DNA of 64,000 nucleotides from NCBI RefSeq assembly GCF_031851795.1, contig NZ_CP134696.1, positions 6,200,001 through 6,264,000 on the forward strand, read 5' to 3'. Below the pieces are notes generated by a model that did not search any database, was not told where the DNA came from, and was given only the letters and a program-made list of their open reading frames with translations. The stretch is from Pontibacter sp. G13. GTDB lineage: Bacteria; Bacteroidota; Bacteroidia; J057. Of the stretch, positions 1-64,000 are shown in pieces; positions within the stretch are counted from its first letter, which is position 1; each line of letters begins with the position of its first letter. Made by a program: the position numbers and the translations under genes.

Positions 1-921
1 AACATAGATTCTTACCCGTGGCTCCACCGTCATGCCTGATTCCGCATCCAAATGAATCTCTTCTCCCCAGATCTGGATTTCTGGAGCTACATCGGGTTTC
101 CGGAATTTGATTCCATTGGATACCAGATTTTGAAGCAATTGGTGAATTTGGATTTCGTCGGCGTGGATATGGGGCAATGAACGGTAGGTGACCGTAGCCT
201 GATTTTCCTGAATGGCTAGATCGAGATCCTGGCAGACATTGCCGATGATATCCTCCAAATCTACAGGCAGGAAAGGATTGGCACGGGTAGAGACTCTTGA
301 GAATGACAGCAGATCCTCGATCAACCTTTGGAGACGATTGGAAGCGTTGAGCATTCGCACAAGGTAATCCTGCCCTTTTTCACTGAGCTTTTCGCCTTCC
401 TTGTCGATGATCCGCGAACCAAACGCCTGAATTTTCCGAAGGGGCTCCTGAAGATCATGCGAAGAGACATAGGCAAAATGCTCCAAATCCTTGTTGCTTC
501 GTTCAAGTTCAGCTGCGTATCTCTTGAGGCTGGCTTCAGCCTGTTTTTCCTTGGTCAGTTCATGAATAGTCCCTGCAAACATCCGGGTACCATCCTCCAG
601 TTCCATTTCGGCCACAGCCAATCGGAAAGGAAATACTGTCCCATTCTTTCTAAGTCCATGGACCTCTCGGCCAATTCCGATGATTTTGGGGGTGCCGCTA
701 GACAGGTAGTTGTGGATGTATCGATCGTGGGCTTCCCGATCCGGACTAGGCATCAACATGGAGATATTGCGCCCGGTAATCTCGTCGGGATGATATCCGA
801 AGATATCCGCAGCTGCCGGATTGATGGCGGTGATAACGCCTCGGTCGCTGATGGTAATGATCCCATCGATGGCTGATTCAAAAATCGCCTTGAGCATGAT
901 CGCTTGATCTAGTTGATTCAT
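1..921 (-). CDS. PAS-domain sensor histidine kinase (3' end outside window)
   Basis: Reading the minus strand from the ATG at 921 gives 307 codons open to the window edge. An N-terminal PAS domain (about residues 10-125) of FixL-like type is followed by a short coiled linker and a HisKA dimerisation helix with the motif SSHDLQEPLRK, whose phospho-acceptor is His155. The N-box (NLVSNGIKF) of the ATPase domain begins near residue 265, and the G-boxes lie beyond the window. No membrane segment is visible, so the kinase is probably cytoplasmic. It would autophosphorylate in response to a signal sensed by PAS; signal and partner regulator are unknown. A good promoter lies just upstream, giving a leader of about 18 nt. 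Confidence 0.9.
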   Translation of the reverse strand, partial: MNQLDQAIMLKAIFESAIDGIITISDRGVITAINPAAADIFGYHPDEITGRNISMLMPSPDREAHDRYIHNYLSSGTPKIIGIGREVHGLRKNGTVFPFRLAVAEMELEDGTRMFAGTIHELTKEKQAEASLKRYAAELERSNKDLEHFAYVSSHDLQEPLRKIQAFGSRIIDKEGEKLSEKGQDYLVRMLNASNRLQRLIEDLLSFSRVSTRANPFLPVDLEDIIGNVCQDLDLAIQENQATVTYRSLPHIHADEIQIHQLLQNLVSNGIKFRKPDVAPEIQIWGEEIHLDAESGMTVEPRVRIYV

Positions 922-945
922 CTGAGTGGGGAATTGGCGTTTCCC

Positions 946-977
946 CAAAATTATTGGAGTCCTTCAGAAATTGCAAT
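946..977 (-). promoter_or_regulatory. Bacteroidota promoter for the histidine kinase
   Basis: On the minus strand ATTG (-33 box) is followed by 20 bases and TAATTTTG (-7 box), matching the known Bacteroidota form TTTG-N19-21-TAnnTTTG. Transcription should begin near 940, shortly before the ATG at 921. Confidence 0.6.
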
Positions 978-1177
978 GCTCGGAAGAACTCTCGGTACAA
1001 TTTGGGCCAAAAAGAAGGCGACGTGCATTCCCGAAGAATCACGCCACCTTTTTCACCACCCTACGAATAAATTCTTTCAGAAGTGATAGGCTTCTGCATG
1101 CAATAAACCTATCCCCCCATCAGATCAAAAGGTGACCGGTCATCCTGCGAAATGACAAAAGTCACTCCCGATCCATT

Positions 1178-2101
1178 TTATAAGGAATCGATGAAATCTA
1201 TGAGGTTAAAGGAGGTATCTGGGTCCCGCACGAGCAGGATTGGGATTTCATGGCAATACTGAACGAGTTTGGCCGCGACGGAGCCCAAGAAAAATGCCTG
1301 CAATCCTCTGACTCCACGAGTTCCGACTACGATCAGATCGGCTTCATTTTCCTTGGCGACATCATTCACCAATTTGGAAATGGATGCTTCCGAACGATTC
1401 CACGTGAAAACTGCACTGCTGGGAACGTTTAGGCTTTCAATGCGCTTTTGCTCTTCCAGAAACTGCTTCTGAGCATGGATGCGCATGATATTGGAGAATT
1501 CCTCCTGCGTTTTCCCAATTTTGGAATACCCACTTGGCACTTCATACACATGATGTAGAACCAGTTCTGTGCCTGGAGTAGCCGCAGCAACACTTGCCCC
1601 TGTATCCCAAGCCAATTTTCCATAATCGGAGAAATCACTTGCGACCCAGATTTTTTGAGTTTGTTTGGGAGGATTTTTGGGAACGAGCAGAAGCGAGCAT
1701 GGCACATTTCGGGCGACTTGGACCGTCAATAGGCCACTTCCCTCATTCGCAGGCTTCAATCCGAGGATCAGCAGGTTGATGTTTTTATGATTGGTCCATC
1801 GGATGATTTCCCTTCTGGCCGATCCTTCTACCACTTTGTATTCGACATCGTACTGTTCCACCTCGGGAAAATACCGCTTGACCTCGGCTTTCATGATGGC
1901 TCGGGCCTCCTCATCACCGGGGACTACCAGTTCTGGATACTCTTCTTTGAGCGCAGGGGGGAGCTCTAGGCTCTTTTGGGCGTTGAAAAAGTAGATTTTA
2001 GCGGGCTTGATGGATTTGACCCGGTTAGCTAAGTATTTGATCACATGCTCATCCATGGTGGAGAGATCCAATGCGACCATGATTCTTTCGAGGCTGATCA
2101 T
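1178..2101 (-). CDS. Universal stress protein, tandem UspA domains
   Basis: This is a 307-residue protein of two fused Usp (HUP-fold) domains, a common Bacteroidota size for the family. The first starts at MISLERIMVALDLS, the second near residue 150 at KIWVASDFSDYGKLAW. The second keeps the ATP-binding pattern G-x2-G-x9-GS (in GTRGVRGLQAFFLGS). The equivalent stretch of the first domain, after LLILGLKP, does not, so probably only the C-terminal domain binds nucleotide. The protein should be cytoplasmic and act in stress survival; its precise role is not visible. It stands alone, with non-coding flanks on both sides. No convincing promoter was found. Confidence 0.92.
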   Translation of the reverse strand: MISLERIMVALDLSTMDEHVIKYLANRVKSIKPAKIYFFNAQKSLELPPALKEEYPELVVPGDEEARAIMKAEVKRYFPEVEQYDVEYKVVEGSARREIIRWTNHKNINLLILGLKPANEGSGLLTVQVARNVPCSLLLVPKNPPKQTQKIWVASDFSDYGKLAWDTGASVAAATPGTELVLHHVYEVPSGYSKIGKTQEEFSNIMRIHAQKQFLEEQKRIESLNVPSSAVFTWNRSEASISKLVNDVAKENEADLIVVGTRGVRGLQAFFLGSVAAKLVQYCHEIPILLVRDPDTSFNLIDFIDSL

Positions 2102-2338
2102 GGGGATAGCGGTGGAAAAGTCTGATTTGATATTGAGTGGCTACCGTTTTCGAACAAAATGCGCTTCATAGACGGATTGGGTGAATCGGTCCACAAAAGG
2201 CAAGCTATTGGATGTCAGGCAAAGAATTCCACAAAGAGATTCTACATCTCCAACATCGTGCTTCCGGGAAAGCCGTTCAATGGCCGGTGACCCTCATTTA
2301 TTTGCAAGAATGGGATTCCACGTGCGGCTTCGAATGCC

Positions 2339-2370
2339 TTTGATCAAGCGAAAGGGTGACTTTAGTTTTG
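2339..2370 (+). promoter_or_regulatory. Bacteroidota promoter for the lipoprotein gene at 2469
   Basis: TTTG at 2339-2342, 20 bases, then TAGTTTTG at 2363-2370 is a full match to the Bacteroidota -33/-7 consensus. It predicts a transcript start near 2377, which rules out the longer reading frame starting at 2181 and supports the ATG at 2454 or 2469. Confidence 0.7.
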
Positions 2371-2468
2371 TGGATATTTTTTGTTTCGAAATACTTCCTT
2401 TGCTTTCGGTGCCAATAGGAAAGGCGGACAATAGTCGTTATTTTGGGATACTAATGACAGATCACAAT

Positions 2469-3194
2469 ATGGATAAGACAAACTTTCAGCACGCCTTGAG
2501 TATCAACGTTAAACGTTTTTGGGGTGCCGCAAAAGCAGCATTGGCTTGTGCTATTCTGGCATTTGCTACAGTTGGCTGTCTGGATATCGAGGAGGAAATC
2601 ACGCTAAATGCGGACGGATCTGGGAAGTACCAAATGGCGATTGACTTTTCTCAAATGACCGCCATGATCAAATCTCTGAGCGAAGGGGAGTTGGATGGTG
2701 AGGATAGCAATCCCATGATTCAGGCGATGGACTCTACCATGGAGGCTGAGTCCGAAAAATTGCGCAACATGGAGGGGATCTCCAATATTGCCTATCGGAT
2801 CGTGGATGAGAAAACATACATGTCTTATGAGTTTGCCAGCATTGATGCGCTCAACAATGCTATGGCCAAAAGCCAAGAGGAGCAAGGTGGTGGAGAGGCC
2901 TTTGAGCCTATCTATCAGTGGAAGTCTGGAAAGCTTGAGCGAAAGAGCCTCACGCCAGCTGGAATGGGCAACCTCACCGACGGCGAAGACGAGGAGGGCG
3001 CTTTGGCCATGATGGAAATGATGTTCAGTGATTCCAAATACAAGGTTACCTACCACCTGCCGGGCAAAGTCAAGAAGACCAATGGCGATGGCGAAGTGGA
3101 AGTAGCTGGCCAAACGGTTGTTCAGGAGTTTGGACTGATGGATTTGCTCAAAGAGGAAACCGAAGCAGGAATCTCCATCAAATACAAGAAATAG
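2469..3194 (+). CDS. Putative lipoprotein, acidic, unknown function
   Basis: The frame is open from 2181, but the promoter at 2339-2370 lies inside that extension. I start at the ATG at 2469, with the in-frame ATG at 2454 as alternative. The product has about 241 residues: a basic start, a hydrophobic segment (ALACAILAFATVGC) and a lipobox with Cys near residue 37, so it should be lipid-anchored in the envelope. The mature part begins LDIEEEITLNADGSGKY, a start often seen in Bacteroidota lipoproteins, and is rich in Met, Glu and Asp. I recognise no catalytic motif. It forms a single-gene unit with its own promoter and terminator. Confidence 0.75.
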   Translation: MDKTNFQHALSINVKRFWGAAKAALACAILAFATVGCLDIEEEITLNADGSGKYQMAIDFSQMTAMIKSLSEGELDGEDSNPMIQAMDSTMEAESEKLRNMEGISNIAYRIVDEKTYMSYEFASIDALNNAMAKSQEEQGGGEAFEPIYQWKSGKLERKSLTPAGMGNLTDGEDEEGALAMMEMMFSDSKYKVTYHLPGKVKKTNGDGEVEVAGQTVVQEFGLMDLLKEETEAGISIKYKK

Positions 3195-3228
3195 CCTTCA
3201 CCTTCAAGCCGTGAAGGATGTTTAGTTA

Positions 3229-3263
3229 GGGCCGCCTCTGGAAGAGGTAGGCCCTTTCTTTTT
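3229..3263 (+). terminator. Rho-independent terminator after the lipoprotein gene
   Basis: GGGCC-G-CCTCT-gga-AGAGG-ta-GGCCC forms a stem with small internal loops, followed by TTTCTTTTTC, 34 bases after the stop codon. Confidence 0.75.
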
Positions 3264-3285
3264 CTAGAGAGCTAAGGGGTTTCCT

Positions 3286-3655
3286 TGAGGTTCCGAAAAT
3301 GAGCCTTCGCAGCCGGAAGGGCAAGCCTTTAAATCCTATTCCCCCGAAGCTGTTGAATGCTTGGGATTTCGAAGCGAGAAGGAACAGTTTCGGGCTGGTC
3401 AAATCGGCATATTCTACGGAATAAATTGGGCTATGTCCGAAAAAAATGCCCCTCAGGTTCCGTAAATGAGCCTTCGCAGCCGGAAGAACAAGCCTATAAT
3501 TCCTCTATTCCCCCGAAGCTGTTGAATGCTTGGAATTTCGAAGCGAGAAGGAACAGTTTCGGGTTGGTCAAATTGGCATATTCTACGGAATAAATTGGGC
3601 TATGTCCGAAAAAATGCCCCTCAGGTTCTGGAAATGAGCCTTCGCAGCCGGAAGG
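3286..3655. repeat. Tandem 168-bp repeat containing several hairpins
   Basis: The block running from GGTTC(C/T) through the motif CCTTCGCAGCCGGAAG begins at 3289, 3456 and 3624, spacings of 167 and 168 bp. There are two full units plus a partial third. Each full unit holds three inverted repeats: CCTTC-n7-GAAGG; CCGAAGCTGTT paired with AACAGTTTCGG across about 28 bases; and TATTC-tacg-GAATA. The units differ at few positions, so the duplication is recent or maintained. Short open frames cross the units, but their peptides resemble nothing. The block lies between the convergent ends of the lipoprotein and ahcY genes. Confidence 0.85.
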
Positions 3656-3674
3656 ACAAGCATGAAACAGCTTC

Positions 3675-3711
3675 AAAAAAAATGCTCCATTCCGGAAATC
3701 CGAAATGGAGC
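3675..3711 (-). terminator. Terminator of the ahcY gene
   Basis: On the minus strand GCTCCATT, a short imperfect inner stem, and AATGGAGC are followed by ATTTTTTTT. It lies 27 bases past the ahcY stop codon. Confidence 0.85.
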
Positions 3712-3737
3712 TTGATATATGATTCCGCACTATGAGA

Positions 3738-5054
3738 CTAGTAGCGGTAGTATTCTGGCTTGAAAGGACCTTCAACGGTAACGCCGATGTATTCAGCCTG
3801 ATCTTGGCTCAATTCTTCCAGCTCAACACCGATTTTGGCCAAGTGCAAGCGTGCCACTTTTTCGTCCAAGTGCTTGGGCAATGTGTACACCTCGTTTTTG
3901 TAAGCCTCTGCATTGGTCCAAAGTTCCAACTGAGCCAATGTCTGGTTGGTGAAGGAGTTAGACATCACAAAGGATGGGTGACCTGTTGCGCAACCGAGGT
4001 TGACCAGACGGCCTTCCGCCAAGATGATGATGTCATTGCCTTCAACGTTGTAGAGATCGACTTGAGGCTTAACCACGACTTTGGAGGAACCATAGTTGTC
4101 GTTCAACCAAGCGATGTCGATTTCATTGTCAAAGTGACCAATGTTACAGACGATGGTCTTATCCTTCATCAATTTGAAGTGCTCGCCCTTGATGATGTCT
4201 TTGTTACCGGTAGCGGTTACTACGATATCGGCACGAGGGACAGCGTTGGACATTTTCTTCACTTCGAATCCATCCATAGCAGCTTGGAGCGCACAGATTG
4301 GATCGATCTCGGTTACGATAACACGGCATCCAGCGCCACGGAGAGAAGCTGCAGAACCTTTCCCTACGTCACCGTATCCAGCAACAACTGCTACCTTACC
4401 AGCCAACATCACGTCAGTGGCACGGCGGATGGCATCCACGAGGGATTCTTTACATCCGTATTTGTTATCGAATTTGGACTTGGTTACAGAGTCGTTCACG
4501 TTGATGGCAGGCATTGGAAGCGTGCCATTCTTCATGCGCTCGTACAGACGGTGAACACCCGTAGTAGTCTCTTCAGACAATCCTTTGATGTCTTTCACCA
4601 GTTCAGGATAGCGGTCGAGGACCATGTTGGTCAAGTCGCCACCGTCATCCAAGATCATGTTCAAAGGTTGACGATCCTCACCGAAGAAGAGCGTCTGCTC
4701 GATACACCAATCGAATTCCTCCTCGGTCATGCCTTTCCAAGCATAAACGGGAACTCCTGCTTCGGCGATTGCTGCAGCAGCATGATCCTGAGTAGAGAAG
4801 ATATTACAAGAAGACCAAGTGACGTCTGCACCGAGGTCCACAAGGGTCTCGATCAATACAGCTGTCTGGATGGTCATGTGCAAGCAACCGGCGATTCTCG
4901 CTCCAGCCAAAGGCTTCTGGCCTTTGTATTCTTCACGGAGGGACATCAAACCAGGCATTTCTGCCTCTGCCAACCGGATTTCCTTTCTACCCCAGTCAGC
5001 GAGCGAAATATCCTTGACTTTATACGGAATGTAAGTTGTCTTTACGTCAGACAT
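3738..5054 (-). CDS. ahcY: Adenosylhomocysteinase (S-adenosyl-L-homocysteine hydrolase)
   Basis: This 438-residue cytoplasmic enzyme splits S-adenosylhomocysteine reversibly into adenosine and homocysteine, removing the product inhibitor of methyltransferases. The sequence shows the N-terminal substrate domain ([16 protein letters not shown] near residue 57, [11 protein letters not shown] near 188), the NAD-binding motif GYGDVGKG at 226-233, and the family's C-terminal tail FKPEYYRY. Length is normal for the family. It is a single-gene unit with its own promoter at 5080-5111 and terminator at 3675-3711. I saw no SAH or SAM riboswitch in the short leader. The downstream 168-bp repeat is not part of the gene. 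Confidence 0.98.
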
Positions 5055-5079
5055 GTATCTATCTCATTAAGAGTTTGGC

Positions 5080-5111
5080 CAAAAATACAGATTACCCGCG
5101 AAATAATGAAA
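5080..5111 (-). promoter_or_regulatory. Probable promoter of ahcY
   Basis: On the minus strand TTTC, 20 bases, then TATTTTTG. The -7 box is a full match and the -33 box differs at one base. The predicted leader is about 20 nt. Confidence 0.55.
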
Positions 5112-5192
5112 AATCGACAGGGTCATCCCATGCCGCCAAGATAGGGTAATTTGGGACCTATTCAACGCAATTCCTCCGAATGGGATTAGGCA

Positions 5193-6743
5193 TCATTGGC
5201 CGTATTCCACCAAATCTGTGATGCTCCGAATTCCTGTACTTTTTGCGGTTTCGCCACGGATCAACAGCGCATAGGTGTTGTTGAATCCCAAGGGGGAGAG
5301 CCAAGTCAATTCATACGCTGATTCAAACTGATCCTTGACATACGAAAAAACAGCCTCAGGATCTCCATTTAGCGATTTTAGCTCCGATTCGGAAGGAGAA
5401 AGCAATACGGTCAGGCCAGTTCCGATATACTCTGGATACAGATCGACCTCCCCTGCCAGGAGTGCATCGAAGCATAGTTTTGTCCCTTGAAGACCATGAA
5501 CATATTCCACCGAAAATCCGGAATGATGCTCGATGAGTGCCCCGAACATTTCTGCCAAAATATAGCTCTCCGTGAAACTTTTGGAAGCAATGGTCAGGGT
5601 TTGCCCGTTGCTCGAAATGCTTGGGCCCTCCAAAAGTCCTGCATTTTTCAGCCAATTTTGCGCGACTTCCTCGGGTGTGAGATTGTCTTGGTCTACCTGA
5701 TTGTTGAGATCCCGCATCTGGACTTCATCCAATTTTCCCGACAGTCTACCGAGGGCATGACCAATTTCCGGGGATTGGATCAATCGGTCCTGACGAACCA
5801 GTGGGGCAGCCTGATAGGGGGGAAAGGTGCGTCGGTCGTCTTCGAGTACGACAAATCCATAAGAGGAAATTCGCCCATCCGTAGAATACCCACAAATGAC
5901 ATCCACTTCGGCATTGTTGAGCGCATCGTAGATCAGGGCTGAATTGATCGCTTTATAGGGCAGATTTATCCCATAAGTAGCTTGAAGTCCCAAAAGGCCA
6001 TCCGGCCTGCCTGTAAATTCCGGTGGATAGGCAGCCAGCAATTGTTCCTTTGAGCCAAGGCTATTCCCCCCAATTGCCACAACGGTAAGGCCTAGCCCGA
6101 CAGCCACGACTTGTAGCAATCGTCTAGGTGGAAAAGATTGCAAAAGAGCCAATAACCCATCCAGCAGCAGAGCCAAACCCGCTGCAGGCAAAGCGCCAGC
6201 CAACATCATCGTGCTATTGTTCAAGGCGATTCCCCCGAAAATAAATTCCCCAAGACCTCCAGCACCAATGTAGGCCGCCAAGGTGGCCACACCTACATTG
6301 ATCACGGTAGCCGTCCTGATTCCTGCAAAAATGACAGGAACGGCCAGCGGCAACTCCACCTTGGTCAGCAATTGCCAATCAGAAAGGCCCATGCCCTTGG
6401 CAGCTTCACGTACAGCAGGATCAATCTCCTGAATTCCCGTGAAGGTGTTGCGGACAATGGGGAGTAGGGCATACAGAAACAAGGCGACAATGGCTGGTTG
6501 TGTGCCGATCCCCAGAAACGGAATCAGAAAACCCAACAAGGCGATACTGGGAATGGTCTGGAACATCCCAGCGATGCTGAGTACGATTCTTTCTGCCCAT
6601 TTATTCCGGCTGGCCCATACGCCTAGAGGAATCCCAATCCCCACAGCCAGCAATACCGACATGAAGGTCAATTCCAGATGCCTACCTAGTTGCAACAGGA
6701 AGTCCGAATTGTGATCCGAGAAATAGGTGAGCAATTCATTCAT
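5193..6743 (-). CDS. Betaine/choline-type ABC transporter permease fused to a (permuted) binding domain
   Basis: This 516-residue inner-membrane protein should import a quaternary-amine osmoprotectant together with the ATPase encoded just upstream. Residues 1-205 are an OpuB/ProW-type permease with about five or six membrane spans and the ATPase-coupling EAA loop (EAAKGMGLSDWQ, 113-124). A further hydrophobic stretch (210-225) leads to an extracytoplasmic OpuC/ProX-type binding domain. Its two halves appear in reversed order. The usual C-terminal half (RPDGLLGLQATYGI, GYSTDG, LEDDRRTFPPYQAAP) comes first at about 232-375. The usual N-terminal half (SKSFTESYILAE, DLYPEYIGTGL, PLGFNNTYAL) follows at 381-516. 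The start codon overlaps the ATPase stop by 4 bp, so translation is probably coupled. Confidence 0.9.
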   Translation of the reverse strand: MNELLTYFSDHNSDFLLQLGRHLELTFMSVLLAVGIGIPLGVWASRNKWAERIVLSIAGMFQTIPSIALLGFLIPFLGIGTQPAIVALFLYALLPIVRNTFTGIQEIDPAVREAAKGMGLSDWQLLTKVELPLAVPVIFAGIRTATVINVGVATLAAYIGAGGLGEFIFGGIALNNSTMMLAGALPAAGLALLLDGLLALLQSFPPRRLLQVVAVGLGLTVVAIGGNSLGSKEQLLAAYPPEFTGRPDGLLGLQATYGINLPYKAINSALIYDALNNAEVDVICGYSTDGRISSYGFVVLEDDRRTFPPYQAAPLVRQDRLIQSPEIGHALGRLSGKLDEVQMRDLNNQVDQDNLTPEEVAQNWLKNAGLLEGPSISSNGQTLTIASKSFTESYILAEMFGALIEHHSGFSVEYVHGLQGTKLCFDALLAGEVDLYPEYIGTGLTVLLSPSESELKSLNGDPEAVFSYVKDQFESAYELTWLSPLGFNNTYALLIRGETAKSTGIRSITDLVEYGQ

Positions 6744-7696
6744 GATACAGCCAGGGAGGATAAATACTGTGAATTCGCCTCCATCAGGGAAGCGGGGGTG
6801 ATGAGGTAATGCTGACCTCTATGCGCATACGCTAAAGGATGGTCTGCACGAGAGAAATGTGTCAAAGCATCCGCCACCGAAGCTTTGGGGTCCAGCGACT
6901 GGGTGAAGGGAGCCTGTGCCAATGGCAGCCAATCGGTCAGCTCTGAAATCGACAATAGCTTGAACTGAAGTTCGAGGCGTTTGTGATCGAAGAAGGATCG
7001 GACAAATTCATCCGCAGGCTGGAAGAGCAATTCTTTCGGGGAACCCATTTGGCGGATTTTGCCGGCATCCATCAGACAAATGACATCAGCGAGCTTACAG
7101 GCTTCTGAGACATCATGGGTGACGATAAGCGTCGTGGTGTCCTGAAGTTCATCGAGTTGGAGAAATTCATCCTGAATATGCGTCCGGGTAATGGGGTCCA
7201 ATGCCCCGAAAGGTTCATCCAACAGCATGACAGGAGGATTCGCAGCCAAAGCCCTAGCCAAGCTCACGCGTTGCTGCTGACCCCCACTTAATTCATGAGG
7301 ATACCGATCTAGCAATGTCCGGTCGATGTGCAGTTTTTCAGCCAATAGATCTACTCTCTGAGCCTTTTGAGATGAGGGCCATCCCAGCAAATCCGGAAGG
7401 AGTGTGATATTCTGGCGGACGGTGTAATGGGGGAATAGGCCGCCTTTTTGGATGACGTACCCAATTTTCCTGCGAATCTCCGTGGCAGAATATCGAGCCG
7501 TAGGAGAGCCGTCAAACAGAATGTCCCCAGAAGTAGGCTTGATGAGCCGGTTGATCATTTTGAGGGTAGTGGTTTTGCCGCAACCACTCGTTCCGAGGAG
7601 AACCAGGGTGCTTCCGGATTTGACGGTAAAAGAGAGATCCTTAACCGCTACGGTTCGCCCAAATTGCTTCTTGAGGTTTCTGACTTCGATCTGCAT
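6740..7696 (-). CDS. Betaine/choline-type ABC transporter ATP-binding protein
   Basis: This 318-residue protein is the nucleotide-binding subunit for the permease-binding protein encoded directly after it (4-bp overlap). It shows Walker A GTSGCGKTT from residue 35, a Q-loop (YVIQKGGLFPHYT), the signature LSGGQQQRVSLARAL, Walker B VMLLDEPFGALD and the switch region IVTHDVSEA. This arrangement is typical of OpuA/OpuB ATPases. After about residue 230 comes an 85-residue tail with one weak CBS-like segment (SLDPKASVADALTHF), less than the CBS pair found in classical OpuA ATPases, so regulation by ionic strength is uncertain. It is the first gene of a two-gene unit. The ligand cannot be read from the sequence. 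Confidence 0.93.
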   Translation of the reverse strand: MQIEVRNLKKQFGRTVAVKDLSFTVKSGSTLVLLGTSGCGKTTTLKMINRLIKPTSGDILFDGSPTARYSATEIRRKIGYVIQKGGLFPHYTVRQNITLLPDLLGWPSSQKAQRVDLLAEKLHIDRTLLDRYPHELSGGQQQRVSLARALAANPPVMLLDEPFGALDPITRTHIQDEFLQLDELQDTTTLIVTHDVSEACKLADVICLMDAGKIRQMGSPKELLFQPADEFVRSFFDHKRLELQFKLLSISELTDWLPLAQAPFTQSLDPKASVADALTHFSRADHPLAYAHRGQHYLITPASLMEANSQYLSSLAVS

Positions 7697-7879
7697 TGTG
7701 AGGAATATGTCAGAATATCTCCGGCTTTCCTAATCCTCTCGGAAACAACCACGGGATGTCGCTGTTTAGGAGGGACCAAAAGGCAAGGAACAGGATTTCT
7801 TCGTGGACCCTTGCCCTCTGTCCGGTCAAGCTGCTGAAGCGGGTACGCCCCTCGTTTTGTTCATTCAAACTGATTGACC

Positions 7880-8746
7880 ATGCCGCTACAAAGTGAAATA
7901 TCCCAATGGTTGCCGATCCAGTTTATCGCTGTTGAAGAATTGAGTCCGGCAAGTCAGGAGTTGGGAGATATCTTACAAATGCTGGGTTCTGTGGACCGGT
8001 CTTTTTCGCAGTCCAGAGATGAAGACCGAGCCTTCCGAATCGGATGGAATCCCCAGCGAAAAACCATGACTGGATTTGCCGGAATCGGTGATGGTGATCC
8101 TGTAGAAATATCCGTGGAACCGAGTTCGCACACCTTGCACATTTCGAGTGGATTCAAACGATGGAGTCTGTTCCTCAAAGGCCGGACTTGGCCCGAGGTA
8201 TTGGTCTGGACGAGAAGTAGATTGGCCCGTGCTGGGCTGAATCCCAACCAATTCAAGCACGAAAGCAGTCCGCAGGAATCGTCTCGGACATCCACTACCT
8301 CGCAAGGATTCCAGTACGACCATCCCTATGCCTTCCAATCGCTAGGGGAAATCATTTCCAACGCACATTTCATCCTTTCTCACGAGCAATCCCATTGGCC
8401 ACAAGCGACTCCCCTCTACTTCCGTCCTGAAAACATGGAATTCGGATTTGATATTCCGATCGACCCAAGTGGAGAGCAATGGATTGGTGCAGGACTCTGT
8501 TTGGGACAGCCCGATATGGCCGGCCCCTTCTATTTCGTACAGCCTTGTGGCGACACCAAATGGCCGAATCCGCAACTGCCCAATTTGACGATGGGGAGCT
8601 GGTATCGAATGGATTGGCTGGGAGCGGTTCTGCCATATGAAAAGTGGGCCTCGCCTTCTCGCGGGTACGAACAGCAAGGATTGGTTTCCAATTTTCTCCA
8701 AGAGTCCATCATGGCTTGTAGAAATTGGATGGCGGGAACGATGTGA
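7880..8746 (+). CDS. Conserved-looking hypothetical protein
   Basis: This is a 288-residue soluble protein without signal peptide or membrane segment. I start at the ATG at 7880; a TTG two codons earlier is possible. The sequence looks genuinely coding, with balanced composition and many Trp and Pro residues. Recognisable stretches include SSGFKRWSLFLKGRTWPEVLVWTRSRLARAGLNP split by a polar linker (residues about 125-142), and a C-terminal half rich in aromatic motifs such as FYFVQPCGD and GSWYRMDWLGAVL. I do not recognise a family. It is a single gene, converging on folE with a shared terminator region at 8810-8847. Confidence 0.75.
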   Translation: MPLQSEISQWLPIQFIAVEELSPASQELGDILQMLGSVDRSFSQSRDEDRAFRIGWNPQRKTMTGFAGIGDGDPVEISVEPSSHTLHISSGFKRWSLFLKGRTWPEVLVWTRSRLARAGLNPNQFKHESSPQESSRTSTTSQGFQYDHPYAFQSLGEIISNAHFILSHEQSHWPQATPLYFRPENMEFGFDIPIDPSGEQWIGAGLCLGQPDMAGPFYFVQPCGDTKWPNPQLPNLTMGSWYRMDWLGAVLPYEKWASPSRGYEQQGLVSNFLQESIMACRNWMAGTM

Positions 8747-8809
8747 GGAGAGACCGAGACGGAAAACTGAGCGTGATTGGCCATGTGAGGCGTTCTCTGT
8801 CGCAGAATG

Positions 8810-8847
8810 AAACAAAAAGAAGGGGCTTAACTCTACGAGCAAGCCCC
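8810..8847 (-). terminator. Terminator downstream of folE
   Basis: GGGGCTT, a 12-base loop and AAGCCCC form the stem. On the minus strand it is followed by a T-rich tract (TTCTTTTTG), so it mainly serves folE. It lies in the convergent gap after the gene at 7880-8746. Confidence 0.7.
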
Positions 8848-8872
8848 CTCCCCACGTTGTACAGATTTGAAT

Positions 8873-9595
8873 TTACATCTCTACATATTTCAAAAATTCC
8901 TCCCGGACTTTCGGGTCTTGGAATTTACCTGAATAATCAGCAGTTACTGTGCTACTCGTGTGGTCTTTGACTCCGCGGGCACTTACGCACATGTGATGAG
9001 CGTCAATCAAGACTGCGACATCTTCTGTTTCGAGAATGCTTTTGAGCTCCTCGGCAATCTGTCTGGTCATGCGCTCCTGAACCTGCGGACGCAACGCAAA
9101 ATAGCGGACGATACGGTTGAGTTTTGACAACCCCACGACTTTTCCGCTAGAAATATAGGCCACATGGGCTTTTCCTACGATCGGAAGGAAGTGGTGCTCA
9201 CAAGTGGAATTGAAGGAGATATTCTTTTCCACGAGCATTTGGTTGTATTGGTACTCGTTATTGAATAGGGAAATCCGTGGTTTGTTCGCTGGGTTCAACC
9301 CGCTAAAAATCTCCTTGACGAACATTTTTGCCACCCTATGTGGTGTTCCTGAAAGACTGTCATCCTGCAAATCGAGTCCCAGAATATCCATGATTTCACG
9401 GAATTTATCTGTGATTTGCTCGACTTTAGAATCATCGTCTACCTCAAAGGCGTCGGATCGGAGTGGGGTTTCGACAGAGGTAGCGATGTGGTTGTCGCCA
9501 ATCTCTTCATGAAGCCCGTGTTTCCCTGAGTGGTGACCGTTGTGGCCGTTGCTCCCATTAGGCTGGGAATTCCACAAAGTTTCGTTCGGTTTCAT
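8873..9595 (-). CDS. folE: GTP cyclohydrolase I
   Basis: This 240-residue cytoplasmic enzyme converts GTP to 7,8-dihydroneopterin triphosphate, the first step to folate and tetrahydrobiopterin. The zinc ligands and active site are visible: Cys132 in TCEHHFLPIVGKAHVAYI, with His134/His135, and the second Cys at 203 in HHMCVSARG. The conserved GVKDHTSSTVTADYSG follows. The first 55 residues are a low-complexity extension rich in Asn, Gly and His (NGSNGHNGHHSGKHG) not found in short bacterial enzymes. The start codon lies 38 bp inside the upstream PTPS gene, so the two are probably translated from one transcript. A later start would remove the extension. Confidence 0.96.
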   Translation of the reverse strand: MKPNETLWNSQPNGSNGHNGHHSGKHGLHEEIGDNHIATSVETPLRSDAFEVDDDSKVEQITDKFREIMDILGLDLQDDSLSGTPHRVAKMFVKEIFSGLNPANKPRISLFNNEYQYNQMLVEKNISFNSTCEHHFLPIVGKAHVAYISSGKVVGLSKLNRIVRYFALRPQVQERMTRQIAEELKSILETEDVAVLIDAHHMCVSARGVKDHTSSTVTADYSGKFQDPKVREEFLKYVEM

Positions 9596-9965
9596 ACAAT
9601 CTTACACTTAAATCGAGTGATTCATCCAACTCTGCTCGAAGGAGCTGCCAGATGACCGCGGCGATGTTTTCCGCCGTCGGATTCAAAGATTTGAATTCGG
9701 TTGTGTCTAGGTTAAGATTCTTGTGATCAAACTTCTGCAATACGTGGGCTTCAATGAGATCGTTCAGAATCTTCATATCCACCACATAGCCCGTTTCCGG
9801 ATCGATGGCCCCGGTGACCTTCACGGTCAAGTTGTAATTGTGGCCATGGAAGTTTGGGTTATTGCATTTGCCAAAAACACGCTGATTGGTCTCGTCGTCC
9901 CAGTTGGGGTTGTGTAGCCGATGAGCGGCATTGAAATGCGCTTTTCGAAATACGGAAGCTCTCAT
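9558..9965 (-). CDS. 6-pyruvoyl-tetrahydropterin synthase (PTPS) family protein
   Basis: This 135-residue protein belongs to the PTPS/QueD family (COG0720). I use the ATG at 9965; a TTG one codon upstream is possible. Zinc ligands are His15 (HFNAAHRL), His40 and His42 (HGH), with catalytic Cys34. The motif is CNNPNFHGHNY, that is Cx5HGH. As I recall the family literature, this spacing marks the biopterin-type PTPS (mammalian enzymes read CNNPNGHGHNY), whereas QueD enzymes of queuosine synthesis have Cx3HGH. It would convert dihydroneopterin triphosphate, made by the overlapping folE gene, to 6-pyruvoyl-tetrahydropterin. Confidence 0.9.
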   Translation of the reverse strand: MRASVFRKAHFNAAHRLHNPNWDDETNQRVFGKCNNPNFHGHNYNLTVKVTGAIDPETGYVVDMKILNDLIEAHVLQKFDHKNLNLDTTEFKSLNPTAENIAAVIWQLLRAELDESLDLSVRLYETERNFVEFPA

Positions 9966-10114
9966 CAAGATGGTCTAATGGGTTGGACACGGTGAGCAGG
10001 TTGTTCAATTCTACAAAGCTACCGAAAGTCACCGTACCACGCCCCGTCATTATTCAATTTTCACCTCCCTAAAAACCTTTTTCTCTTTACAAAGGTTACA
10101 ACAGGGACTAAAGA

Positions 10115-10150
10115 TTTTTGTTTAACTTTGGATAAATATAATTAAACAAA
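10115..10150 (+). promoter_or_regulatory. Possible promoter of the FAD oxidoreductase gene
   Basis: TAACTTTG at 10123-10130 matches the Bacteroidota -7 box TAnnTTTG, but no good -33 box lies 19-21 bases upstream. It would give a leader of about 14 nt before the TTG at 10151. Confidence 0.35.
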
Positions 10151-11686
10151 TTGAAATCACAACTCTCCACCCATGCTTTAGGCGATACGCATGATCTAGT
10201 CGTGATAGGGGCTGGAATGGCCGGATTGACCGCTGCGACCCTGGCTGCGAAATCTGGAGCCAAGCCATTGGTTTTGGAGCAGAATTGGTTGCCGGGAGGC
10301 TGTTCAAGTACCTATCCACGAAAGCATTATCAATTCGAAAGCGGAGCTACCACCTTGGTTGGTTTGGATGAAGGGATGCCTTTGCGCTTCCTGTTGGATG
10401 AGTTAAACCTAGATTTCGATCCTGTGAAATTGGAGCTGCCGATGGAGGTTAAATGGGCCGATGGGGTCTCTATTCGTCGATTTCAAGATTTGACCTCTTG
10501 GATTGCTGAAGCGGAACGAGTCTTTGGGCCAAGCAATCAAAAAGCTTTTTGGACCTTCTGCTACCGAATATCCCAGCAGGTTTGGAAAACCTCTTCCAGA
10601 CAGCGAGCCTTTCCTCCGAGTTCGATTCAAGATCTGTTATTCGCAGCCAGACAGTTCCGTCCCATTCAGCTAGGTGGTATTGGTTTGGCTTATTTGTCAG
10701 TTTGGGATGTGCTCAAATGGTACGGACTGGATCAAAACGATCGGTTTGTCTCTTTTGTGGAAGAACAGCTCATGATCACTGCACAAAATAAATCCAAGGA
10801 GGTGAATATCCTGTTCGGTGCCGCAGCGCTTTGTTACACGCTATATGGCAATTATTACGTCCGGGGTGGGATGATCGGATTGATAAACCTTTTGGTGGAT
10901 GATCTCAAGTCTCGGGGTGGTGATATCGCCCTTAGAACATCCGTAACGGCGATTACTCCTCAACAAAACGGCTATTCCATTGACACCAACGGGGGACAGA
11001 TACGTGCGAAAAGGATCATTTCTGCACTTCCGCTCAATGATACACTAGAGCTTTGGCAAGCACCTAAGCTCGAAGCCAAATGGCGGAAGCGGCTGATGCA
11101 GTCAGACCAGCTCAACGGCGCCTTCTCGCTGGGTTTTGTGTGCAAACGTCGTGAAGTTCCCGCTTCCCTTCACCATCAAATACATCTAGATCAGCCACTG
11201 CCAGAGATTGGCGCTCACTCGATCTTCCTCAGTTTCAGTCATCCAGACGATCCTCTGAGATGTGGCCCCGATGAATGGGTGTGTTCGGTTTCCACCCATG
11301 TGGCGGACCCCGACCACCGCCGCATCGAAGATTCCGAAGCCATCGTGGAGGCGATATTCCAAGCGCTGGATCATCATGGATTAGTTCCTCGTGAGGACGT
11401 CACCTTTTGGCATAGCTCGACTCCCGGGAGCTGGTACAAATGGACCAAGCGCGCTTTTGGATTTGTGGGCGGCTATCCACAATTCATGAATATCAAGCCG
11501 TGGCAGATGGCAGATGCGAGATTTGACGGAAAAGGCGTCTATCTGTGCGGAGACAGTGTATATCCCGGCCAAGGTATCCCCGGAGCGGCCCTGAGTGGCA
11601 TCATCGCTTGGCAAAAAATGAAGCTCGACCGCCATTTTGCCGACATGACTCCCGTGGCATCCAGCGCCAATATTCAGATGAGTTGA
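10151..11686 (+). CDS. CrtI/CrtISO-like FAD-dependent oxidoreductase
   Basis: This 511-residue flavoprotein has the dinucleotide-binding motif VVIGAGMAGLTAATLAAKSGAKPLVLEQ cut at the usual points (residues about 16-44), followed by PGGCSSTYPR. Near the C-terminus is the second FAD contact GVYLCGDSVYPGQGIPGAALSG. This architecture is that of phytoene desaturases and carotenoid isomerases. Substrate is not readable, and no carotenoid genes adjoin it. The only usable start is the TTG at 10151, because an in-frame stop ends at 10141 and the next ATG falls inside the FAD motif. It stands alone and divergent from the pterin genes. Confidence 0.85.
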   Translation: MKSQLSTHALGDTHDLVVIGAGMAGLTAATLAAKSGAKPLVLEQNWLPGGCSSTYPRKHYQFESGATTLVGLDEGMPLRFLLDELNLDFDPVKLELPMEVKWADGVSIRRFQDLTSWIAEAERVFGPSNQKAFWTFCYRISQQVWKTSSRQRAFPPSSIQDLLFAARQFRPIQLGGIGLAYLSVWDVLKWYGLDQNDRFVSFVEEQLMITAQNKSKEVNILFGAAALCYTLYGNYYVRGGMIGLINLLVDDLKSRGGDIALRTSVTAITPQQNGYSIDTNGGQIRAKRIISALPLNDTLELWQAPKLEAKWRKRLMQSDQLNGAFSLGFVCKRREVPASLHHQIHLDQPLPEIGAHSIFLSFSHPDDPLRCGPDEWVCSVSTHVADPDHRRIEDSEAIVEAIFQALDHHGLVPREDVTFWHSSTPGSWYKWTKRAFGFVGGYPQFMNIKPWQMADARFDGKGVYLCGDSVYPGQGIPGAALSGIIAWQKMKLDRHFADMTPVASSANIQMS

Positions 11687-11926
11687 CGTGGTTTTTTTCC
11701 GGTTCTATGCCGGAAAGGTTTTGGTTAGGCCTTGCATCCCGGTCGAGGAATCTCCCTCGGCCGTGGGTGGCAGGGGTTTGGGGTGGTTGCGTATCTCCTT
11801 GGATGGATGTTGGGCTTGGCATGCCTGAGCGGGAGCCGGATTACGCACGGGCCGAGCGCTTGCCGAAATCCGGCTCAGCACAAGGGGGGATGGGCCATCG
11901 CACTTTCCGAAATCCGCCTCCGCTTG
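11687..11926. other. Non-coding stretch with one 10-bp inverted repeat
   Basis: GC-rich sequence after the FAD oxidoreductase gene. Several short frames cross it but none looks coding. It contains GAGCCGGATT (11833-11842) and its perfect complement AATCCGGCTC (11867-11876) around a 24-base loop. It leads directly into the palindromic repeat locus. Confidence 0.6.
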
Positions 11927-12005
11927 CCGATCGGGAATCTCCTGGACAGGTCAAGGGTTAAAACCCTTGGCTGTGATGTGTCGCGCCTACAGCGCTTGGA
12001 TGGAT
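11927..12005 (-). repeat. Partial copy of the 139-bp A repeat
   Basis: Read on the minus strand, this stretch carries the second half of the A module found four times at 33457-34054: CCAAGCGCTGTAGGCGCGAC, ACATCACAG, then the palindrome CAAGGGTTttAACCCTTG, and finally GGAGATTCCCGATCGG in a shifted position. It abuts the 186-bp repeat at 12020. Confidence 0.8.
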
Positions 12006-12019
12006 GCTCTGATGGGTGC

Positions 12020-12205
12020 GGCTGGCAGGTGCGGCGTGAGGTGTCTGGAGTGGCCGACCTTCGGGAGGAGTCGGGTATCGGGTGGCGGCGATATCTCGCC
12101 ACCCGATGCTCGACCGAGCGTCAGCGAGCACGGAAGGGACCGACCTCGCGACCATGATGATCGGAGGAGAACGAAATGCCCAGCACGCGGGGGCACGCCC
12201 AAATC
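12020..12205 (+). repeat. 186-bp palindromic repeat, copy 1
   Basis: This element matches 32893-33078 on the opposite strand at 182 of 186 positions without gaps. It contains a perfect 11-bp stem, ATCGGGTGGCG (12077-12087) and CGCCACCCGAT (12097-12107), around a 9-base loop with the core GATATC. The half after position 12110 (CGACCGAGCGTCAGCGAGCA ...) has diverged relatives at 34287-34380 and 62578-62670. Open frames across it differ in every frame and are not coding. Confidence 0.92.
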
Positions 12206-12234
12206 ATCTGGATCAGCACTCCCGAAACCCCAAC

Positions 12235-12269
12235 AAAAAAAACCGCACCGAAAGAAATCCGGTGCGGTT
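12235..12269 (-). terminator. Terminator-like hairpin, minus strand
   Basis: AACCGCACCG and CGGTGCGGTT form a perfect 10-bp stem; on the minus strand it is followed by a run of T. It is a second terminator for the transcript of the gene at 12434-14098, beyond the one at 12369-12404. Confidence 0.7.
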
Positions 12270-12368
12270 TGTCTGTACAATTAGTCAGTCTGGACGAGCC
12301 GAATACGACTCGACTCCATCGTTTCATTTGGCAGACGGCGGCTTTTTCCAATTCGCTGCGTGTCCCTG

Positions 12369-12404
12369 AAAAAAAAATGCCCGATCCAGTCAACTGAATC
12401 GGGC
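12369..12404 (-). terminator. Terminator of the 12434-14098 gene
   Basis: GCCCGAT and ATCGGGC close a stem that continues through CAGT/ACTG with single mismatches. On the minus strand ATTTTTTTTT follows. It starts 30 bases after the stop codon. Confidence 0.8.
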
Positions 12405-12433
12405 GAATATAAATATGCTAGGTTCGGTACAGA

Positions 12434-14098
12434 TTAATTGGGCGTATCTCCTTCTGGGGCAAACTCGGCATGGAAGTACGCTTTGTACATGCCGCCTGAG
12501 GGATACAGCTGGAATCCGATTTGGGGAAAGCTCCGGTAGTACTTTTGGTTTTTCACCATGTCTTTCCGTGTCTCGTAATCCATTGATGTCAACAAATAGG
12601 GAAAGAATTCTTCATTTCGCAAGTAGGTAAAGACATTTGATGAAGATTTAAACGATTCCATGAAATTTGAATACGCTTCATCATTTTTCAATACTCGTTG
12701 CTCCAGATATTCGTCGATCATCAATTGCAGGGAAGTGGTGTCATTGGAGAATACCACGTAGTCGTCGATATACGTAAAGTGCGGCTTCTCAATGTCGCTG
12801 AACATCTTCTTGAAGAAGAGTTTGAAGAATCCTTTGAGCGCCAAGTATTTGATGGTGAATCCCTTGTAGTCCTTTTCCTTGAACTTCACGGGAGTTTTGC
12901 CGATTCGTTCGACCACGTAATCCAATCGTTCCTTGGTCTGCTCGTAATCTTCGAAATGCAGCAATGCATAGTACGAATGTTCGGATCCTTGGGCATCTAC
13001 GGGGATCACGGCTGTAACCACTTCTTCCGTCATCCAATCGAAGAAATCACGGTCAAAATCGATTTTCAAGAGCTTCTCGATTCTTCGACGATTCTTGACG
13101 AGATCTTCGTATTCCTCTGGGTCTTCCTGCTCCAATTGTTTGGAAAAACGATCATACAGATCTGCAAAATCTTCAAATCCGATACTCGTGAACATGGCCG
13201 TCTGCTGTGGAAGGACTGCCTGAGCGGAAATCTCTCCACTTCCGATGTCCGAAAAGACACTCAGATACGATGGTACAGAATCGATCTGCTGGACAAATCC
13301 TTCCATCTCGGTGTATTCGTCCTCCATGTGGAGGTCAAAGGTCGCGTAGGAAAGAATCTCGTGGAGGCCTTCCATCGATTCTGAAGGCTCCGTCGTGAAG
13401 GTATTGGCGTATTGGTGGAGGGTCTGGAAGTTGAGATAGATGGTATAGAGATCGCTGCTGGATGCTTTTTCCTGAATCTTGGCGAAGGTGGGATTCTCCG
13501 TGATCGGCGCTTTCTCTGACTGACTGATCGCACGCTTGACCAGATCTTCGGTGTATGATGCGATAAGAATATTCTCGACCGGCGCCAAATACAATGTCTC
13601 CTTGGTCCAGGGATCGTAGAGGTGGTAGACGTCGAATTTGAAGAATTTATCCGTTTCGACCTGATACCCCAATTCCTTGAACAAGGCGGTCGTCAGGGGT
13701 TTCAATTTGGGGAGCTTGCGGCCTTTTCCCTTGAGGTCCACAAGAATGAGAAAATCGGACTTTTGGGCTGTGAGCATGTGCTCTGAAATGACCATATCGC
13801 CCAATTTGACCAAATCCACCAAGGTCTGGTTGGCGGTCAGGAGGGAATCCAGATAATCCGCGGACTCGGTGATATCTGCAAAATAGTCAGAGCCTTTGAG
13901 GTATTGCCAGATCTCGGTCTTGCTCATATCCTGCCAATCACCTGCCGGGCGATCGGATTCGATGATATAGACGAAATCCTCGGGAATAAACTGGTAGGGC
14001 TCATACGTGGAGTTGTCGGACTCCAAGAAGAAATACCCCGCTACGGCAGCGACGGCAAGCAGAATGAGTAGCAGGACAAACCGGAAAAAAGCCTTCAT
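12434..14098 (-). CDS. DUF3352-like envelope protein
   Basis: This 554-residue protein starts with a single membrane helix (residues 5-25, FFRFVLLLILLAVAAVAGYFFL), probably an uncleaved anchor with a large extracytoplasmic part. The remainder is mixed alpha/beta with a repeated theme (YTIYLNFQTLHQYA, HFTYIDDYVVFSNDTTSLQLMIDEYL) that recalls the DUF3352 proteins of Bacteroidota; that assignment is from memory of the pattern and not certain. No catalytic motif is evident. It lies 87 bp after a glycosyltransferase gene on the same strand and may share its transcript; two strong terminators follow. Confidence 0.75.
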   Translation of the reverse strand: MKAFFRFVLLLILLAVAAVAGYFFLESDNSTYEPYQFIPEDFVYIIESDRPAGDWQDMSKTEIWQYLKGSDYFADITESADYLDSLLTANQTLVDLVKLGDMVISEHMLTAQKSDFLILVDLKGKGRKLPKLKPLTTALFKELGYQVETDKFFKFDVYHLYDPWTKETLYLAPVENILIASYTEDLVKRAISQSEKAPITENPTFAKIQEKASSSDLYTIYLNFQTLHQYANTFTTEPSESMEGLHEILSYATFDLHMEDEYTEMEGFVQQIDSVPSYLSVFSDIGSGEISAQAVLPQQTAMFTSIGFEDFADLYDRFSKQLEQEDPEEYEDLVKNRRRIEKLLKIDFDRDFFDWMTEEVVTAVIPVDAQGSEHSYYALLHFEDYEQTKERLDYVVERIGKTPVKFKEKDYKGFTIKYLALKGFFKLFFKKMFSDIEKPHFTYIDDYVVFSNDTTSLQLMIDEYLEQRVLKNDEAYSNFMESFKSSSNVFTYLRNEEFFPYLLTSMDYETRKDMVKNQKYYRSFPQIGFQLYPSGGMYKAYFHAEFAPEGDTPN

Positions 14099-14185
14099 GG
14101 GAGGTCAAGTAAGGATTGGATAGTGGAGGTATTCGGAAAATCTGGAAAAGGTACGAATACAAACAATCAATTCTTGTCAAGAAAT

Positions 14186-14986
14186 TCAAGCATTCGGTAC
14201 TTTTTCCGCGGGGATCGCAGAAATGGGCAGCCGTTTGCCGGTCTGGAAATCAAAGATGCGGGAATTCATCAGTCCCATTTTGTTGAGCCTAAACGCCAAA
14301 GAGACTTTCAAAACGCCCAGTCCGTATTTCACGCTTCGGCTGAAATTGATGGAGGACGCCTCTTCGAAGTATTTGGTCGGGCAGGTTACCTCGCCGATGA
14401 TATGATCTGCATAGGCAATCTGGGCCAGCATTTCGTTGTCGAATACGAAATCGTCGTCATTTTCATCCAAAGGGAGGGTCTCAAGAATTTCTCGGGAAAA
14501 CGCGCGATAGCCTGTGTGGTATTCCGCCAATTTTTGGCCCATCATGACATTCTGGAAAAAGGTCAGAAAGCGGTTGGCGATGTATTTGTACAAGGGCATG
14601 CCTCCCACCAGCGCACCTTTGCCCAAAATTCTGGACCCCAACATGACCGGGAACAAGCCGTTGGCGATGGGATATACCATAGCCTCGATGAGCTTGGGGG
14701 TGTACTGATAATCGGGGTGAAGCATGACGACAATGTCCGCCCCGATAGCAAGCGCATGTTGGTAGCAGGTCTTCTGGTTTCCTCCGTAGCCACGGTTGTT
14801 TTCATGGCGAATGACGTGGTGGATGCCTAGAGATTTGGCTTTTTCGACGGTATCGTCCTTGCTCACATCATCGACCAAAATGATTTCGTCGACCAAATCA
14901 AACGGAATTTCTGCATAGGTCTGGTCCAGGGTCTTCTCTGCGTTGTAGGCAGGCATGACGACCACGACTTTCTTTCCATGCACCAT
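14186..14986 (-). CDS. Family 2 glycosyltransferase (DPM1-like)
   Basis: This 266-residue cytoplasmic or membrane-associated enzyme begins VVVVMPAYNAEKTLDQTYAE, the GT-A nucleotide-sugar fold of GT2. Acidic motifs IILVDDVSKDDT (about residues 34-45) and HPDY, in the DxD position, bind the metal and sugar nucleotide. ENRGYGGNQKTCYQHAL is typical of dolichol- or polyprenyl-phosphate mannosyl/glucosyl transferases. There are no C-terminal membrane helices, so it resembles the soluble DPM1-type form. Donor and acceptor are unknown. It precedes the DUF3352-like gene by 87 bp. Confidence 0.9.
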   Translation of the reverse strand: MVHGKKVVVVMPAYNAEKTLDQTYAEIPFDLVDEIILVDDVSKDDTVEKAKSLGIHHVIRHENNRGYGGNQKTCYQHALAIGADIVVMLHPDYQYTPKLIEAMVYPIANGLFPVMLGSRILGKGALVGGMPLYKYIANRFLTFFQNVMMGQKLAEYHTGYRAFSREILETLPLDENDDDFVFDNEMLAQIAYADHIIGEVTCPTKYFEEASSINFSRSVKYGLGVLKVSLAFRLNKMGLMNSRIFDFQTGKRLPISAIPAEKVPNA

Positions 14987-15212
14987 AGCTAGGGAATCTT
15001 GAGGGTGAAAACCAATTCGTTGGGACTACCAAACTCAAATCTAGGGCAGCCAAGCGCAAGTTAAGCCTTACGAATAAGGTGAACAATCAATCGAGCATAT
15101 TCTTCCGATATCGGAGCTTCCTGATGGGGAAAACGTCGTCTCGGGCCTATTTCAATGGGGTGCAAAACTCGATGCACTGGGAATTCGACCCAAATTCACT
15201 AAGTTGGCCGAT

Positions 15213-16460
15213 ATGATGCGATTGGTTTGCTGGCTAGCGTTGGGCCTGTTTTGTTTCATTCATACGACGCACGCAGGAGGGATCAAATTGAGTTTGCTTG
15301 GACAACGCCAGCAGGCCATGGGATTTTCTGGAACGGCCCTCTATGGAGGCGCCAGCAGCCTTTGGTACAACCCGGGCGCATTGCCTTTCACCCGATACCG
15401 GGTCGATCTGGAATTTGGATTCACAGCGAGCCGACCCGCCACAACCTATCTGGAAAACAGTTTCAGCAGAGAACAAGTCGAGACCGATACCACGGTATTG
15501 ACGCCTGTGACCGCTTATGCCGCTTGGCGAGGGAAGAAGGGCGGTAAATGGGAAAAGTGGTCTCTGGGGCTGGGGGTCTTCTCACCGTTTGGGATCTTGA
15601 CTCGCTGGCCGGATGATTGGGAAGGGAAATTTGTGATTCAGGATTTTACGGTCAATACCTTATATGCTCAACCGACGATTGCCTACCAGCTGACAGATCA
15701 GATGGGTTTTGGCGTCGGATTCACCTATGCATTGGCCAATATGGGGATCACCCGCGCGCTTCAGGTCGATGGTGCCAATGGCTCGGTGGGGGCCGTGGAC
15801 TTTTCAGGAGTAGGGCAGGGGTTCGGTGCCAATGTGGGATGGTTTGCCCGAATCAATCCCAAACTTGCCTTGGGCATCAAATATCAAACGCCGGTAAAGA
15901 TCAAAATGCCGGGTGGAACCGCTCGATTCACCGTACCTGAATCCTTGGTGGATCAGTATCCAGAGCAGGAGATCTCTACGGACCTGCCATTGCCGGGGAT
16001 GCTGCATGTAGGGCTGAGCTATCAGGCCGAGGACCTATTCCTCATCACCTTTGACATGAAATTCACCCAGTGGCAGACCTTCGATTCTCTGAATATCGAG
16101 TTGGAGGAACCTGTCCCCAATCTGCTGTTTCATCCAGAAAGAAACTTTCAACCCTCCAGATCCTTTCACCTCGGTGGCGAATATGCGGCCTCTTCCCATA
16201 TCTGGATTCGGGGAGGCACTTATTATGATTCCAGCCCAGTCCCCGAGGACTATGTATCTCCGGATATTCCAGATGCAGACCGTATTGGGGTCACGCTGGG
16301 GGGAGGATTTTTGGTTTGGAAGACGCTCTACATCGATTTGTCCGGGGGATTTGAATTCACGGGTGAAAGAACTGCCCGATTTCAGCAAGCACAATTTAGC
16401 GGTATTTACGAAAGCCGGATCTGGAATCTGGGTCTCGGAATTCGATATGGAATAAAATGA
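15213..16460 (+). CDS. OmpP1/FadL-type outer membrane transport protein
   Basis: This is a 415-residue protein. I start at the ATG at 15213 (a second ATG follows at once); the frame is open from a TTG at 15204. A signal peptide (MMRLVCWLALGLFCFIHTTHA) leads to GGIKLSLLGQRQQAMGFSGTAL, the classic start of FadL/TodX/OmpP1 porins, followed by NPGAL(P). The rest alternates hydrophobic and polar residues as in a beta-barrel, and the chain ends in a strand (RIWNLGLGIRYGIK). FadL-family proteins take up long-chain fatty acids and other hydrophobic compounds. It appears to be a single gene without a clear promoter. Confidence 0.92.
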   Translation: MMRLVCWLALGLFCFIHTTHAGGIKLSLLGQRQQAMGFSGTALYGGASSLWYNPGALPFTRYRVDLEFGFTASRPATTYLENSFSREQVETDTTVLTPVTAYAAWRGKKGGKWEKWSLGLGVFSPFGILTRWPDDWEGKFVIQDFTVNTLYAQPTIAYQLTDQMGFGVGFTYALANMGITRALQVDGANGSVGAVDFSGVGQGFGANVGWFARINPKLALGIKYQTPVKIKMPGGTARFTVPESLVDQYPEQEISTDLPLPGMLHVGLSYQAEDLFLITFDMKFTQWQTFDSLNIELEEPVPNLLFHPERNFQPSRSFHLGGEYAASSHIWIRGGTYYDSSPVPEDYVSPDIPDADRIGVTLGGGFLVWKTLYIDLSGGFEFTGERTARFQQAQFSGIYESRIWNLGLGIRYGIK

Positions 16461-16687
16461 CCATCTGGTACTTATGGGCAATATATCAGACAATTTGTTG
16501 ACGTGTCAATCATTGATAAAATGAATAACCAAAACGGGAATCATTGCAAATCTTGATTATTTATCACCAGAAATACCGAAAGGTTGGCAACCGAAGGGGA
16601 GTAGTTGTTCGATAATAGAGGAAAGACAGTCATCAGGTAACACGAATTTGTATACTTGAGACACGGTTGATCTGGGGATTGATTTAC

Positions 16688-18013
16688 ATGAAGCATTTTT
16701 ACTTTCTGATATATACGCTACTGGTCGGGATGACAAGCCTCCTGACAAGCTGTAGACCTGACATTTCACCCAACTCCGATCCGGATGCTGGCGTGTTGCC
16801 GATTCAGGACTATGTGGCGTTTGGGGACGGATATTCCGCGGGATTTGCCGATGGGAATACCGACCCGTTTAGTTTGCCGGGGCTGTACAGCGACCAACAA
16901 CAGTACTCCTTTCCCAATTTGCTGGCCCAGCAATTTCGATTGGTCCGGGATATTCCCTTTGTTCAGCACTTGGCGATTGGATCAGGATCAGGGTATCGCA
17001 CATTGGATGAGATGGTTACACAACCTTGTCCCAGTTTGCCGGAAACTTTTTCCTACAAAGATTTTACGGAGGAGTTTGAGTGGAATCAGTCATACGTGGA
17101 CTTTCTGGGGTTGAATGACCTGAGCATTCCGCACATCCGGGTTCGAGATCTGGACCAGGCCTACAATCCTTCCGGAGCTCCATTTTTCGAGCGCCTCGCC
17201 GGTCCTCTTGCCTCAAACTATCTCGATATCGCACAGGTACGTCGCGCACGGATGTTCTCCTTGTTCATAGGATTGGAAGACATTTTGGACCATGCGATTT
17301 CCGGTGCAAGCAATGAAGCGTTAGAACCGCTCAGTCCGGGAGAATTCACGGCGCGATACGGGATGTTGTTGGATCGGTTGATAGACCAGCCAGACACGCC
17401 TTATGGGCTGATTGCGGATTTGCCGGATGTGACGGATTTGCCTTTTTTTCAGGCAGTTCCCACCAGATACCCCAATCTTGACAATTGCGTACCGAGTGCC
17501 CAGCCGCTTTTCATTGTAGATGGCGCCAATCAGGGAATGGTGCGAAAGGCCAATCCTTCCGATTTTATCTTATTGCCTGCCAAGCCTCATATCGGGGCCA
17601 ATTATGGTGCAGGTCAATATTTTGGGCTCACCACGGATAATCCGATCCCAGACGAATGGGTGCTGGATCAGTTGGAGGCCGAACGAATTCGCCAGACAGT
17701 ATTTGCCTACAATCAAGGCATCGATTCCTTGATTGAAGCCTACAATGACCAAATTGGAGAAACTCGACTCAAGAAGGTGAATCTCTTCGGGTTGGTCGCC
17801 GCGTTGGAGGATGGGATGGTAGAAGATGGCCTAGATGTGTCCAATAGCTTCCTGAGAGGCGGTATTTTCTCGCTGGATGGACTCTATCTCACCGCCAGGG
17901 GAAATGCCCTGTTCGCGAATGCGTTTATCCGTGCCATCAATGATTGTCCTGATTTTCAGGCGAATATTCCCGAATTGAAACTTCCGGATTATCCGGGGGT
18001 GATTTTTCCTTAG
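16688..18013 (+). CDS. SGNH-hydrolase-like lipoprotein, probably inactive
   Basis: This 441-residue lipoprotein starts at the ATG at 16688 (an upstream in-frame TTG is less likely) with a signal ending SLLTSC (lipobox Cys22). Its mature start DYVAFGDGYSAGFADG (residues 41-56) lines up with block I of Bacteroidota SGNH/GDSL lipoproteins, normally GNSLT(A/S)G or GDS, but Gly48 stands where the catalytic Ser is expected. Near the C-terminus DGLYLTARGNALFANAFI corresponds to the block with Asp-x-x-His, but His is Tyr. Both changes suggest loss of hydrolase activity, perhaps leaving a binding role. A strong terminator follows. Confidence 0.75.
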   Translation: MKHFYFLIYTLLVGMTSLLTSCRPDISPNSDPDAGVLPIQDYVAFGDGYSAGFADGNTDPFSLPGLYSDQQQYSFPNLLAQQFRLVRDIPFVQHLAIGSGSGYRTLDEMVTQPCPSLPETFSYKDFTEEFEWNQSYVDFLGLNDLSIPHIRVRDLDQAYNPSGAPFFERLAGPLASNYLDIAQVRRARMFSLFIGLEDILDHAISGASNEALEPLSPGEFTARYGMLLDRLIDQPDTPYGLIADLPDVTDLPFFQAVPTRYPNLDNCVPSAQPLFIVDGANQGMVRKANPSDFILLPAKPHIGANYGAGQYFGLTTDNPIPDEWVLDQLEAERIRQTVFAYNQGIDSLIEAYNDQIGETRLKKVNLFGLVAALEDGMVEDGLDVSNSFLRGGIFSLDGLYLTARGNALFANAFIRAINDCPDFQANIPELKLPDYPGVIFP

Positions 18014-18036
18014 CATCAAGGATTCGAAGAAATTTC

Positions 18037-18075
18037 AACCGGGCCGTTTCACGATCGAAGCGGCCCGGTTTTTTT
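18037..18075 (+). terminator. Terminator of the SGNH-like gene
   Basis: AACCGGGCCG and CGGCCCGGTT form a perfect 10-bp stem with a 14-base loop, followed by TTTTT. It lies 24 bases after the stop codon. Confidence 0.9.
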
Positions 18076-18135
18076 AAAAGCTGTTTGAGGGTTGTCCTTT
18101 CGGCAGCGAACGTCCATTCCCTGAAAATTCGGCCA

Positions 18136-18163
18136 CAAAAAAAGGGAGTCTGTAGACTCCCTT
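18136..18163 (-). terminator. Terminator of the five-gene exported operon
   Basis: AAGGGAGTCT and AGACTCCCTT form a perfect 10-bp stem around two bases. On the minus strand a run of T follows. It ends the leftward operon 22402 to 18283. Confidence 0.85.
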
Positions 18164-18282
18164 CCCAAACCTCTCAACTCGCTATGAAAAATCTTCTGTT
18201 TCGCTTGCTGTTGATTGTTTTACGCCTGCGAGATAGATAGGGCGTAATCAATTTCCCCGTTGGTGCAACACCTTTCTGGTGA

Positions 18283-18741
18283 TCAGGGCGAAACCTGAAT
18301 TTCGGGCGACTGCACCACATTGCTCTGATGGCCAGCACGATCCACGACATACAGGTCAAATCGTACGGTTTCGAGACCACCGCCAGCCGTAATCACCGTG
18401 TAGGGCAAGGTGAGAGTGAATACGCCCTGAATGGGAATTTCAGCGCCTTCCGGGGCCAATTGCTGGAGGCGAAACCCATGAAGGGTATTGATTCTAAGGT
18501 CTTTCACAAAGACGTTCTCCACGTCAGGATCGGCATCTCCAAGATCTCCATCCCCATCTGTGTATTCCACCGAAAAGACGATGGAATCTCTCAAAGCAGT
18601 GACCTGCAAAGGGGCAACCGATGCAAGCGAAATTTCGGGCACTTCCGAAAAAGAGGGCGTCTCTCCTCGATTTCCACAGCTCCATCCTAGTGAAGTCAAT
18701 AGGGCTGTGATCAGGAACAGGTATGTGCGAGTTTTCATCAT
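18283..18741 (-). CDS. Small putative lipoprotein, last gene of the exported operon
   Basis: This 152-residue protein has a signal peptide ending LTSLGWSC (lipobox Cys22). The mature part holds the motif FSVEYTDGDGDLGDADPDVENVF, split here for reference to residues about 56-80, an acidic Asp/Gly stretch typical of calcium-binding Ig-like or PKD-like domains in Bacteroidota lipoproteins. The end reads DLYVVDRAGHQSNVV, also Ig-like. The ATG overlaps the stop of the preceding gene by 4 bp, which implies translational coupling. Function is unknown; it probably sits on the cell envelope with the other operon products. Confidence 0.8.
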   Translation of the reverse strand: MMKTRTYLFLITALLTSLGWSCGNRGETPSFSEVPEISLASVAPLQVTALRDSIVFSVEYTDGDGDLGDADPDVENVFVKDLRINTLHGFRLQQLAPEGAEIPIQGVFTLTLPYTVITAGGGLETVRFDLYVVDRAGHQSNVVQSPEIQVSP

Positions 18742-19691
18742 GGAATCACATAAAAGGCCATATAACTTTTGTAGGCATCTGGGTGCCCGTCTCTCGGAAA
18801 TTCGAAGGGATCGGGATTGGTGCCATCATTTCCTTGTATCCGGAAAAAGGTCACTTGACCCGCCGGAAAGTCTCCCGAGTTCATGGTGAATTTCCAATGA
18901 AATACTCCCGGCAATCCCGGTCCGTGAAAATCGGGAATGACCCAGCCATTGGGATCGTACACGCCACTCACCGTCTGGTTGGGGTTCCAGTCGCGAATTT
19001 GCAGGTACCCTGACCCCAACTCCATTTGGATATTGGAGAGATTTTCGGGCGGTGTGGTGTCATCTTCCAATTCAGCCCAAACCACAAATTGAGAGTTCTG
19101 GAACAGACCAAAAGGGTCGTAGGGGTTATTCCGGAAAGAATCTACCCTGATCCAATTGAATTGATACTGCATCTGAGCAGCCACTCCTCGGACAATGGGT
19201 TGGGTATTCGGAAGTGCGGACACGTTGCCCAATAGATCGGGTGCACCCGCTTCGATCCACGATTTCATGGCTTGGAGCTGTCCTTTGGTTAGGGGATGAT
19301 CGTAGAGCGGCATTCTCCCGAGTAGACTGTCGTCGGTTGTGACCCGGTAGTAAAGCCATGAAGCCGCAGGATCAAAAGGTTTGACCCGCATTTCGAAGGC
19401 TTCATCGGTCGTGTTTTTCACTACAGGCTGATAGACCAAGGTGGAATAGGTCGATTGCACCGTCCTGAAATCTGGCTCAAAAGCGCCATCATGACAGCCC
19501 GGTACTGCACAGCTTGCCGCAAAAATATATTGATGCAATCCCACCAAGGTCGATGAGTCTGGAGCAGGGATTTCTACCTCATGGACCCCATAATCGATTT
19601 GGTCGAATGGATTTTCGGGGGGCTCGATGGCCTGCTGCCTACATCCCCAGATGATGAGTAGACAGGGAATCAATCGTATCAACTGTTTCAT
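18738..19691 (-). CDS. Cytochrome-c-like lipoprotein with a CX4CH motif
   Basis: This 317-residue lipoprotein (signal ending LLIIWGC, Cys17) has the haem-type motif CAVPGCH at residues 61-67, a CX4CH instead of the common CXXCH. A candidate distal Met follows in GRMPLYDH, and then LTKGQLQAMKSWIEAGAP (about residues 137-154), the ending seen in planctomycete-type PSCyt cytochrome domains (MPP ... WI.xGA). The C-terminal half (from about 170) looks like a beta-rich binding domain (FHWKFTMNSGDFPAGQVTFF). Whether haem is attached cannot be decided here. It lies 11 bp after the DUF1501-like gene and overlaps the next gene by 4 bp. Confidence 0.8.
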   Translation of the reverse strand: MKQLIRLIPCLLIIWGCRQQAIEPPENPFDQIDYGVHEVEIPAPDSSTLVGLHQYIFAASCAVPGCHDGAFEPDFRTVQSTYSTLVYQPVVKNTTDEAFEMRVKPFDPAASWLYYRVTTDDSLLGRMPLYDHPLTKGQLQAMKSWIEAGAPDLLGNVSALPNTQPIVRGVAAQMQYQFNWIRVDSFRNNPYDPFGLFQNSQFVVWAELEDDTTPPENLSNIQMELGSGYLQIRDWNPNQTVSGVYDPNGWVIPDFHGPGLPGVFHWKFTMNSGDFPAGQVTFFRIQGNDGTNPDPFEFPRDGHPDAYKSYMAFYVIP

Positions 19692-19702
19692 CTTCGAGAA
19701 AA

Positions 19703-21007
19703 TTAGGCGAGGGCTTCGGTCAAAACGCGTCCGGGAAGCATCCCAGCAGGAATATGTATATCGAATCCAAGAATATGGGCGATGGTCGGTACCACATCAA
19801 TGCTTTCCCCAATGGGCTGAGACGCACTTCCGACCGATTGGTGCTGGTTCACTACGCCGTCTGGGCCGATGATGGCACAAAAGATCTCACGAGAAGTGGG
19901 ATCGCCGGTATGGTCGATTCCCAAGCGGCCATAGGCATCCGAGACCGTATTGGGGAGGAGGTTCCTGCCGTGCTCGGGGACCATGATCAGGACGGTGTCA
20001 TCAGCCATTCCGGGCGTCTGTTGGATGGTGTTCCAAAGATGGGAAACCGCGTAGTCTGCTTTTCGGAGATTGTTGCAATAGGAGGTGTAGTCCTGATGGC
20101 AGGCATCTACATCTGTCATGTTCACCACGAGCAATTCCGGTTGGAACTTCTGGATGATGTCTTCAGCGAATGTCAGGGTGAAGATGTCATTGGACGCAAA
20201 CTGGTTGGGGACTCCCATGGGATTATTGAATCCTCCATTGACACCCTTTTGGAACAATTCCGCAATGAATGTCCGGATTTCCTCGGCATCCTCGCTCGTA
20301 TTGACATTCCCAGAGGCGGAAGCTGGAGCTTTTCTGGCAAATTGATCATTGAGGAATCCTCGGATGTTTCCGATCATTTCTTCCTCATGGAACTGAAAAT
20401 GCTTCGGTGTGCCAATGACCGGATAGGTCTGCCCATTGAGCAAGCTGGTCGGCGCAATGTGATTGGCACCGAAGAGCGGCCCATACCCGGGATGTTTGCT
20501 GTAATTCAATGCGGGATATGGCCCCAAGGAATTGGATACCCACCATGCATTTTTGGAGGTGACAGTGGGTGAATTGTGCTTGAGGTAATATTCGAAGATG
20601 GTCGGAAAATCGGGATTGGTACGCAAGTTCAACCCAGTGGAGGTGTACTGGCCGGTGATGGCCACCGTATGCCCGTTGAAATGCCCGGTCGGTCCCTCAG
20701 CGTAGCGAAACTCCGGATAGAGCGTCCCCAGGTGTGACAATGGACTCGAGAGCGGAGATGCAGGAATCGGATCAAGTCCCGGAATGGTCGATGCCGTGCC
20801 GGGTTGGAATGCAGGCATGAGATTGCCTTCCGCTTGGGCGAGGGCTTCGATGTTTCGGACGCCTCCTGCGAATAGGCAGAAGACCACATGATTGACCTTG
20901 CGGGACATGGTCTTGGCAAATAGCCGTCCGCTCGGGAGGATGTACGGAGAAATGGCCAACCCGCCAGTAGCGAGGGAAGCGGCCTTGAGAAATTGGCGTC
21001 TTTTCAT
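19703..21007 (-). CDS. Tat-exported DUF1501-like protein (alkaline-phosphatase fold)
   Basis: This is a 434-residue protein. I start at the ATG at 21007, because the product then begins KRRQFLKAASLATGGLAISP, a Tat signal (RRxFLK). A TTG at 21028 only adds an untypical leader. The mature sequence resembles DUF1501 proteins and their sulfatase/alkaline-phosphatase-like relatives. Examples are VVFCLFAGGVRN, GHTVAITGQYTSTG, NMTDVDACHQDYTSY, VLIMVPEHGRNLLPN (late metal-binding His), IDHTGDPTSREIF and ESIDVVPTIAHILGFDI, the latter two common at the C-terminus of such proteins. Substrate is unknown. In Planctomycetes DUF1501 genes accompany DUF1549/PSCyt genes, as they seem to do here. Confidence 0.85.
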   Translation of the reverse strand: MKRRQFLKAASLATGGLAISPYILPSGRLFAKTMSRKVNHVVFCLFAGGVRNIEALAQAEGNLMPAFQPGTASTIPGLDPIPASPLSSPLSHLGTLYPEFRYAEGPTGHFNGHTVAITGQYTSTGLNLRTNPDFPTIFEYYLKHNSPTVTSKNAWWVSNSLGPYPALNYSKHPGYGPLFGANHIAPTSLLNGQTYPVIGTPKHFQFHEEEMIGNIRGFLNDQFARKAPASASGNVNTSEDAEEIRTFIAELFQKGVNGGFNNPMGVPNQFASNDIFTLTFAEDIIQKFQPELLVVNMTDVDACHQDYTSYCNNLRKADYAVSHLWNTIQQTPGMADDTVLIMVPEHGRNLLPNTVSDAYGRLGIDHTGDPTSREIFCAIIGPDGVVNQHQSVGSASQPIGESIDVVPTIAHILGFDIHIPAGMLPGRVLTEALA

Positions 21008-21024
21008 AACTACTCGGTTGGTAA

Positions 21025-21516
21025 TCAATAAAATCTGTATTCGTCACTGGTGAGAAATGCATAGTAAATCGCCACAGGGGTCAAATCGGGAGCTTGCTCG
21101 ATTTGAGCCTGGAGAAACCACATTTCGTAGGCACTTGGCTCACGGAGATACAGCCGGAGGTAGAGTGCCTGAATGAATCCTTCGATGTCTGCCCGCATGG
21201 TAGTATTGGACGGAATATCCGCAGCCGGATCATTGAGCATATTGCGGATTAGGATATCTGCGATGAGCGTTTTGTCGCCCAACGATTCGTAGGATTGGAC
21301 CATCGCGTTGAGTCGGTTCTGATCGAGGGTCTCGCCAAATAGATCAGCATAGGCCAGCGATATGAATTCCAACTCGTTTTTGACATTCTCCTTGTCGGCA
21401 CCTGCCTGCCCCACGGAGACTTCATTGACCTCATAGACATACAGTGGCTCTGTGGATTCGCAAGCAGAAAATCCAGTAGCCATGAGGCAAATCAATAGGA
21501 TCGAATAGCGCATCAT
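21025..21516 (-). CDS. Lipoprotein with DUF4214/DUF1549-like helical modules
   Basis: This 163-residue lipoprotein is started at the ATG at 21516 so that the signal MMRYSILLICLMATGFSAC follows directly. An ATG at 21546 would overlap the previous gene by 20 bp. The mature part is helical and contains two copies of a theme: FISLAYADLFGETLDQNRL and ALYLRLYLREPSAYEMWFL, each resembling the core L(Y/F)xxLLGRxPxxxE of DUF1549 and DUF4214. It ends AFLTSDEYRFY, like the end of the upstream protein (LKTDEYLGL). It probably partners the larger relative encoded 10 bp upstream. Function is unknown. Confidence 0.75.
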   Translation of the reverse strand: MMRYSILLICLMATGFSACESTEPLYVYEVNEVSVGQAGADKENVKNELEFISLAYADLFGETLDQNRLNAMVQSYESLGDKTLIADILIRNMLNDPAADIPSNTTMRADIEGFIQALYLRLYLREPSAYEMWFLQAQIEQAPDLTPVAIYYAFLTSDEYRFY

Positions 21517-21526
21517 GGGATTGGGG

Positions 21527-22402
21527 TTAAAGTCCGAGGTATTCATCCGTCTTGAGGATACTGATCAATAGGGCTTCGTAATCTTCGTCATTTCGGTACT
21601 GGGTCGTTGCAGCGGCCATTTCTACCGAATTGGGTGAGCGAAACAAGTAGTCTGCGTAGATATCCAGCACTTGCCCTTCGAGGTAGTCGTCCGAGTGGAG
21701 GAATATCTCCAGAAAGTCAGATCTGGTGCTCCCAGACTCGCCAAAGAGGATTCCCGAGTATCCATCCATCATCGATATGGCTTGATGCGCTTCGTTTTCT
21801 GTGGGGTATCGCTTGAGGAAATACTCGAAGGCTGCCAAAACGAAATTCTGGTTTCCCATGTTGATTTCCTCAAAAGCGGGATTATCCATGCAGTTTCGAT
21901 GAAACTCAATCCGACTGAGGGTACCTGCTTGCATGCGCTGCGGGGCGAGCCGGATGCCATTGATCCGGTCGATCTCTGCCTGATAGAGTGCTTGATACGG
22001 TTCATTTCCGGGTTCTTGAGATGCCTCTGTGAGGATCGTCACCTGGAGTCGGAGAAAATTGGTATCGACGCTGCCGAGCATTTCTACGCGATGCGTCTCA
22101 AATACTTGCTGGACGTATTCGGGGAGTGCCAAGATCGATCCGATCAGTTCTTCGCGATCAGATTCGGAGACTTCATGCTGGTTGAGGATAGCGAGTCCCT
22201 CGTCAAATTCGAAGGGTTCGGGTTTTCGTCCCAAAAGGGAGATAAACAGCTTATTGACGTAGTTTTCCCGAAGTACCGTGGGAACAGCTAGGTCTGGAGG
22301 GGCGGTATTGTCGGGGATGATGACGATCTGCGGATCTGGTTGACATGCCGCAAGGAGGATCGCCAGCCATCCCAAAAACAGGAGGTTCCGGAGGGAGATC
22401 AT
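21527..22402 (-). CDS. Lipoprotein with DUF1549-like modules, first gene of the exported operon
   Basis: This 291-residue lipoprotein has signal MISLRNLLFLGWLAILLAAC (lipobox Cys20). The start of the mature domain, YVNKLFISLLGRKPEPFEF (about residues 49-67) followed by a REELIGSILALPEYVQ helix, closely follows the DUF1549 pattern (LLGRxPxxxE ... KREKLIDxLLxSPEY). Later modules read FEYFLKRYPTENEA and DIYADYLFRSPNSVE. It opens a five-gene leftward operon (22402 to 18283) whose products all carry export signals. Its upstream region overlaps the promoter of the divergent Kir channel gene. Confidence 0.8.
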   Translation of the reverse strand: MISLRNLLFLGWLAILLAACQPDPQIVIIPDNTAPPDLAVPTVLRENYVNKLFISLLGRKPEPFEFDEGLAILNQHEVSESDREELIGSILALPEYVQQVFETHRVEMLGSVDTNFLRLQVTILTEASQEPGNEPYQALYQAEIDRINGIRLAPQRMQAGTLSRIEFHRNCMDNPAFEEINMGNQNFVLAAFEYFLKRYPTENEAHQAISMMDGYSGILFGESGSTRSDFLEIFLHSDDYLEGQVLDIYADYLFRSPNSVEMAAATTQYRNDEDYEALLISILKTDEYLGL

Positions 22403-22437
22403 AACGAGGGTTGATTTGCAGATTAGATTCTCACCGA

Positions 22438-22469
22438 TTCCAAAGGTTTAGCGGGGAATCCTATATTTG
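22438..22469 (+). promoter_or_regulatory. Promoter of the Kir channel gene, overlapping a divergent promoter
   Basis: TATATTTG at 22462-22469 is a full -7 box; 20 bases upstream is TTCC, a weak -33 box. On the minus strand TTTC (22472-22469), 20 bases and AACCTTTG (22448-22441) form a weaker promoter for the five-gene operon. The two share nearly the same bases. Confidence 0.45.
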
Positions 22470-22562
22470 AAACAATCTATCCCAAAATCGCCGATAGTTC
22501 CAAGTGATGGATCAATAGATCGGCCCAGGGAAAAAGAGCATTCGCGTAGGAACGCGAATCAC

Positions 22563-23582
22563 ATGTTAAAGGAATCCATTATGGCTGAGACAGTTGCTTC
22601 TTCCGAAGCACCCAAGCAGGTAGACGAGGCTTTCCGTGATTTGGGATTTGGGACCAAAATCGATTTATCTGCCACTCGATTGATCAATAAAGATGGCTCA
22701 TTCAACGTCATTCGTCGAGGTGGCGGAATCGGTGCTGTCAATCTCTATCAATATCTGATCACCATATCGTGGTGGGGATTTGCGGGCTGGGTATTCGTTT
22801 CCTATCTGATCCTCAATGCAATTTTTGCGCTGATCTACATGACATTGGGGCTCGAATATTTGAGCTCTCCTCCGCTTCAGCGTGGCTTTGTGGAGGAATT
22901 TTTACATGCCTTCTATTTTTCCGCCCAAACGTTTACGACCGTCGGATACGGAGCCATCAGCCCAGAGGGGCATCCCGCCAGTATGGTTTCTTCCATCGAA
23001 TCAATGATGGGATTGATGGGAATCGCCATTGCCACCGGGGTCCTGTATGGTCGTTTTTCCAGACCTACCGCCAAAATCCGGTTCAGCGAGAAGATGATTG
23101 TCGCGCCCTATCAGGACATCAATGGCCTCATGTTCAGAATCGTCAACCGTCGCCAAAATCAGTTGGTAGAATTGGATGTGCTGCTCGTCTATGCGAGATA
23201 CGAAATGGTCAATGGACGACCTGTGCAGCGATTTAGCAGCCTCGAATTGGAGCGAAATCACGTAGCTTTATTTCCCTTGACGTGGACCATCGTGCATCCC
23301 ATCACCGAGGACAGCCCCATTTACGGGATGGATTCTGAGGCAATGAAAGCCAAGCATGCGGAGTTTCTCATCGTCATCAAGGCCTATGATGACACCTTTG
23401 CGCAGGAGGTGCATGCGAGACACTCCTACCAATTTGATGAGCTGGTATGCGGGGTGAAATTCGTTCCTGCGTTTGAGCCAGATGGGATCGGAAATTACAT
23501 CGTGGATGTCAACCGAGTGGGAGAATACAAAGACGCCCCGCTTAATCCTGCCCCCAAAACGCCCAAAAAGGCCACGGATTGA
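22563..23582 (+). CDS. KirBac-type inward-rectifier potassium channel
   Basis: This 339-residue membrane protein starts at the ATG at 22563, or at 22581, which has AGGA 7 bases upstream. A TTG at 22467 lies within the promoter. It shows a slide-helix region, a first membrane helix (about residues 66-96), a pore helix, the potassium selectivity filter TVGYG at 126-130, a second membrane helix (MMGLMGIAIATGVLYGRF) and a cytoplasmic beta-sandwich (AKIRFSEKMIVAPYQDINGLMFRIVNRRQNQL split at Y/Q). These are all features of KirBac channels. The channel passes potassium tetramerically. The gene is monocistronic and divergent from the exported five-gene operon. Confidence 0.95.
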   Translation: MLKESIMAETVASSEAPKQVDEAFRDLGFGTKIDLSATRLINKDGSFNVIRRGGGIGAVNLYQYLITISWWGFAGWVFVSYLILNAIFALIYMTLGLEYLSSPPLQRGFVEEFLHAFYFSAQTFTTVGYGAISPEGHPASMVSSIESMMGLMGIAIATGVLYGRFSRPTAKIRFSEKMIVAPYQDINGLMFRIVNRRQNQLVELDVLLVYARYEMVNGRPVQRFSSLELERNHVALFPLTWTIVHPITEDSPIYGMDSEAMKAKHAEFLIVIKAYDDTFAQEVHARHSYQFDELVCGVKFVPAFEPDGIGNYIVDVNRVGEYKDAPLNPAPKTPKKATD

Positions 23583-23666
23583 TGGGATTCCTACGTGTGG
23601 AGAACCCATAGCCCAAAACCTGAGAATCTCGAATGGGTTATGAGTTTTTCATACAACCCATCACTT

Positions 23667-25394
23667 ATGCGAATTTCCGCCTCTCTCACCTCCATTCTGA
23701 GCCTATTGCTATTGGTGTGCTGTGGCCCGAAAGACAGCGACCAAGCCGATGCGCAGGCCGAATCCTATAAACTGGTTCAGACCGTCTACCACGGGGGAGA
23801 TATCCTCACGATGGATGGTGAAACGCCAAATTATGTAGAAGCCGTCGTCCAACGCGAAGGAAGAATCATATTTGTCGGCTCGAAGAAGGATGCCTTGGAC
23901 CGATTCAAAGACAAGGCGGAGATCGTGGACCTCAAGGGCAAGACGCTCCTGCCCGGTTTTATCGATGCGCATTCGCACTTCTCTGTGGCCGTACAGATGG
24001 TCAACCAACAAAACCTGTCTGTTCCCCCTGTCGGTCCAGTCACGGACATTGCCTCCTTGCAGCAGGCCTTGGTGGAATTTCAGCAAGAAAGACAGATTCC
24101 CCCCGGCGAATGGGTCGTGGGGTATGGGTATGACAATGAGGGGCTTGCGGAAGGTAGGCATATCACCAAGATGGACCTGGACGAAGTGCTTCCCGATCAC
24201 AAGGTGCTGGTGATCCATGTATCTCAGCATGGCGGGGTCTTGAATTCCAAAGGCTTGGAATGGGCAGGCGTCACTGCAGAGACAGAAACCCCCAAGGGAG
24301 GCATCATCGCCCGTATGCCGGGCAGTCAAGAACCAGCAGGGCTTCTGATGGAGACAGCTTGGATTCCGATTTTTGCCAAAGTCCCCACACCATCCGATGA
24401 CGAACTCCTGAAATTGCTCGATGCTGCCCAGCAGATGTACGCTTCTCAAGGCTACACCCATGCGCAGGATGGAGCTGCATTCATTACCCAGATGAGGTTC
24501 ATGGAACGGGCAGTCGACTCGGGATTGCTATACCTCGACCTCGTTTCGCTACCCAACGTGGTAGATATGCCCAAGTGGATCGATTCGGGAGAATTCACCT
24601 TCGGAGAATACATTGGACACCTCAAATTTCAGGGGGTAAAGCTTTTGCAGGATGGCTCTCCACAGGGAAAAACAGCCTATGTTTCCAAACCCTATTTGAC
24701 TGGCGGTCCGGACGGCCAGAAGAATTGGCGCGGTGAGACGACCTTTCCCACGGATGAATTCAATGGATATATCCAACGGGTTCTAGACAAAGGCCTTCAG
24801 GTATTTGTACATGCCAATGGAGATGCCACAATCGATGAGGTGATCGCTGCGATCAAAAAAGCCGGAATCACTGCCGAAGATGACAGGAGACCCGTAGTCA
24901 TTCATTCGCAGTTCCAAAGACCTGATCATCTGGACCAATATGTTGAGCTAGGTTTGCAGCCCGCCTATTTTACAAATCACACCTATTTCTGGGGAGATGT
25001 CCACATCAAGAACATCGGCCGAGATGCCGCGGATTTCATCAGTCCGGTGATGGCTGCCAAAGCCAAGGGATTGGTCTACTCCAACCATAGCGATTTCAAT
25101 GTGACTCCTCTGGATCCATTTTTCATCATGTGGACCGCCCGTAATCGGATCACCCGCAACGGCATTATCTTGGGAGAAGATCAACGTGCAGATCCCTACA
25201 CCGCTTTGCAGGGAATCACTACCGGCGCCGCCTATCAGGTATTCGAAGAAAATCGAAAAGGCAAAATCAAGGAAGGTATGCTGGCGGATTTTGTGATCCT
25301 CGACAAGAATCCCCTCAAGACCGAAGGGCAAGCCCTCAAGGAAATCAAGGTTGTCCAAACCATCAAAGAAGGCCAGGTCGTCTATCCTCAATAA
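23667..25394 (+). CDS. Exported amidohydrolase (YtcJ/Amidohydrolase_3 type)
   Basis: This is a 575-residue lipoprotein. I start at the ATG at 23667, giving the signal MRISASLTSILSLLLLVCCG (lipobox Cys). The metal-binding HxH is in GFIDAHSHFSVAV. Further ligands and family motifs are VFVHANGDATID, VIHSQFQRPDHL and YSNHSDFNVTPLDPFFIMW. The C-terminal beta-strand subdomain reads IKEGMLADFVILDKNPL. YtcJ-like enzymes hydrolyse amide or imide bonds of small molecules; substrate is unknown. A HAD-family lipoprotein gene follows 6 bp after the stop, so both may act on the same compound in the periplasm. Confidence 0.92.
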   Translation: MRISASLTSILSLLLLVCCGPKDSDQADAQAESYKLVQTVYHGGDILTMDGETPNYVEAVVQREGRIIFVGSKKDALDRFKDKAEIVDLKGKTLLPGFIDAHSHFSVAVQMVNQQNLSVPPVGPVTDIASLQQALVEFQQERQIPPGEWVVGYGYDNEGLAEGRHITKMDLDEVLPDHKVLVIHVSQHGGVLNSKGLEWAGVTAETETPKGGIIARMPGSQEPAGLLMETAWIPIFAKVPTPSDDELLKLLDAAQQMYASQGYTHAQDGAAFITQMRFMERAVDSGLLYLDLVSLPNVVDMPKWIDSGEFTFGEYIGHLKFQGVKLLQDGSPQGKTAYVSKPYLTGGPDGQKNWRGETTFPTDEFNGYIQRVLDKGLQVFVHANGDATIDEVIAAIKKAGITAEDDRRPVVIHSQFQRPDHLDQYVELGLQPAYFTNHTYFWGDVHIKNIGRDAADFISPVMAAKAKGLVYSNHSDFNVTPLDPFFIMWTARNRITRNGIILGEDQRADPYTALQGITTGAAYQVFEENRKGKIKEGMLADFVILDKNPLKTEGQALKEIKVVQTIKEGQVVYPQ

Positions 25395-25400
25395 GTGTCC

Positions 25401-26426
25401 ATGACCATGAAAAATCATAGGAATACCGCGCTCAAACTGTTGGCTATTGCAGGCGTGTTGTTGGGGGGAATGGGCTGTACGCTCCGGTCCGAACCCATGC
25501 AGGTGAAGGATTTGCCCAGTTGGCGCGATACCGATGCCCGTGAGCGAATTATCGACTTTGTGGAGGTGGTGACAGATCCCAATTCCACGCAATTTGTCCC
25601 ACCTGAAAACCGGATTGCGACCTTCGACAATGACGGAACGCTTTGGTGCGAAAAGCCGATTCCCCCGCATTTCTTTGGGATCTTGGCACGGTTCCAAGAA
25701 TTGACCCAGGAGGACCCCGATTTAGTCAAGCAAGAGCCATTTACCAGCATTGGGGAATTCATCGAAACCCAAGATCCTGCCGCTCTCAAGCTTTTCATCG
25801 ATGAGTATCACGATGGGGAATTGCTCAAAGTCGTGGGCCAGCTTTTCGGGGTGCCTTTTGCCAATATGAATGTGGATGAATATGCCGAATGGTACGCTCA
25901 ATTCTACCGGGATTGGGAGCATCCGACCTTGGAGAAATCCATCTCTGGGCTTACCTATCAGCCCATGCTGGAACTACTAGATTATCTGAGAACCCGTGAA
26001 TTTCAAGTATTTATCTTCTCCGCGGATGAAGGGGCATTCTTGAAGCTCCTGAGCAATGAATTGTATGGAATTCCCCCCAATCAGGCTTTTGGCTCCACAA
26101 TCAAAACCCAATACCGAGAAGGAGAAATCATCCGGACAGAAGACGGTGAATGGCTCGACAATTGGCAAGGAAAGCCCGAGATGATTCAGGCTCATATCGG
26201 CAAGAGACCCATATTCGCAGCGGGAAATTCCAATGGTGATTTCCACATGCTCGAATATGTTCATCTGCAACCCGGACCGCACCTGAGTGTGATGATCCAT
26301 CATACGGACGAGGAACGAGAATTTGCCTACGACACCCATACCGACCAATTGCTTCCCTACGCCAAAAAACATGATTACCTCATCGTCGATATGGCCGAGG
26401 ATTGGGATCGGGTATTTTCCGAATAA
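25401..26426 (+). CDS. HAD-superfamily phosphatase lipoprotein
   Basis: This 341-residue lipoprotein uses the ATG at 25401 or 25407; signal ends LLGGMGC. HAD motif I is IATFDNDGTLWCEKP (nucleophile Asp and acid Asp, DxD with DNDGT), motif II FQVFIFSADEGAF, and motif III/IV FAAGNSNGDFHML. These support a phosphatase fold exported to the periplasm. The nearest group I can name is the HAD-IB/phosphoserine-phosphatase-like proteins of Bacteroidota. It is co-transcribed with the preceding amidohydrolase (6-bp gap). Confidence 0.88.
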   Translation: MTMKNHRNTALKLLAIAGVLLGGMGCTLRSEPMQVKDLPSWRDTDARERIIDFVEVVTDPNSTQFVPPENRIATFDNDGTLWCEKPIPPHFFGILARFQELTQEDPDLVKQEPFTSIGEFIETQDPAALKLFIDEYHDGELLKVVGQLFGVPFANMNVDEYAEWYAQFYRDWEHPTLEKSISGLTYQPMLELLDYLRTREFQVFIFSADEGAFLKLLSNELYGIPPNQAFGSTIKTQYREGEIIRTEDGEWLDNWQGKPEMIQAHIGKRPIFAAGNSNGDFHMLEYVHLQPGPHLSVMIHHTDEEREFAYDTHTDQLLPYAKKHDYLIVDMAEDWDRVFSE

Positions 26427-26500
26427 TGAATTTTCTGATCGACAAATTGAACGTTCGGTCCATCATGGGGTAGGAGAGAGGAAACCTTCAACCTTTACCG

Positions 26501-27628
26501 ATGAATCGACTTATTTGCCTGATTTGGCTACTTCTCGTTGTTCTCTCGCCTACTGCCCAAGCTCAAATTCACCTCAACCCCGGTGTGGATACGACCGAGT
26601 ACCGTATGGCTGAGGTGTATCATTTTCTAGAGCAATATTATCAGGATTTTCGGGCCGATGGACAGGTGGATTACGCTGCCTATTTTTCCCCAGAAGCCGT
26701 TGCCCGATACGTGCATCCAGACAAGGTTGCCTTTTCCATCTTTGGGCGTACCCCCGCTTATTTGGTGGGATCGCCCAACATCATTTCCCTGCAAAAGAGG
26801 GAGGACCGATATCACGTCCAGGTGGCCTTCCAACATGTGCAGGAATCTGGTGCTACAGACATCCTGTTCATCTGCGAACACTTGGTGGCATGTACCCCAA
26901 ACGGCCCGCAGTTTCTCGTCAATCTCGACCATCACACCGCTGATTGGAGTCGACGTACTATTCGAAATATCACCTTCGTGTGGCCGGGAGATACCCCATT
27001 TGATTCTTTGGGCGCAGCGGCATTGATCCACGATGTCGAGCAATTAGAGCAAGATTGGGCGTTGGAGCCGATTGACATCACCTACTACTACACTGCCCGA
27101 AATGAGGAGATTCAGCGCATTCGAGGCTTCTTGTTCAATTTCAACATGTCCCGGACAGAATACCCATCCGGCCTGTCGGATATCCCGGACCATGTGACTT
27201 TTTCGAGTGGTTGGGGTGCTCGGTATTTCCACGAGGTGGTCCACATTTACCTCAATCCCATTCACCCCAAATTCCCGCTGAACGAAGGTCTCACCGTTTG
27301 GTATGGCGGCAGTATGGGCCATCATCTGGATTGGCACATCCGAAGATTGAGTACTTATTTGGAGGAACATCCGGACCTCGACCTGAATGACCGTCAATCC
27401 TTTTACTACATGGATTCGCAGACCAATCCCCAATCCACCATCGATGGGTTTTTGTGCCAATGGGTGTACGAACATGCAGGGTTGGATGGACTCAAGCGAT
27501 TGTGCACCTTTGAGCAGCGCGACCAGATTTACAAGGAAATGCTCGGAATTGATCCTTCTGAATTTAACGCCTGGCTGAGAGCGCAAATCGCTGTCTACGG
27601 CCCCGCACATCCCATTCAAGATTTTTAA
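26501..27628 (+). CDS. Secreted gluzincin-like protein (HExxH metallopeptidase fold)
   Basis: This 375-residue protein has a cleavable signal (MNRLICLIWLLLVVLSPTAQA) and no lipobox. Residues 244-248 read HEVVH in RYFHEVVHIY, and NEGL follows at 261-264. The pattern HExxH-x12-NEG(L/A) is that of gluzincin (peptidase MA clan) active sites: two His and Glu262 as zinc ligands and Glu245 as catalytic base. The N-terminal 190 residues resemble a periplasmic sensor or NTF2-like region, not identified. It is followed 11 bp later by a VOC-family gene. Peptidase activity is inferred from the motif only. Confidence 0.78.
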   Translation: MNRLICLIWLLLVVLSPTAQAQIHLNPGVDTTEYRMAEVYHFLEQYYQDFRADGQVDYAAYFSPEAVARYVHPDKVAFSIFGRTPAYLVGSPNIISLQKREDRYHVQVAFQHVQESGATDILFICEHLVACTPNGPQFLVNLDHHTADWSRRTIRNITFVWPGDTPFDSLGAAALIHDVEQLEQDWALEPIDITYYYTARNEEIQRIRGFLFNFNMSRTEYPSGLSDIPDHVTFSSGWGARYFHEVVHIYLNPIHPKFPLNEGLTVWYGGSMGHHLDWHIRRLSTYLEEHPDLDLNDRQSFYYMDSQTNPQSTIDGFLCQWVYEHAGLDGLKRLCTFEQRDQIYKEMLGIDPSEFNAWLRAQIAVYGPAHPIQDF

Positions 27629-27639
27629 CCTCGCTACAC

Positions 27640-28026
27640 ATGCATATCGAACACATCGCCTTCTGGGTCCAGGATCTCGAAGGAATGAAGGATTTCTACT
27701 GCCAATTCTTCGATCTGACCCCCAACGAGAAGTACCACAATCCCACCAAGCAATTCACCAGTTATTTCCTCTCATTTCCCACAGGCGCACGGCTGGAATT
27801 GATGCATCGACCGGATGTCGCAGAATTTGTCGGTCCCAAAGGCATGCTCAATGGCTTGACGCATCTGGCCATTTCTGTCGGGAGCAAGGAACGGGTGGAC
27901 ACCCTGACGGAGGCCTTCCGGGCCGCTGGATACGAGATTTCAGGAGAACCGAGGACGACGGGAGATGGTTACTACGAAAGTGTGATTCTGGACCCAGAGG
28001 GCAATCCGATCGAGATTACAGGATAG
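27640..28026 (+). CDS. VOC (glyoxalase/bleomycin-resistance) family protein
   Basis: This 128-residue cytoplasmic protein is a single VOC domain of two beta-alpha-beta-beta-beta modules. It starts MHIEHIAFWVQDLEGMKDFY, with metal-ligand candidates His5, Glu54 (RLELMH), His75 (THLAISVG) and the C-terminal Glu in GNPIEITG, so the four usual metal positions appear occupied. Family members include glyoxalase I, dioxygenases and antibiotic-binding proteins; specificity is unknown. It follows the gluzincin-like gene by 11 bp. Confidence 0.88.
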   Translation: MHIEHIAFWVQDLEGMKDFYCQFFDLTPNEKYHNPTKQFTSYFLSFPTGARLELMHRPDVAEFVGPKGMLNGLTHLAISVGSKERVDTLTEAFRAAGYEISGEPRTTGDGYYESVILDPEGNPIEITG

Positions 28027-28045
28027 TTGCCGGGGAGAATCTGGG

Positions 28046-28053
28046 TACCTTTG
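28046..28053 (+). promoter_or_regulatory. Possible -7 box before the epimerase-like gene
   Basis: TACCTTTG matches TAnnTTTG and would give a leader of about 22 nt. No good -33 box lies at the usual distance, so support is weak. Confidence 0.3.
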
Positions 28054-28081
28054 CCCATCTTTCTGTTTGAATCAACTGAAT

Positions 28082-29341
28082 ATGCGCCTTTTATCTCTTT
28101 TTGGAATCACTTTCTTCCTGATGGTCTCGTGCCAATCTGACGGCCCAATGTCCATGCAAGATCCATTGTCTCCGCAACAAATTGAGGGACTGGACAATCT
28201 CTTTGGATTTTTCGATGACCACGCCTATGATCCCCAACGTCAAGCCTACTGGTCTGATTTGGACAATGCCGGACAGGTGATGTCCGAACAAATCTTCACG
28301 GTGGCGACGAGCCGGTTGGTCTATGGATTGGCTTATGCAGGTCAGTGGGATTCCCTTCGATTGGCCAAATCTGAAGCATTGGCCGAGTTTCAATTGAATC
28401 ATCTGATCGGGTTGAATGAGCAAGGCCCCTACGCCTATTCCTTTGTTCATGGAGATAGTCCAGATTCTGCTGCATCTTTGGACGTATGGCAGCAGGCGTA
28501 TGCGATGTGCGGATTGACGGAATTGTATCGTCAGAATCAAGATCCCGCTTTGATCGCGCAGGTTAGGGTGATGCATGACGCTTTTGTAGGACGATTTGCG
28601 GATAGTCTGAATGGGGGTTTTTGGGGAAATGCGGATCTCCATCAAGGACCCGTTTCAGGCTCAAAATCGCTCCAATCCCTGATGTATCCCCTGACCGCCT
28701 ATCTGGCTAATCTTTGGTTGGCTGATGAAACAAGACGAGAAGATTATGAATCGATCTTGGCCCGAAACCTGGAATTGTTGGCCGAGGGTGGATGGAACGA
28801 AGAATTGGGGTGGGTCAATGTGAAATTTCAGGATGATTGGACGCCATGTGCCTCCAGCGATTCTGCGAATCCATGTGCGATGGTGACGCCGGGACACAAT
28901 TTCCAGCTGGCAGCCTTGCTCTTACGGGCTTCAGAATGGCCATTTATCCAAGAAGTGCAACAAACAGAGTACCACGGATTGGGAATCAGCATCCTTCGGA
29001 GAACGCTCCAGCATCCCATTTTCGATCCTCAAGGAATCGGTCAAGGATTCTACAGCGAAGTGAATCCAATCTCCGGTTCCGTGACGGATACTCGCAAAAC
29101 TTGGTGGCAGCATGCGGAAGCGATCATCGCCTTGACCTTGGCGGGAGAAGCGTTTCAGACAGAGCAGCAGGCTTTGCTGGATTTTTTCTGGGAGCACTTC
29201 CCCGATCGTGAGCTAGGCGGAGAATATTTTTTCCTGACGAAGGACAATCAACCTATCCGGACCGAATGGAAAGGCAGCATCGGGAAATCCACCTATCACA
29301 CGGTGGAAATGGTGCGATTTCTTCATGAACAACCCAAATAG
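28082..29341 (+). CDS. N-acylglucosamine 2-epimerase-like lipoprotein
   Basis: This 419-residue lipoprotein starts at the ATG at 28082 (a TTG at 28067 is also in frame); signal ends FFLMVSC. The mature protein fits the (alpha/alpha)6 barrel of the AGE superfamily: WQQAYAMCGLTELY, GGFWGNADLHQGPVSGSKSLQS, NLELLAEGGWNEELGWVN, PGHNFQLAALLLRA and TWWQHAEAIIAL carry the conserved Trp, Asn and His residues of the active cleft. Family members epimerise or isomerise N-acylglucosamine and mannose derivatives or split cellobiose. Export makes a role in extracytoplasmic sugar handling likely. A terminator follows. Confidence 0.85.
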   Translation: MRLLSLFGITFFLMVSCQSDGPMSMQDPLSPQQIEGLDNLFGFFDDHAYDPQRQAYWSDLDNAGQVMSEQIFTVATSRLVYGLAYAGQWDSLRLAKSEALAEFQLNHLIGLNEQGPYAYSFVHGDSPDSAASLDVWQQAYAMCGLTELYRQNQDPALIAQVRVMHDAFVGRFADSLNGGFWGNADLHQGPVSGSKSLQSLMYPLTAYLANLWLADETRREDYESILARNLELLAEGGWNEELGWVNVKFQDDWTPCASSDSANPCAMVTPGHNFQLAALLLRASEWPFIQEVQQTEYHGLGISILRRTLQHPIFDPQGIGQGFYSEVNPISGSVTDTRKTWWQHAEAIIALTLAGEAFQTEQQALLDFFWEHFPDRELGGEYFFLTKDNQPIRTEWKGSIGKSTYHTVEMVRFLHEQPK

Positions 29342-29375
29342 CCCGAGAGCTTGACCAAGCTCGGTACCAATAATC

Positions 29376-29407
29376 AAACGGCCCAAGGAAAGCTCCTTGG
29401 GCCGTTT
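29376..29407. terminator. Bidirectional terminator between convergent genes
   Basis: AAACGGCCCAAGGA and TCCTTGGGCCGTTT form a perfect 14-bp stem with a 4-base loop. It lies between the epimerase-like gene (+) and the Dps-like gene (-). Confidence 0.85.
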
Positions 29408-29434
29408 GTATGAGGTGTTTGTTTGTTGATGGAC

Positions 29435-29929
29435 CTAGTTATTCAGGGCGAGCCTTTCATGAGAAAGCACCCGGATGGTGAGCATCAGCTGGACCATGAG
29501 TTCGCGTAGCAGCTGTCGTGCAGGCTCGGCGGCATATTCTCCGGCGAGGTGGAAGATCTCCCGCACGATCTTGAGCAACTCCCTGCTGCTGCGGACAATT
29601 CCGAAGATGGCAGAGTCGAAATCAGTCACTTCCCGCAGAAGGGTCACCTGTCTAGGCACCAGGTCATGCGGACTGTGAGGATGATGGGCTGTGGGCGTAT
29701 ACCCCAAGCTGATGATTTCTTCTGCAATGGCTTCCCGATTGTCTTCAGTCAATTGGTAGAGCAGCTCTACTTTGTCATTGAAACCCAAGTAGGACCGCAA
29801 CTCACCATTCCAATATACCATCCGAACGTTTTGCCGATAGATCTGGAATTCTGCCAGCAATTCATCGAGACGGTCCGCCAAATCCTCGGCGGCTTCGTTT
29901 GACATTTGGTTGTAAGGGATCAATTCCAT
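29435..29929 (-). CDS. Dps/ferritin-like protein with degenerate ferroxidase site
   Basis: This is a 164-residue helical protein. The stretch RQNVRMVYWNGELRSYLGFN (residues 32-51) followed by KVELLYQLTEDN and AIAEEIISLGYTP matches the first two helices of Dps proteins (HWNxxGxxFxxLHxxFxxLYxxxxxxxDxIAERIxxLGxxP). The two His ligands are replaced, by Tyr39 and Asn51, and the Asp before IAE is missing, while the last Glu remains. Iron oxidation is therefore doubtful. The four-helix fold is probably kept (LLKIVREIFHLAGEYAAE, HER end). It is a single gene, function unknown, possibly DNA-binding or structural. Confidence 0.7.
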   Translation of the reverse strand: MELIPYNQMSNEAAEDLADRLDELLAEFQIYRQNVRMVYWNGELRSYLGFNDKVELLYQLTEDNREAIAEEIISLGYTPTAHHPHSPHDLVPRQVTLLREVTDFDSAIFGIVRSSRELLKIVREIFHLAGEYAAEPARQLLRELMVQLMLTIRVLSHERLALNN

Positions 29930-30101
29930 GTGGCAATTGGGTTGTGGTCATTTACAGACCAATTTGAATACCTGTACGAAACTTGTCGATCGTAGTTGGA
30001 ACATCGAGTTGGTCTTGTGCGAGGTTTGAACAAAAAATTGGCCGGAACGGGTTCGTACGTCGATTTGGCATGTAAGGTGTCAAGCTGTCTGTCACACGAA
30101 G

Positions 30102-30134
30102 ATTGGCCGGATCGCCACCGGATGACTATATTTG
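30102..30134 (+). promoter_or_regulatory. Possible promoter giving a near-leaderless ChaN-like mRNA
   Basis: ATTG at 30102-30105, 21 bases, then TATATTTG at 30127-30134. The expected transcript start (about 30140) falls on the ATG of the next gene. Confidence 0.4.
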
Positions 30135-30139
30135 AAGCT

Positions 30140-31030
30140 ATGAAACATCTGTATCTGCTTTGCCTCCTATGGTTGATTCCCCAAACCGCGATTATGGCCC
30201 AAGACAAACCCGCCTACCAACTGTTTGATGGGAAAGGCAAATCATTGAAATACAAGAAACTGCTCAAGTCCTCTTCCCAAGCTGATGTGGTCATGTTTGG
30301 CGAATACCACAACAATCCCATTGCTCACTGGCTGGAATTGGAACTATTTCGGGACTTGATCGAAGCACGTGGAGCTTCGCAAATGGTCCTCGGTGCCGAG
30401 ATGTTCGAACAGCACCAACAGGAAGCCATCGATGCCTATGTGGCAGGGACATGGACGTTGGATCAGCTCAATGATTCCACCAAGATGTGGTCCAATTTCG
30501 ATACAGATTATCTCCCCGTCCTCGATCTGGCCAAGGATTCAGGCATTACCGTCGTCGCCACCAATGTCCCGCGCAAATACGCCCGGATGGTGTCTAAGCA
30601 AGGACAAGAAGCGCTGTTGGAACTGTCGGAGGAGGAAAAGGCCCTGATGGTGCCGCTGCCATATCCCGTGGATTTCGAGCTGTCTAGCTATCAGGAAATG
30701 ATGGGGATGATGGCCGGACACGGAGATGTCGATATGTCCAAAAACTTTGTCTCTGCCCAAGCAATCAAGGATGCTACCATGGCGCATTTCCTCCTGAAAG
30801 CCTGGAAGCCCGGACAATTGGCCTATCACCTCAATGGCTCCTTCCACAGCAATTACAAGCAAGGCATCGTCTGGTATCTCCTCCAAGCCCAGCCTGAATT
30901 GGACATTGTCAATATCGCCGTCGTCGAGCAATCCCAAGTGGATACGCTGGAGGACGAAAACCAAGGACTAGCAGATTTCATCATTGTGGTTCCTGAAACC
31001 ATGACCAAAACCTATTTGCAGCGTTTCTAG
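30140..31030 (+). CDS. ChaN-like (DUF399) haem-uptake-type protein
   Basis: This 296-residue exported protein starts at the ATG at 30140, which gives the signal MKHLYLLCLLWLIPQTAIMA with no lipobox. The mature domain shows family motifs ADVVMFGEYHNNPIAH (about residues 48-63), GAEMFEQHQQEAIDAYVAG, VPRKYARMVSKQGQEAL and AYHLNGSFHSNYKQGIVWYL, as in ChaN, a haem-binding lipoprotein of Campylobacter. Here it is soluble or periplasmic instead of lipid-anchored. The His residues of GEYHN and NGSFHSNY are conserved in the family. It precedes the RecD-like helicase by 21 bp, probably without functional relation. Confidence 0.88.
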   Translation: MKHLYLLCLLWLIPQTAIMAQDKPAYQLFDGKGKSLKYKKLLKSSSQADVVMFGEYHNNPIAHWLELELFRDLIEARGASQMVLGAEMFEQHQQEAIDAYVAGTWTLDQLNDSTKMWSNFDTDYLPVLDLAKDSGITVVATNVPRKYARMVSKQGQEALLELSEEEKALMVPLPYPVDFELSSYQEMMGMMAGHGDVDMSKNFVSAQAIKDATMAHFLLKAWKPGQLAYHLNGSFHSNYKQGIVWYLLQAQPELDIVNIAVVEQSQVDTLEDENQGLADFIIVVPETMTKTYLQRF

Positions 31031-31051
31031 GACCTTTTTCAAGTCGTAACC

Positions 31052-32467
31052 ATGCTGGACGATATTTTGAACCGATGGCTGAGGAACCAACTCGGGGAGG
31101 ATTTTTCCTTCACGAGTGGGCAGGAGGAAGCGCTCCGCATGTTCGACCAATTCATCCGGTCGCAGGGAGATCGCCCGACCTTGCTGCTGACGGGTTCCGC
31201 TGGTACAGGTAAGACCTTTTTGATCAATATCTTCACCCGCCTCATCAAGCAGTCAGGGTACAAGGTGGTCTTGCTGGCTCCCACAGGACGGGCCGCCAAG
31301 GTCATCACCAAGCGATCCAAACGTCTGGCTTTTACCATTCACCATCACATTTATAGCCCGATGGAAGGCTATGATGGAGGAATCACCTTCCAGACCAAGG
31401 AAAACAAGGAGCCGCGACAGGTGGTCTACATCATCGATGAGGCTTCGATGATTGGCGGTGACGAGGGAGGTGGGAACAATCTCCTCATGGACGTGCTGAG
31501 GTATGTTTTTGGGAGTGGAAATGGTCATCGCCTCATTTTGGTGGGTGATCCCGTGCAGCTGCCTCCGGTGGGACACAATGACTCTCCCGGCCTCAATGCT
31601 GGAACGCTGGTCAATATGGCTGGCCTCGACATCTTCCATGCGCATTTGTCGGAGGTCAAGCGACAGGAGATTGATTCAGGCGTGCTGGAGGGCGCCGTGA
31701 CGATCCGAGACGCCTATCTCGAGCAAAATCCCGGAGAATTGCACCTGAGCCCTAATCGCGAGGTACAGGTCCTCGACAACCCCTGGGAGGCGCTTGAAAC
31801 GTACCTCGGTTACTATGACCCCGGCAATCTGGATCGGGTGATCTTTCTGACATACTCCAATTTTCAGGCGACCAAGGTCAACCAAGCCATCCGCAAATCG
31901 CTGTGGGAAACGGAGGAAATGGTCATCGAAGGCGATCTGCTCATGGTCGTACGGAACAACTATACCTGGGGCGACTCCAAGAAGATTCCGTTTCTCGCAA
32001 ATGGAGAAATGGGTACCGTGGTACATGTGAACCGCGATTCCTACGAGCAGAAATATGGGCTGCAATGGATGGATGTCGAGATCGAGTTTGAGGACCGACA
32101 GGGCGAGGCACTGATTATCGAGTGCAAAATCGTGCTGGACCTCCTCACCAACAAGGCCGCACAGCTCACCAATGAGCAGATGCATCACATCCGGATGCTC
32201 CGTGCCCAAGAGTATGTCGGCCTCTCCAAATCTCAGGCGATGCAGCTCATGCGGACCGATCCCTACGCCAATGCCCTCCAAGTCAAATATGGCTACGCCG
32301 TTACCGGACACAAGGCGCAGGGGGGCCAGTGGGAAAATGTCATCGTCATCTTTGAGCCGGACTATGGCAATGATCCCCTCGCGTATGTGCGGTGGTCCTA
32401 CACGGTGTTTACCCGGGCCGAAGAGCGGGTATTCATGCTCAATTGCCCGTTTGTAGATGCTTGGTAG
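31052..32467 (+). CDS. RecD-like SF1B DNA helicase
   Basis: This 471-residue ATPase has Walker A GSAGTGKT at 48-55, motif Ia (LLAPTGRAAK), motif II DEAS (YIIDEASMI), motif III (LILVGDPVQLPPVG), motif IV region (RVIFLTYSN), an SH3-like insertion (GEMGTVVHVN) and motif V/VI (KYGYAVTGHKAQGGQW, YTVFTRAEERV). This is a compact SF1B helicase like those related to RecD/TraA and Dda, without the RecD2 N-terminal domain. It likely unwinds DNA 5' to 3' in repair or replication. It follows the ChaN-like gene at 21 bp. Confidence 0.93.
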   Translation: MLDDILNRWLRNQLGEDFSFTSGQEEALRMFDQFIRSQGDRPTLLLTGSAGTGKTFLINIFTRLIKQSGYKVVLLAPTGRAAKVITKRSKRLAFTIHHHIYSPMEGYDGGITFQTKENKEPRQVVYIIDEASMIGGDEGGGNNLLMDVLRYVFGSGNGHRLILVGDPVQLPPVGHNDSPGLNAGTLVNMAGLDIFHAHLSEVKRQEIDSGVLEGAVTIRDAYLEQNPGELHLSPNREVQVLDNPWEALETYLGYYDPGNLDRVIFLTYSNFQATKVNQAIRKSLWETEEMVIEGDLLMVVRNNYTWGDSKKIPFLANGEMGTVVHVNRDSYEQKYGLQWMDVEIEFEDRQGEALIIECKIVLDLLTNKAAQLTNEQMHHIRMLRAQEYVGLSKSQAMQLMRTDPYANALQVKYGYAVTGHKAQGGQWENVIVIFEPDYGNDPLAYVRWSYTVFTRAEERVFMLNCPFVDAW

Positions 32468-32614
32468 AAACGCAACTCAGGTAGGCCCTTGCCAGAGAGA
32501 TTGGCGCCGATTGTTTCTACCAACCGACAAAAAAACATCCGTCGATCTGGGGGGTTAGTGATCGATAAGCAATCGCACACAACCCAATTCAAGTAGAATT
32601 TCAACCTCAGATTC

Positions 32615-32821
32615 ATGGAAGATCACGTATATAAAAAGATCGAGATCACCGGTTCCTCTACCAAAAGCATCGAAAAGGCCATTGAAACCGCGCTCGATCG
32701 CGCCAGCCAGACCATCAAAAAAATGCGCTGGTTTGAGGTAGTAGACACCCGTGGTACCATCGAAAGCGGGAAAGTAACCTGCTACCAAGTAACCCTGAAA
32801 ATTGGATTCACCTTGAAATAG
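32615..32821 (+). CDS. Dodecin family flavin-binding protein
   Basis: This 68-residue protein is of typical dodecin length. It begins MEDHVYKKIEITGSSTKSIE, has the helix ALDRASQTIKKMRWFEVVDTRG with the flavin-stacking Trp39, and ends YQVTLKIGFTLK. Dodecins form hollow dodecamers that store flavins. It is a single gene with a strong terminator; the palindromic repeat mosaic begins right behind it. Confidence 0.95.
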   Translation: MEDHVYKKIEITGSSTKSIEKAIETALDRASQTIKKMRWFEVVDTRGTIESGKVTCYQVTLKIGFTLK

Positions 32822-32853
32822 GAAGGTCCTACACACGAAGGATTGATATTTTG

Positions 32854-32887
32854 CCCCAAGTCTTCTCGCAAGGCTTGGGGATTTTTT
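32854..32887 (+). terminator. Terminator of the dodecin gene
   Basis: CCCCAAG and CTTGGGG form a stem with a 13-base loop, followed by ATTTTTT. Confidence 0.85.
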
Positions 32888-32892
32888 GAGGG

Positions 32893-33078
32893 GATTTGGG
32901 CGTGCCCCCGCGTGCTGGGCATTTCGTTCTCCTCCAATCATCAAGGTCGCGGGGTCGGTCCCTTCCGTGCTCGCTGACGCTCGGTCGAGCATCGGGTGGC
33001 GAGATATCGCCGCCACCCGATACCCGACTCCTCCCGAAGGTCGGCCACTCCAGACACCTCACGCCACACCTGCCAGCC
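32893..33078 (-). repeat. 186-bp palindromic repeat, copy 2 (inverted)
   Basis: It matches 12020-12205 on the opposite strand at 182 of 186 positions, with no gaps. The 11-bp stem is ATCGGGTGGCG (32991-33001) with CGCCACCCGAT (33011-33021), loop core GATATC. It begins 6 bases after the dodecin terminator. Confidence 0.92.
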
Positions 33079-33094
33079 TCACCCCTTTCGCCTC

Positions 33095-33147
33095 ATCCCT
33101 GAAAATCCCCGCGACGGCATCAGCGCGCAGCGGGATTTATCAGGGAT
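33095..33147. repeat. Imperfect long hairpin
   Basis: ATCCCTGA (33095-33102) pairs with TCAGGGAT (33140-33147), and an inner ATCCCCGC pairs with GCGGGAT. It is part of the repeat mosaic between the 186-bp element and the A/B array. Confidence 0.65.
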
Positions 33148-33214
33148 CCCACGTCCCTGCAACAGGAGTCGCGATTGGGCGCCCGCAGGTCTGCACCTAA
33201 TCCACAACCATGTC

Positions 33215-33265
33215 ATCCTGAACGGCCATAGCCGAGGCTTCTAGCGATGGCGGCCGATTCAGGAT
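33215..33265. repeat. Long hairpin, 13-14 bp arms
   Basis: ATCCTGAACGGCC (33215-33227) is complementary to GGCCGATTCAGGAT (33252-33265) with one extra base. No gene overlaps it. Confidence 0.7.
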
Positions 33266-33394
33266 CTGCTGCTTGAATGGCATCCAAGTTCAACCGCCGA
33301 GGGGGCATGTGGAGTGGACTCGGCATAATTTTCTAGCCCTAACATCCACGATGCGTGAGATCCCGCATAAATTTTCCCACCCACAGGCGCCACC

Positions 33395-34054
33395 GCGTCG
33401 AAATTTTGCGGGATGAGGCATTATGTTTCGCATGACAAGATGCTCCGCGCTCAGGAGATTCCCGATCGGCACCTTCACACCTGCCAAGGCCATCGCCGTC
33501 GAGAATGACGTGATGAAACCAAAGGCTTAGGGCTTGAAATCCATCCAAGCGCTGTAGGCGCGACACATCACAGGCAAGGGTTTTAACCCTTGACTTGGGA
33601 GATTCCCGATCGGCGCCTTCACACCTGCCAAGGCCATCGCCGTCGAGAATGACGTGATGAAACCAAAGGCTTAGGGCCTAAAATCCATCCAAGCGCTGTA
33701 GGCGCGACACATCACAGGCGAGGGTTTCAACCCTTGACTGCGTCGAAATTTTGCGGGATGAGGCATTATGTTTCGCATGACAAGATGCTCCGCGCTTGGG
33801 AGATTCCCGATCGGCGCCCTCGCACGGGCCTTGGCCACCGCCGTCGAAAATGACGTGATGAAACCAAAGGCTTAGGGCTTGAAATCCATTCAAGCGCTGT
33901 AGGCGCGACACATCACAGTCAAGGGTTTCAACCCTTGACTGCGTCGAAATTTTGCGGGATGAGGCATTATGTTTCGCATGACAAGATGCTCCGCGCTCAG
34001 GAGATTCCCGATCGGCGCCTACACACAAGCCAAGGCCATCGCCGCCGGGAATGT
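33395..34054. repeat. Array of alternating 62-bp B and 139-bp A repeat modules
   Basis: Order and coordinates: B1 33395-33456, A1 33457-33595, spacer TGGGA, A2 33601-33739, B2 33740-33801, A3 33802-33940, B3 33941-34002, A4 (truncated) 34003-34054. All three complete A copies are 139 bp and all B copies 62 bp. Each A module runs from GATTCCCGATCGGC through GCGCTGTAGGCGCGACACAT to a palindrome CAAGGGTTTTAACCCTTG (TTTC variants in A2 and A3). Each B module runs from GCGTCGAAATTTTGCGGGAT to GCTCCGCGCT. Frames crossing the array are not protein-like. Confidence 0.92.
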
Positions 34055-34483
34055 CTGAGGCGCCGGGTATTCATTCCTGCCGAGATTCTGAATAAATTCC
34101 CAGCGCACGTACCCGCCCTTCAGATTTTTCAGAATGACACAGAGAGGGTTTAGATGAATGGGCCAAATGAGCCTTTCCAGACGCAGTATCAGAGCAAAAG
34201 ATCCAGCAAAAGTGCGGATGGCCTGCGGCGGCGTGATGGGCCTATAAGGTGAGGCGTAGCCGAAGTCCCGGAGCCTCAAGCGGAGGGACCGAGCGATCAG
34301 CGAGCCTGGAAGGGCCAGACCCCGCGAATCGAATGCCGACGAGAACCCATTTTTCAACACGCGGGGGCACGCCCAAATCATTCGCATTCTTCAACTTGGA
34401 TATATGAGACGGCTGGGAAATCTACTCCGAAATGGAGAAATGCTGCAGTTTCCGTATCTTCATGGCATCAATCCAATCTACCG
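34055..34483. other. Non-coding end of the repeat mosaic
   Basis: This holds a diverged relative of the 186-bp element at 34287-34380 (GACCGAGCGATCAGCGAGCC ... ACGCGGGGGCACGCCCAAAT). Otherwise I see no gene, no clear promoter and no terminator before the hydrolase gene at 34484. Confidence 0.6.
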
Positions 34484-35419
34484 ATGAAATATCCGATTTT
34501 CTGGTCTGTACTGCTTTTGGGGCTACTGGGAGCCTGTCAATCTCCTTCTTCACAGTCGGAGCCAACTGAGATGGTCAGTGGCCGATATGCCCTCAATGGC
34601 ATCGACCAATATGTCCATATCGAGGGGCAAGGAACGCCGATCCTGATTGTACATGGTGGTCCGGGATTGGATCATTCGTATATCCAACCGCATCTTGGGA
34701 AACTTGCCGATGGATTCCAGCTGATCTATCTGGACCAGCGCGCGAGCGGAAAATCTGCCATCGGGCCCGCCCAACAAATCACTGTGGCGCAATTGGTGTC
34801 GGATATGGAGGCGCTGCGGGATACGCTTGGCATCGACCAATGGCATGTGCTGGGACATTCATGGGGCGGATTCTTGGGATTGCAATATGCTGCTGCCCAT
34901 CCAAACGCCGTGGAATCGCTCATCCTGATGAACTCGCTGGGGGTTTCGACAGCAGACAAGCAACAAGAAACGGCCTCCTTGGGAAATCGGGAAACGGCGG
35001 AAGATTCTGCGGAGACGGCAAAAATCCTGCAAAGTGCTGAGATGCAGTCACGCTCGCCACGTGCTTTTGAGCAATTGTTCGAGGTGTCTTTTCGGAAGGA
35101 ATTCTTTCGGCGGGAATTGGCGGATTCTCTGCATATCCACCTTTCTGACTCTTTTGTGATGCAGCAGCGGGCCATGCTCCAAGGCCTTGGTCCCGAGTTG
35201 CAGGAATATGATTTCTCAGAGATGGCAGCTGAACTACAGGTGCCCACACTGCTTATTTATGGGGATCACGATCCTTTGATGGAGATTTCAGGTCCCAAAT
35301 TGGCGGAGTTGATTCCTGAGAATGAATTTGTCGTACTCTCCGAATGCGGGCATTTTCCGTTTATTGAGCGCCCAGATACTTTGATGGAGGTCATTTCTGC
35401 TTGGGCTGACCGGGAGTAG
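34484..35419 (+). CDS. Alpha/beta-hydrolase lipoprotein, proline-iminopeptidase-like
   Basis: This 311-residue lipoprotein has signal MKYPIFWSVLLLGLLGAC (Cys18). The oxyanion motif ILIVHGGPGLDHS (about residues 53-65) is typical of prolyl iminopeptidases. The nucleophile elbow GHSWGG has Ser126; Asp is in YGDHDPLM and His in ECGHFPFIERP. It should therefore hydrolyse a small ester or peptide outside the cytoplasm. Its 3' end overlaps the convergent phosphate-transporter gene by 29 bp, so there is no intergenic terminator on this side. Confidence 0.92.
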   Translation: MKYPIFWSVLLLGLLGACQSPSSQSEPTEMVSGRYALNGIDQYVHIEGQGTPILIVHGGPGLDHSYIQPHLGKLADGFQLIYLDQRASGKSAIGPAQQITVAQLVSDMEALRDTLGIDQWHVLGHSWGGFLGLQYAAAHPNAVESLILMNSLGVSTADKQQETASLGNRETAEDSAETAKILQSAEMQSRSPRAFEQLFEVSFRKEFFRRELADSLHIHLSDSFVMQQRAMLQGLGPELQEYDFSEMAAELQVPTLLIYGDHDPLMEISGPKLAELIPENEFVVLSECGHFPFIERPDTLMEVISAWADRE

Positions 35420-37679
35420 GCGCTGCCGGATCTGGATCAAGCCCCGGAAGATAGTGATTGCCGTGTGCGATCCGGTACATTCGGTGGAGAATGCTGGAAG
35501 CATCGAAATATCTCAAAAGCGTCTCCAAAAACATCTGGCTGTTTTTGTAGGTGTATCGCTCATCTCCCAATCCAAGTACTTGACGCTCAATTCCTCGGTC
35601 CATGCTCGTCTGAATCCCCCTCAGGGCTTCCTTGACAGATTCGTAGGAGGCGTCATCTCCTGCTTTGACCTTCCGTGTGTACGCTTGTAATTCCTCAACA
35701 TAGGCATCCAGAAATGCCACCTGTTGTTGGTCCAGAGGAGAGTGCATATTGAGGAAGTGCATTTTGGCTACCTCAATTGCATTGCGGACTTGGGTGAGCA
35801 GGTCATTTTCGAGAAAGTAGAAATCCAGAAAGGCCTTCCCGGTATCCACATTGACCTCACTCACCAGTTTGAGTTGATTGGGGATATTGGCACGATAGGC
35901 TACATTAGTCTCTTCAAGCAGGACAATACGCTTGTCTATAGACCTGATAGCCTGTTGATCAGCGTGTAGAATGGCGGTTTTAAGATTTCCTAGATGCTGG
36001 TCAAATGACTCGCAAATATCCTTGAGCTTTGCTTGAAAATAGGGCTTTACCTCCTCCGGAGGCCGAGTGAATGCTTCATCTGGAAACTCCAATGAAAGCG
36101 CAGGTTTGGCCGAACTATGGGTGACCTTGTTGATGATGACCAACCCCACTCCCACAAGTGCCAATACGAGTCCAATTCCCCAGAACCCCAATTGGTACAC
36201 GATAGTCGCAAAAATCATGGAAATGGTCAGCGCGCATATCGCTGTCATAAACCAGCCTGCAATCACCGCAAATACGCCCGAAACCCGGTAGACGATGCTA
36301 TCTCGATTCCAAGCCCGATCTGCCAAGGAGGTTCCCATGACCACCATAAAAGACACATAGGTCGTGGATAGTGGGAGTTTGAGGCTTGTCCCCATGGAAA
36401 TGAGGGTAGCGGCCACAACGAGATTGACGCTGGCCCTCACCATATCGAAGGCGGGTGGATTGGGATCATTGAGTGAATTGATCTCTGGTTTCAGGCTATA
36501 TCGCCGATCGATGGCTTCCCTGATTGATCTGGGAAAAAGCGATGATATGCCCGAGGCCGCGAATTGGACAATTTTGATAAGCCCTCGCACGAAGTCATTA
36601 CCGCGAAATCGCTCTGTACCGTCTTGTTGTCGGCTGAGGTCTACGGTGGTTTTGATGACATTTCGAGCCTTTTTGGAGGTCCAGAGGGTGAAGACCATGA
36701 TGCCACCTGCGATAATCAGAAACAACGGATTGGCGGTGGTTTCTCCTGCGGGGCCGCTGTAGACCTCCATGGAGTATTGATTCGCGGCCTGTCCAGATTC
36801 CATCCAAAATCCATAGGCCTCATACCCAGCTACGGGAACGCCGATGAAATTCACGAGGTCATTACTGGCGAAAGCCATGGCCAATGCAAAGGTTCCGATC
36901 ATCGTGATGATCTGGAAGGTGTCGAAGCCCGGTCGCTTCGCCGCCAAGAAGAAAAAGGCAAATGCGAGCACAGCTGCGAGAAGATAGACCGTAGTCGCGT
37001 GGGTTTGGATAAACTCCACCATCACCGAGTGCTTGAGTGGAGAATGTTTGAGTCCCACCCTGATGATAAAGTTGACGACTACCGCAATGGAAATCGCTCC
37101 AAAGATCGCTCCTCCCCACCGCATGTATTTTTTGTAATCGAAAGTCACCAGGGCCCTGAGGAGAAATTGGACGATCCATCCCACCACGAATGCTACCGCC
37201 ACAGAGATGAAGATGGCCGTGATCATTTCGAAGGCTTTGGTGGTGTTGATGTATTCAAACCATTCCGAAAGCGGTTCATTACGGTCGTACACGATCAGAT
37301 AGGAAGTGGCCAAGGAGGCCCCTAGCAGCTCAAAAACGATGGAGATGGTGGTGGAGGTGGGGAGTTTGATGGAGTTGAAGAAATCTAGCAGCAGGATATC
37401 AGTCAACATCACGACCACATAGATGAAGACCACGTGCTCGAAGGAAAAGAAGGCAGGATTGAATACGCCTCGCTTGGCAATCTCCATCATGCCGCCTGAT
37501 GAAGCAGCCCCAACGAATACCCCCAAGGATGCCACGAGCATGATGATCTTGAACGAACCCGCTTTGGCGCCGACTGCCGAAGTCAGGAAGTTCACAGCAT
37601 CATTGCTGACACCGACCACTAGATCGAAAACGGCCAGACCCAGCATCAAGATGATAACTACGAGAAAGAGGGTATCCAT
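35391..37679 (-). CDS. PiT-family phosphate transporter with PhoU-like C-terminal domain
   Basis: This is a 762-residue inner-membrane protein. Two PiT signatures are visible: GVSNDAVNFLTSAVGAKAG (about residues 23-41) and AFASNDLVNFIGVPVAG (middle). With many membrane helices they indicate a phosphate/cation symporter. From about residue 540 on the chain is soluble and helical (AKLKDICESFDQHLGNLKTA, LEENDLLTQVRNAIEVAKMH-like) and looks like PhoU, which would regulate the transporter in the cytoplasm. PiT-PhoU fusions of this length are usual in Bacteroidota. The gene is single and overlaps the convergent hydrolase gene by 29 bp at its 3' end. Confidence 0.93.
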   Translation of the reverse strand: MDTLFLVVIILMLGLAVFDLVVGVSNDAVNFLTSAVGAKAGSFKIIMLVASLGVFVGAASSGGMMEIAKRGVFNPAFFSFEHVVFIYVVVMLTDILLLDFFNSIKLPTSTTISIVFELLGASLATSYLIVYDRNEPLSEWFEYINTTKAFEMITAIFISVAVAFVVGWIVQFLLRALVTFDYKKYMRWGGAIFGAISIAVVVNFIIRVGLKHSPLKHSVMVEFIQTHATTVYLLAAVLAFAFFFLAAKRPGFDTFQIITMIGTFALAMAFASNDLVNFIGVPVAGYEAYGFWMESGQAANQYSMEVYSGPAGETTANPLFLIIAGGIMVFTLWTSKKARNVIKTTVDLSRQQDGTERFRGNDFVRGLIKIVQFAASGISSLFPRSIREAIDRRYSLKPEINSLNDPNPPAFDMVRASVNLVVAATLISMGTSLKLPLSTTYVSFMVVMGTSLADRAWNRDSIVYRVSGVFAVIAGWFMTAICALTISMIFATIVYQLGFWGIGLVLALVGVGLVIINKVTHSSAKPALSLEFPDEAFTRPPEEVKPYFQAKLKDICESFDQHLGNLKTAILHADQQAIRSIDKRIVLLEETNVAYRANIPNQLKLVSEVNVDTGKAFLDFYFLENDLLTQVRNAIEVAKMHFLNMHSPLDQQQVAFLDAYVEELQAYTRKVKAGDDASYESVKEALRGIQTSMDRGIERQVLGLGDERYTYKNSQMFLETLLRYFDASSILHRMYRIAHGNHYLPGLDPDPAAPTPGQPKQK

Positions 37680-37792
37680 AGGATGAGCGGTTGAAACGGC
37701 CTAGTTTTGGGTATGCTGACGGGCCGAAAGATGGAAAAATGTCCGCACCTTTCCAATGCTGTCATGACCTGATTTCGATCCTTCGGTTTGCG

Positions 37793-39154
37793 CTATAGTT
37801 GGGTGTTTTCGATGCCGATTGGCGCTCCAAACAAGATGCTGTTGTACACCTCGATCTGGGCGTCCTTATCGGCTCGGATACAGTGTTCAAATTGCGGATC
37901 AAATACCCCCCCTAACTCATTGTAAAGTGCGCCCACCAGCGTGAAATTGGCGCAGACGCACCGAGTTTGAGGCTGAGAACCCGCAGTGCTGGAAGAGGAG
38001 GATTCGAACATGTGGCTTCCAGATGCATCAGCCGCCAAGGGGTCTCTCACGAGGTAACCCCATTGCAGATTTCCGCTGAAGCCCTGATCGGTATCAATGT
38101 CGTCGTCCAAGGTGGCATAAGTCGCGATATAGGAGACATTGACATTCCCGCCGAACCACTCGATGGCATCGTCCCCCGCGAAGGAGACAATAATATGGTC
38201 GATCTGGGTCTGAGCACCCACAGAACCCAGTGTCAGGGAATTGATCTCGTTGCCGGGTGTCAGGGCGATTCCGGCATATTCGATCCGGACGTATCGCATC
38301 ACCCCGGAATTGTCATCGGGAATGTTGCCTCCATAAGCGCCATCCACTCCGATAATCCCTTCATCGACCCCTTCGATGGTGACATTTTCTCCTTTGTTGT
38401 TGGGAGAACGGCCACACAGGATGATTCCGCCCCAGTCTCCCACGGATTTGTTGGGCTGCGCAGAGGTGAAGACGATGGGTTCCTCGGGCGTTCCCTCAGC
38501 CATGATTTTGGCGCCTCGATTGATGACCAATACGCCCGAGGTGAGTTTGTCTCCAAAGATGAGGGTACCTGCTTCGATCGTAAGGGTTATGCCTTCCTTG
38601 ACGTATATTTCGCCTTTGAGCAAATAGGTGTTATTGGAAGTCCAAGTCGTGTTTTGGGTGATGTTTCCCTGAATCTCAATCGCGGAATTGGTGGTGGGGT
38701 AGGCCACATCAGATGGGTCGAGTTGCCACCAGGTCTTGTCGGCGTTCCATTCGGGGTTGAGGGTGGCGCCAAATGCTCCTGGATATCCGGGATTGTCCAT
38801 GCCATCTGGTAAGTTGGTATAGACCTCGTAACCGGGAATGTCTTCGGTGATAAGTAATGGGAAAATGGTGTCCAACCCAAAATCCACGAAGCCGAAATCC
38901 TCATTAGTGAATATCTCCAGTACACTTTTGGTAGTGTCATTGGTATCAATTCCCTCAGGGTTGATCCCTCGAAAATCCGTTGAATTGTCAAAAAGGATGT
39001 TGTTCTGGTAGGTTCCTAATATCGTATAGCCACCATCGGGAACATCTCCCGGTCCATCGACATTGAGGGTGAAATCGTCGTCGCAGCAACCAGCAATGAA
39101 GAACACCATGAGGATTGCCAGACAGGTTGCGTGAAGAATATATGCTGATTTCAT
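37793..39154 (-). CDS. Beta-helix-like lipoprotein paired with a TonB receptor
   Basis: This 453-residue protein is started at the ATG at 39154, where the signal MKSAYILHATCLAILMVFFIAGCC (lipobox Cys23) begins; the longer open frame has no protein-like sequence. The mature part has a short variable start followed by repeats of short hydrophobic turns (TLTIEAGTLIFGDKL, LVINRGAKIMAEGTPEEPIVF, GDWGGIILCGRSP, MRYVRIEYAGI, DHIIVSFAGDDAIEWFGG), typical of a right-handed parallel beta-helix. It lies 23 bp after the TonB-receptor gene, so it is probably the surface partner of that receptor. Ligand unknown. Confidence 0.8.
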   Translation of the reverse strand: MKSAYILHATCLAILMVFFIAGCCDDDFTLNVDGPGDVPDGGYTILGTYQNNILFDNSTDFRGINPEGIDTNDTTKSVLEIFTNEDFGFVDFGLDTIFPLLITEDIPGYEVYTNLPDGMDNPGYPGAFGATLNPEWNADKTWWQLDPSDVAYPTTNSAIEIQGNITQNTTWTSNNTYLLKGEIYVKEGITLTIEAGTLIFGDKLTSGVLVINRGAKIMAEGTPEEPIVFTSAQPNKSVGDWGGIILCGRSPNNKGENVTIEGVDEGIIGVDGAYGGNIPDDNSGVMRYVRIEYAGIALTPGNEINSLTLGSVGAQTQIDHIIVSFAGDDAIEWFGGNVNVSYIATYATLDDDIDTDQGFSGNLQWGYLVRDPLAADASGSHMFESSSSSTAGSQPQTRCVCANFTLVGALYNELGGVFDPQFEHCIRADKDAQIEVYNSILFGAPIGIENTQL

Positions 39155-39177
39155 GAGCTGAAAGGTTGATTCGTGAA

Positions 39178-41757
39178 TTAGAAGTTCCAGCCGATGCCCA
39201 GGGTGTAATTCTGCCCTGTGAAGCCATCTTGGACGATTCGGTCCACGGCATCGTTGTTGAGCTTTCCATCGAGATTTCCGTCTTCCTTGATCCGGACATG
39301 CGTGTTGAGGATGTTGCCGACAGAGAATTTGAGTCCAATAGGTCCAAGTTTTTTGCCGATGGAAGCATTGAGTTGGTACTGAGGCATATTGTACCAAGGA
39401 TAGGATTCTTGTCCGTCTCCCACCGTGAAGATGTTCTGCCCGAAGGTGTAGAAGACGACCTCAAAGCTCCACTGGGTTTTCGGAACGACATGGTTCAAAA
39501 CCAAGCTGATGGTATAGGGAGATTGCCCTTGCAGAGGACGATTCTCTGCGGCTTCTACGGTTGTTTCTCCCAGTTCAATGCGACTCCAAATGTAGGCGGC
39601 ATTGAAGATCACGCCAGAGCGCTTGAAGAATTCCACCGGAGCCTTGGGGAATTTCTTCCGGTAAGTGAATTCGATTCCTGCGAGATTGGCAGCTTGTGCA
39701 TTGGTGAAGGTGAATAGCAGTCCATCGGATTGGAGGATCAAGGCGCGTTCGATCGGATCTTGAATGTTTTTGTAGAATGCTGATAGCAAAAAGTTGTTGC
39801 TGCCTCGATAAGTCCATTCCATCCCTAGGTCGATGTTCAATATCTGCGAATTGACCAATTCTGGGTTTCCTCTAAACGGCAGGCCGAATTCAAATACGAA
39901 GAATTGAAAGGGAGCCAATTCACGGAAGCTGGGGCGACCGGCGGTTTGGGAAAAACCGAATTTCAGGGCGAGGGAATCCGAGATATTCCAAGTAGCATTC
40001 ACAAATGGCAGATAGCTGTCGCTGATGTTATCGACGTTGATGGTGTCGGAATTGAGTTCCTGATCAAATCGTTCATACCTGAATCCGGCTCCTAACATCC
40101 ATTGGCGGCCAATCGCGAGATCAGCTTGTATGTAGCCAGCGTAGAGGGTTGACTCGCCGCCATATTGATCATTGGACTGAGTGCCCTCATTGAAGAAATA
40201 GCCCTCAGGACCCCAGTTTTCGGGTTGAAGATAGGTGCCTATGTTTTGCGCGGGTTGGAAACGAAGGGGAATAGCGGTTTGGTCATCTTGGACTGCGGTA
40301 TTGATCCGCGCATTGAACGCACGTTCATTATATTCTAAGTAGTACCCCGCTCGCAGTTGAATGGGGAATGGAGAGAATGAGACAGGAAACAATTGCGTGA
40401 AATCCAGTCTGTGGGTATACAGATTTTCATATAAACGGCCATTGAATCGTGCCCCGGCATCTGCTACAGAGCCCCTGGGAATCTGAATGAGGAAGATAGA
40501 TTCAGGGTCATCAGGATCAGGAGGAAGGTCGGAAATCGGGAATCTCCGAGCAACGCTGAGTCTTCGGTCTGGCTGAAGAGATTGGTAATAGGCATAACCA
40601 AATTTCCAATCGATGATCGATCTTGGGGTGATCCGGTGATTGCCGCCTATTCGATTGAGGAACAGTTGCCGTTGTTCAAGGTCAATGGCTTGCGCCCAGA
40701 ATTGAGAGTTTTGGCGTACAAAATCCGATAATTTGTTGATGTAGAGATGATAAAAGTTGTTGAAATACAGGTTGTTGAATATGAATGTGTTCTTGCCTGA
40801 GCCATCGGTAAATTTCCAGTTGCTCATCAGATGCCATACAGTTCGTTGGTAATATCGATGATCAAATTGGGCAAAGGATTCGATGGAGGAACTGATGACA
40901 GGACTGTTGGGATTGTTGGGGTCTTCTCGCTGGTAGTTGGTATATCTAGCGCTGTTGAAATTGAAGTGAGCATCTGCTTTGCCAAATGAAAGCGAGTTAA
41001 ACGTCGAAAGATTAGCTCGACCGATCTTGATATTTCTCCCGATGGCAAAGGAAAGTCCATAGTTGGGACCTCCTGTCCTTTCCGATGGTGCCCAAGTGTT
41101 GGGGAGCTTGGCCCCTTCTTCTGCGCTGCGGTCGCGGGACATATTCTTGATTTCATCCGTGGAAGCGATCAGTTTGGTCCAATCTCGCTGATCAGCTCCC
41201 CACCCAAAAAAGTCTTCCACGCCTCCAACATCATTGGCCTCCCCAAATCGGCAACCTGTGGTTCCCGCCAAGACCCCACCAGACACAGCAATTTGGGTGA
41301 ATGGCTGCGGAACATCGTTGCGGGACTGCACTTCGATAATCGCACCTCCCCATTCTCCGGTGAACTCGGCAGCGCCCGTTCTGTATAGATCAAATTGCTG
41401 GTAAATTCCGCTTGGAAGTAGACTCAGGGAAAAGGTCTTGACCGTAGGTTCTGTGTTGGGAAGGCGTATGCCATCATAGAACAAGGCATTGTAGCGAGCA
41501 CTCAGGCCTCGGATGATGGGGAATCCACCGGAGACGATGGCGCCCGGTGCCCGATTCAGGATATTGTTGACATTGCCGCCACTTTGGGAGATTCCTTGAA
41601 TGTCGTACTCCGTGTAAATCTGATTTCTGGGAGTGGGTTCAGCCTCCGGAAAATCGGCATCTACGCCAGTGGCAAGTGTGTCTGGCTCGGTTTGCTGCGC
41701 AATGAGGAGGTTTGGTACAAGGATTAGCAGGGTGATCCCCAATAGTTTTTGGAACAT
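39178..41757 (-). CDS. TonB-dependent outer membrane receptor
   Basis: This 859-residue protein is started at the ATG at 41757 (MFQKLLGITLLILVPNLLIAQ, a cleavable signal); upstream in-frame sequence only offers a TTG. The plug domain is visible: GGNVNNILNRAPGAIVSGGFPIIRGLSARYNALFYDG, cited in parts (residues about 48-85), and GAAEFTGEWGGAIIEVQSRN. The remainder is a 22-stranded-type beta-barrel with many aromatic residues, ending YTLGIGWNF as expected for outer-membrane insertion. It lacks the carboxypeptidase-like N-terminal domain of SusC proteins, and no SusD gene is near. It would import a ligand bound by the following lipoprotein. Confidence 0.93.
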   Translation of the reverse strand: MFQKLLGITLLILVPNLLIAQQTEPDTLATGVDADFPEAEPTPRNQIYTEYDIQGISQSGGNVNNILNRAPGAIVSGGFPIIRGLSARYNALFYDGIRLPNTEPTVKTFSLSLLPSGIYQQFDLYRTGAAEFTGEWGGAIIEVQSRNDVPQPFTQIAVSGGVLAGTTGCRFGEANDVGGVEDFFGWGADQRDWTKLIASTDEIKNMSRDRSAEEGAKLPNTWAPSERTGGPNYGLSFAIGRNIKIGRANLSTFNSLSFGKADAHFNFNSARYTNYQREDPNNPNSPVISSSIESFAQFDHRYYQRTVWHLMSNWKFTDGSGKNTFIFNNLYFNNFYHLYINKLSDFVRQNSQFWAQAIDLEQRQLFLNRIGGNHRITPRSIIDWKFGYAYYQSLQPDRRLSVARRFPISDLPPDPDDPESIFLIQIPRGSVADAGARFNGRLYENLYTHRLDFTQLFPVSFSPFPIQLRAGYYLEYNERAFNARINTAVQDDQTAIPLRFQPAQNIGTYLQPENWGPEGYFFNEGTQSNDQYGGESTLYAGYIQADLAIGRQWMLGAGFRYERFDQELNSDTINVDNISDSYLPFVNATWNISDSLALKFGFSQTAGRPSFRELAPFQFFVFEFGLPFRGNPELVNSQILNIDLGMEWTYRGSNNFLLSAFYKNIQDPIERALILQSDGLLFTFTNAQAANLAGIEFTYRKKFPKAPVEFFKRSGVIFNAAYIWSRIELGETTVEAAENRPLQGQSPYTISLVLNHVVPKTQWSFEVVFYTFGQNIFTVGDGQESYPWYNMPQYQLNASIGKKLGPIGLKFSVGNILNTHVRIKEDGNLDGKLNNDAVDRIVQDGFTGQNYTLGIGWNF

Positions 41758-42137
41758 GACCTTGTCATAATTGGATGCCAAAAGTTAGATCGGGAGATTG
41801 GGAATTGCGAAGAGTATATTTCCTGGTATTAACTTTTTGATTTTCGAATTAATTGGCCAAATAATCTCTTGCATCCCCCAAAACTTGCCTCTCTATTTTG
41901 GCTAGGATGAAGGAAATGCCCCTCGATTGGGGGATAAGAAAATGGAGAAAAGGTGACTTCTAGGGGTGTTGGAGTCCATCCACCTCATGTAGAGCTACTT
42001 GAGTTGTGATTGGGGAAATGGAGGCCATGTTACCTCAGTGTTAAAATGGAAAGGATGGGCTTAGATTGTGACATGAGATTCAGGGAGTTTCTGAAAAAGT
42101 GTCAATCCTCGGGGATTTGAGGAGCGCATTATTGCAC
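41758..42137. other. Intergenic region without gene
   Basis: AT-rich leader of the TonB-receptor gene. On the minus strand a weak -7-like sequence (AACTTTTG) lies about 30 bases before its ATG. I found no open frame worth calling and no structured RNA that I can name. Confidence 0.5.
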
Positions 42138-42177
42138 AAAAAATGGGCGATCTCACCGACATGCAAGATCGCCCATT
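42138..42177 (-). terminator. Terminator of the MacB-type permease gene
   Basis: ATGGGCGATCT and AGATCGCCCAT form a perfect 11-bp stem; on the minus strand TTTTTTG follows. Confidence 0.85.
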
Positions 42178-42216
42178 GGAAATTTTTTCATTGTTGGAGA
42201 GGATATGCCATTGGCA

Positions 42217-43455
42217 CTAGACATGGCGGAGCGCCTCGATCGGATCGACCTTGGCTGCTTGTCTAGCTGGGATTAGCCCGGAAAGGATGCCTACCGTGAA
42301 GCAGGTGAAAAGGCCTGTGAAAATCCAAAACCAAGGGACGACAAAGGTAGACTCGAACATGCGGCTGGTCACGATGTTCCCCACCGTAATGCCCAGGATG
42401 ATTCCTACGACTCCTCCAATTTGGCAGATCATGACGGATTCAAATAGGAATTGCAGGAGGATTTGTCGGCTCGAAGCTCCCAATGACTTCCGAAGGCCAA
42501 TCTCGCGTGTCCGCTCAGTCACACTCACAAGCATGACGATCAAGAGCGCAATGGCAGCTCCAGTCAGCGTAATGACCGAAATGGACTGCGCCACAAAGGT
42601 GATCCCACTACCTGCTTCAATCAATTGGCTGACGATGGCATCGCTCTTGACTACCGAAAAATTGTTGTTATCCCGGACCGACAACCCTCTGATCACTCTG
42701 AAAATCCCGGTTGCCTCTTCCATGTAATCCTCCATCATTTCGGAGTTGGGAACTGCTCCATTCAAGGTCAAAGAACCCAAATTGGATCGGTGCGCCCGAA
42801 GCGTGGTTATGGGAATACTCACTTGTTTGTCACGACCTCCGCCTCCTCCGAGTGATCCCATCTGATCGTAGACTCCGACCACGCGATATACTTTGGTGCC
42901 GACAGAGACATACTTGCCGATCGCTGTTTCGTAGGGAAATAATTTATCCTTCACATCAAACCCCAAGACGATGACGCTTTTTCCGAGCGAAACATCCTCC
43001 TTGGAAATTCCGCGCCCCTCCAAGAGTTCAGTTTTGAATACTTGTAGATAGTTTTCGTCGATCCCCGAAACGGAAATGGTCGGATTGGTGGTGCGGTCTT
43101 GAAATTTGACCTGATTGTTTCCTCCTGTGCTGGCGGTGATGGCTATCGCGGCTACATCCGAAAAACGCTCTTTGAATTTGATCGCCTCTAGGTAGGTAAT
43201 GCGCGGATAGCGTTGGCGTGCGGCCCTTCCTCGTCTCCCGATATTGAGCGTCGCTTCTCGGTTGATAATCCGGAATGAATTGGAACCGAGGGAAGAAAAG
43301 CTGTCATTCATGCCGGCCTTGATCCCTTCAAAGGAGGTCGAAACCATGATCAAGGAGGTAATCCCCAAGGCAATGATGAATATGGTGATTCCAGCGCGTA
43401 GTTTGTTGGCGGCGATCGCCTCTAGGGACTGGAAAAAATTGACCGAAAAATTCAT
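42217..43455 (-). CDS. MacB/FtsX-type ABC transporter permease
   Basis: This 412-residue inner-membrane protein has one N-terminal membrane helix ([18 protein letters not shown], about residues 20-37), a large periplasmic MacB_PCD domain ([21 protein letters not shown] onward, with [20 protein letters not shown]), and three C-terminal FtsX helices with the motif [20 protein letters not shown]. It should form a mechanotransmitting exporter with an ATPase, which is not in the window. Substrate is unknown. The gene is monocistronic with a good terminator; the 182 bp upstream show no clear promoter. Confidence 0.93.
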
Positions 43456-43637
43456 GATGGGCGCTTTGGTGCTGAGATAGCCTGAATGACAGGAGAGATT
43501 GGCAAGGGTCTAAAGACACATGTCCTTAGGGCCATTGACTCCATATTCTATAAAAATACGGAATCGCACGGGGCTTTTCCCTATCACGCGACGGAGGCTT
43601 GTCGATAAGTATTTGGAGTTGGTAGATTGATCCAGCT

Positions 43638-44825
43638 TCACGAAGGATCGATGATCCATTTTTCTGGATCAAGGAAGGTGTCCGGAACGCGGAGCACCAA
43701 GAAATTCAGGAGGGTCTCACCTGTCCGGACGTCGGTCCTGACCTTTCCCAACTGCTGATTGGCGGATACTTGTTCGCCTTTTTCCACGAAGGTCTCATCA
43801 AGATTGGCGTAGACTGTCCGAAAATCTCCGTGCTCGATGATCACCATGGACCCGCTCATCGGAATGCGCTGCACCGCCATGATCGTCCCCGAATGGACGG
43901 CTCTCACAGTTTCTCCTTGCGGGGTTCGGATGAATATCCCATCATTGGTGATTCGGTTGCCATAGGGGTCCTCGGTCACTCCGAAGGTACCCACGATGAT
44001 GCCCTTGGAACTTCGGACCGGCCAAGGCATGAATCCGCGGTTGCGTTTGAATGCAGCACCGTAGTCTTCCTCGATTTCTCCTGCTTCGGTGAGAATGGTG
44101 TTTTCCGCAGCCTTGATGATGTTCTTGAGTTGTTCTCTTTGTTCGTCAAGCTGAGATTGGTAGGACGAGACTTTTTGCTTGAGATCTTGGTAGACCGCCT
44201 GCTGATTGGATTTGGTGGATCGTAGGCGAGCCATTTCGGATTGCTTCTGCAAGATGAGTTCCTCCTTGGCTGTAAGGCTCAGCGTGAGCAATTCGGTCTT
44301 TTCCTCCAGATATACCTGAGTTTGACGAATGAGCTCCACCTGTCGTTTTCGGAACTCGCTGAACTGCTGGAAGTACACCGCCCGAGCGTACATGTCTTGG
44401 AAATTATCGGCTCCAAGGACGCTGATCCAGAAGTTGTCCGAATCGATTCCCTTGTAGGATAGGGCGGCAGTTTTGGCGTATTCCTCCTGAATGGAGACAA
44501 TGTCTTCTTCCAATGCGCAGATGATGGAATGAAGCTCAGTGATCCGCTCGGTCGTTTGATCAATCTCGCGCGTGAGGGTCACCAACAAGCGTTTTCTAAG
44601 CCGCAATTGCCGATTGAGGAGACTCAGCTCATTGAAGGTCTTGTCGCGTCGATCTTCAGTTTCTTTGAGGAGTTTGTCCGTTAGGGCCAATTCCTTCTGC
44701 AACTGGTCCCGATCTGTGGCCATATCCTGTGCCCACCCGATTCCTCCCAATAGCACGATTGCCCATGCTGTGGTGCATAGGAATCGGGCAAAGGTGCAGA
44801 ATTTGGAAAGCGAAGGCTTATTCAT
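43638..44825 (-). CDS. EnvC-like M23/LytM-domain protein with degenerate active site
   Basis: This 395-residue exported protein has signal MNKPSLSKF...WAQ (about 33 residues), a long coiled coil (about 36-250) and a C-terminal LytM/M23 domain (about 275-390). Active M23 enzymes carry HxxxD, then HxH as zinc ligands. Here the corresponding stretches are RITNDGIFIRTPQG (no His, no Asp at the usual spacing) and EHGDFRTVYANLDE (HG kept, but YANL instead of YAHL). Like EnvC and NlpD of E. coli it is therefore probably an activator of cell-wall amidases, not a hydrolase. It follows the DUF4292 gene by 2 bp. Confidence 0.85.
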   Translation of the reverse strand: MNKPSLSKFCTFARFLCTTAWAIVLLGGIGWAQDMATDRDQLQKELALTDKLLKETEDRRDKTFNELSLLNRQLRLRKRLLVTLTREIDQTTERITELHSIICALEEDIVSIQEEYAKTAALSYKGIDSDNFWISVLGADNFQDMYARAVYFQQFSEFRKRQVELIRQTQVYLEEKTELLTLSLTAKEELILQKQSEMARLRSTKSNQQAVYQDLKQKVSSYQSQLDEQREQLKNIIKAAENTILTEAGEIEEDYGAAFKRNRGFMPWPVRSSKGIIVGTFGVTEDPYGNRITNDGIFIRTPQGETVRAVHSGTIMAVQRIPMSGSMVIIEHGDFRTVYANLDETFVEKGEQVSANQQLGKVRTDVRTGETLLNFLVLRVPDTFLDPEKWIIDPS

Positions 44826-44827
44826 GG

Positions 44828-45634
44828 CTATTGGCAGCTCATCCGGGAGAAACCGCTTGGTACGTTGAACTTTGTGTAGATGGAGGATGGGTCAATCTGT
44901 ACCTTCTTGTGTTGAAATTCAATGGATAATTCATCTGGGGCTGACACATTGACTTTCACGATCATGGGCATAACCTTGCCATTGCCGACATCTTTGAAGT
45001 CAGCATAGGAAACAGTTGCGGCCTGATTGAGCGCCGTATTGCTGGTAATGAATTGTAGGAGTTTAGAGGTCCCGGTATCCAACACATAATCCAAACTTGC
45101 ACCCGCGGTAGAGCCATGAAAGGTACGTGGATTGCCCCGACGCTTGGTGGGCTTAAGCTCTGAGGTAAGTGGAGTGAAATCTCCCAGAAGAATGGATTGG
45201 ATGGTTTGGATATCTGCCTCGATGCCCGTGACGGATTGGGCCAGGCCATAATCACATGCCATCAAGGAATTGTCCTGACGATTGAGGACGAATAGGGAAT
45301 CAGGCAGTGCCAATACCCGGAAGGGCTCAATTCCGAACTTGGTCAGTCGGATATGGACCAGACTGTCGTCGGACATGGCGATTTTGTAGGAAACCTGCAG
45401 ACTGTTGATGCCCATGGAAGGGGCTTGGATCCGCGCCTTTCCTGAGATGTTGATGGTGCCAAAATCCACATTCTCAGCGGAAGATTCATCCAGAATCGCT
45501 TGCCAATTCTTGTTTCGACCCGTATCGGCCGTATTTCGAAGCGTACTACAACCACTGACTACGAGCAACAAGCACAGTAGTCCCAAGGCTGAAAGAGAGG
45601 ACCGGAAAGCGGTTGGTATTGAGCGAATCTTCAT
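44828..45634 (-). CDS. DUF4292 lipoprotein
   Basis: This 268-residue lipoprotein has a signal ending LLLVVSGC (Cys29). The mature part resembles DUF4292 of Bacteroidota and, more loosely, LolA/LolB-like concave beta-sheets: INISGKARIQAPSMGINSLQVSYKIAMSDDSLVHIRL (cited in parts), PFRVLALPDSLFVLNRQDN and TIQSILLGDF. It may bind lipid or another hydrophobic ligand at the outer membrane; that is an inference. Its ATG follows a full promoter at 45675-45706, and it precedes the EnvC-like gene by 2 bp, forming a two-gene unit. Confidence 0.88.
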   Translation of the reverse strand: MKIRSIPTAFRSSLSALGLLCLLLVVSGCSTLRNTADTGRNKNWQAILDESSAENVDFGTINISGKARIQAPSMGINSLQVSYKIAMSDDSLVHIRLTKFGIEPFRVLALPDSLFVLNRQDNSLMACDYGLAQSVTGIEADIQTIQSILLGDFTPLTSELKPTKRRGNPRTFHGSTAGASLDYVLDTGTSKLLQFITSNTALNQAATVSYADFKDVGNGKVMPMIVKVNVSAPDELSIEFQHKKVQIDPSSIYTKFNVPSGFSRMSCQ

Positions 45635-45674
45635 ACAGACGATAATTGAAATACTTAAGAGCGCAAATGTCGTG

Positions 45675-45706
45675 CAAATTTAATATTCAGCAGATCCTTC
45701 GCCAAT
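45675..45706 (-). promoter_or_regulatory. Promoter of the DUF4292/EnvC-like unit
   Basis: On the minus strand ATTG, 20 bases, then TAAATTTG, a full -7 box with a -33 box one base off TTTG. The predicted leader is about 35 nt. Confidence 0.65.
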
Positions 45707-45803
45707 GGAAAAATCCAACATTGGCGTATGTTGATCCGTGAGTCCTACTCCCGGTAGGCTGCGAAAGGATGGACCTAGGAGATAAATCGGGGTTGCATGG
45801 AAT

Positions 45804-47552
45804 TTATTGCTGGAGCTTCGCAGAAATATCCAGAGACTCTGCTCCCTGATCGATGGCTTTTTCCCACAGCTTCACCGCCTCATCCTTTTCTCCGACCTTC
45901 AGAAGGAGATCTCCGTACCGCTCGGTGATCACGTAGTTCTGGCTGTTGTTGGCCGCAAGTTCCAGCCACTTTCGGGCCTTTTCATAATCTCCTTGATGGA
46001 AATAAACCCATCCGAGGGTGGAGGCAAATAGGGGGGACTTGGAGGACTTTTGGGCGGTTTTTGCGAAATCAAGTGCCTTCCCCAAATCAGTTTGTCTCAT
46101 GACCAGGACTTCCGCATAGGTAGCCAATACTCCAGCATTTTGAGGATCGATGGCCAAAGCTTGCTCCAAGGCCTGATCGGCATCGGCGTTTTTGCCTTCC
46201 AACTCATAGGCATATCCCAATTGGGCGTGTGCTTCAGCCAGCCAAGATTGGTATTGACTTCCGATCTTCACGACTTTCTTGAGGGCATAAGCGGATTCGT
46301 CCAGGCGCTCACGTTGGTTGGCTGCCCATCCGAAGTAGTAGAGAAACTCGACCTTGTTGGGATAGTATTCCAGCGCCTCCTCTGAATCCTTGTACAATTG
46401 CAGGAAATCACCCGCCGTGTAGGAAGTGGCAAGTAGCTCAAACCACGCCTCTTGGTTGGTAGGATCTGAATCCAATGACTGACGAATGCGTTCTCGGGCA
46501 GAGTCGTAATCTCCAGAGCTGCTCAACATGCGACCACTCAAAGCTTGTGCACTGGGCGCATCTGGATGTGTCTCCTGAAGAATGTCTGCGAGTTTTTGAA
46601 CGCGCTCTGCTAGACCGGGCTCCTCATCCACAAATTCCAACATGCCTTCGATGATGCTGACCTTGCCGCGAGGGTCTACTTCAGGGTTGGCAAACGCCCT
46701 GAACAGGTATTCGTCGGATTTGGTGAGGTCATCTTGATGCTTGTAGTAATCTGCAAGCGTCAATAAGGCAAAACCGTTGTCAGGATCGTATTCCAGCAAC
46801 GTTTCCAAGGTGGAGACCGCATCGGATTGTCTGCCCATTTCAGCCAGCATCTGATAGCGCAATTGGTAGTATTTGGCTTCAGATGGCTCCATTTGGATCA
46901 TTTCGTTGCTGACTTGCAGGGCGGCATCGTAATCCTGAACAGCCTCATGAATGCGGAATTTGCGGATTAGAATGATTTCACTGGGCCCCATTCTGTTTTC
47001 CAGCGCATCGAGTACCGAAATGGCTTCTTTCCATTTTCCCTGCTTGGAATAGAGGTCTGCCAGTTTCAACTGGTCATCGATTTTGTCTGGATAGGTCGCC
47101 ACCAATTGACTGAGTGTTGCAGTGGCTTTGGTGAAATCACCTTTGGCTTGATAGGCATCATGGAGCACGCGGAGGTACCAATAGTTATCTTCGTTTCCAG
47201 CCAATGCGCCTTGGGCATATTGGACTGCTTGATCGAACTTCCGCTGGTCTAGGTAGATTTTGGCGAGGTTGAACATGGCAGCGTGATTGCTGGGATCCAT
47301 TTGCAGCACCTCTTGAAATAACCTTTCAGCCTGTCCAAAATCTCCCCGAATCAATTGCGTTGTGGCATCCACATAGGCGCCAGCCACTTGTTGGGGATTG
47401 GGTTCGGCTTGAAATGGGCGTCCTCCCGGTTTGATGGGGGTTGGGTTAGGGGCTTGCCCCACGGACTTGGAGGTTCCGCAACCCACGGATGCCATCACCA
47501 AAAAGCTAATCGCCGCAAGCGAAAGGTATTTCATCATCTTTTCATTATTCAA
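45804..47552 (-). CDS. TPR-repeat lipoprotein
   Basis: This 582-residue lipoprotein has signal MNNEKMMKYLSLAAISFLVMASVGC (Cys25), a Pro-rich linker (APNPTPIKPGGRPFQAEPNP) and at least ten tetratricopeptide repeats, for example AERLFQEVLQMDPSNHAAMF, ATLSQLVATYPDKIDDQLKL and ALEQALAIDPQNAGVLATYA. Such solenoids scaffold protein complexes. It lies 50 bp after dut. The following DUF4292 and EnvC-like genes have their own promoter. I recall this gene order (dut, TPR, DUF4292, M23) as recurrent in Bacteroidota, which suggests an envelope role. Confidence 0.92.
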   Translation of the reverse strand: MNNEKMMKYLSLAAISFLVMASVGCGTSKSVGQAPNPTPIKPGGRPFQAEPNPQQVAGAYVDATTQLIRGDFGQAERLFQEVLQMDPSNHAAMFNLAKIYLDQRKFDQAVQYAQGALAGNEDNYWYLRVLHDAYQAKGDFTKATATLSQLVATYPDKIDDQLKLADLYSKQGKWKEAISVLDALENRMGPSEIILIRKFRIHEAVQDYDAALQVSNEMIQMEPSEAKYYQLRYQMLAEMGRQSDAVSTLETLLEYDPDNGFALLTLADYYKHQDDLTKSDEYLFRAFANPEVDPRGKVSIIEGMLEFVDEEPGLAERVQKLADILQETHPDAPSAQALSGRMLSSSGDYDSARERIRQSLDSDPTNQEAWFELLATSYTAGDFLQLYKDSEEALEYYPNKVEFLYYFGWAANQRERLDESAYALKKVVKIGSQYQSWLAEAHAQLGYAYELEGKNADADQALEQALAIDPQNAGVLATYAEVLVMRQTDLGKALDFAKTAQKSSKSPLFASTLGWVYFHQGDYEKARKWLELAANNSQNYVITERYGDLLLKVGEKDEAVKLWEKAIDQGAESLDISAKLQQ

Positions 47553-47602
47553 GTTTGACTGACCCAGCCAGTTGACTGGGCCAGAACTATTTGAGGCTTG
47601 TC

Positions 47603-48046
47603 TTATTTGCCTGTGTGCCCAAATCCTCCGGCTCCACGTGCAGTTTCCGACAAGGCTTCCACTTCATTCCATTCCACCCGAGCGTGCTGGGCGATGACCA
47701 TTTGAGCTACTCGCTCTCCTTTCTGGACCGTATATGCATCGTTGCTGAGATTCACCAAGATTACGTGGATTTCTCCGCGATAATCGGCATCGATGGTACC
47801 CGGTGAATTCAAACAGGAGAGTCCGTGTTTCGCTGCCAAACCACTTCTAGGACGAACTTGAGCCTCATATCCAACCGGAAGTTCGATGAAGATTCCAGTC
47901 GGAATCATGGCGCGTTCCAATGACCCTAGGGTGATGGGTTCCTCGTTGTTGGCATAAAGATCCACTCCTGCAGAAGCAATCGTTGCATAGTGAGGGAGTG
48001 GATGCTCGGAACGATTGATGATATTGACTTTGATGGATGATTCCAT
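47603..48046 (-). CDS. dut: dUTP diphosphatase
   Basis: This 147-residue enzyme hydrolyses dUTP to dUMP and pyrophosphate. I start at the ATG at 48046 ([18 protein letters not shown]), because the longer frame only adds a TTG start inside the promoter region. All five trimeric-dUTPase motifs are present: [35 protein letters not shown] and the C-terminal glycine-rich [11 protein letters not shown]. Length is typical. It has a well-formed promoter 28 bases upstream and is followed by the TPR gene, probably in the same transcript. Confidence 0.97.
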
Positions 48047-48073
48047 GTTTCGTTTGCTTGTAGGATTTGCCCG

Positions 48074-48105
48074 CAAACTTACATTGGCTTTTCCCAAATG
48101 CCAAT
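48074..48105 (-). promoter_or_regulatory. Promoter of dut
   Basis: On the minus strand ATTG, 20 bases, then TAAGTTTG. This is the same ATTG-N20-TAnnTTTG arrangement as at 946-977 and 45675-45706. Confidence 0.65.
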
Positions 48106-48125
48106 TGAGGAACGGTTTTCAGTGC

Positions 48126-48401
48126 CTAGTACGCCTCGATATCCCGAGCCAATGCAAAGTCCTTATCGGTCAATCCGCCAGCATCATGTGTACTGAGTCT
48201 GACTTCTACGCGGTTGTACACATTGGACCATTCTGGGTGGTGATTGTGCTTCTCCGCGAGAATCGCCACGCGTGCCATGAACCCAAATGCTTCGACGAAA
48301 TCCTTGAATGTGAAGGTTTTCTCGATTCCGTCATTGGCAAATGTCCAATCAGGCAGATCTGACAAATGGGGCTGGGCTGTGGCTTCGGTGTAAGTGCTCA
48401 T
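48126..48401 (-). CDS. Pterin-4a-carbinolamine dehydratase
   Basis: This 91-residue cytoplasmic protein dehydrates 4a-hydroxy-tetrahydrobiopterin, the product of aromatic amino acid hydroxylases, so that the cofactor can be recycled. It shows the family core [40 protein letters not shown] in order (cited here as [10 protein letters not shown] and [14 protein letters not shown]), with the catalytic His residues of HNHHPEW. Length is normal for the family. It stands alone, 80 bp before dut on the same strand, and may share its transcript. Confidence 0.95.
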
Positions 48402-48660
48402 ATTCAGGTAGCGGGTTGAAAAGGGAATACATGAAATTTATCAAGTTTCCAGCAACTTACCTACCGCTTTTTGCCGAAACCCTATGCGGGATTTGCGCGA
48501 AAGTTGATGGAGAGATATTTACAATGAATGTTTGAATAATTTTATTTGTGGCAATATAATTATGAACGTAATGATTTATTTCGCCGATGGCTGCCTAGAT
48601 GGATCATATTCGGCAGATCTGTAGCTATCGTTAGTCAGCATATTATTAGCACAATATTCC

Positions 48661-50055
48661 ATGTTGAAATCACTCCTGTTGACTGGGTTGAGCATGTTTG
48701 GCTCCCTCCTGTTATTCGCCCAGCAAGACGTTCGTGTGAAAGGTCAAATCAAAAATGCCTATTCGCAAGAAATCCGCTTCATCCCCCAGCTCGATTATGT
48801 CCTCTACGACAATGACACCAACCGAACGCCCATTCTGGCAGACGGGTCATTCGAGATTGCCTTTCCGATCGAGCAATACTCCCAAGTGAAAATTCAGCTT
48901 TCAAAGGAATGGGTCCGTTTTCACGCCTTTCCGGGGGACTCCGTTTCCTTGGTGATTGACGAATCTCAAGTAGATGAATCCTATCGAGTTTCAGGTGAAA
49001 ATGCTACTGCCGCGGTCAATCAATTCTATCACGACTGGAATGCGCAATTCAATCCCCCCGGCATGAGGGAACTGAAACTTGAACGACAAAAATGGGATAA
49101 TTCATTCGAGTATTTGGCGTATTCGGACAGCATTGTCAACCTCCAAAAGCATTTCTTTCAGGCTAGGCAAGATGAGTTGCCGGAACCCTTCGTCGATTGG
49201 TTTAGGGAGACGTTCTTATATCGAACTGCCAGCGGATTGATGAACTATTACGTCAACCACTGTAGCCTGAATCACCTTGAAGAGGGTGATTTCGTTCTCC
49301 CTCAATTTTTTATGGATGCCGTAGAGCAAGTTCCTTTCACCGAGATCGCCTATCCGCTCGACGCGGATGTACTCAGGTACTTTCGGAGTTACCTGAATGT
49401 TAGACCCGATATCGTCAATCTGGGGGATCAAATCGACTTTATTCATGAAAACCTGGAAGGCGAACTGCACGATGCTCTCTGGTATTCAAACATCAATTCC
49501 ATCTTTGTATTTTCCCTAATGGACGAGTATCAGGCTCGATTGGACACCTTTCTCGCAGCCGATGTGCCTGATCGATACAAACAGGCCATTCTTACCCAAT
49601 TAGAGGATTTTTATGCGCTCGCACCCGGTCTTCCGGCTCCTGACTTTGAACTGTTGGATCAGGATGGGAACCTTCGCAAGCTCTCAGACTTTCGGGGGAA
49701 AGTCGTCATGCTGGACTTTTGGGCGAGTTGGTGTGGACCTTGTCGGGTTCAGGCTCCAGCGACCCGGAAGGCGATAGAGGAATTGAAAGGTGAGAACGTA
49801 GTATTCCTGTTTGTGTCCGTGGATGAAGATCCCGAGGATTGGAAAAAGGCCATTGCCTTTGATCAGCTCAATGGGGTCCACTTGAATGCTCAGGGTATGA
49901 CCGATCCCCAACTGGTCGGGTATAGACTCAAAGGGGTGCCGAACTATTTCTTCATTGATCAGGAGGGTAAAATCGCCGTTCAAAATGCTTCCCAACCTAA
50001 AAGCGGCAGATTGGTCGAAGAACTCAGAGCGATTCTCAATTCCCCTAACAGATAA
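48661..50055 (+). CDS. TlpA-like thiol-disulfide oxidoreductase, tandem copy 1
   Basis: This 464-residue exported protein has a signal (MLKSLLLTGLSMFGSLLLFAQ), an N-terminal beta-rich domain like DUF4369 (KGQIKNAYSQEIRFIPQLDY, residues about 26-45), a helical middle, and a C-terminal thioredoxin domain of TlpA/ResA type with the redox site FWASWCGPCRVQAP. The domain starts at APDFELLDQDGNLRKLSDFRGK. It should act on disulfides in the periplasm, for instance in cytochrome maturation, but substrates are unknown. A close paralogue follows 30 bp downstream. No consensus promoter was found upstream. Confidence 0.92.
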   Translation: MLKSLLLTGLSMFGSLLLFAQQDVRVKGQIKNAYSQEIRFIPQLDYVLYDNDTNRTPILADGSFEIAFPIEQYSQVKIQLSKEWVRFHAFPGDSVSLVIDESQVDESYRVSGENATAAVNQFYHDWNAQFNPPGMRELKLERQKWDNSFEYLAYSDSIVNLQKHFFQARQDELPEPFVDWFRETFLYRTASGLMNYYVNHCSLNHLEEGDFVLPQFFMDAVEQVPFTEIAYPLDADVLRYFRSYLNVRPDIVNLGDQIDFIHENLEGELHDALWYSNINSIFVFSLMDEYQARLDTFLAADVPDRYKQAILTQLEDFYALAPGLPAPDFELLDQDGNLRKLSDFRGKVVMLDFWASWCGPCRVQAPATRKAIEELKGENVVFLFVSVDEDPEDWKKAIAFDQLNGVHLNAQGMTDPQLVGYRLKGVPNYFFIDQEGKIAVQNASQPKSGRLVEELRAILNSPNR

Positions 50056-50085
50056 CTGATCATTCACTTCCCTAACTTCTCTATC

Positions 50086-51477
50086 ATGCTCATTCGAACA
50101 TTGTCCATCTTGGGACTCCTCATGGCGTTCCTCAGTACGCATGCGCAAGAATCCATCCATGTCATTGGCAGGATTGATTCTGCTTATTCCACAGAAATCC
50201 GGTTTATCCCGCAGCTAGATTTCGTCCAGTACAAAAACGATACGATCACGGTTCCCATTCAGGAAGATGGGAGCTTTGAGGTCTCGTTGCCATTGACGGG
50301 CTATACCCTCTTCCGCACCCTCCTCTCTAGGGAGTATGTCAATCTCAGGGGCTTTCCGGGGGATACGGTGCAGGTTTATCTCAGTGAGCAACATGTGGAT
50401 GAATCCTACACGGTGACTGGCGACAATCGGACAGCGGCCTTGGCGGCCTACCGGAAAGGGTATGAGGCATATTTCGCCCAGTTGGCTCCTCGCGAGGCGC
50501 AAATTCAGCATTATCGCGACGATGAGGCTATGGAATTCAAGGCGTATTCAGATAGCATTCAAGATCAGAAATGGGCCTATTTCCAGGCTCACAAGGATTC
50601 GTTACCGGAGGAATATATCCACTATTTCGAATCTACATTCCCCTACAGTCGCCAAATGATGAGTCTAAACTATCTCTTCAATCATAAGGCGCTGCATAAT
50701 TTCCAAGGAGATTTTCCGATGCCGCCCGAGGCATTCTTTGCCGATATGCGGGAATTGCCCCTGACGGGTCTGGAGTCTCCCTTGAATGAATCGGTATATG
50801 ATTTCGCAGAAAAATTCATCTCGAATATCCCCGAAACCTTTGGTTCTTCCTTGAAAAAAATTGAATACATCCAGGCAAATACGGACGGAGAACTCCGAGA
50901 AGCATTGATGTTTTCTCGTTTAAGGAGCACGTTTGATATGCAGGACCTAACCGAGTTTTTACCTCATATCGAAGCATTTCTAGCATCGGATGCCAAGGAG
51001 TCTTACCGAAAGGAGATTCAGGAGGATCACGACAAGTATCTTCGGTTCATGCCGGGGAAGGCGCTTCCAGATTTCGAGCTTTTGGATCTGGATGGCAAGC
51101 CTGTCAAGTTGAGTGATTTTCGGGGCCAATGGGTATCGCTAGAATTCTGGGCCAGTTGGTGTGGACCCTGTCGCGTTCAGGCGCCTCACATCCGCAAGGC
51201 GATGGAGGAATTGAAGGATGCCCCTATCGTGTTCCTGTTTGTCTCGGTGGATGAGGATGAGGAGAATTGGCGGAAGGCCGTGGAAATGGATCAATTGGGG
51301 GGAATTCACCTGCGTGCACAAGGGTTAAAAGCTATTCAGTTGAAGGAGTATCAACTAACGGGAGTGCCCGTGAGTTTCTATGTCAATCCCGAGGGCGTGA
51401 TCGCGGTGAGTAATCCTATCCAGCCGATGAATGGAAGGATGGTGCAGGACTGGTTGAAAGTGATTGAGGTGGAGTAG
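50086..51477 (+). CDS. TlpA-like thiol-disulfide oxidoreductase, tandem copy 2
   Basis: This 463-residue paralogue of the preceding gene shares its layout and much sequence: signal MLIRTLSILGLLMAFLSTHAQ, domain start IDSAYSTEIRFIPQLDFVQY, and thioredoxin motif FWASWCGPCRVQAP with the following IRKAMEEL. It probably arose by local duplication and has kept an intact CxxC, so both copies should be active. Expression as one unit is likely (30-bp gap). A terminator follows 17 bases after the stop codon. Confidence 0.92.
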   Translation: MLIRTLSILGLLMAFLSTHAQESIHVIGRIDSAYSTEIRFIPQLDFVQYKNDTITVPIQEDGSFEVSLPLTGYTLFRTLLSREYVNLRGFPGDTVQVYLSEQHVDESYTVTGDNRTAALAAYRKGYEAYFAQLAPREAQIQHYRDDEAMEFKAYSDSIQDQKWAYFQAHKDSLPEEYIHYFESTFPYSRQMMSLNYLFNHKALHNFQGDFPMPPEAFFADMRELPLTGLESPLNESVYDFAEKFISNIPETFGSSLKKIEYIQANTDGELREALMFSRLRSTFDMQDLTEFLPHIEAFLASDAKESYRKEIQEDHDKYLRFMPGKALPDFELLDLDGKPVKLSDFRGQWVSLEFWASWCGPCRVQAPHIRKAMEELKDAPIVFLFVSVDEDEENWRKAVEMDQLGGIHLRAQGLKAIQLKEYQLTGVPVSFYVNPEGVIAVSNPIQPMNGRMVQDWLKVIEVE

Positions 51478-51493
51478 GGGAGCCATTGAGCAA

Positions 51494-51529
51494 AAAGGCG
51501 AGACGGTTCAATTGAGCCGTCTCGCCTTT
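51494..51529 (+). terminator. Terminator of the tandem TlpA unit
   Basis: AAAGGCGAGACGG and CCGTCTCGCCTTT form a 13-bp perfect stem extended by TCAA/TTGA; GAATTTT follows. Confidence 0.85.
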
Positions 51530-51563
51530 GAATTTTAGGCTTCCTGAAGCCCCATTTGGGAGT

Positions 51564-51783
51564 CTACTTTTTTCTATCCAAATGCATGAGGAAGTACTCA
51601 GTGTATCGCTCTGCTTCTTTGCCCGCAAGGTGAACTCCGTCGGAGGTATGATACAGGAGTTTTCCGGAAAACAAGAAATCCCGCTCAAACAGATATTTGC
51701 TGAGCGGGACTTGGGGATGGATATCAAACAGCCTGTTGCAGACAAAGCTGAATGGCTTGATAATGAGCGGGACTATTGAGGTT
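51564..51783 (-). pseudogene. Remnant of an SGNH/GDSL-type hydrolase, C-terminal piece
   Basis: Minus-strand translation from just after the stop of the T9SS gene (51784) to the TAG at 51566-51564 gives about 70 residues without an ATG near its start: IKPFSFVCNRLFDIHPQVPL, SKYLFERDFLFSGKLLYHTS, DGVHLAGKEAERYTEYFLMH, then LDRKK. The DGVHL motif followed by a helix is the conserved Asp-x-x-His end of SGNH hydrolases. The frame has a stop immediately before it and no upstream part, so I call it a truncated gene. Confidence 0.6.
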
Positions 51784-53097
51784 TTATTTTATTATTCGGT
51801 GATGTAGGATTCTCCCATCAGAGAATGTTGTCTGTACGAGGTAGATTCCAGCGGTGAAAGTAGAAACCTCCGGTACATCTATCACCTGAAATGCTGAAAC
51901 TGCGCTTGATTGAGTGAGGACCTTTCGCCCACTTTGATCGAATATCTCCAACTTCATTGTATGCTGATCTGGGGATAAATCGCCCATTTGCAAGTGGAGA
52001 ACCTCCTCAACCTGAGTAGGATAAATCAAAACGGTAGGAATTTCGGAACTGGAAAGGGATTGTACTTCTTGGATCTGTGAGATGGTTTCAGCACCATCAA
52101 AATCTACCTGCCGAATTCGATAAAAGGAAGCGCCATCGAAAGGAAACGGATCCACGAAAGAGTAGGTCTGTGCCTGCTCGGTATTGCCGACACCGTTTAT
52201 CCAAGCTAGGCGTGTGAATCCAGACTCATGGGCGAGCATTCGTTCTACATAAAAACCTTGGTTGTTGACTTCCTTGGAGGTGGCCCAGTCCAATTGTACC
52301 GTTCTGTCGATTCGCTCAGCTTTGAATCCAGCCCATGTCACAGGTAGGTTGACACCACTTGTTCCCTGTGTGAAGGTGATATTGTCGAAGAATACCTTCT
52401 CTGAGCCAGAGTTGAAGTCCACTTCAATTACCAACTGGACGGTGCTCCCGATGTATGGCGTAAGGTTGGCGGAGAGTGGGGTAATTACTTGTTCTATCCC
52501 TGAAATATCATCAATGTCACCATTGTTTCCTCCTCCAGCTCCGCCTCCATCTGTGTCGAGCAGCACGACAGTGGTAACTCCTCCATTGATTTCCAAGGCA
52601 ATGTAGACTCGATCGTTGGCACCATCGGACACTTCGTAAGAAGTATTGTCAATCCAAACGTCCATGGAAAATTGGGGAGAAGAGGTTCCAGAGAGACTTA
52701 CTTCATCGAATTCGAGTAGGATCATTCCATCCGGATCTTCGATTAGGTAAGCTTGGCCAGATGACCAAGAGGTGGCATCGGTACTGGCTACCAGTACTGC
52801 GTTGGTATGGACGCCCACCGCATCTCCCAATCCAGAGTCCCAAAGGCCATTGGTAGCTGTGATGCCGGTTCGAGTAGCTACGAAGGTTGTTTGGAAGCCC
52901 AATTCACCACCTGAATAGGTGTGGTTGACGGGAGGTTGAGGAGCTGCGTTGTTCGAGAGAATATGGGTGGTGAGGACGGCATCGACATAATCGATGGATC
53001 CCCCTGCCGGTTCTTCGAAGCCAGTGCCCACTTGGGCATGACCTGCCAAGCCAAGTCCCAATAGGAGGACTAGACTCAAAAGAAGTTGTCTAAGCAT
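51784..53097 (-). CDS. T9SS type A sorting-domain protein, surface or secreted
   Basis: This 437-residue protein has a signal (MLRQLLLSLVLLLGLGLAGHAQ), a jelly-roll-like domain (about residues 25-255: SIDYVDAVLTTHIL, VYIALEINGG, VQLVIEVDFNSGSEKVFFDNITF), and a fibronectin-like stretch common before T9SS tails (LPVTWAGFKAERIDRTVQLDW, FYVERM). It ends with a T9SS type A C-terminal domain (LIYPTQVEEVLHLQMGDL ... FTAGIYLVQTTFSDGRILHHRIIK). It should be exported through the outer membrane by T9SS. The first domain recalls lectin-like or plant-lectin folds; ligand is unknown. It is a single gene. Confidence 0.87.
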   Translation of the reverse strand: MLRQLLLSLVLLLGLGLAGHAQVGTGFEEPAGGSIDYVDAVLTTHILSNNAAPQPPVNHTYSGGELGFQTTFVATRTGITATNGLWDSGLGDAVGVHTNAVLVASTDATSWSSGQAYLIEDPDGMILLEFDEVSLSGTSSPQFSMDVWIDNTSYEVSDGANDRVYIALEINGGVTTVVLLDTDGGGAGGGNNGDIDDISGIEQVITPLSANLTPYIGSTVQLVIEVDFNSGSEKVFFDNITFTQGTSGVNLPVTWAGFKAERIDRTVQLDWATSKEVNNQGFYVERMLAHESGFTRLAWINGVGNTEQAQTYSFVDPFPFDGASFYRIRQVDFDGAETISQIQEVQSLSSSEIPTVLIYPTQVEEVLHLQMGDLSPDQHTMKLEIFDQSGRKVLTQSSAVSAFQVIDVPEVSTFTAGIYLVQTTFSDGRILHHRIIK

Positions 53098-53273
53098 GAC
53101 CGTGAAGAAAAATATAGGTTAAACAGATGAACTTCGAAGGAATGGGAATACTAGGCGCAGAAGCTCTGTTGGCTTCATGATGAAAACAGAGAGTCGATTA
53201 CCTCTCCCCAGCTTGAAGGCTTCATCGCCTCATCCATGCTTCACGTCAGCGCTTTCTGGTAGCAAGGGAAATG

Positions 53274-53302
53274 CCCCTGCCAAGCATGAGACTTGGCAGG
53301 GG
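53274..53302 (-). terminator. Possible terminator of tail-collar gene 1
   Basis: CCCCTGCCAAG and CTTGGCAGGGG form a perfect 11-bp stem with a 7-base loop, 10 bases past the stop; the following tract is only weakly T-rich (ATTTCCC). Confidence 0.5.
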
Positions 53303-53311
53303 ACTATGGGA

Positions 53312-53887
53312 TTAGTTGCGGGAAGGGAATGTACCTTCCAAGGCAATGATAAATTGAACCGTATTGAATGGTTGGCGATTTTCGTGGCTTTGGTTGCCAC
53401 CACCGCTGCTGACAGATACTGTCGTGTTCAATGTGTGATTCACGCCGCCAAGCATGAGCGATCCATCAGCTGCAGAACCATTGTAGATGATATTGTTTTC
53501 GGTGTTACCCAATACCATGTTGGCTGCTTCCGTGCTGGAGGGGTCCTCCTCGTTGACGTTGATCTCGATTTCACCAGATACTACGCCAGACCCAGTCATG
53601 TTGAAGTTTGGGAGATTGGATTGGGAGAGTCCCACGCCTTCTGCTCCACCTTTTTGTCCTTGACGGTAGGTGCTCAATCCAGGTCCGCTTCCCGGGTGAA
53701 GCGGCACACGGCCACGCATATCAGGCAAGGCAAAAGAGGTACGTCCATCGCCACCGTAGGTAGTTCCCAAAAGCGAGAACAAAGCTTGATTCTCGCTGAT
53801 AGCGAGCAGTTGACCATCGCAGAATGCCCATCCACGTGGGGCAAAAGTTCCTGCAAACATGATGACTTGACCGAGAAATGGATCCAT
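53312..53887 (-). CDS. Phage tail-collar/microcystin-dependent-like protein, copy 1
   Basis: This 191-residue protein is started at the ATG at 53887 (MDPFLGQVIMFAGTFAPRGW). It has the tail-collar motif AFCDGQLLAISENQALFSLLGTTYGGDGRTSFALPDMRGRVPLH (cited in parts), and a Gly/Asn-rich C-terminal half ending SVSSGGGNQSHENRQPFNTVQF, the general plan of short tail-fibre tips and of the bacterial MdpB-like proteins. No signal peptide or T9SS domain is visible and no phage genes are near, so its use outside phage is unclear. It is duplicated 329 bp upstream. Confidence 0.9.
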   Translation of the reverse strand: MDPFLGQVIMFAGTFAPRGWAFCDGQLLAISENQALFSLLGTTYGGDGRTSFALPDMRGRVPLHPGSGPGLSTYRQGQKGGAEGVGLSQSNLPNFNMTGSGVVSGEIEINVNEEDPSSTEAANMVLGNTENNIIYNGSAADGSLMLGGVNHTLNTTVSVSSGGGNQSHENRQPFNTVQFIIALEGTFPSRN

Positions 53888-54216
53888 GATAGAGTGTCTT
53901 AAGAGAGTGAAAAATAGGATGATGTGTAGGGCTTGATCCCCATCACCTTGCTCCATTTTCTACAACTATTTCGGTCAGGAAAATGAGTCAAACCATTTTG
54001 GCGACCTATTTAATCGAGACTGAAAAATAGTCAATCAAATAATGATTTCAGAATCTGAAAAAACATTATAAGGACAAGTTGTGGTAAAATGGAGATTTTA
54101 GGTGGTAGATCAATCTTGATTTTTGGAAAAAGGACTGCGCATACCCATACTTTTGGGTGGGGGCTGTCTGGAGTACGTTCAGGCTGAATGTCCGAAATGT
54201 TGGAACCTTGATACGG
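53888..54216. other. Intergenic region between tandem tail-collar genes
   Basis: AT-rich, with no open frame that looks coding. It may hold the promoter of the copy at 53312-53887 (a TATTTTTC box about 30 bases before its ATG), but no -33 box fits. Confidence 0.4.
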
Positions 54217-54792
54217 TTAGTTACGGGAAGGGTAGACTCCCTGAAGTGCAATGATGAACTGAACCGTATTGAAAGGCATGCGGTTTTCGTGGGATTGGCC
54301 ACCGCCACCACTAGATACACTGACCGTGGTAGTCAAATTGTGGCTGACTCCGCCCAACATCAATGATCCATCAGCAGAAGAACCATTGTAGATGATGTTG
54401 TTTTCGGTATTACCCAATACCATGTTGGCAGCTTCTGTGCTGGATGGATCTTCCTCATTTACATTGATTTCCACATTTCCAGCGACATTTCCAGTGCCAG
54501 TCATGTTGTAGTTTGGAAGTTGGGATTGGTTGAGGCCAATCGCTTCATAGCCTCCCTTTTGGCCTTGGCGATAGGAACTTAGACCGGGGCCGCTCCCTGG
54601 GTGTACAGGCACTCGTCCACGCAAATCAGGCAAGGCGAAGGTGGTACGGCCGTCTCCGCCGTAGACAGTTCCGACGATAGAAAAGAGCGCGGTGTTGGAG
54701 GAAATGTCGAGCAGTTGTCCATCACAAAATGCCCAACCTCTTGGGGCGAAGGTGCCCGCAAACATGATGATTTGACCAATGAATGGTTCCAT
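54217..54792 (-). CDS. Phage tail-collar/microcystin-dependent-like protein, copy 2
   Basis: This 191-residue paralogue of the neighbouring gene starts at the ATG at 54792 (MEPFIGQIIMFAGTFAPRGW). It keeps the collar motif (YGGDGRTTFALPDLRGRVPVH) and the same C-terminal stretch (NEEDPSSTEAANMVLGNTEN, NTVQFIIALQGVYPSRN). The two proteins have equal length and differ mainly by conservative changes, so the duplication is followed by purifying selection as far as one can judge by eye. Function is unknown; it might be a surface or extracellular adhesin-like protein. Confidence 0.9.
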   Translation of the reverse strand: MEPFIGQIIMFAGTFAPRGWAFCDGQLLDISSNTALFSIVGTVYGGDGRTTFALPDLRGRVPVHPGSGPGLSSYRQGQKGGYEAIGLNQSQLPNYNMTGTGNVAGNVEINVNEEDPSSTEAANMVLGNTENNIIYNGSSADGSLMLGGVSHNLTTTVSVSSGGGGQSHENRMPFNTVQFIIALQGVYPSRN

Positions 54793-55228
54793 AATGATTG
54801 ACGGTTGAAGTGAATGTATAAAGCGAAATTTGGGAGTCGCTCGTAGCTGCTCCCGAGGCAAACCTCAAGATCAAGCTTTGGGATGATTGGGGAGGATGGT
54901 TACCCTAGCCATCCTTCAATCAATCGGAAACACGAACGCGAGGCTTGAATTATAAATTATACCTAATTATACATTTTTATTAATTGAATAAACACGTTTG
55001 TGTCTTTTTGTGGAAAAATGGTACAATGTTAGTTCCCGATATCCATCTTTATGGTTGGAGGTTCAAATAATCCAAAATATCGGGGGACCCTATTTCGGGG
55101 GGAATTATGGGAAAGGGCAATCCCCCCAAAAGAACTAATCAGGATTGCCTTCCAAATGGAAGGGGTTTTTGCTAGCTTCCTCCTTCTTGAAATACCCGTG
55201 TGAATCGGCAATTTTAATTCAGCTTGTT
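54793..55228. other. Intergenic region with a terminator-like hairpin
   Basis: The left part is very AT-rich around 54950-55020. At 55148-55163 CCTTCC and GGAAGG form a 6-bp stem followed by GGTTTTT on the plus strand, although no plus-strand gene lies immediately before it. I found no gene here. Confidence 0.45.
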
Positions 55229-55774
55229 ATGGCAAACTTCCGCTTGTTTATCGCCCAGACATTGGATGGGTACATCGCGCGACCCGATGGGAAACTTGAT
55301 TGGTTAGATCAACTTCCCGTACCTGAAGGAGAAGACTATGGATATGGAGAATTCTATGAAGGAATTGATACCATCGTGATGGGACGGACCACCTACGAAG
55401 AAGTCTTGGGGTTCGGCGTTGAATGGCCTTATGCCGATTGTCAGGTGTTTGTATTGACCTCCAACGAAGATTTTCAACCTAGTACCCCAAATACCCAAGT
55501 ATTGGCTGAGCTAGATGCGGATACGATCGACATACTTCGGACGACCAGTATGCAGGGAATTTGGATCGTGGGAGGAGGACAAGTGATTCGTTCATTCCTG
55601 AACCTAGATGCTGTAGATGAAATGGTCTTGACGATTGTCCCTGTGATTTTGGGAGCAGGTATTCCGCTCTTTCCAGCAGTCTCCCAAGAGACCTGGTTTG
55701 AGCTGGATCGGGTGGATTCATTCGAAACAGGCGTCGTAAACCTCTATTATCAGCGAAAGGATTCCGCAGAATAG
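55229..55774 (+). CDS. RibD C-terminal/dihydrofolate-reductase-family protein
   Basis: This 181-residue cytoplasmic protein is started at the ATG at 55229. Motifs are MANFRLFIAQTLDGYIARPDGKLDWL (cited as FIAQTLDGYIA and DGKLDWL), IVMGRTTYEEVLGF, VFVLTS, IWIVGGGQVIRSFL and EMVLTIVPVILGAGIPLF, characteristic of RibD-C/YyaP-YwjB-type reductases with the DHFR fold. These bind NADPH; the true substrate of such proteins is usually unknown. It is a single gene followed at 95 bp by a VOC gene on the same strand. Confidence 0.92.
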   Translation: MANFRLFIAQTLDGYIARPDGKLDWLDQLPVPEGEDYGYGEFYEGIDTIVMGRTTYEEVLGFGVEWPYADCQVFVLTSNEDFQPSTPNTQVLAELDADTIDILRTTSMQGIWIVGGGQVIRSFLNLDAVDEMVLTIVPVILGAGIPLFPAVSQETWFELDRVDSFETGVVNLYYQRKDSAE

Positions 55775-55869
55775 GTAAGTCGAATATGGCCAAAATCGCA
55801 TAAATGGGTGAGGTCTTTGGTGCAGATAATGGGTAAGTTCATGATCCACGCTCCTTAACCAACCTGGAT

Positions 55870-56298
55870 ATGCAATCTTTTGACCTTTCCTTTCTCGACC
55901 ATGTGGCGCTCAGGGTATCCGATCTGGATCGCTCCGCAAAATGGTATGAGCAAATACTGGGTCTCAAACGGGTAGCGTTGCCCGAATGGGACCCTTTCCC
56001 AATTATGATGCTCGCGGGACAGACAGGGTTAGCGCTCTTCCCCGCCAAATCGGATGACCCGCCTTGCCCCAATCGTACCCGAAATGTCAAACTCGATCAC
56101 TTTGCTTTTCGGGTTTCCAAAGAATCCTTCGAATCTGCCAAAGCCTACTTCGTACAATTGGGGATCGACTGGCAAGAACAGGATCACTATTACTTCAGAT
56201 CTATTTATCTCAAAGATCCAGACGGCCATACGGTTGAATTAACGGCCGTTCAAATCGAACATCCCATCTTCCAAAAACCCTTGATGGAGAACCCTTGA
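55870..56298 (+). CDS. VOC family protein, glyoxalase-like
   Basis: This 142-residue cytoplasmic protein starts MQSFDLSFLDHVALRVSDLDRSAKWYEQIL, with metal-ligand candidate His11. The second module begins VKLDHFAFRVSKESFESAKAYF with His75, and the end reads RSIYLKDPDGHTVELTAVQ with the family's Glu. It is a single VOC module pair, similar in type but not closely similar in sequence to the one at 27640-28026. Substrate is unknown. Confidence 0.9.
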   Translation: MQSFDLSFLDHVALRVSDLDRSAKWYEQILGLKRVALPEWDPFPIMMLAGQTGLALFPAKSDDPPCPNRTRNVKLDHFAFRVSKESFESAKAYFVQLGIDWQEQDHYYFRSIYLKDPDGHTVELTAVQIEHPIFQKPLMENP

Positions 56299-56527
56299 TT
56301 GCCCAATCAGGCTTTCGAGATACGTCATGCCCCGCTCTCGCATACCTGACCTCTTGACCTCCTCATCTGGGTATATTGAGCTGAATCAGCTGGATTTTCC
56401 ATGTATTTGGGGTCCACCTGATCAACCGGACCCTGATTCGGGATGAATTAAAGGCGATCCTACGCAAATTGGAGGTGCTTTGATCGGGAAGTCCAATCGG
56501 GATTTCCGCACGCCAATTTTGTGAATC

Positions 56528-59098
56528 ATGAACCCTAGAATGCTACTCGCCCTCGCCTGCTCGCTCCTGAGTACAGGCATCATGGCCCAATCTGTATCCC
56601 TGACTTTCCAAGTCGATATGTCGCAGGAAATCGTTTCGCCAGATGGTGTACACGTCGCCGGAACTTTTCAGGCAGCCGCCGGATACCCCGCTGATTGGGA
56701 TCCCAGCACCGCTCAATTGCTGGATACAAATGGAGACGATATCTACGAATTGACGGTATCTCTACCTCCTGGAACCTATCTATACAAATTTGTCAATGGA
56801 GACAGTTGGAGCGCAAAACCTGAATTGCCTAGCGCAGATTGTGCCGAATCCGATGGGGGCGGCAATTACAACCGTTCGGTGACTGTGGGATCGCAAGGGA
56901 CTGAACTCCCCGTTGTAGGCTTTGACTCCTGTCTGGCGGTGGTTCGTTTTTATGTGAATATGGATGGAGTGACCCCAGATCCAGCCGGGATTCATGTGAT
57001 GGGCGATTTTCAGGAATTGGGAGGACTTGGGGCCAATTGGGATCCTGCTTCCTTCGAATTGCAGGACCCCAATGGAGATGGGACCTATGAAGGAATTCTG
57101 ACGGTGCCAGCAGGGGATTACCGCTATGTATTTGTCAATGGCGATCAATGGGCCGACGGTGAAATCTTGGCTTCGGATTGTGGTTCGTCTGATACCATTT
57201 TGAATCGTGTAAGGACATTTTCCATGGGAACCACCTCTCAAAGACTCCCGGTATATTGCTACGAAACGTGCGATATCTGCGACCCCGCTTTGAGTACCAA
57301 CTACCCAACCCATTGGTGGAATGATGCGGTATTTTATGAGCTGTTCGTACGATCGTTCAAAGATAGTGACGGGGATGGAATTGGGGATTTTCAGGGGATC
57401 ATCCAAGAGCTCGATTATCTCAATGATGGTGATCCCGATACAGACACGGACCTTGGAATCACGGGGATCTGGCTCATGCCGATGATGGAATCTCCTTCCT
57501 ACCACGGATACGATGTCACGGATTATTACGCTACGGAACCAGACTATGGGACCATGGCAGATTTCGAGGAATTGCTCGATTCGGCTCACGCTAGAGGGAT
57601 CAAGATCATCATTGACTATGTGATGAACCATACCTCCAACCAGCATCCTTGGTTCACGCAATCTGCTGCCAATCAAAATGGATTTCGGGAATGGTACCGC
57701 TGGTCCAACACGCATCCGGGATACAATGGGCCTTGGGGACAGGGAGTTTGGCACAGTTGGGCAGGCCAATATTTCTATGGATTGTTCTGGTCTGGAATGC
57801 CCGATCTTAACTATGAATTGCCAGCGGTGAAAGAGGAAATGTTCGATATCGCCGAGTTTTGGCTGAATAAAGGGGTAGATGGGTTCCGACTGGACGCGAT
57901 CAAGTACCTAGACGAAAACGGTTCGATACTCGAAAACACCCCTGAGACCTTCCAATTGCTGGAGGATTTTCGGACTCGCTACAAAAACGTCAATCCCGAT
58001 GCCTTGACGGTCGGAGAGGTATGGTCGAGTACTCCGGAGATTTTACCGTATGTTCAGCCGGGAAGATTGGACCTCTGTTTTGACTTCGAATTGTCCTATT
58101 CCATACTGGGGGCGGTCAATGGCCGTAATGCCAACTCTGTCTATCAACAGCTTCAAGTGATCCAAAATGGCTATCCCAAGCTGCAATACGCTACTTTTCT
58201 CACCAATCACGATATCGATCGTGTCTATAATCAGCTGGGCGAGCAACCTGACCGGATGAAGCTGGCGGCATCCATTTACTTGACGTTGCCGGGCGTTCCA
58301 TTCATTTACTATGGGGAGGAAATCGGTATGGTAGGAACCGGGGCACACGAAAATATTCGTCGACCGATGCAATGGGAGAATTCGCAGTACGGTGGTTTTT
58401 CCAATGTCTCTCCTTGGTATGGGATGGGCCCCAATGTCGCCACTCACAATGTGGACGATATGAATCAGGACCCCAATTCCATTCTGGCCCAATACCGAGA
58501 ATTCATCCATTTGAGGAATCGTGAGCATGCGCTCCAGACAGGATACCTGTTGCCGATTTCGGCTCAAAACAATGAGATCCTCTCATACGGTCGTTTTTTG
58601 GGGGATTCTGCGGTGATCGTTGTGGCTAATCTGGGAGATCAGGCGCAGGCGGTTTCGCTGGATAGGTCGGTTTCGACATTGCCTGCTGGAGACTACGAAG
58701 TGACCGATCTACGCGATGGACAAAGCCTGGGACAGCTTTCCATCGATGGTCAAGGAGGCTGGTCAGGCTGGCAGGTGGGGACTGTTCCGGCAGCGGATAT
58801 CTGGGTGTTGGAACTGAAAAATGCGGATAGCTCCACAGCTTTGGCGCCGACACTCAACACCGCCAATTGGAAGATTTATCCGAATCCAACCGAACATTCG
58901 TTCAAAATTGAATATGATTTGCCGTTCGTTCAAATTGAACAGATGGAGTTGCTGGATCTATCTGGAAGGGTGATAGAGGTCCGAAAAGGATCTGCCGTTT
59001 CAAGCGAATGGGAGATTGGACATGTCGCTGCGGGGCTGTACTTCGTGCGAATCACTACCGCGGAGGGACGAATTGCCTTGCCGATCTTGAAGGAGTAG
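56528..59098 (+). CDS. Secreted GH13 alpha-amylase with T9SS sorting domain
   Basis: This 856-residue protein has a signal (MNPRMLLALACSLLSTGIMAQ), then two tandem beta-sandwich modules of about 110 residues each (both end in FVNGDxW) that resemble starch-binding or CBM48-like domains. The GH13 barrel follows with all conserved regions: DYVMNHTS, GFRLDA with nucleophile Asp456, GEVW with acid/base Glu497, and NHD with Asp562. After a C-terminal sheet comes a T9SS type A domain (WKIYPNPTEHSFKIEYDL ... AAGLYFVRITTAEGRIALPILKE). It should cleave alpha-1,4-glucans outside the cell. No SusCD genes adjoin it. Confidence 0.96.
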   Translation: MNPRMLLALACSLLSTGIMAQSVSLTFQVDMSQEIVSPDGVHVAGTFQAAAGYPADWDPSTAQLLDTNGDDIYELTVSLPPGTYLYKFVNGDSWSAKPELPSADCAESDGGGNYNRSVTVGSQGTELPVVGFDSCLAVVRFYVNMDGVTPDPAGIHVMGDFQELGGLGANWDPASFELQDPNGDGTYEGILTVPAGDYRYVFVNGDQWADGEILASDCGSSDTILNRVRTFSMGTTSQRLPVYCYETCDICDPALSTNYPTHWWNDAVFYELFVRSFKDSDGDGIGDFQGIIQELDYLNDGDPDTDTDLGITGIWLMPMMESPSYHGYDVTDYYATEPDYGTMADFEELLDSAHARGIKIIIDYVMNHTSNQHPWFTQSAANQNGFREWYRWSNTHPGYNGPWGQGVWHSWAGQYFYGLFWSGMPDLNYELPAVKEEMFDIAEFWLNKGVDGFRLDAIKYLDENGSILENTPETFQLLEDFRTRYKNVNPDALTVGEVWSSTPEILPYVQPGRLDLCFDFELSYSILGAVNGRNANSVYQQLQVIQNGYPKLQYATFLTNHDIDRVYNQLGEQPDRMKLAASIYLTLPGVPFIYYGEEIGMVGTGAHENIRRPMQWENSQYGGFSNVSPWYGMGPNVATHNVDDMNQDPNSILAQYREFIHLRNREHALQTGYLLPISAQNNEILSYGRFLGDSAVIVVANLGDQAQAVSLDRSVSTLPAGDYEVTDLRDGQSLGQLSIDGQGGWSGWQVGTVPAADIWVLELKNADSSTALAPTLNTANWKIYPNPTEHSFKIEYDLPFVQIEQMELLDLSGRVIEVRKGSAVSSEWEIGHVAAGLYFVRITTAEGRIALPILKE

Positions 59099-59107
59099 CA
59101 TCCATTT

Positions 59108-59683
59108 TTAGCTGGAAATATCCAGGCTGTATTTGTCTAAGAGTCCAGCCAAGCCATCTCTGGAGAATTTCGCTTTCCGGAGGTGGTTTTTTTCTGGGTC
59201 GAATCTGACTCCTTTCGTTTCCCTGAAATCACATTTCTCCAAATTGCAGCCCTCAAATACAGAATCGCTCAGATCGCTCTGGAAAAAGCTTGCTTGGCTG
59301 AGGTCGGCATCTGTGAAGTCCGCCTCTTTGATCGAGCAATGTTCAAAAATGGTGGCAGGTATGGACATCCCTGAAAAGAAGCACATGTCCAGCTGCGAAT
59401 GCCGGAATGTCCAATCTGTGCTAAATCGGTCGCAATCATCGAAGTGAAGTCCCAACATTTTGCATCGTAGGAATTCGCATTCACGGAACACCGTTTGGGT
59501 CAATGTTACGCCCGAAAGATCGCAGTCCTCGAAGGTACACTCCATGAATCTCATGTCGGATAGATCCATCTGTGCGAAGGAACAACCCCGAAATGTACAG
59601 GCCTCATAGGTAGCGAGTTCCAAAATCTGGGACATCTCGGATTTAGAATCGAACGTCTGGTCAGAAATAAAGGGAATTGGCAT
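59108..59683 (-). CDS. Pentapeptide-repeat protein
   Basis: This 191-residue protein is started at the ATG at 59683 (MPIPFISDQTFDS). From about residue 30 it consists of pentapeptides of the form A(D/N)(L/F)xx, for example CTFRGCSFAQMDLSD, MRFMECTFEDCDLSG, EADFTDADLSQASFF and SVFEGCNLEKCDFRE, interrupted once near residue 95, as in the two-part solenoids of Qnr-like proteins. Qnr and MfpA bind gyrase, but most such proteins have no known role and this one may be unrelated to resistance. It converges on the amylase gene, whose stop is only 9 bp away. Confidence 0.9.
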   Translation of the reverse strand: MPIPFISDQTFDSKSEMSQILELATYEACTFRGCSFAQMDLSDMRFMECTFEDCDLSGVTLTQTVFRECEFLRCKMLGLHFDDCDRFSTDWTFRHSQLDMCFFSGMSIPATIFEHCSIKEADFTDADLSQASFFQSDLSDSVFEGCNLEKCDFRETKGVRFDPEKNHLRKAKFSRDGLAGLLDKYSLDISS

Positions 59684-59837
59684 ATTTCGATTTTGGGGGA
59701 ATGCAGGTAAATGGTAAGGTTCGTACGTGCAAAAGTGCACGTTTGGGATGATTCTGCTTGTTCAAATGCCCACAATTTTGCGGGAACCAGAAGCAATTTC
59801 GTAAGTTGTCATTTCATCGAATCGAAATCAAGCAGGG

Positions 59838-60695
59838 ATGAAGCTCAAGCAGACACGTGTGATCTTGACAGGTGCGGCTTCCGGTATCGGAAAAGCGCTA
59901 CTGAAGGAATTGGTGAATCATGGGGCCAGAGTGATCGCTGCTGATATTCATGCCTTGAATCTCAGGCGTGCTGTGGCCGCATTTCCCAAAGATCAAGTTA
60001 TGCCATTTGTGGGAGATTTATCTTCCAAATCCGACATAGACTTGCTGTTTGATGTCGCTGCGAATACCTTCCAAAAGGTAGACTTATTCATCGCCAATGC
60101 AGGATTTGCCTATTTCGAAAAGATGAACCATCCGCGTTGGGATCGGATCGAGGAAATTTTCCACCTGAACACTTTCTCCCCGATTTACAGCCTCATGAAA
60201 ATGAAGCAAATGAATCTCAACCGGCGGCACAAGGTCGTCATGATTAGTTCTGCCATGGCGTTTCATGCAATTCCGGGATACGCATTGTATGGAGCCACCA
60301 AGGCCGCGCTTTGGCGATTCGCGGATGCCTATCGATTCGAAACCAAAAAGAAGCGCCTGATGATGGTCTATCCTGCTTCTACGGCCACTTCCTTCTTCGA
60401 GGAGGCGGGCAAGGATATTCCCAAGGCACTGCCGATCCAGACGCCTGAAACTGTAGCCAAATCGATCATTCAAGGGATTTTGAAGGATCAGGCGGCAGTT
60501 TACCCCTCTCTGCTCTTTCGATTTTCGATGTTCCTCGATCGCATCTTTCCGTGGGCCATGGACCTTTATCAATCCATGCAGGCCAAAAAGTTCGAGCAAT
60601 GGGTGGCCGCCCAAAATCCCCCTCCCAGAAAACGCAAAAAAAAGAATAACCGGAAACGCAAAGCCGGAAGTCAAGATTCCCTGCCTGTTTCCTAG
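59838..60695 (+). CDS. SDR-family oxidoreductase
   Basis: This 285-residue cytoplasmic enzyme has the NAD(P)-binding motif TGAASGIGKALL (about residues 11-22), the structural NAG motif (LFIANAGFAYF), the catalytic Ser in VVMISSAMAF and the YxxxK pair in GYALYGATKAAL. A strongly basic tail (RKRKKKNNRKRKAG, about 262-280) is unusual for SDRs and may bind nucleic acid or membrane phosphates. Substrate is unknown. The following asparaginase-like gene begins 17 bp later, so the two are probably co-transcribed. Confidence 0.93.
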   Translation: MKLKQTRVILTGAASGIGKALLKELVNHGARVIAADIHALNLRRAVAAFPKDQVMPFVGDLSSKSDIDLLFDVAANTFQKVDLFIANAGFAYFEKMNHPRWDRIEEIFHLNTFSPIYSLMKMKQMNLNRRHKVVMISSAMAFHAIPGYALYGATKAALWRFADAYRFETKKKRLMMVYPASTATSFFEEAGKDIPKALPIQTPETVAKSIIQGILKDQAAVYPSLLFRFSMFLDRIFPWAMDLYQSMQAKKFEQWVAAQNPPPRKRKKKNNRKRKAGSQDSLPVS

Positions 60696-60712
60696 CCTTC
60701 ACCCCTCTTCAC

Positions 60713-61681
60713 ATGAACAATCGTAGACAATTCCTCAAAACGATGGGAGTGGCTGCCGCTGCTTCCTGGGTTTCCACTGCATGGGGCAGGATGCCCGCTA
60801 TCACTCAGAAGCGGTCCAGACCGCTAGTCATCTCCACCTGGAATCACGGGATCCCCGCCAACGAAGCAGCTTGGGACATCCTTTCGCATGGAGGTACTGC
60901 CCTGGACGCTGTGGAAAAAGGGGTCAATGTACCCGAGCTGGACCCCGAATCCAGAAGTGTCGGATATGGTGGTCGCCCAGATCGAGAGGGAATCGTCACG
61001 TTGGATGCCTGTATCATGGATCACGAAGCCCGATGCGGCTCTGTGGCATTTCTGCAAGGAATCAAAACGCCCATCTCGGTTGCGCGCAAAGTCATGGAGG
61101 AAACGCCCCACGTGATGTTGGTGGGCAAAGGCGCGCAGCAATTTGCGTTGGAGCAAGGATTCAAAATCGAAAATCTGCTCGTGGAAAAATCCGAGAAAGA
61201 TTGGAAGGATTGGCTGGAAAAATCCCAATACCAGCCTGTGATCAATGTCGAGAACCACGATACCATCGGTATGCTTGCCATCGATGCCGAAGGCAACATG
61301 TCAGGAGCTTGTACGACCAGTGGAGCAGCCTTCAAAATGCATGGTCGGGTAGGGGATTCACCGATCATCGGGGCGGGGCTCTTTCTCGACCCGGAAGCGG
61401 GAGCCGCTTGTGCGACAGGCTTGGGCGAAATGGTCATTCGGACGGCGGGAAGCGCTATGGTAGTGGAGTTGATGCGGCATGGCCGGACCCCCCAGCAAGC
61501 ATGTGAAGAGGTCGTCGGGCGAATCATCCGCCAGAATCCCCATGATGAAAATCTACAAGTGGGCTTCCTCGCGCTGAGTCCCAAAGGAGAAGTGGGCGCA
61601 TACTCCATCCGGAGGGGATTCAACTATGCCAGATATGATGCACGCGGAAATGAATTGATCGATGCCGGATTTGCCAAATAA
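60713..61681 (+). CDS. Exported isoaspartyl peptidase/asparaginase (Ntn hydrolase)
   Basis: This 322-residue protein starts NNRRQFLKTMGVAAAASWVS, a Tat signal with RRQFLK. It belongs to the type 2 asparaginase family, including glycosylasparaginases. The precursor is cut before Thr184 in VENHDTIGMLAIDAEGNMSG, the N-terminal nucleophile of the beta chain. GRVGDSPIIGAGLFLDPEAGAACATGLGE is the conserved substrate-binding stretch. HDTIG-type sites are typical of glycosylasparaginase-like enzymes, which remove N-linked GlcNAc-Asn, but plain asparaginase or isoaspartyl activity is possible. Its end overlaps cutC by 20 bp. Confidence 0.93.
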   Translation: MNNRRQFLKTMGVAAAASWVSTAWGRMPAITQKRSRPLVISTWNHGIPANEAAWDILSHGGTALDAVEKGVNVPELDPESRSVGYGGRPDREGIVTLDACIMDHEARCGSVAFLQGIKTPISVARKVMEETPHVMLVGKGAQQFALEQGFKIENLLVEKSEKDWKDWLEKSQYQPVINVENHDTIGMLAIDAEGNMSGACTTSGAAFKMHGRVGDSPIIGAGLFLDPEAGAACATGLGEMVIRTAGSAMVVELMRHGRTPQQACEEVVGRIIRQNPHDENLQVGFLALSPKGEVGAYSIRRGFNYARYDARGNELIDAGFAK

Positions 61682-62462
61682 CCATCTCGGGAATTGGGAG
61701 CTGGAAATCTGTGTAGATAGTGTCCAGTCTGCTTTGCTGGCCGAGAAGGCAGGGGCAACGAGACTCGAGCTTTGCGAGAATCTGTCGGAGGGGGGCGTAA
61801 CCCCAAGCATCGCCAAGGTGAAGTCCGTTGTACGGCATGTGGCCATCCCCATCTTTGTGCTGCTCAGACCTCGTGCGGGTGATTTTTTGTATGATCGCTT
61901 CGAATGGGAGATCATGCTGGAAGAACTCGGCCCCCTTCAAGCACAGGGAGTGTCTGGCGTGGTGATCGGCGCACTGGATGCTCAGGGCCAAATTGATTGG
62001 GGCCCGATCGGCCAAATCATCCATTCCTGTAGGGAATTGGGGTTGTCTGTGACTTTTCATCGAGCGATCGATATGGCGGCTGATCCAGTGACCCAAGTTC
62101 AGAAATTGGCTGAAATGGGCGTGGATCGAATCTTGACTTCTGGGGGAGCAGCTTCTGCGCTGGATGGGATAGAAGCGCTATCTGCCATGGTTGATGCCGT
62201 GCAGGACAGCGAAACCACCATCTTGGCTGGGGGAGGGGTGAGGGCTCAGAATCTAGGGGTGATTGCTCGAAGGACGGGCATTCGCGCCTTTCATTCATCT
62301 GCCAAAAAGCGGGTGCCCAGCCTGATGGAATTTCGGGGGAATGTTCAGATGGGTACAGCTTCCTTGGCGTCCGAATTCTCGAAATGGATGGTGGATCAGG
62401 AGGAAGTCAAGGCCATGCATCTCGAATTGATGGGCATGATGGAGGAGACGGATCTTCGGTAA
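61662..62462 (+). CDS. cutC: CutC family protein
   Basis: This 266-residue cytoplasmic protein starts with an ATG inside the end of the preceding gene (20-bp overlap). It shows CutC motifs: LEICVDSVQSALLAEKAGATRLELCENLSEGG (cited as ICVDSVQSALLAE and RLELCENLSEGG), PIFVLLRPRAGDFLYD, TFHRAIDMAADP, DRILTSGGAASALDG and ILAGGGVRAQN, all along a TIM barrel. CutC was first linked to copper homeostasis, but its biochemical role is debated. The last residues (EEVKAMHLELMGMMEE) are helical. The next gene on this strand lies beyond a repeat. Confidence 0.95.
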   Translation: MPDLPNNHLGNWELEICVDSVQSALLAEKAGATRLELCENLSEGGVTPSIAKVKSVVRHVAIPIFVLLRPRAGDFLYDRFEWEIMLEELGPLQAQGVSGVVIGALDAQGQIDWGPIGQIIHSCRELGLSVTFHRAIDMAADPVTQVQKLAEMGVDRILTSGGAASALDGIEALSAMVDAVQDSETTILAGGGVRAQNLGVIARRTGIRAFHSSAKKRVPSLMEFRGNVQMGTASLASEFSKWMVDQEEVKAMHLELMGMMEETDLR

Positions 62463-62577
62463 ATGTGCGGCTGCATGTGTGGCATGAGCTGCCTGTAGGA
62501 GTAGTCGATGGAGGGAAAGATGAGAGATTGACTATCCCAGGAAAGGAACCTCATCCAAGCTTCTCAAACATTCCATC

Positions 62578-62670
62578 GACCGAGCGCCAGCGAGTACGGA
62601 AGGGAGCGACCCAGCGGCAAGCCAGCCCCGCGAGGATCTATTTTTCAAGCCCGCTGGGACATGCCCAAAC
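62578..62670 (+). repeat. Diverged relative of the 186-bp repeat
   Basis: CGACCGAGCGCCAGCGAGTA, CGGAAGGGAGCGACC and the end CCCGCTGGGACATGCCCAAA correspond to CGACCGAGCGTCAGCGAGCA, CGGAAGGGACCGACC and GCGGGGGCACGCCCAAA of the 186-bp element. The palindromic first half is missing. Confidence 0.65.
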
Positions 62671-62746
62671 GCTGATGACATTCATTCTCATAAAGAATTC
62701 TAGCGTAGGGGAATCTCCTTGTGAGTGCTCTGGTAGGAATGTGCGG

Positions 62747-63304
62747 TTATCGTTGTAACCAGGCTTTGGTTGGGTGGCCGGTGACTGCATCTCGGAAAAA
62801 CCCTTGGAGGGATTGGCCATCGGGCGAGGCCGTCAATTCACCGGTACCATGTGAAAATACGGAGGTCTGGTAATTGAATAGGAATCGGTTACCTTCGAGA
62901 TGCCCGTTGCCTGCCGCTGTGAGGCCATACAAGGGGTGATATTCTTGAATCACCAGCGTTCCTTCATGACGTTGAATGGAGTAGGTGGTTCCTCCGACTC
63001 CGAGCCAACTGCCTACAAAATGGCCGTAATTGCCCCGCTGTGCTTGTTCCACCGGTGACGATTCATAGAGAGATTCCTTGATCAGGTCCCGCAGTACCGC
63101 CTGTCCTGCCGTCCGCTCCTCCTCCGTGATCGATTCCTGTGAATATCTGATGGCATCTTCGCGGTCAGTTGGTTCGAATTCTGCGACAAACAACCCCGGG
63201 ATCTCCACCTTTTTGAGGTTCAATCCGCGATACATGGCATACAGGATCAGAGGTAGGACGAGTACCCAGATGATCAGCCGAATAGGAGACTTGGCGTTTG
63301 ACAT
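62747..63304 (-). CDS. Membrane-anchored protein of unknown function
   Basis: This 185-residue protein has one N-terminal membrane helix (RLIIWVLVLPLILYAMYRG, residues 9-27). Its soluble part splits into a helical half (REDAIRYSQESITEEERTAGQ, about 48-68) and a beta-rich half with alternating Gly and aromatic residues (SWLGVGGTTYSIQRHEGTLVIQEY cited in parts, and HLEGNRFLFNYQTSVFSHGTGE). I do not recognise the family. The beta part could be a small barrel or lipocalin-like fold. It is a single gene convergent with cutC. Confidence 0.75.
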   Translation of the reverse strand: MSNAKSPIRLIIWVLVLPLILYAMYRGLNLKKVEIPGLFVAEFEPTDREDAIRYSQESITEEERTAGQAVLRDLIKESLYESSPVEQAQRGNYGHFVGSWLGVGGTTYSIQRHEGTLVIQEYHPLYGLTAAGNGHLEGNRFLFNYQTSVFSHGTGELTASPDGQSLQGFFRDAVTGHPTKAWLQR

Positions 63305-63583
63305 AGCGCGAAACGTTGGAATGGGATCAAATTCTCAAACCAAGGGAAGTGGCAGATATTACATGTATGACACGAATAGGGTAGGCGTATAGTCCGCCAT
63401 AAATTCGAAATTTCAGGGCTTAAATGCAATTCATGACTGCGAATGACCGGAAGTTTTTATGTGAATCGCCGGATAAGCGTTTCTAGGGCAGAAAGGTTTT
63501 CGCATTCTTCCAAGTTCCCAGATCGCTCTACCAACGGTAGGTAGAAGTTCAGCGGTTTGGATAGATTGAGGGATCGAATCCAC

Positions 63584-64000
63584 ATGTCTATGCGAACCCT
63601 TGTTTTTCTCGCGAGATTGGGCCTTGGCTTGATCTTCTTTACAGCAGGAATGTCCAAGCTGCTGGACGGGCAATTTCCCGGAATCATTGGACCTGTATGG
63701 TTGGAGGATGCGCTCGCTCCGCATGGCTTGGCGCTATTCGCCCAGTTTGTCGCTTGGTCTCAGGTGTTGATCGGTCTGCTATTGATGACCCAGCGGTTTG
63801 CCACCTTGGGAGCCATCATGGTCTTGCCGATGATTCTCAACATCTGGATGGTGACGATCTCCCAGAATTGGAAGGGGACCCCCTATGTGATTGCCTTTTT
63901 CTTTGCTACGAATCTATTCCTCTTGGCAGCGGATTGGCACCGGTTGAAATTTCTCATTCACCCGGACCCAAAGGCACTGGCGCAGCTTCCGGGACTTGTT
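63584..64000 (+). CDS. DoxX-like membrane protein (3' end outside window)
   Basis: From the ATG at 63584 (or 63590) the frame stays open for 139 codons to the window end. The sequence (LARLGLGLIFFTAGMSKLLDG, GLALFAQFVAWSQVLIGLLLM, FATLGAIMVLPMILNIWMVT, VIAFFFATNLFLLAADW) shows four membrane helices and the GxxKL motif of the DoxX family, inner-membrane proteins linked to quinone or thiol redox functions. The chain continues FLIHPDPKALAQLPGLV at the edge, so the end and partners cannot be seen. Confidence 0.8.
   Translation, partial: MSMRTLVFLARLGLGLIFFTAGMSKLLDGQFPGIIGPVWLEDALAPHGLALFAQFVAWSQVLIGLLLMTQRFATLGAIMVLPMILNIWMVTISQNWKGTPYVIAFFFATNLFLLAADWHRLKFLIHPDPKALAQLPGLV

Follow-up and report, generated by a model that had tools for sequence, protein, structure and literature searches.

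Acido-Lenti-1 as a probable REP-like DNA repeat linked to subclass-1.2 TnpA genes, seen from a mosaic array in Pontibacter sp. G13

The repeat array described here lies in a 64,000-nucleotide stretch of the Pontibacter sp. G13 genome (NZ_CP134696.1, positions 6,200,001 to 6,264,000; hereafter the window) and is probably a BIME-like island, in which REP-like elements are clustered as a mosaic and one unit is linked to the TnpA transposases of subclass 1.2. That unit is the Rfam motif Acido-Lenti-1 (RF01687). We think it likely that Acido-Lenti-1 is a REP-like element and not an RNA gene, and that with subclass-1.2 TnpA as its partner it forms an unrecognised system in Bacteroidota plus at least six phyla (single or few loci in each), with a foot of its own (TGTC-G in this genome) and units made of two hairpins, and that in place of these the other lineages of subclass 1.2 have hairpins of their own. 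The link between Acido-Lenti-1 and subclass-1.2 tnpA is new here. The location of the motif beside these transposase genes suggests what its role may be, and on sequence grounds the unit is a probable candidate substrate of an orphan transposase subclass.

Sequence comparison confirmed base for base the order B-A-A-B-A-B-A that had been predicted from the DNA alone, with three full A copies (139 bp each) and three B copies (62 bp each), although the array starts at 33392 and not, as first given, at 33395 (Table 1). At each of the two A-to-B junctions, the end of A is followed directly by the start of B. The palindrome said to end A is perfect in A1 and in the third A copy, but its arms are separated by 2 nt (TT or TC), and in A2 it is imperfect (CGAGGGTT-TC-AACCCTTG). 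All copies run head-to-tail, with 87-98% identity among the A parts and 100% among the B parts, and Tandem Repeats Finder (TRF) reports periods of 144 and 201 bp with scores of 537 and 762, far above chance. The array sits in a 1.5-kb gap between a dodecin gene (32615-32818, +) and one for an alpha/beta hydrolase (34484-35419, +), and beyond the array itself the whole extragenic span from 32.89 to 34.39 kb consists of dispersed repeat pieces. Inspection by eye found no direct repeat outside the inverted flanks formed by module C. A second small mosaic, at 11950-12205 of the window, combines an Acido-Lenti-1 unit with pieces of module C, sharing ~98% identity with the array's left flank.

Table 1. 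Positions of the array, its parts and related repeats in the window
Feature	Position	Strand	Remarks
Module C, left flanking repeat	32893..32977	+	inverted partner of 34297-34379
B-palindrome left arm, GAGATCCCGCATAAATTTT	33357..33375	+	pairs with AAATTTTGCGGGAT at 33401-33414 (DNA fold)
B1	33392..33453	+	62 bp; right palindrome arm; sole B copy retaining the left arm
A1	33454..33592	+	139 bp; A5 part and A3 part
Acido-Lenti-1 unit in A1	33548..33593	-	32.7 bits, under the Rfam cut-off of 37
Spacer ACTTG between A1 and A2	33593-33597		5 nt
A2	33598..33736	+	139 bp
A5	33598..33661	-	CGTC-footed long palindrome, CGTC-(ATTCTCGACGGCG..CGCCGATCGGGAAT)-CTCC (fold and alignment)
A5, further copies	33454-33517, 33799-33862, 34000-34053		
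Acido-Lenti-1 unit in A2	33692..33737	-	30.1 bits, under the cut-off
B2	33737..33798	+	62 bp
Third A copy	33799..33937	+	139 bp
Acido-Lenti-1 unit in third A copy	33893..33938	-	41.2 bits, above the cut-off
B3	33938..33999	+	62 bp
A4	34000..34053	+	truncated; A5 part only
Module C inverted, right flanking repeat	34297..34379	-	
Acido-Lenti-1 unit in second mosaic	11951..11996	+	40.4 bits

Neither A nor B is an elementary module. A consists of A5 (63 bp) and an A3 part (77 bp, ~57 of which are widely common in the genome), and B represents half of a third palindrome, its right arm; the matching left arm persists only ahead of B1 (DNA fold). A5, the A3 part and B each also occur alone elsewhere in the genome, in varied order and orientation at dozens of places; A therefore does not hold as one module, its first ~63 bp and last ~57 bp being found separately. 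In the genome, of 7.67 Mb, a 204-bp query taken from the array matches 91 places and a 201-bp A/B composite 70, and the composite had no match in 39 relatives, 12 of them from the same family. The shared portion of the A3 part is Acido-Lenti-1, a 46-bp two-hairpin unit on the minus strand: the last 46 bp of A match the whole Rfam model, one of the three copies passing the cut-off. Because the parts separate elsewhere and the edges fit the 46-bp unit, A and B were rejected as elementary mobile units. The proposal that the repeat 'spreads by its ends' thus survives for the unit inside A, which has clear edges in 33 stretches, but not for A and B themselves, which are head-to-tail copies.

Across the genome, RF01687 matches at E<=0.001 number at least 83, of which 29 exceed the cut-off; this is a lower bound, 150 of 988 candidates having been scored. 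The unit is built of an 8-bp stem, a 12-nt linker ending in TGTC, and a second stem of 4 bp (G-NN-C) whose five-base loop most often reads YTWCA. The foot TGTC-G is present in 36 of 38 aligned copies, and is not the GT[AG]G foot of the GTAG class of REPs. Among 34 stretches of this genome picked for having matches, 33 contain the 46-bp unit with clear edges; with one copy taken from each of these 33, the mean fraction of the major base is 0.82 inside the unit against 0.37 and 0.42 in the 40-bp flanks to the left and right, and conservation reaches background at the left end and ~5-9 nt past the right end. The stems covary. In 38 distinct copies, 93.9% of stem cells are paired and 92 cells carry double changes, and the covariation score is reached by none of 500 shuffles; double changes fall in 8 of the 12 stem pairs, a count attained by 10 of the 500 shuffles, and in pair types the copies do not exceed the shuffles, 449 of 500 being at least as high. 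The variable pairs of stem 2 are kept in 127 of 129 pattern matches, which fall into five main stem subtypes, largely one per locus. The unit is thus a short high-copy palindrome of the general REP kind, extragenic in the window array, where its position was checked; unlike REP doublets, the units of that array share one orientation.

The genome contains two PF01797 (Y1) matches, only one of which is of subclass 1.2. This tnpA (C1:1435511-1435963; L043:6512-6964) encodes a 150-aa IS200-like TnpA with the motifs HVH (HUH) and YIRRQKEHH, the latter conforming to Y---Q--HH, which the accessible sections of Quentin et al. 2018 (PMC6006769) give as the signature of TnpA_Y1 subclass 1.2. Its single copy agrees with the low copy number of that subclass, and its best solved relative is IS608 TnpA (2a6m, E 5e-15), with the HUH and Y...Q residues aligned. 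Our own alignment shows conserved C-terminal residues, possibly those of the subclass-specific C-terminal domain. On both sides the gene is flanked by inverted Acido-Lenti-1 doublets, and 297-nt copies to either side of it are 92% identical. Units in inverted doublets around a single-copy HUH/Y1 gene are the arrangement of a REPtron, although the stem subtype at the gene is not the dispersed one: GG/CC and CC/GG occur beside tnpA and CG/CG in the window. Among the 34 stretches GG/CC and CC/GG were found at tnpA only, and genome-wide the GG/CC pattern occurs at three places, every one of them at tnpA. Because of this difference we call the unit 'REP-like' and not a REPtron member, and window-type units may or may not be mobilised by this particular TnpA. 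The same sections of PMC6006769 describe subclass 1.2 as generally without the typical IS200 terminal structures, and give REPs or atypical structures for class-2 subclasses and class 3.

The association of the unit with the gene extends beyond this genome. A panel comprising 148 genomes from the phylum, assumed to be the same set in the two surveys although one used stricter filters, contains 74 with a subclass-1.2 match, 29 with RF01687 and 21 with both, so that 8 of the 29 RF01687 genomes lack a subclass-1.2 match and 53 of the 74 subclass-1.2 genomes lack RF01687. Co-occurrence with subclass 1.2 as a whole is modest (21/29 RF01687 genomes against 53/119 others; Fisher p 0.006, kinship ignored) and is stronger for the clade close to the tnpA of this genome (8/12, this genome included, against 21/136; p 2.5e-4, kinship ignored). 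All 29 panel loci that were fetched encode Y---Q--HH, and 28 have the HUH pattern, L072 being the exception. When scanned together, RF01687 (E<=0.05) was found in 5 of 11 close loci and in none of 9 distant ones; 9 further distant subclass-1.2 loci also gave no RF01687 match. A unit model built from the window's genome alone, with the line between close and distant fixed before the model existed, matched 8 of 11 close loci at E<=0.1, none of 18 distant subclass-1.2 loci and none of 30 NF047646 RAYT loci.

The second Y1 gene of the genome is itself an NF047646 RAYT. It was rejected as the mover of the unit because it is flanked by its own repeat, CGCGGACTTCCGGACCGTGTGC, and because the 30 NF047646 loci from elsewhere do not match the unit model; as a counterpoint, Acido-Lenti-1 units do also lie near this RAYT. 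In this region (L049:6830-9141; C1:5,486,829-5,489,140) they are interleaved with the CGCGGACTTCCGGACCGTGTGC repeat, with a TacA-like antitoxin/GNAT pair in between.

The unit also keeps close to the gene in a wider sample, the best 80 of 574 confirmed relatives of tnpA, assigned to phyla by their record titles, many of them those of MAG contigs. Of 56 model hits at E<=0.01, 46, spread over 30 loci, fall no further than 800 nt from the gene, and the other 10, in 6 loci, lie beyond that distance, a 25-fold excess over background. The hairpin-core pattern occurs 146 times near (48 loci) and 19 times far (7 loci); counted in non-coding DNA, which leaves out 46 of the 146 near and 13 of the 19 far matches that fall inside open frames >=100 aa, it occurs 100 times near (40 loci, 36 kb) and 6 times far (4 loci, 83 kb), a 38.5-fold enrichment. 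The p-values for this proximity are overstated, since hits cluster, loci are related and kinship was ignored. Core or model lies near the gene in 54 of the 80 loci: 39/43 in Bacteroidota, 1/1 in Ignavibacteria, 1/1 in Chlorobiota, 2/4 in Acidobacteriota, 2/10 in Planctomycetota, 2/8 in Verrucomicrobiota, 1/2 in Hydrogenedentota, 1/1 each in Pseudomonadota, Armatimonadota and Nitrospirota, and 3/4 in unnamed bacteria; near-gene matches were not found in Calditrichota (0/2), Desulfobacterota (0/1) or Fibrobacterota (0/1). The Rfam model at its cut-off, applied to 11 named loci (8 chosen for earlier near model hits and 3 without them), gave 7 matches, which are spread over 5 loci and never lie more than 225 nt from the gene. 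These include a symmetrical inverted pair beside the gene of Verrucomicrobia bacterium LW23 (L114) and a near-gene match in an Acidobacteriota MAG (L139) that our own model and the core pattern had missed, L139 being one of the 26 loci with neither near the gene. By eye, several of these 26 have other hairpins after the stop codon, and in many of the 80 loci (L082-L161) a CGCCCTTTCAGGGCT-type hairpin starts within tens of nucleotides of the tnpA stop codon.

Units are also found where a close tnpA is not. RF01687 is present in 4 of 13 genomes of the family, and a close tnpA in the window's genome only. Genome G152, of the same family, has 15 Acido-Lenti-1 matches, and a search for subclass-1.2 tnpA in its assembly of ~1050 contigs found none; G149 (57 matches) and G155 (1 match) have distant subclass-1.2 tnpA only. 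In G149, a scan of 27 stretches found the units on 22 MITE-like elements (L200-L223), 201-273 bp long and alike at their ends, 18 of which have direct repeats >=8 nt, a count favoured by the several end offsets that were allowed. Another enzyme can therefore spread the unit, and the motif does not require TnpA. The ends of these elements read TTAGTACAGGACAA, their target duplications are mostly of ~9 bp, and several REP-like hairpins lie inside. Group II introns have elsewhere been linked to Acido-Lenti-1. As a cause they were rejected, there being no GIIM match in the window's genome; in the Rfam scan of the 11 named loci a single partial match to an intron appeared, at the end of a contig (L101).

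These observations allow other explanations of the array to be weighed. One is that a spacer simply underwent tandem duplication and that its modules are now decayed repeats without a function. The head-to-tail copies, their high identity, the 144- and 201-bp periods and a composite without match in 39 relatives all fit this, and the fixed module lengths, which the original prediction had set against random duplication, need nothing beyond recent duplication without indels. Such duplication was probably the last step of the array's growth; as a full account it is possible but doubtful, because it explains the length of the array and leaves both the recurrence in more than 30 other stretches and the link to tnpA unaccounted for. 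That A and B are themselves mobile elements inserting side by side via their ends, as the start of B at the end of A at both A-to-B junctions might suggest, is barely credible, given that A splits into A5 and an A3 part elsewhere, that B is half a palindrome and that shared junctions follow from duplication.

The unit itself could be a passenger without its own mover, carried by DDE-type MITEs or by recombination between mosaics. The G149 elements with their direct repeats show one such carrier, and in the window's genome the units lie among many other repeat modules. We nevertheless regard this as unlikely, as the shared block there barely exceeds the 46-bp unit and has no common ends outside it, and as the enrichment beside subclass-1.2 tnpA would be left unexplained. 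Improbable, too, is a small structured RNA or RNA-level element (an mRNA end, terminator or stabiliser), of which the array would be a bank. The 'structured RNA' of the original prediction gains from the covarying stems and from the Rfam entry, typed 'Gene; sRNA'; the accessible part of Weinberg 2010 has the motif as a probable RNA, and the hairpins may also act in RNA once transcribed. Covariation is equally expected of DNA hairpins, however, stem subtypes are largely locus-specific, and the units cluster on both sides, and in both orientations, of one kind of transposase gene. It is this company, a single-strand DNA transposase, inverted pairs and clusters, that leads us to favour a DNA hairpin.

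On the preferred reading, that of a REP-like unit with a TnpA partner, some features are shared with known systems and others are not. As in REP/BIME elements and their RAYTs (REPtrons), there are short high-copy palindromes, a short conserved foot adjoining the stem, and inverted doublets around a single-copy HUH/Y1 gene; the foot is TGTC-G in place of GT[AG]G, however, each unit has two stems, the gene-side stem subtype differs from the dispersed one, and the enzyme has the subclass-1.2 Y---Q--HH where RAYTs have a class-2 motif including NP. With TnpA_Y1 subclass 1.2 our enzyme shares this motif, HUH, a length of ~150 aa and a single copy; in the accessible sections of PMC6006769 that subclass is not among the REP-associated ones, whereas here it is flanked by Acido-Lenti-1. 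The Rfam entry describes an sRNA of Acidobacteria and Lentisphaerae; here the motif is a DNA repeat scattered in many copies over a genome of Bacteroidota type, and is tied to a transposase. The G149 MITEs contain the same units but have terminal inverted repeats and target duplications, none of which was recognised with confidence around the window array. A5, finally, resembles the CGTC-tagged REPs (Di Nocera et al. 2013, PMC3733652) in its CGTC foot, AT first pairs and palindrome. According to the accessible text those have a stem of 8-9 bp, a loop of 4-5 and the tail CCA, whereas the A5 stem is longer and bulged, its loop much larger and its tail CTCC; the repeat sequences in the figures of that paper could overlap with the motif.

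The view that no described repeat has this form fits the A/B composite, unmatched in 39 relatives, and fails for the end of A, which is an Rfam motif, and for A5 with its resemblance to CGTC-tagged REPs. Absence from relatives, named at the outset, together with lack of transcription and of conserved secondary structure, as evidence against the prediction, likewise applies to the A/B DNA but not to the 46-bp structure, as this is also found in other phyla. Searches of open-licence full texts, figures and supplements excluded, found no paper tying Acido-Lenti-1 to a transposase; in such full texts no reported DNA partner of subclass-1.2 TnpA was found, and the hairpin cores, as text strings, returned only papers unrelated by title. 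The accessible text of a 2026 paper places Acido-Lenti-1 downstream of two T. forsythia proteases. An Rfam motif to which no function is assigned and a transposase subclass whose DNA ends are not known may be two orphans that account for one another. If so, Acido-Lenti-1 annotations would have to be re-read as DNA repeats, REP/RAYT-like systems would reach the Y1 branch near IS200, and a defined enzyme-substrate pair would be open to in vitro testing.

The in vitro processing of single-stranded REPs by TnpA_REP (PMC8266576) suggests, by analogy, that a subclass-1.2 TnpA would bind the folded single-stranded 46-nt unit with its TGTC foot, for example on the lagging strand, and would cut and rejoin beside the hairpin, the unit being copied or moved to extragenic sites as has been proposed for REPs with TnpA_REP. 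Units may then have come to adjoin other palindromes, the CGTC-footed A5 and palindrome B, to give the composite, and tandem duplication by slippage or unequal exchange would have amplified it in place with periods of 144 and 201 bp. Alternatively, excised circles may have reinserted, processing through circular intermediates being mentioned as an alternative for REP arrays in the accessible text of PMC3733652.

Distant subclass-1.2 tnpA genes (L064-L081) are flanked, by eye, by other short hairpins, for example GTCCCATAGGGAC and ATCCCGTTAGGGAT, which are possibly REP-like repeats of their own. Beside one such gene (L070:2108-2210) lies a match to Rfam Flavo-1 below threshold (33.7 against 42 bits), and Flavo-1 might be another such repeat; 9 further distant subclass-1.2 loci had no Flavo-1 match. 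Elsewhere in the window, one protein carries a T9SS tail domain, in keeping with Bacteroidota, and a 169-bp tandem repeat of 2.2 copies occupies 3288-3661.
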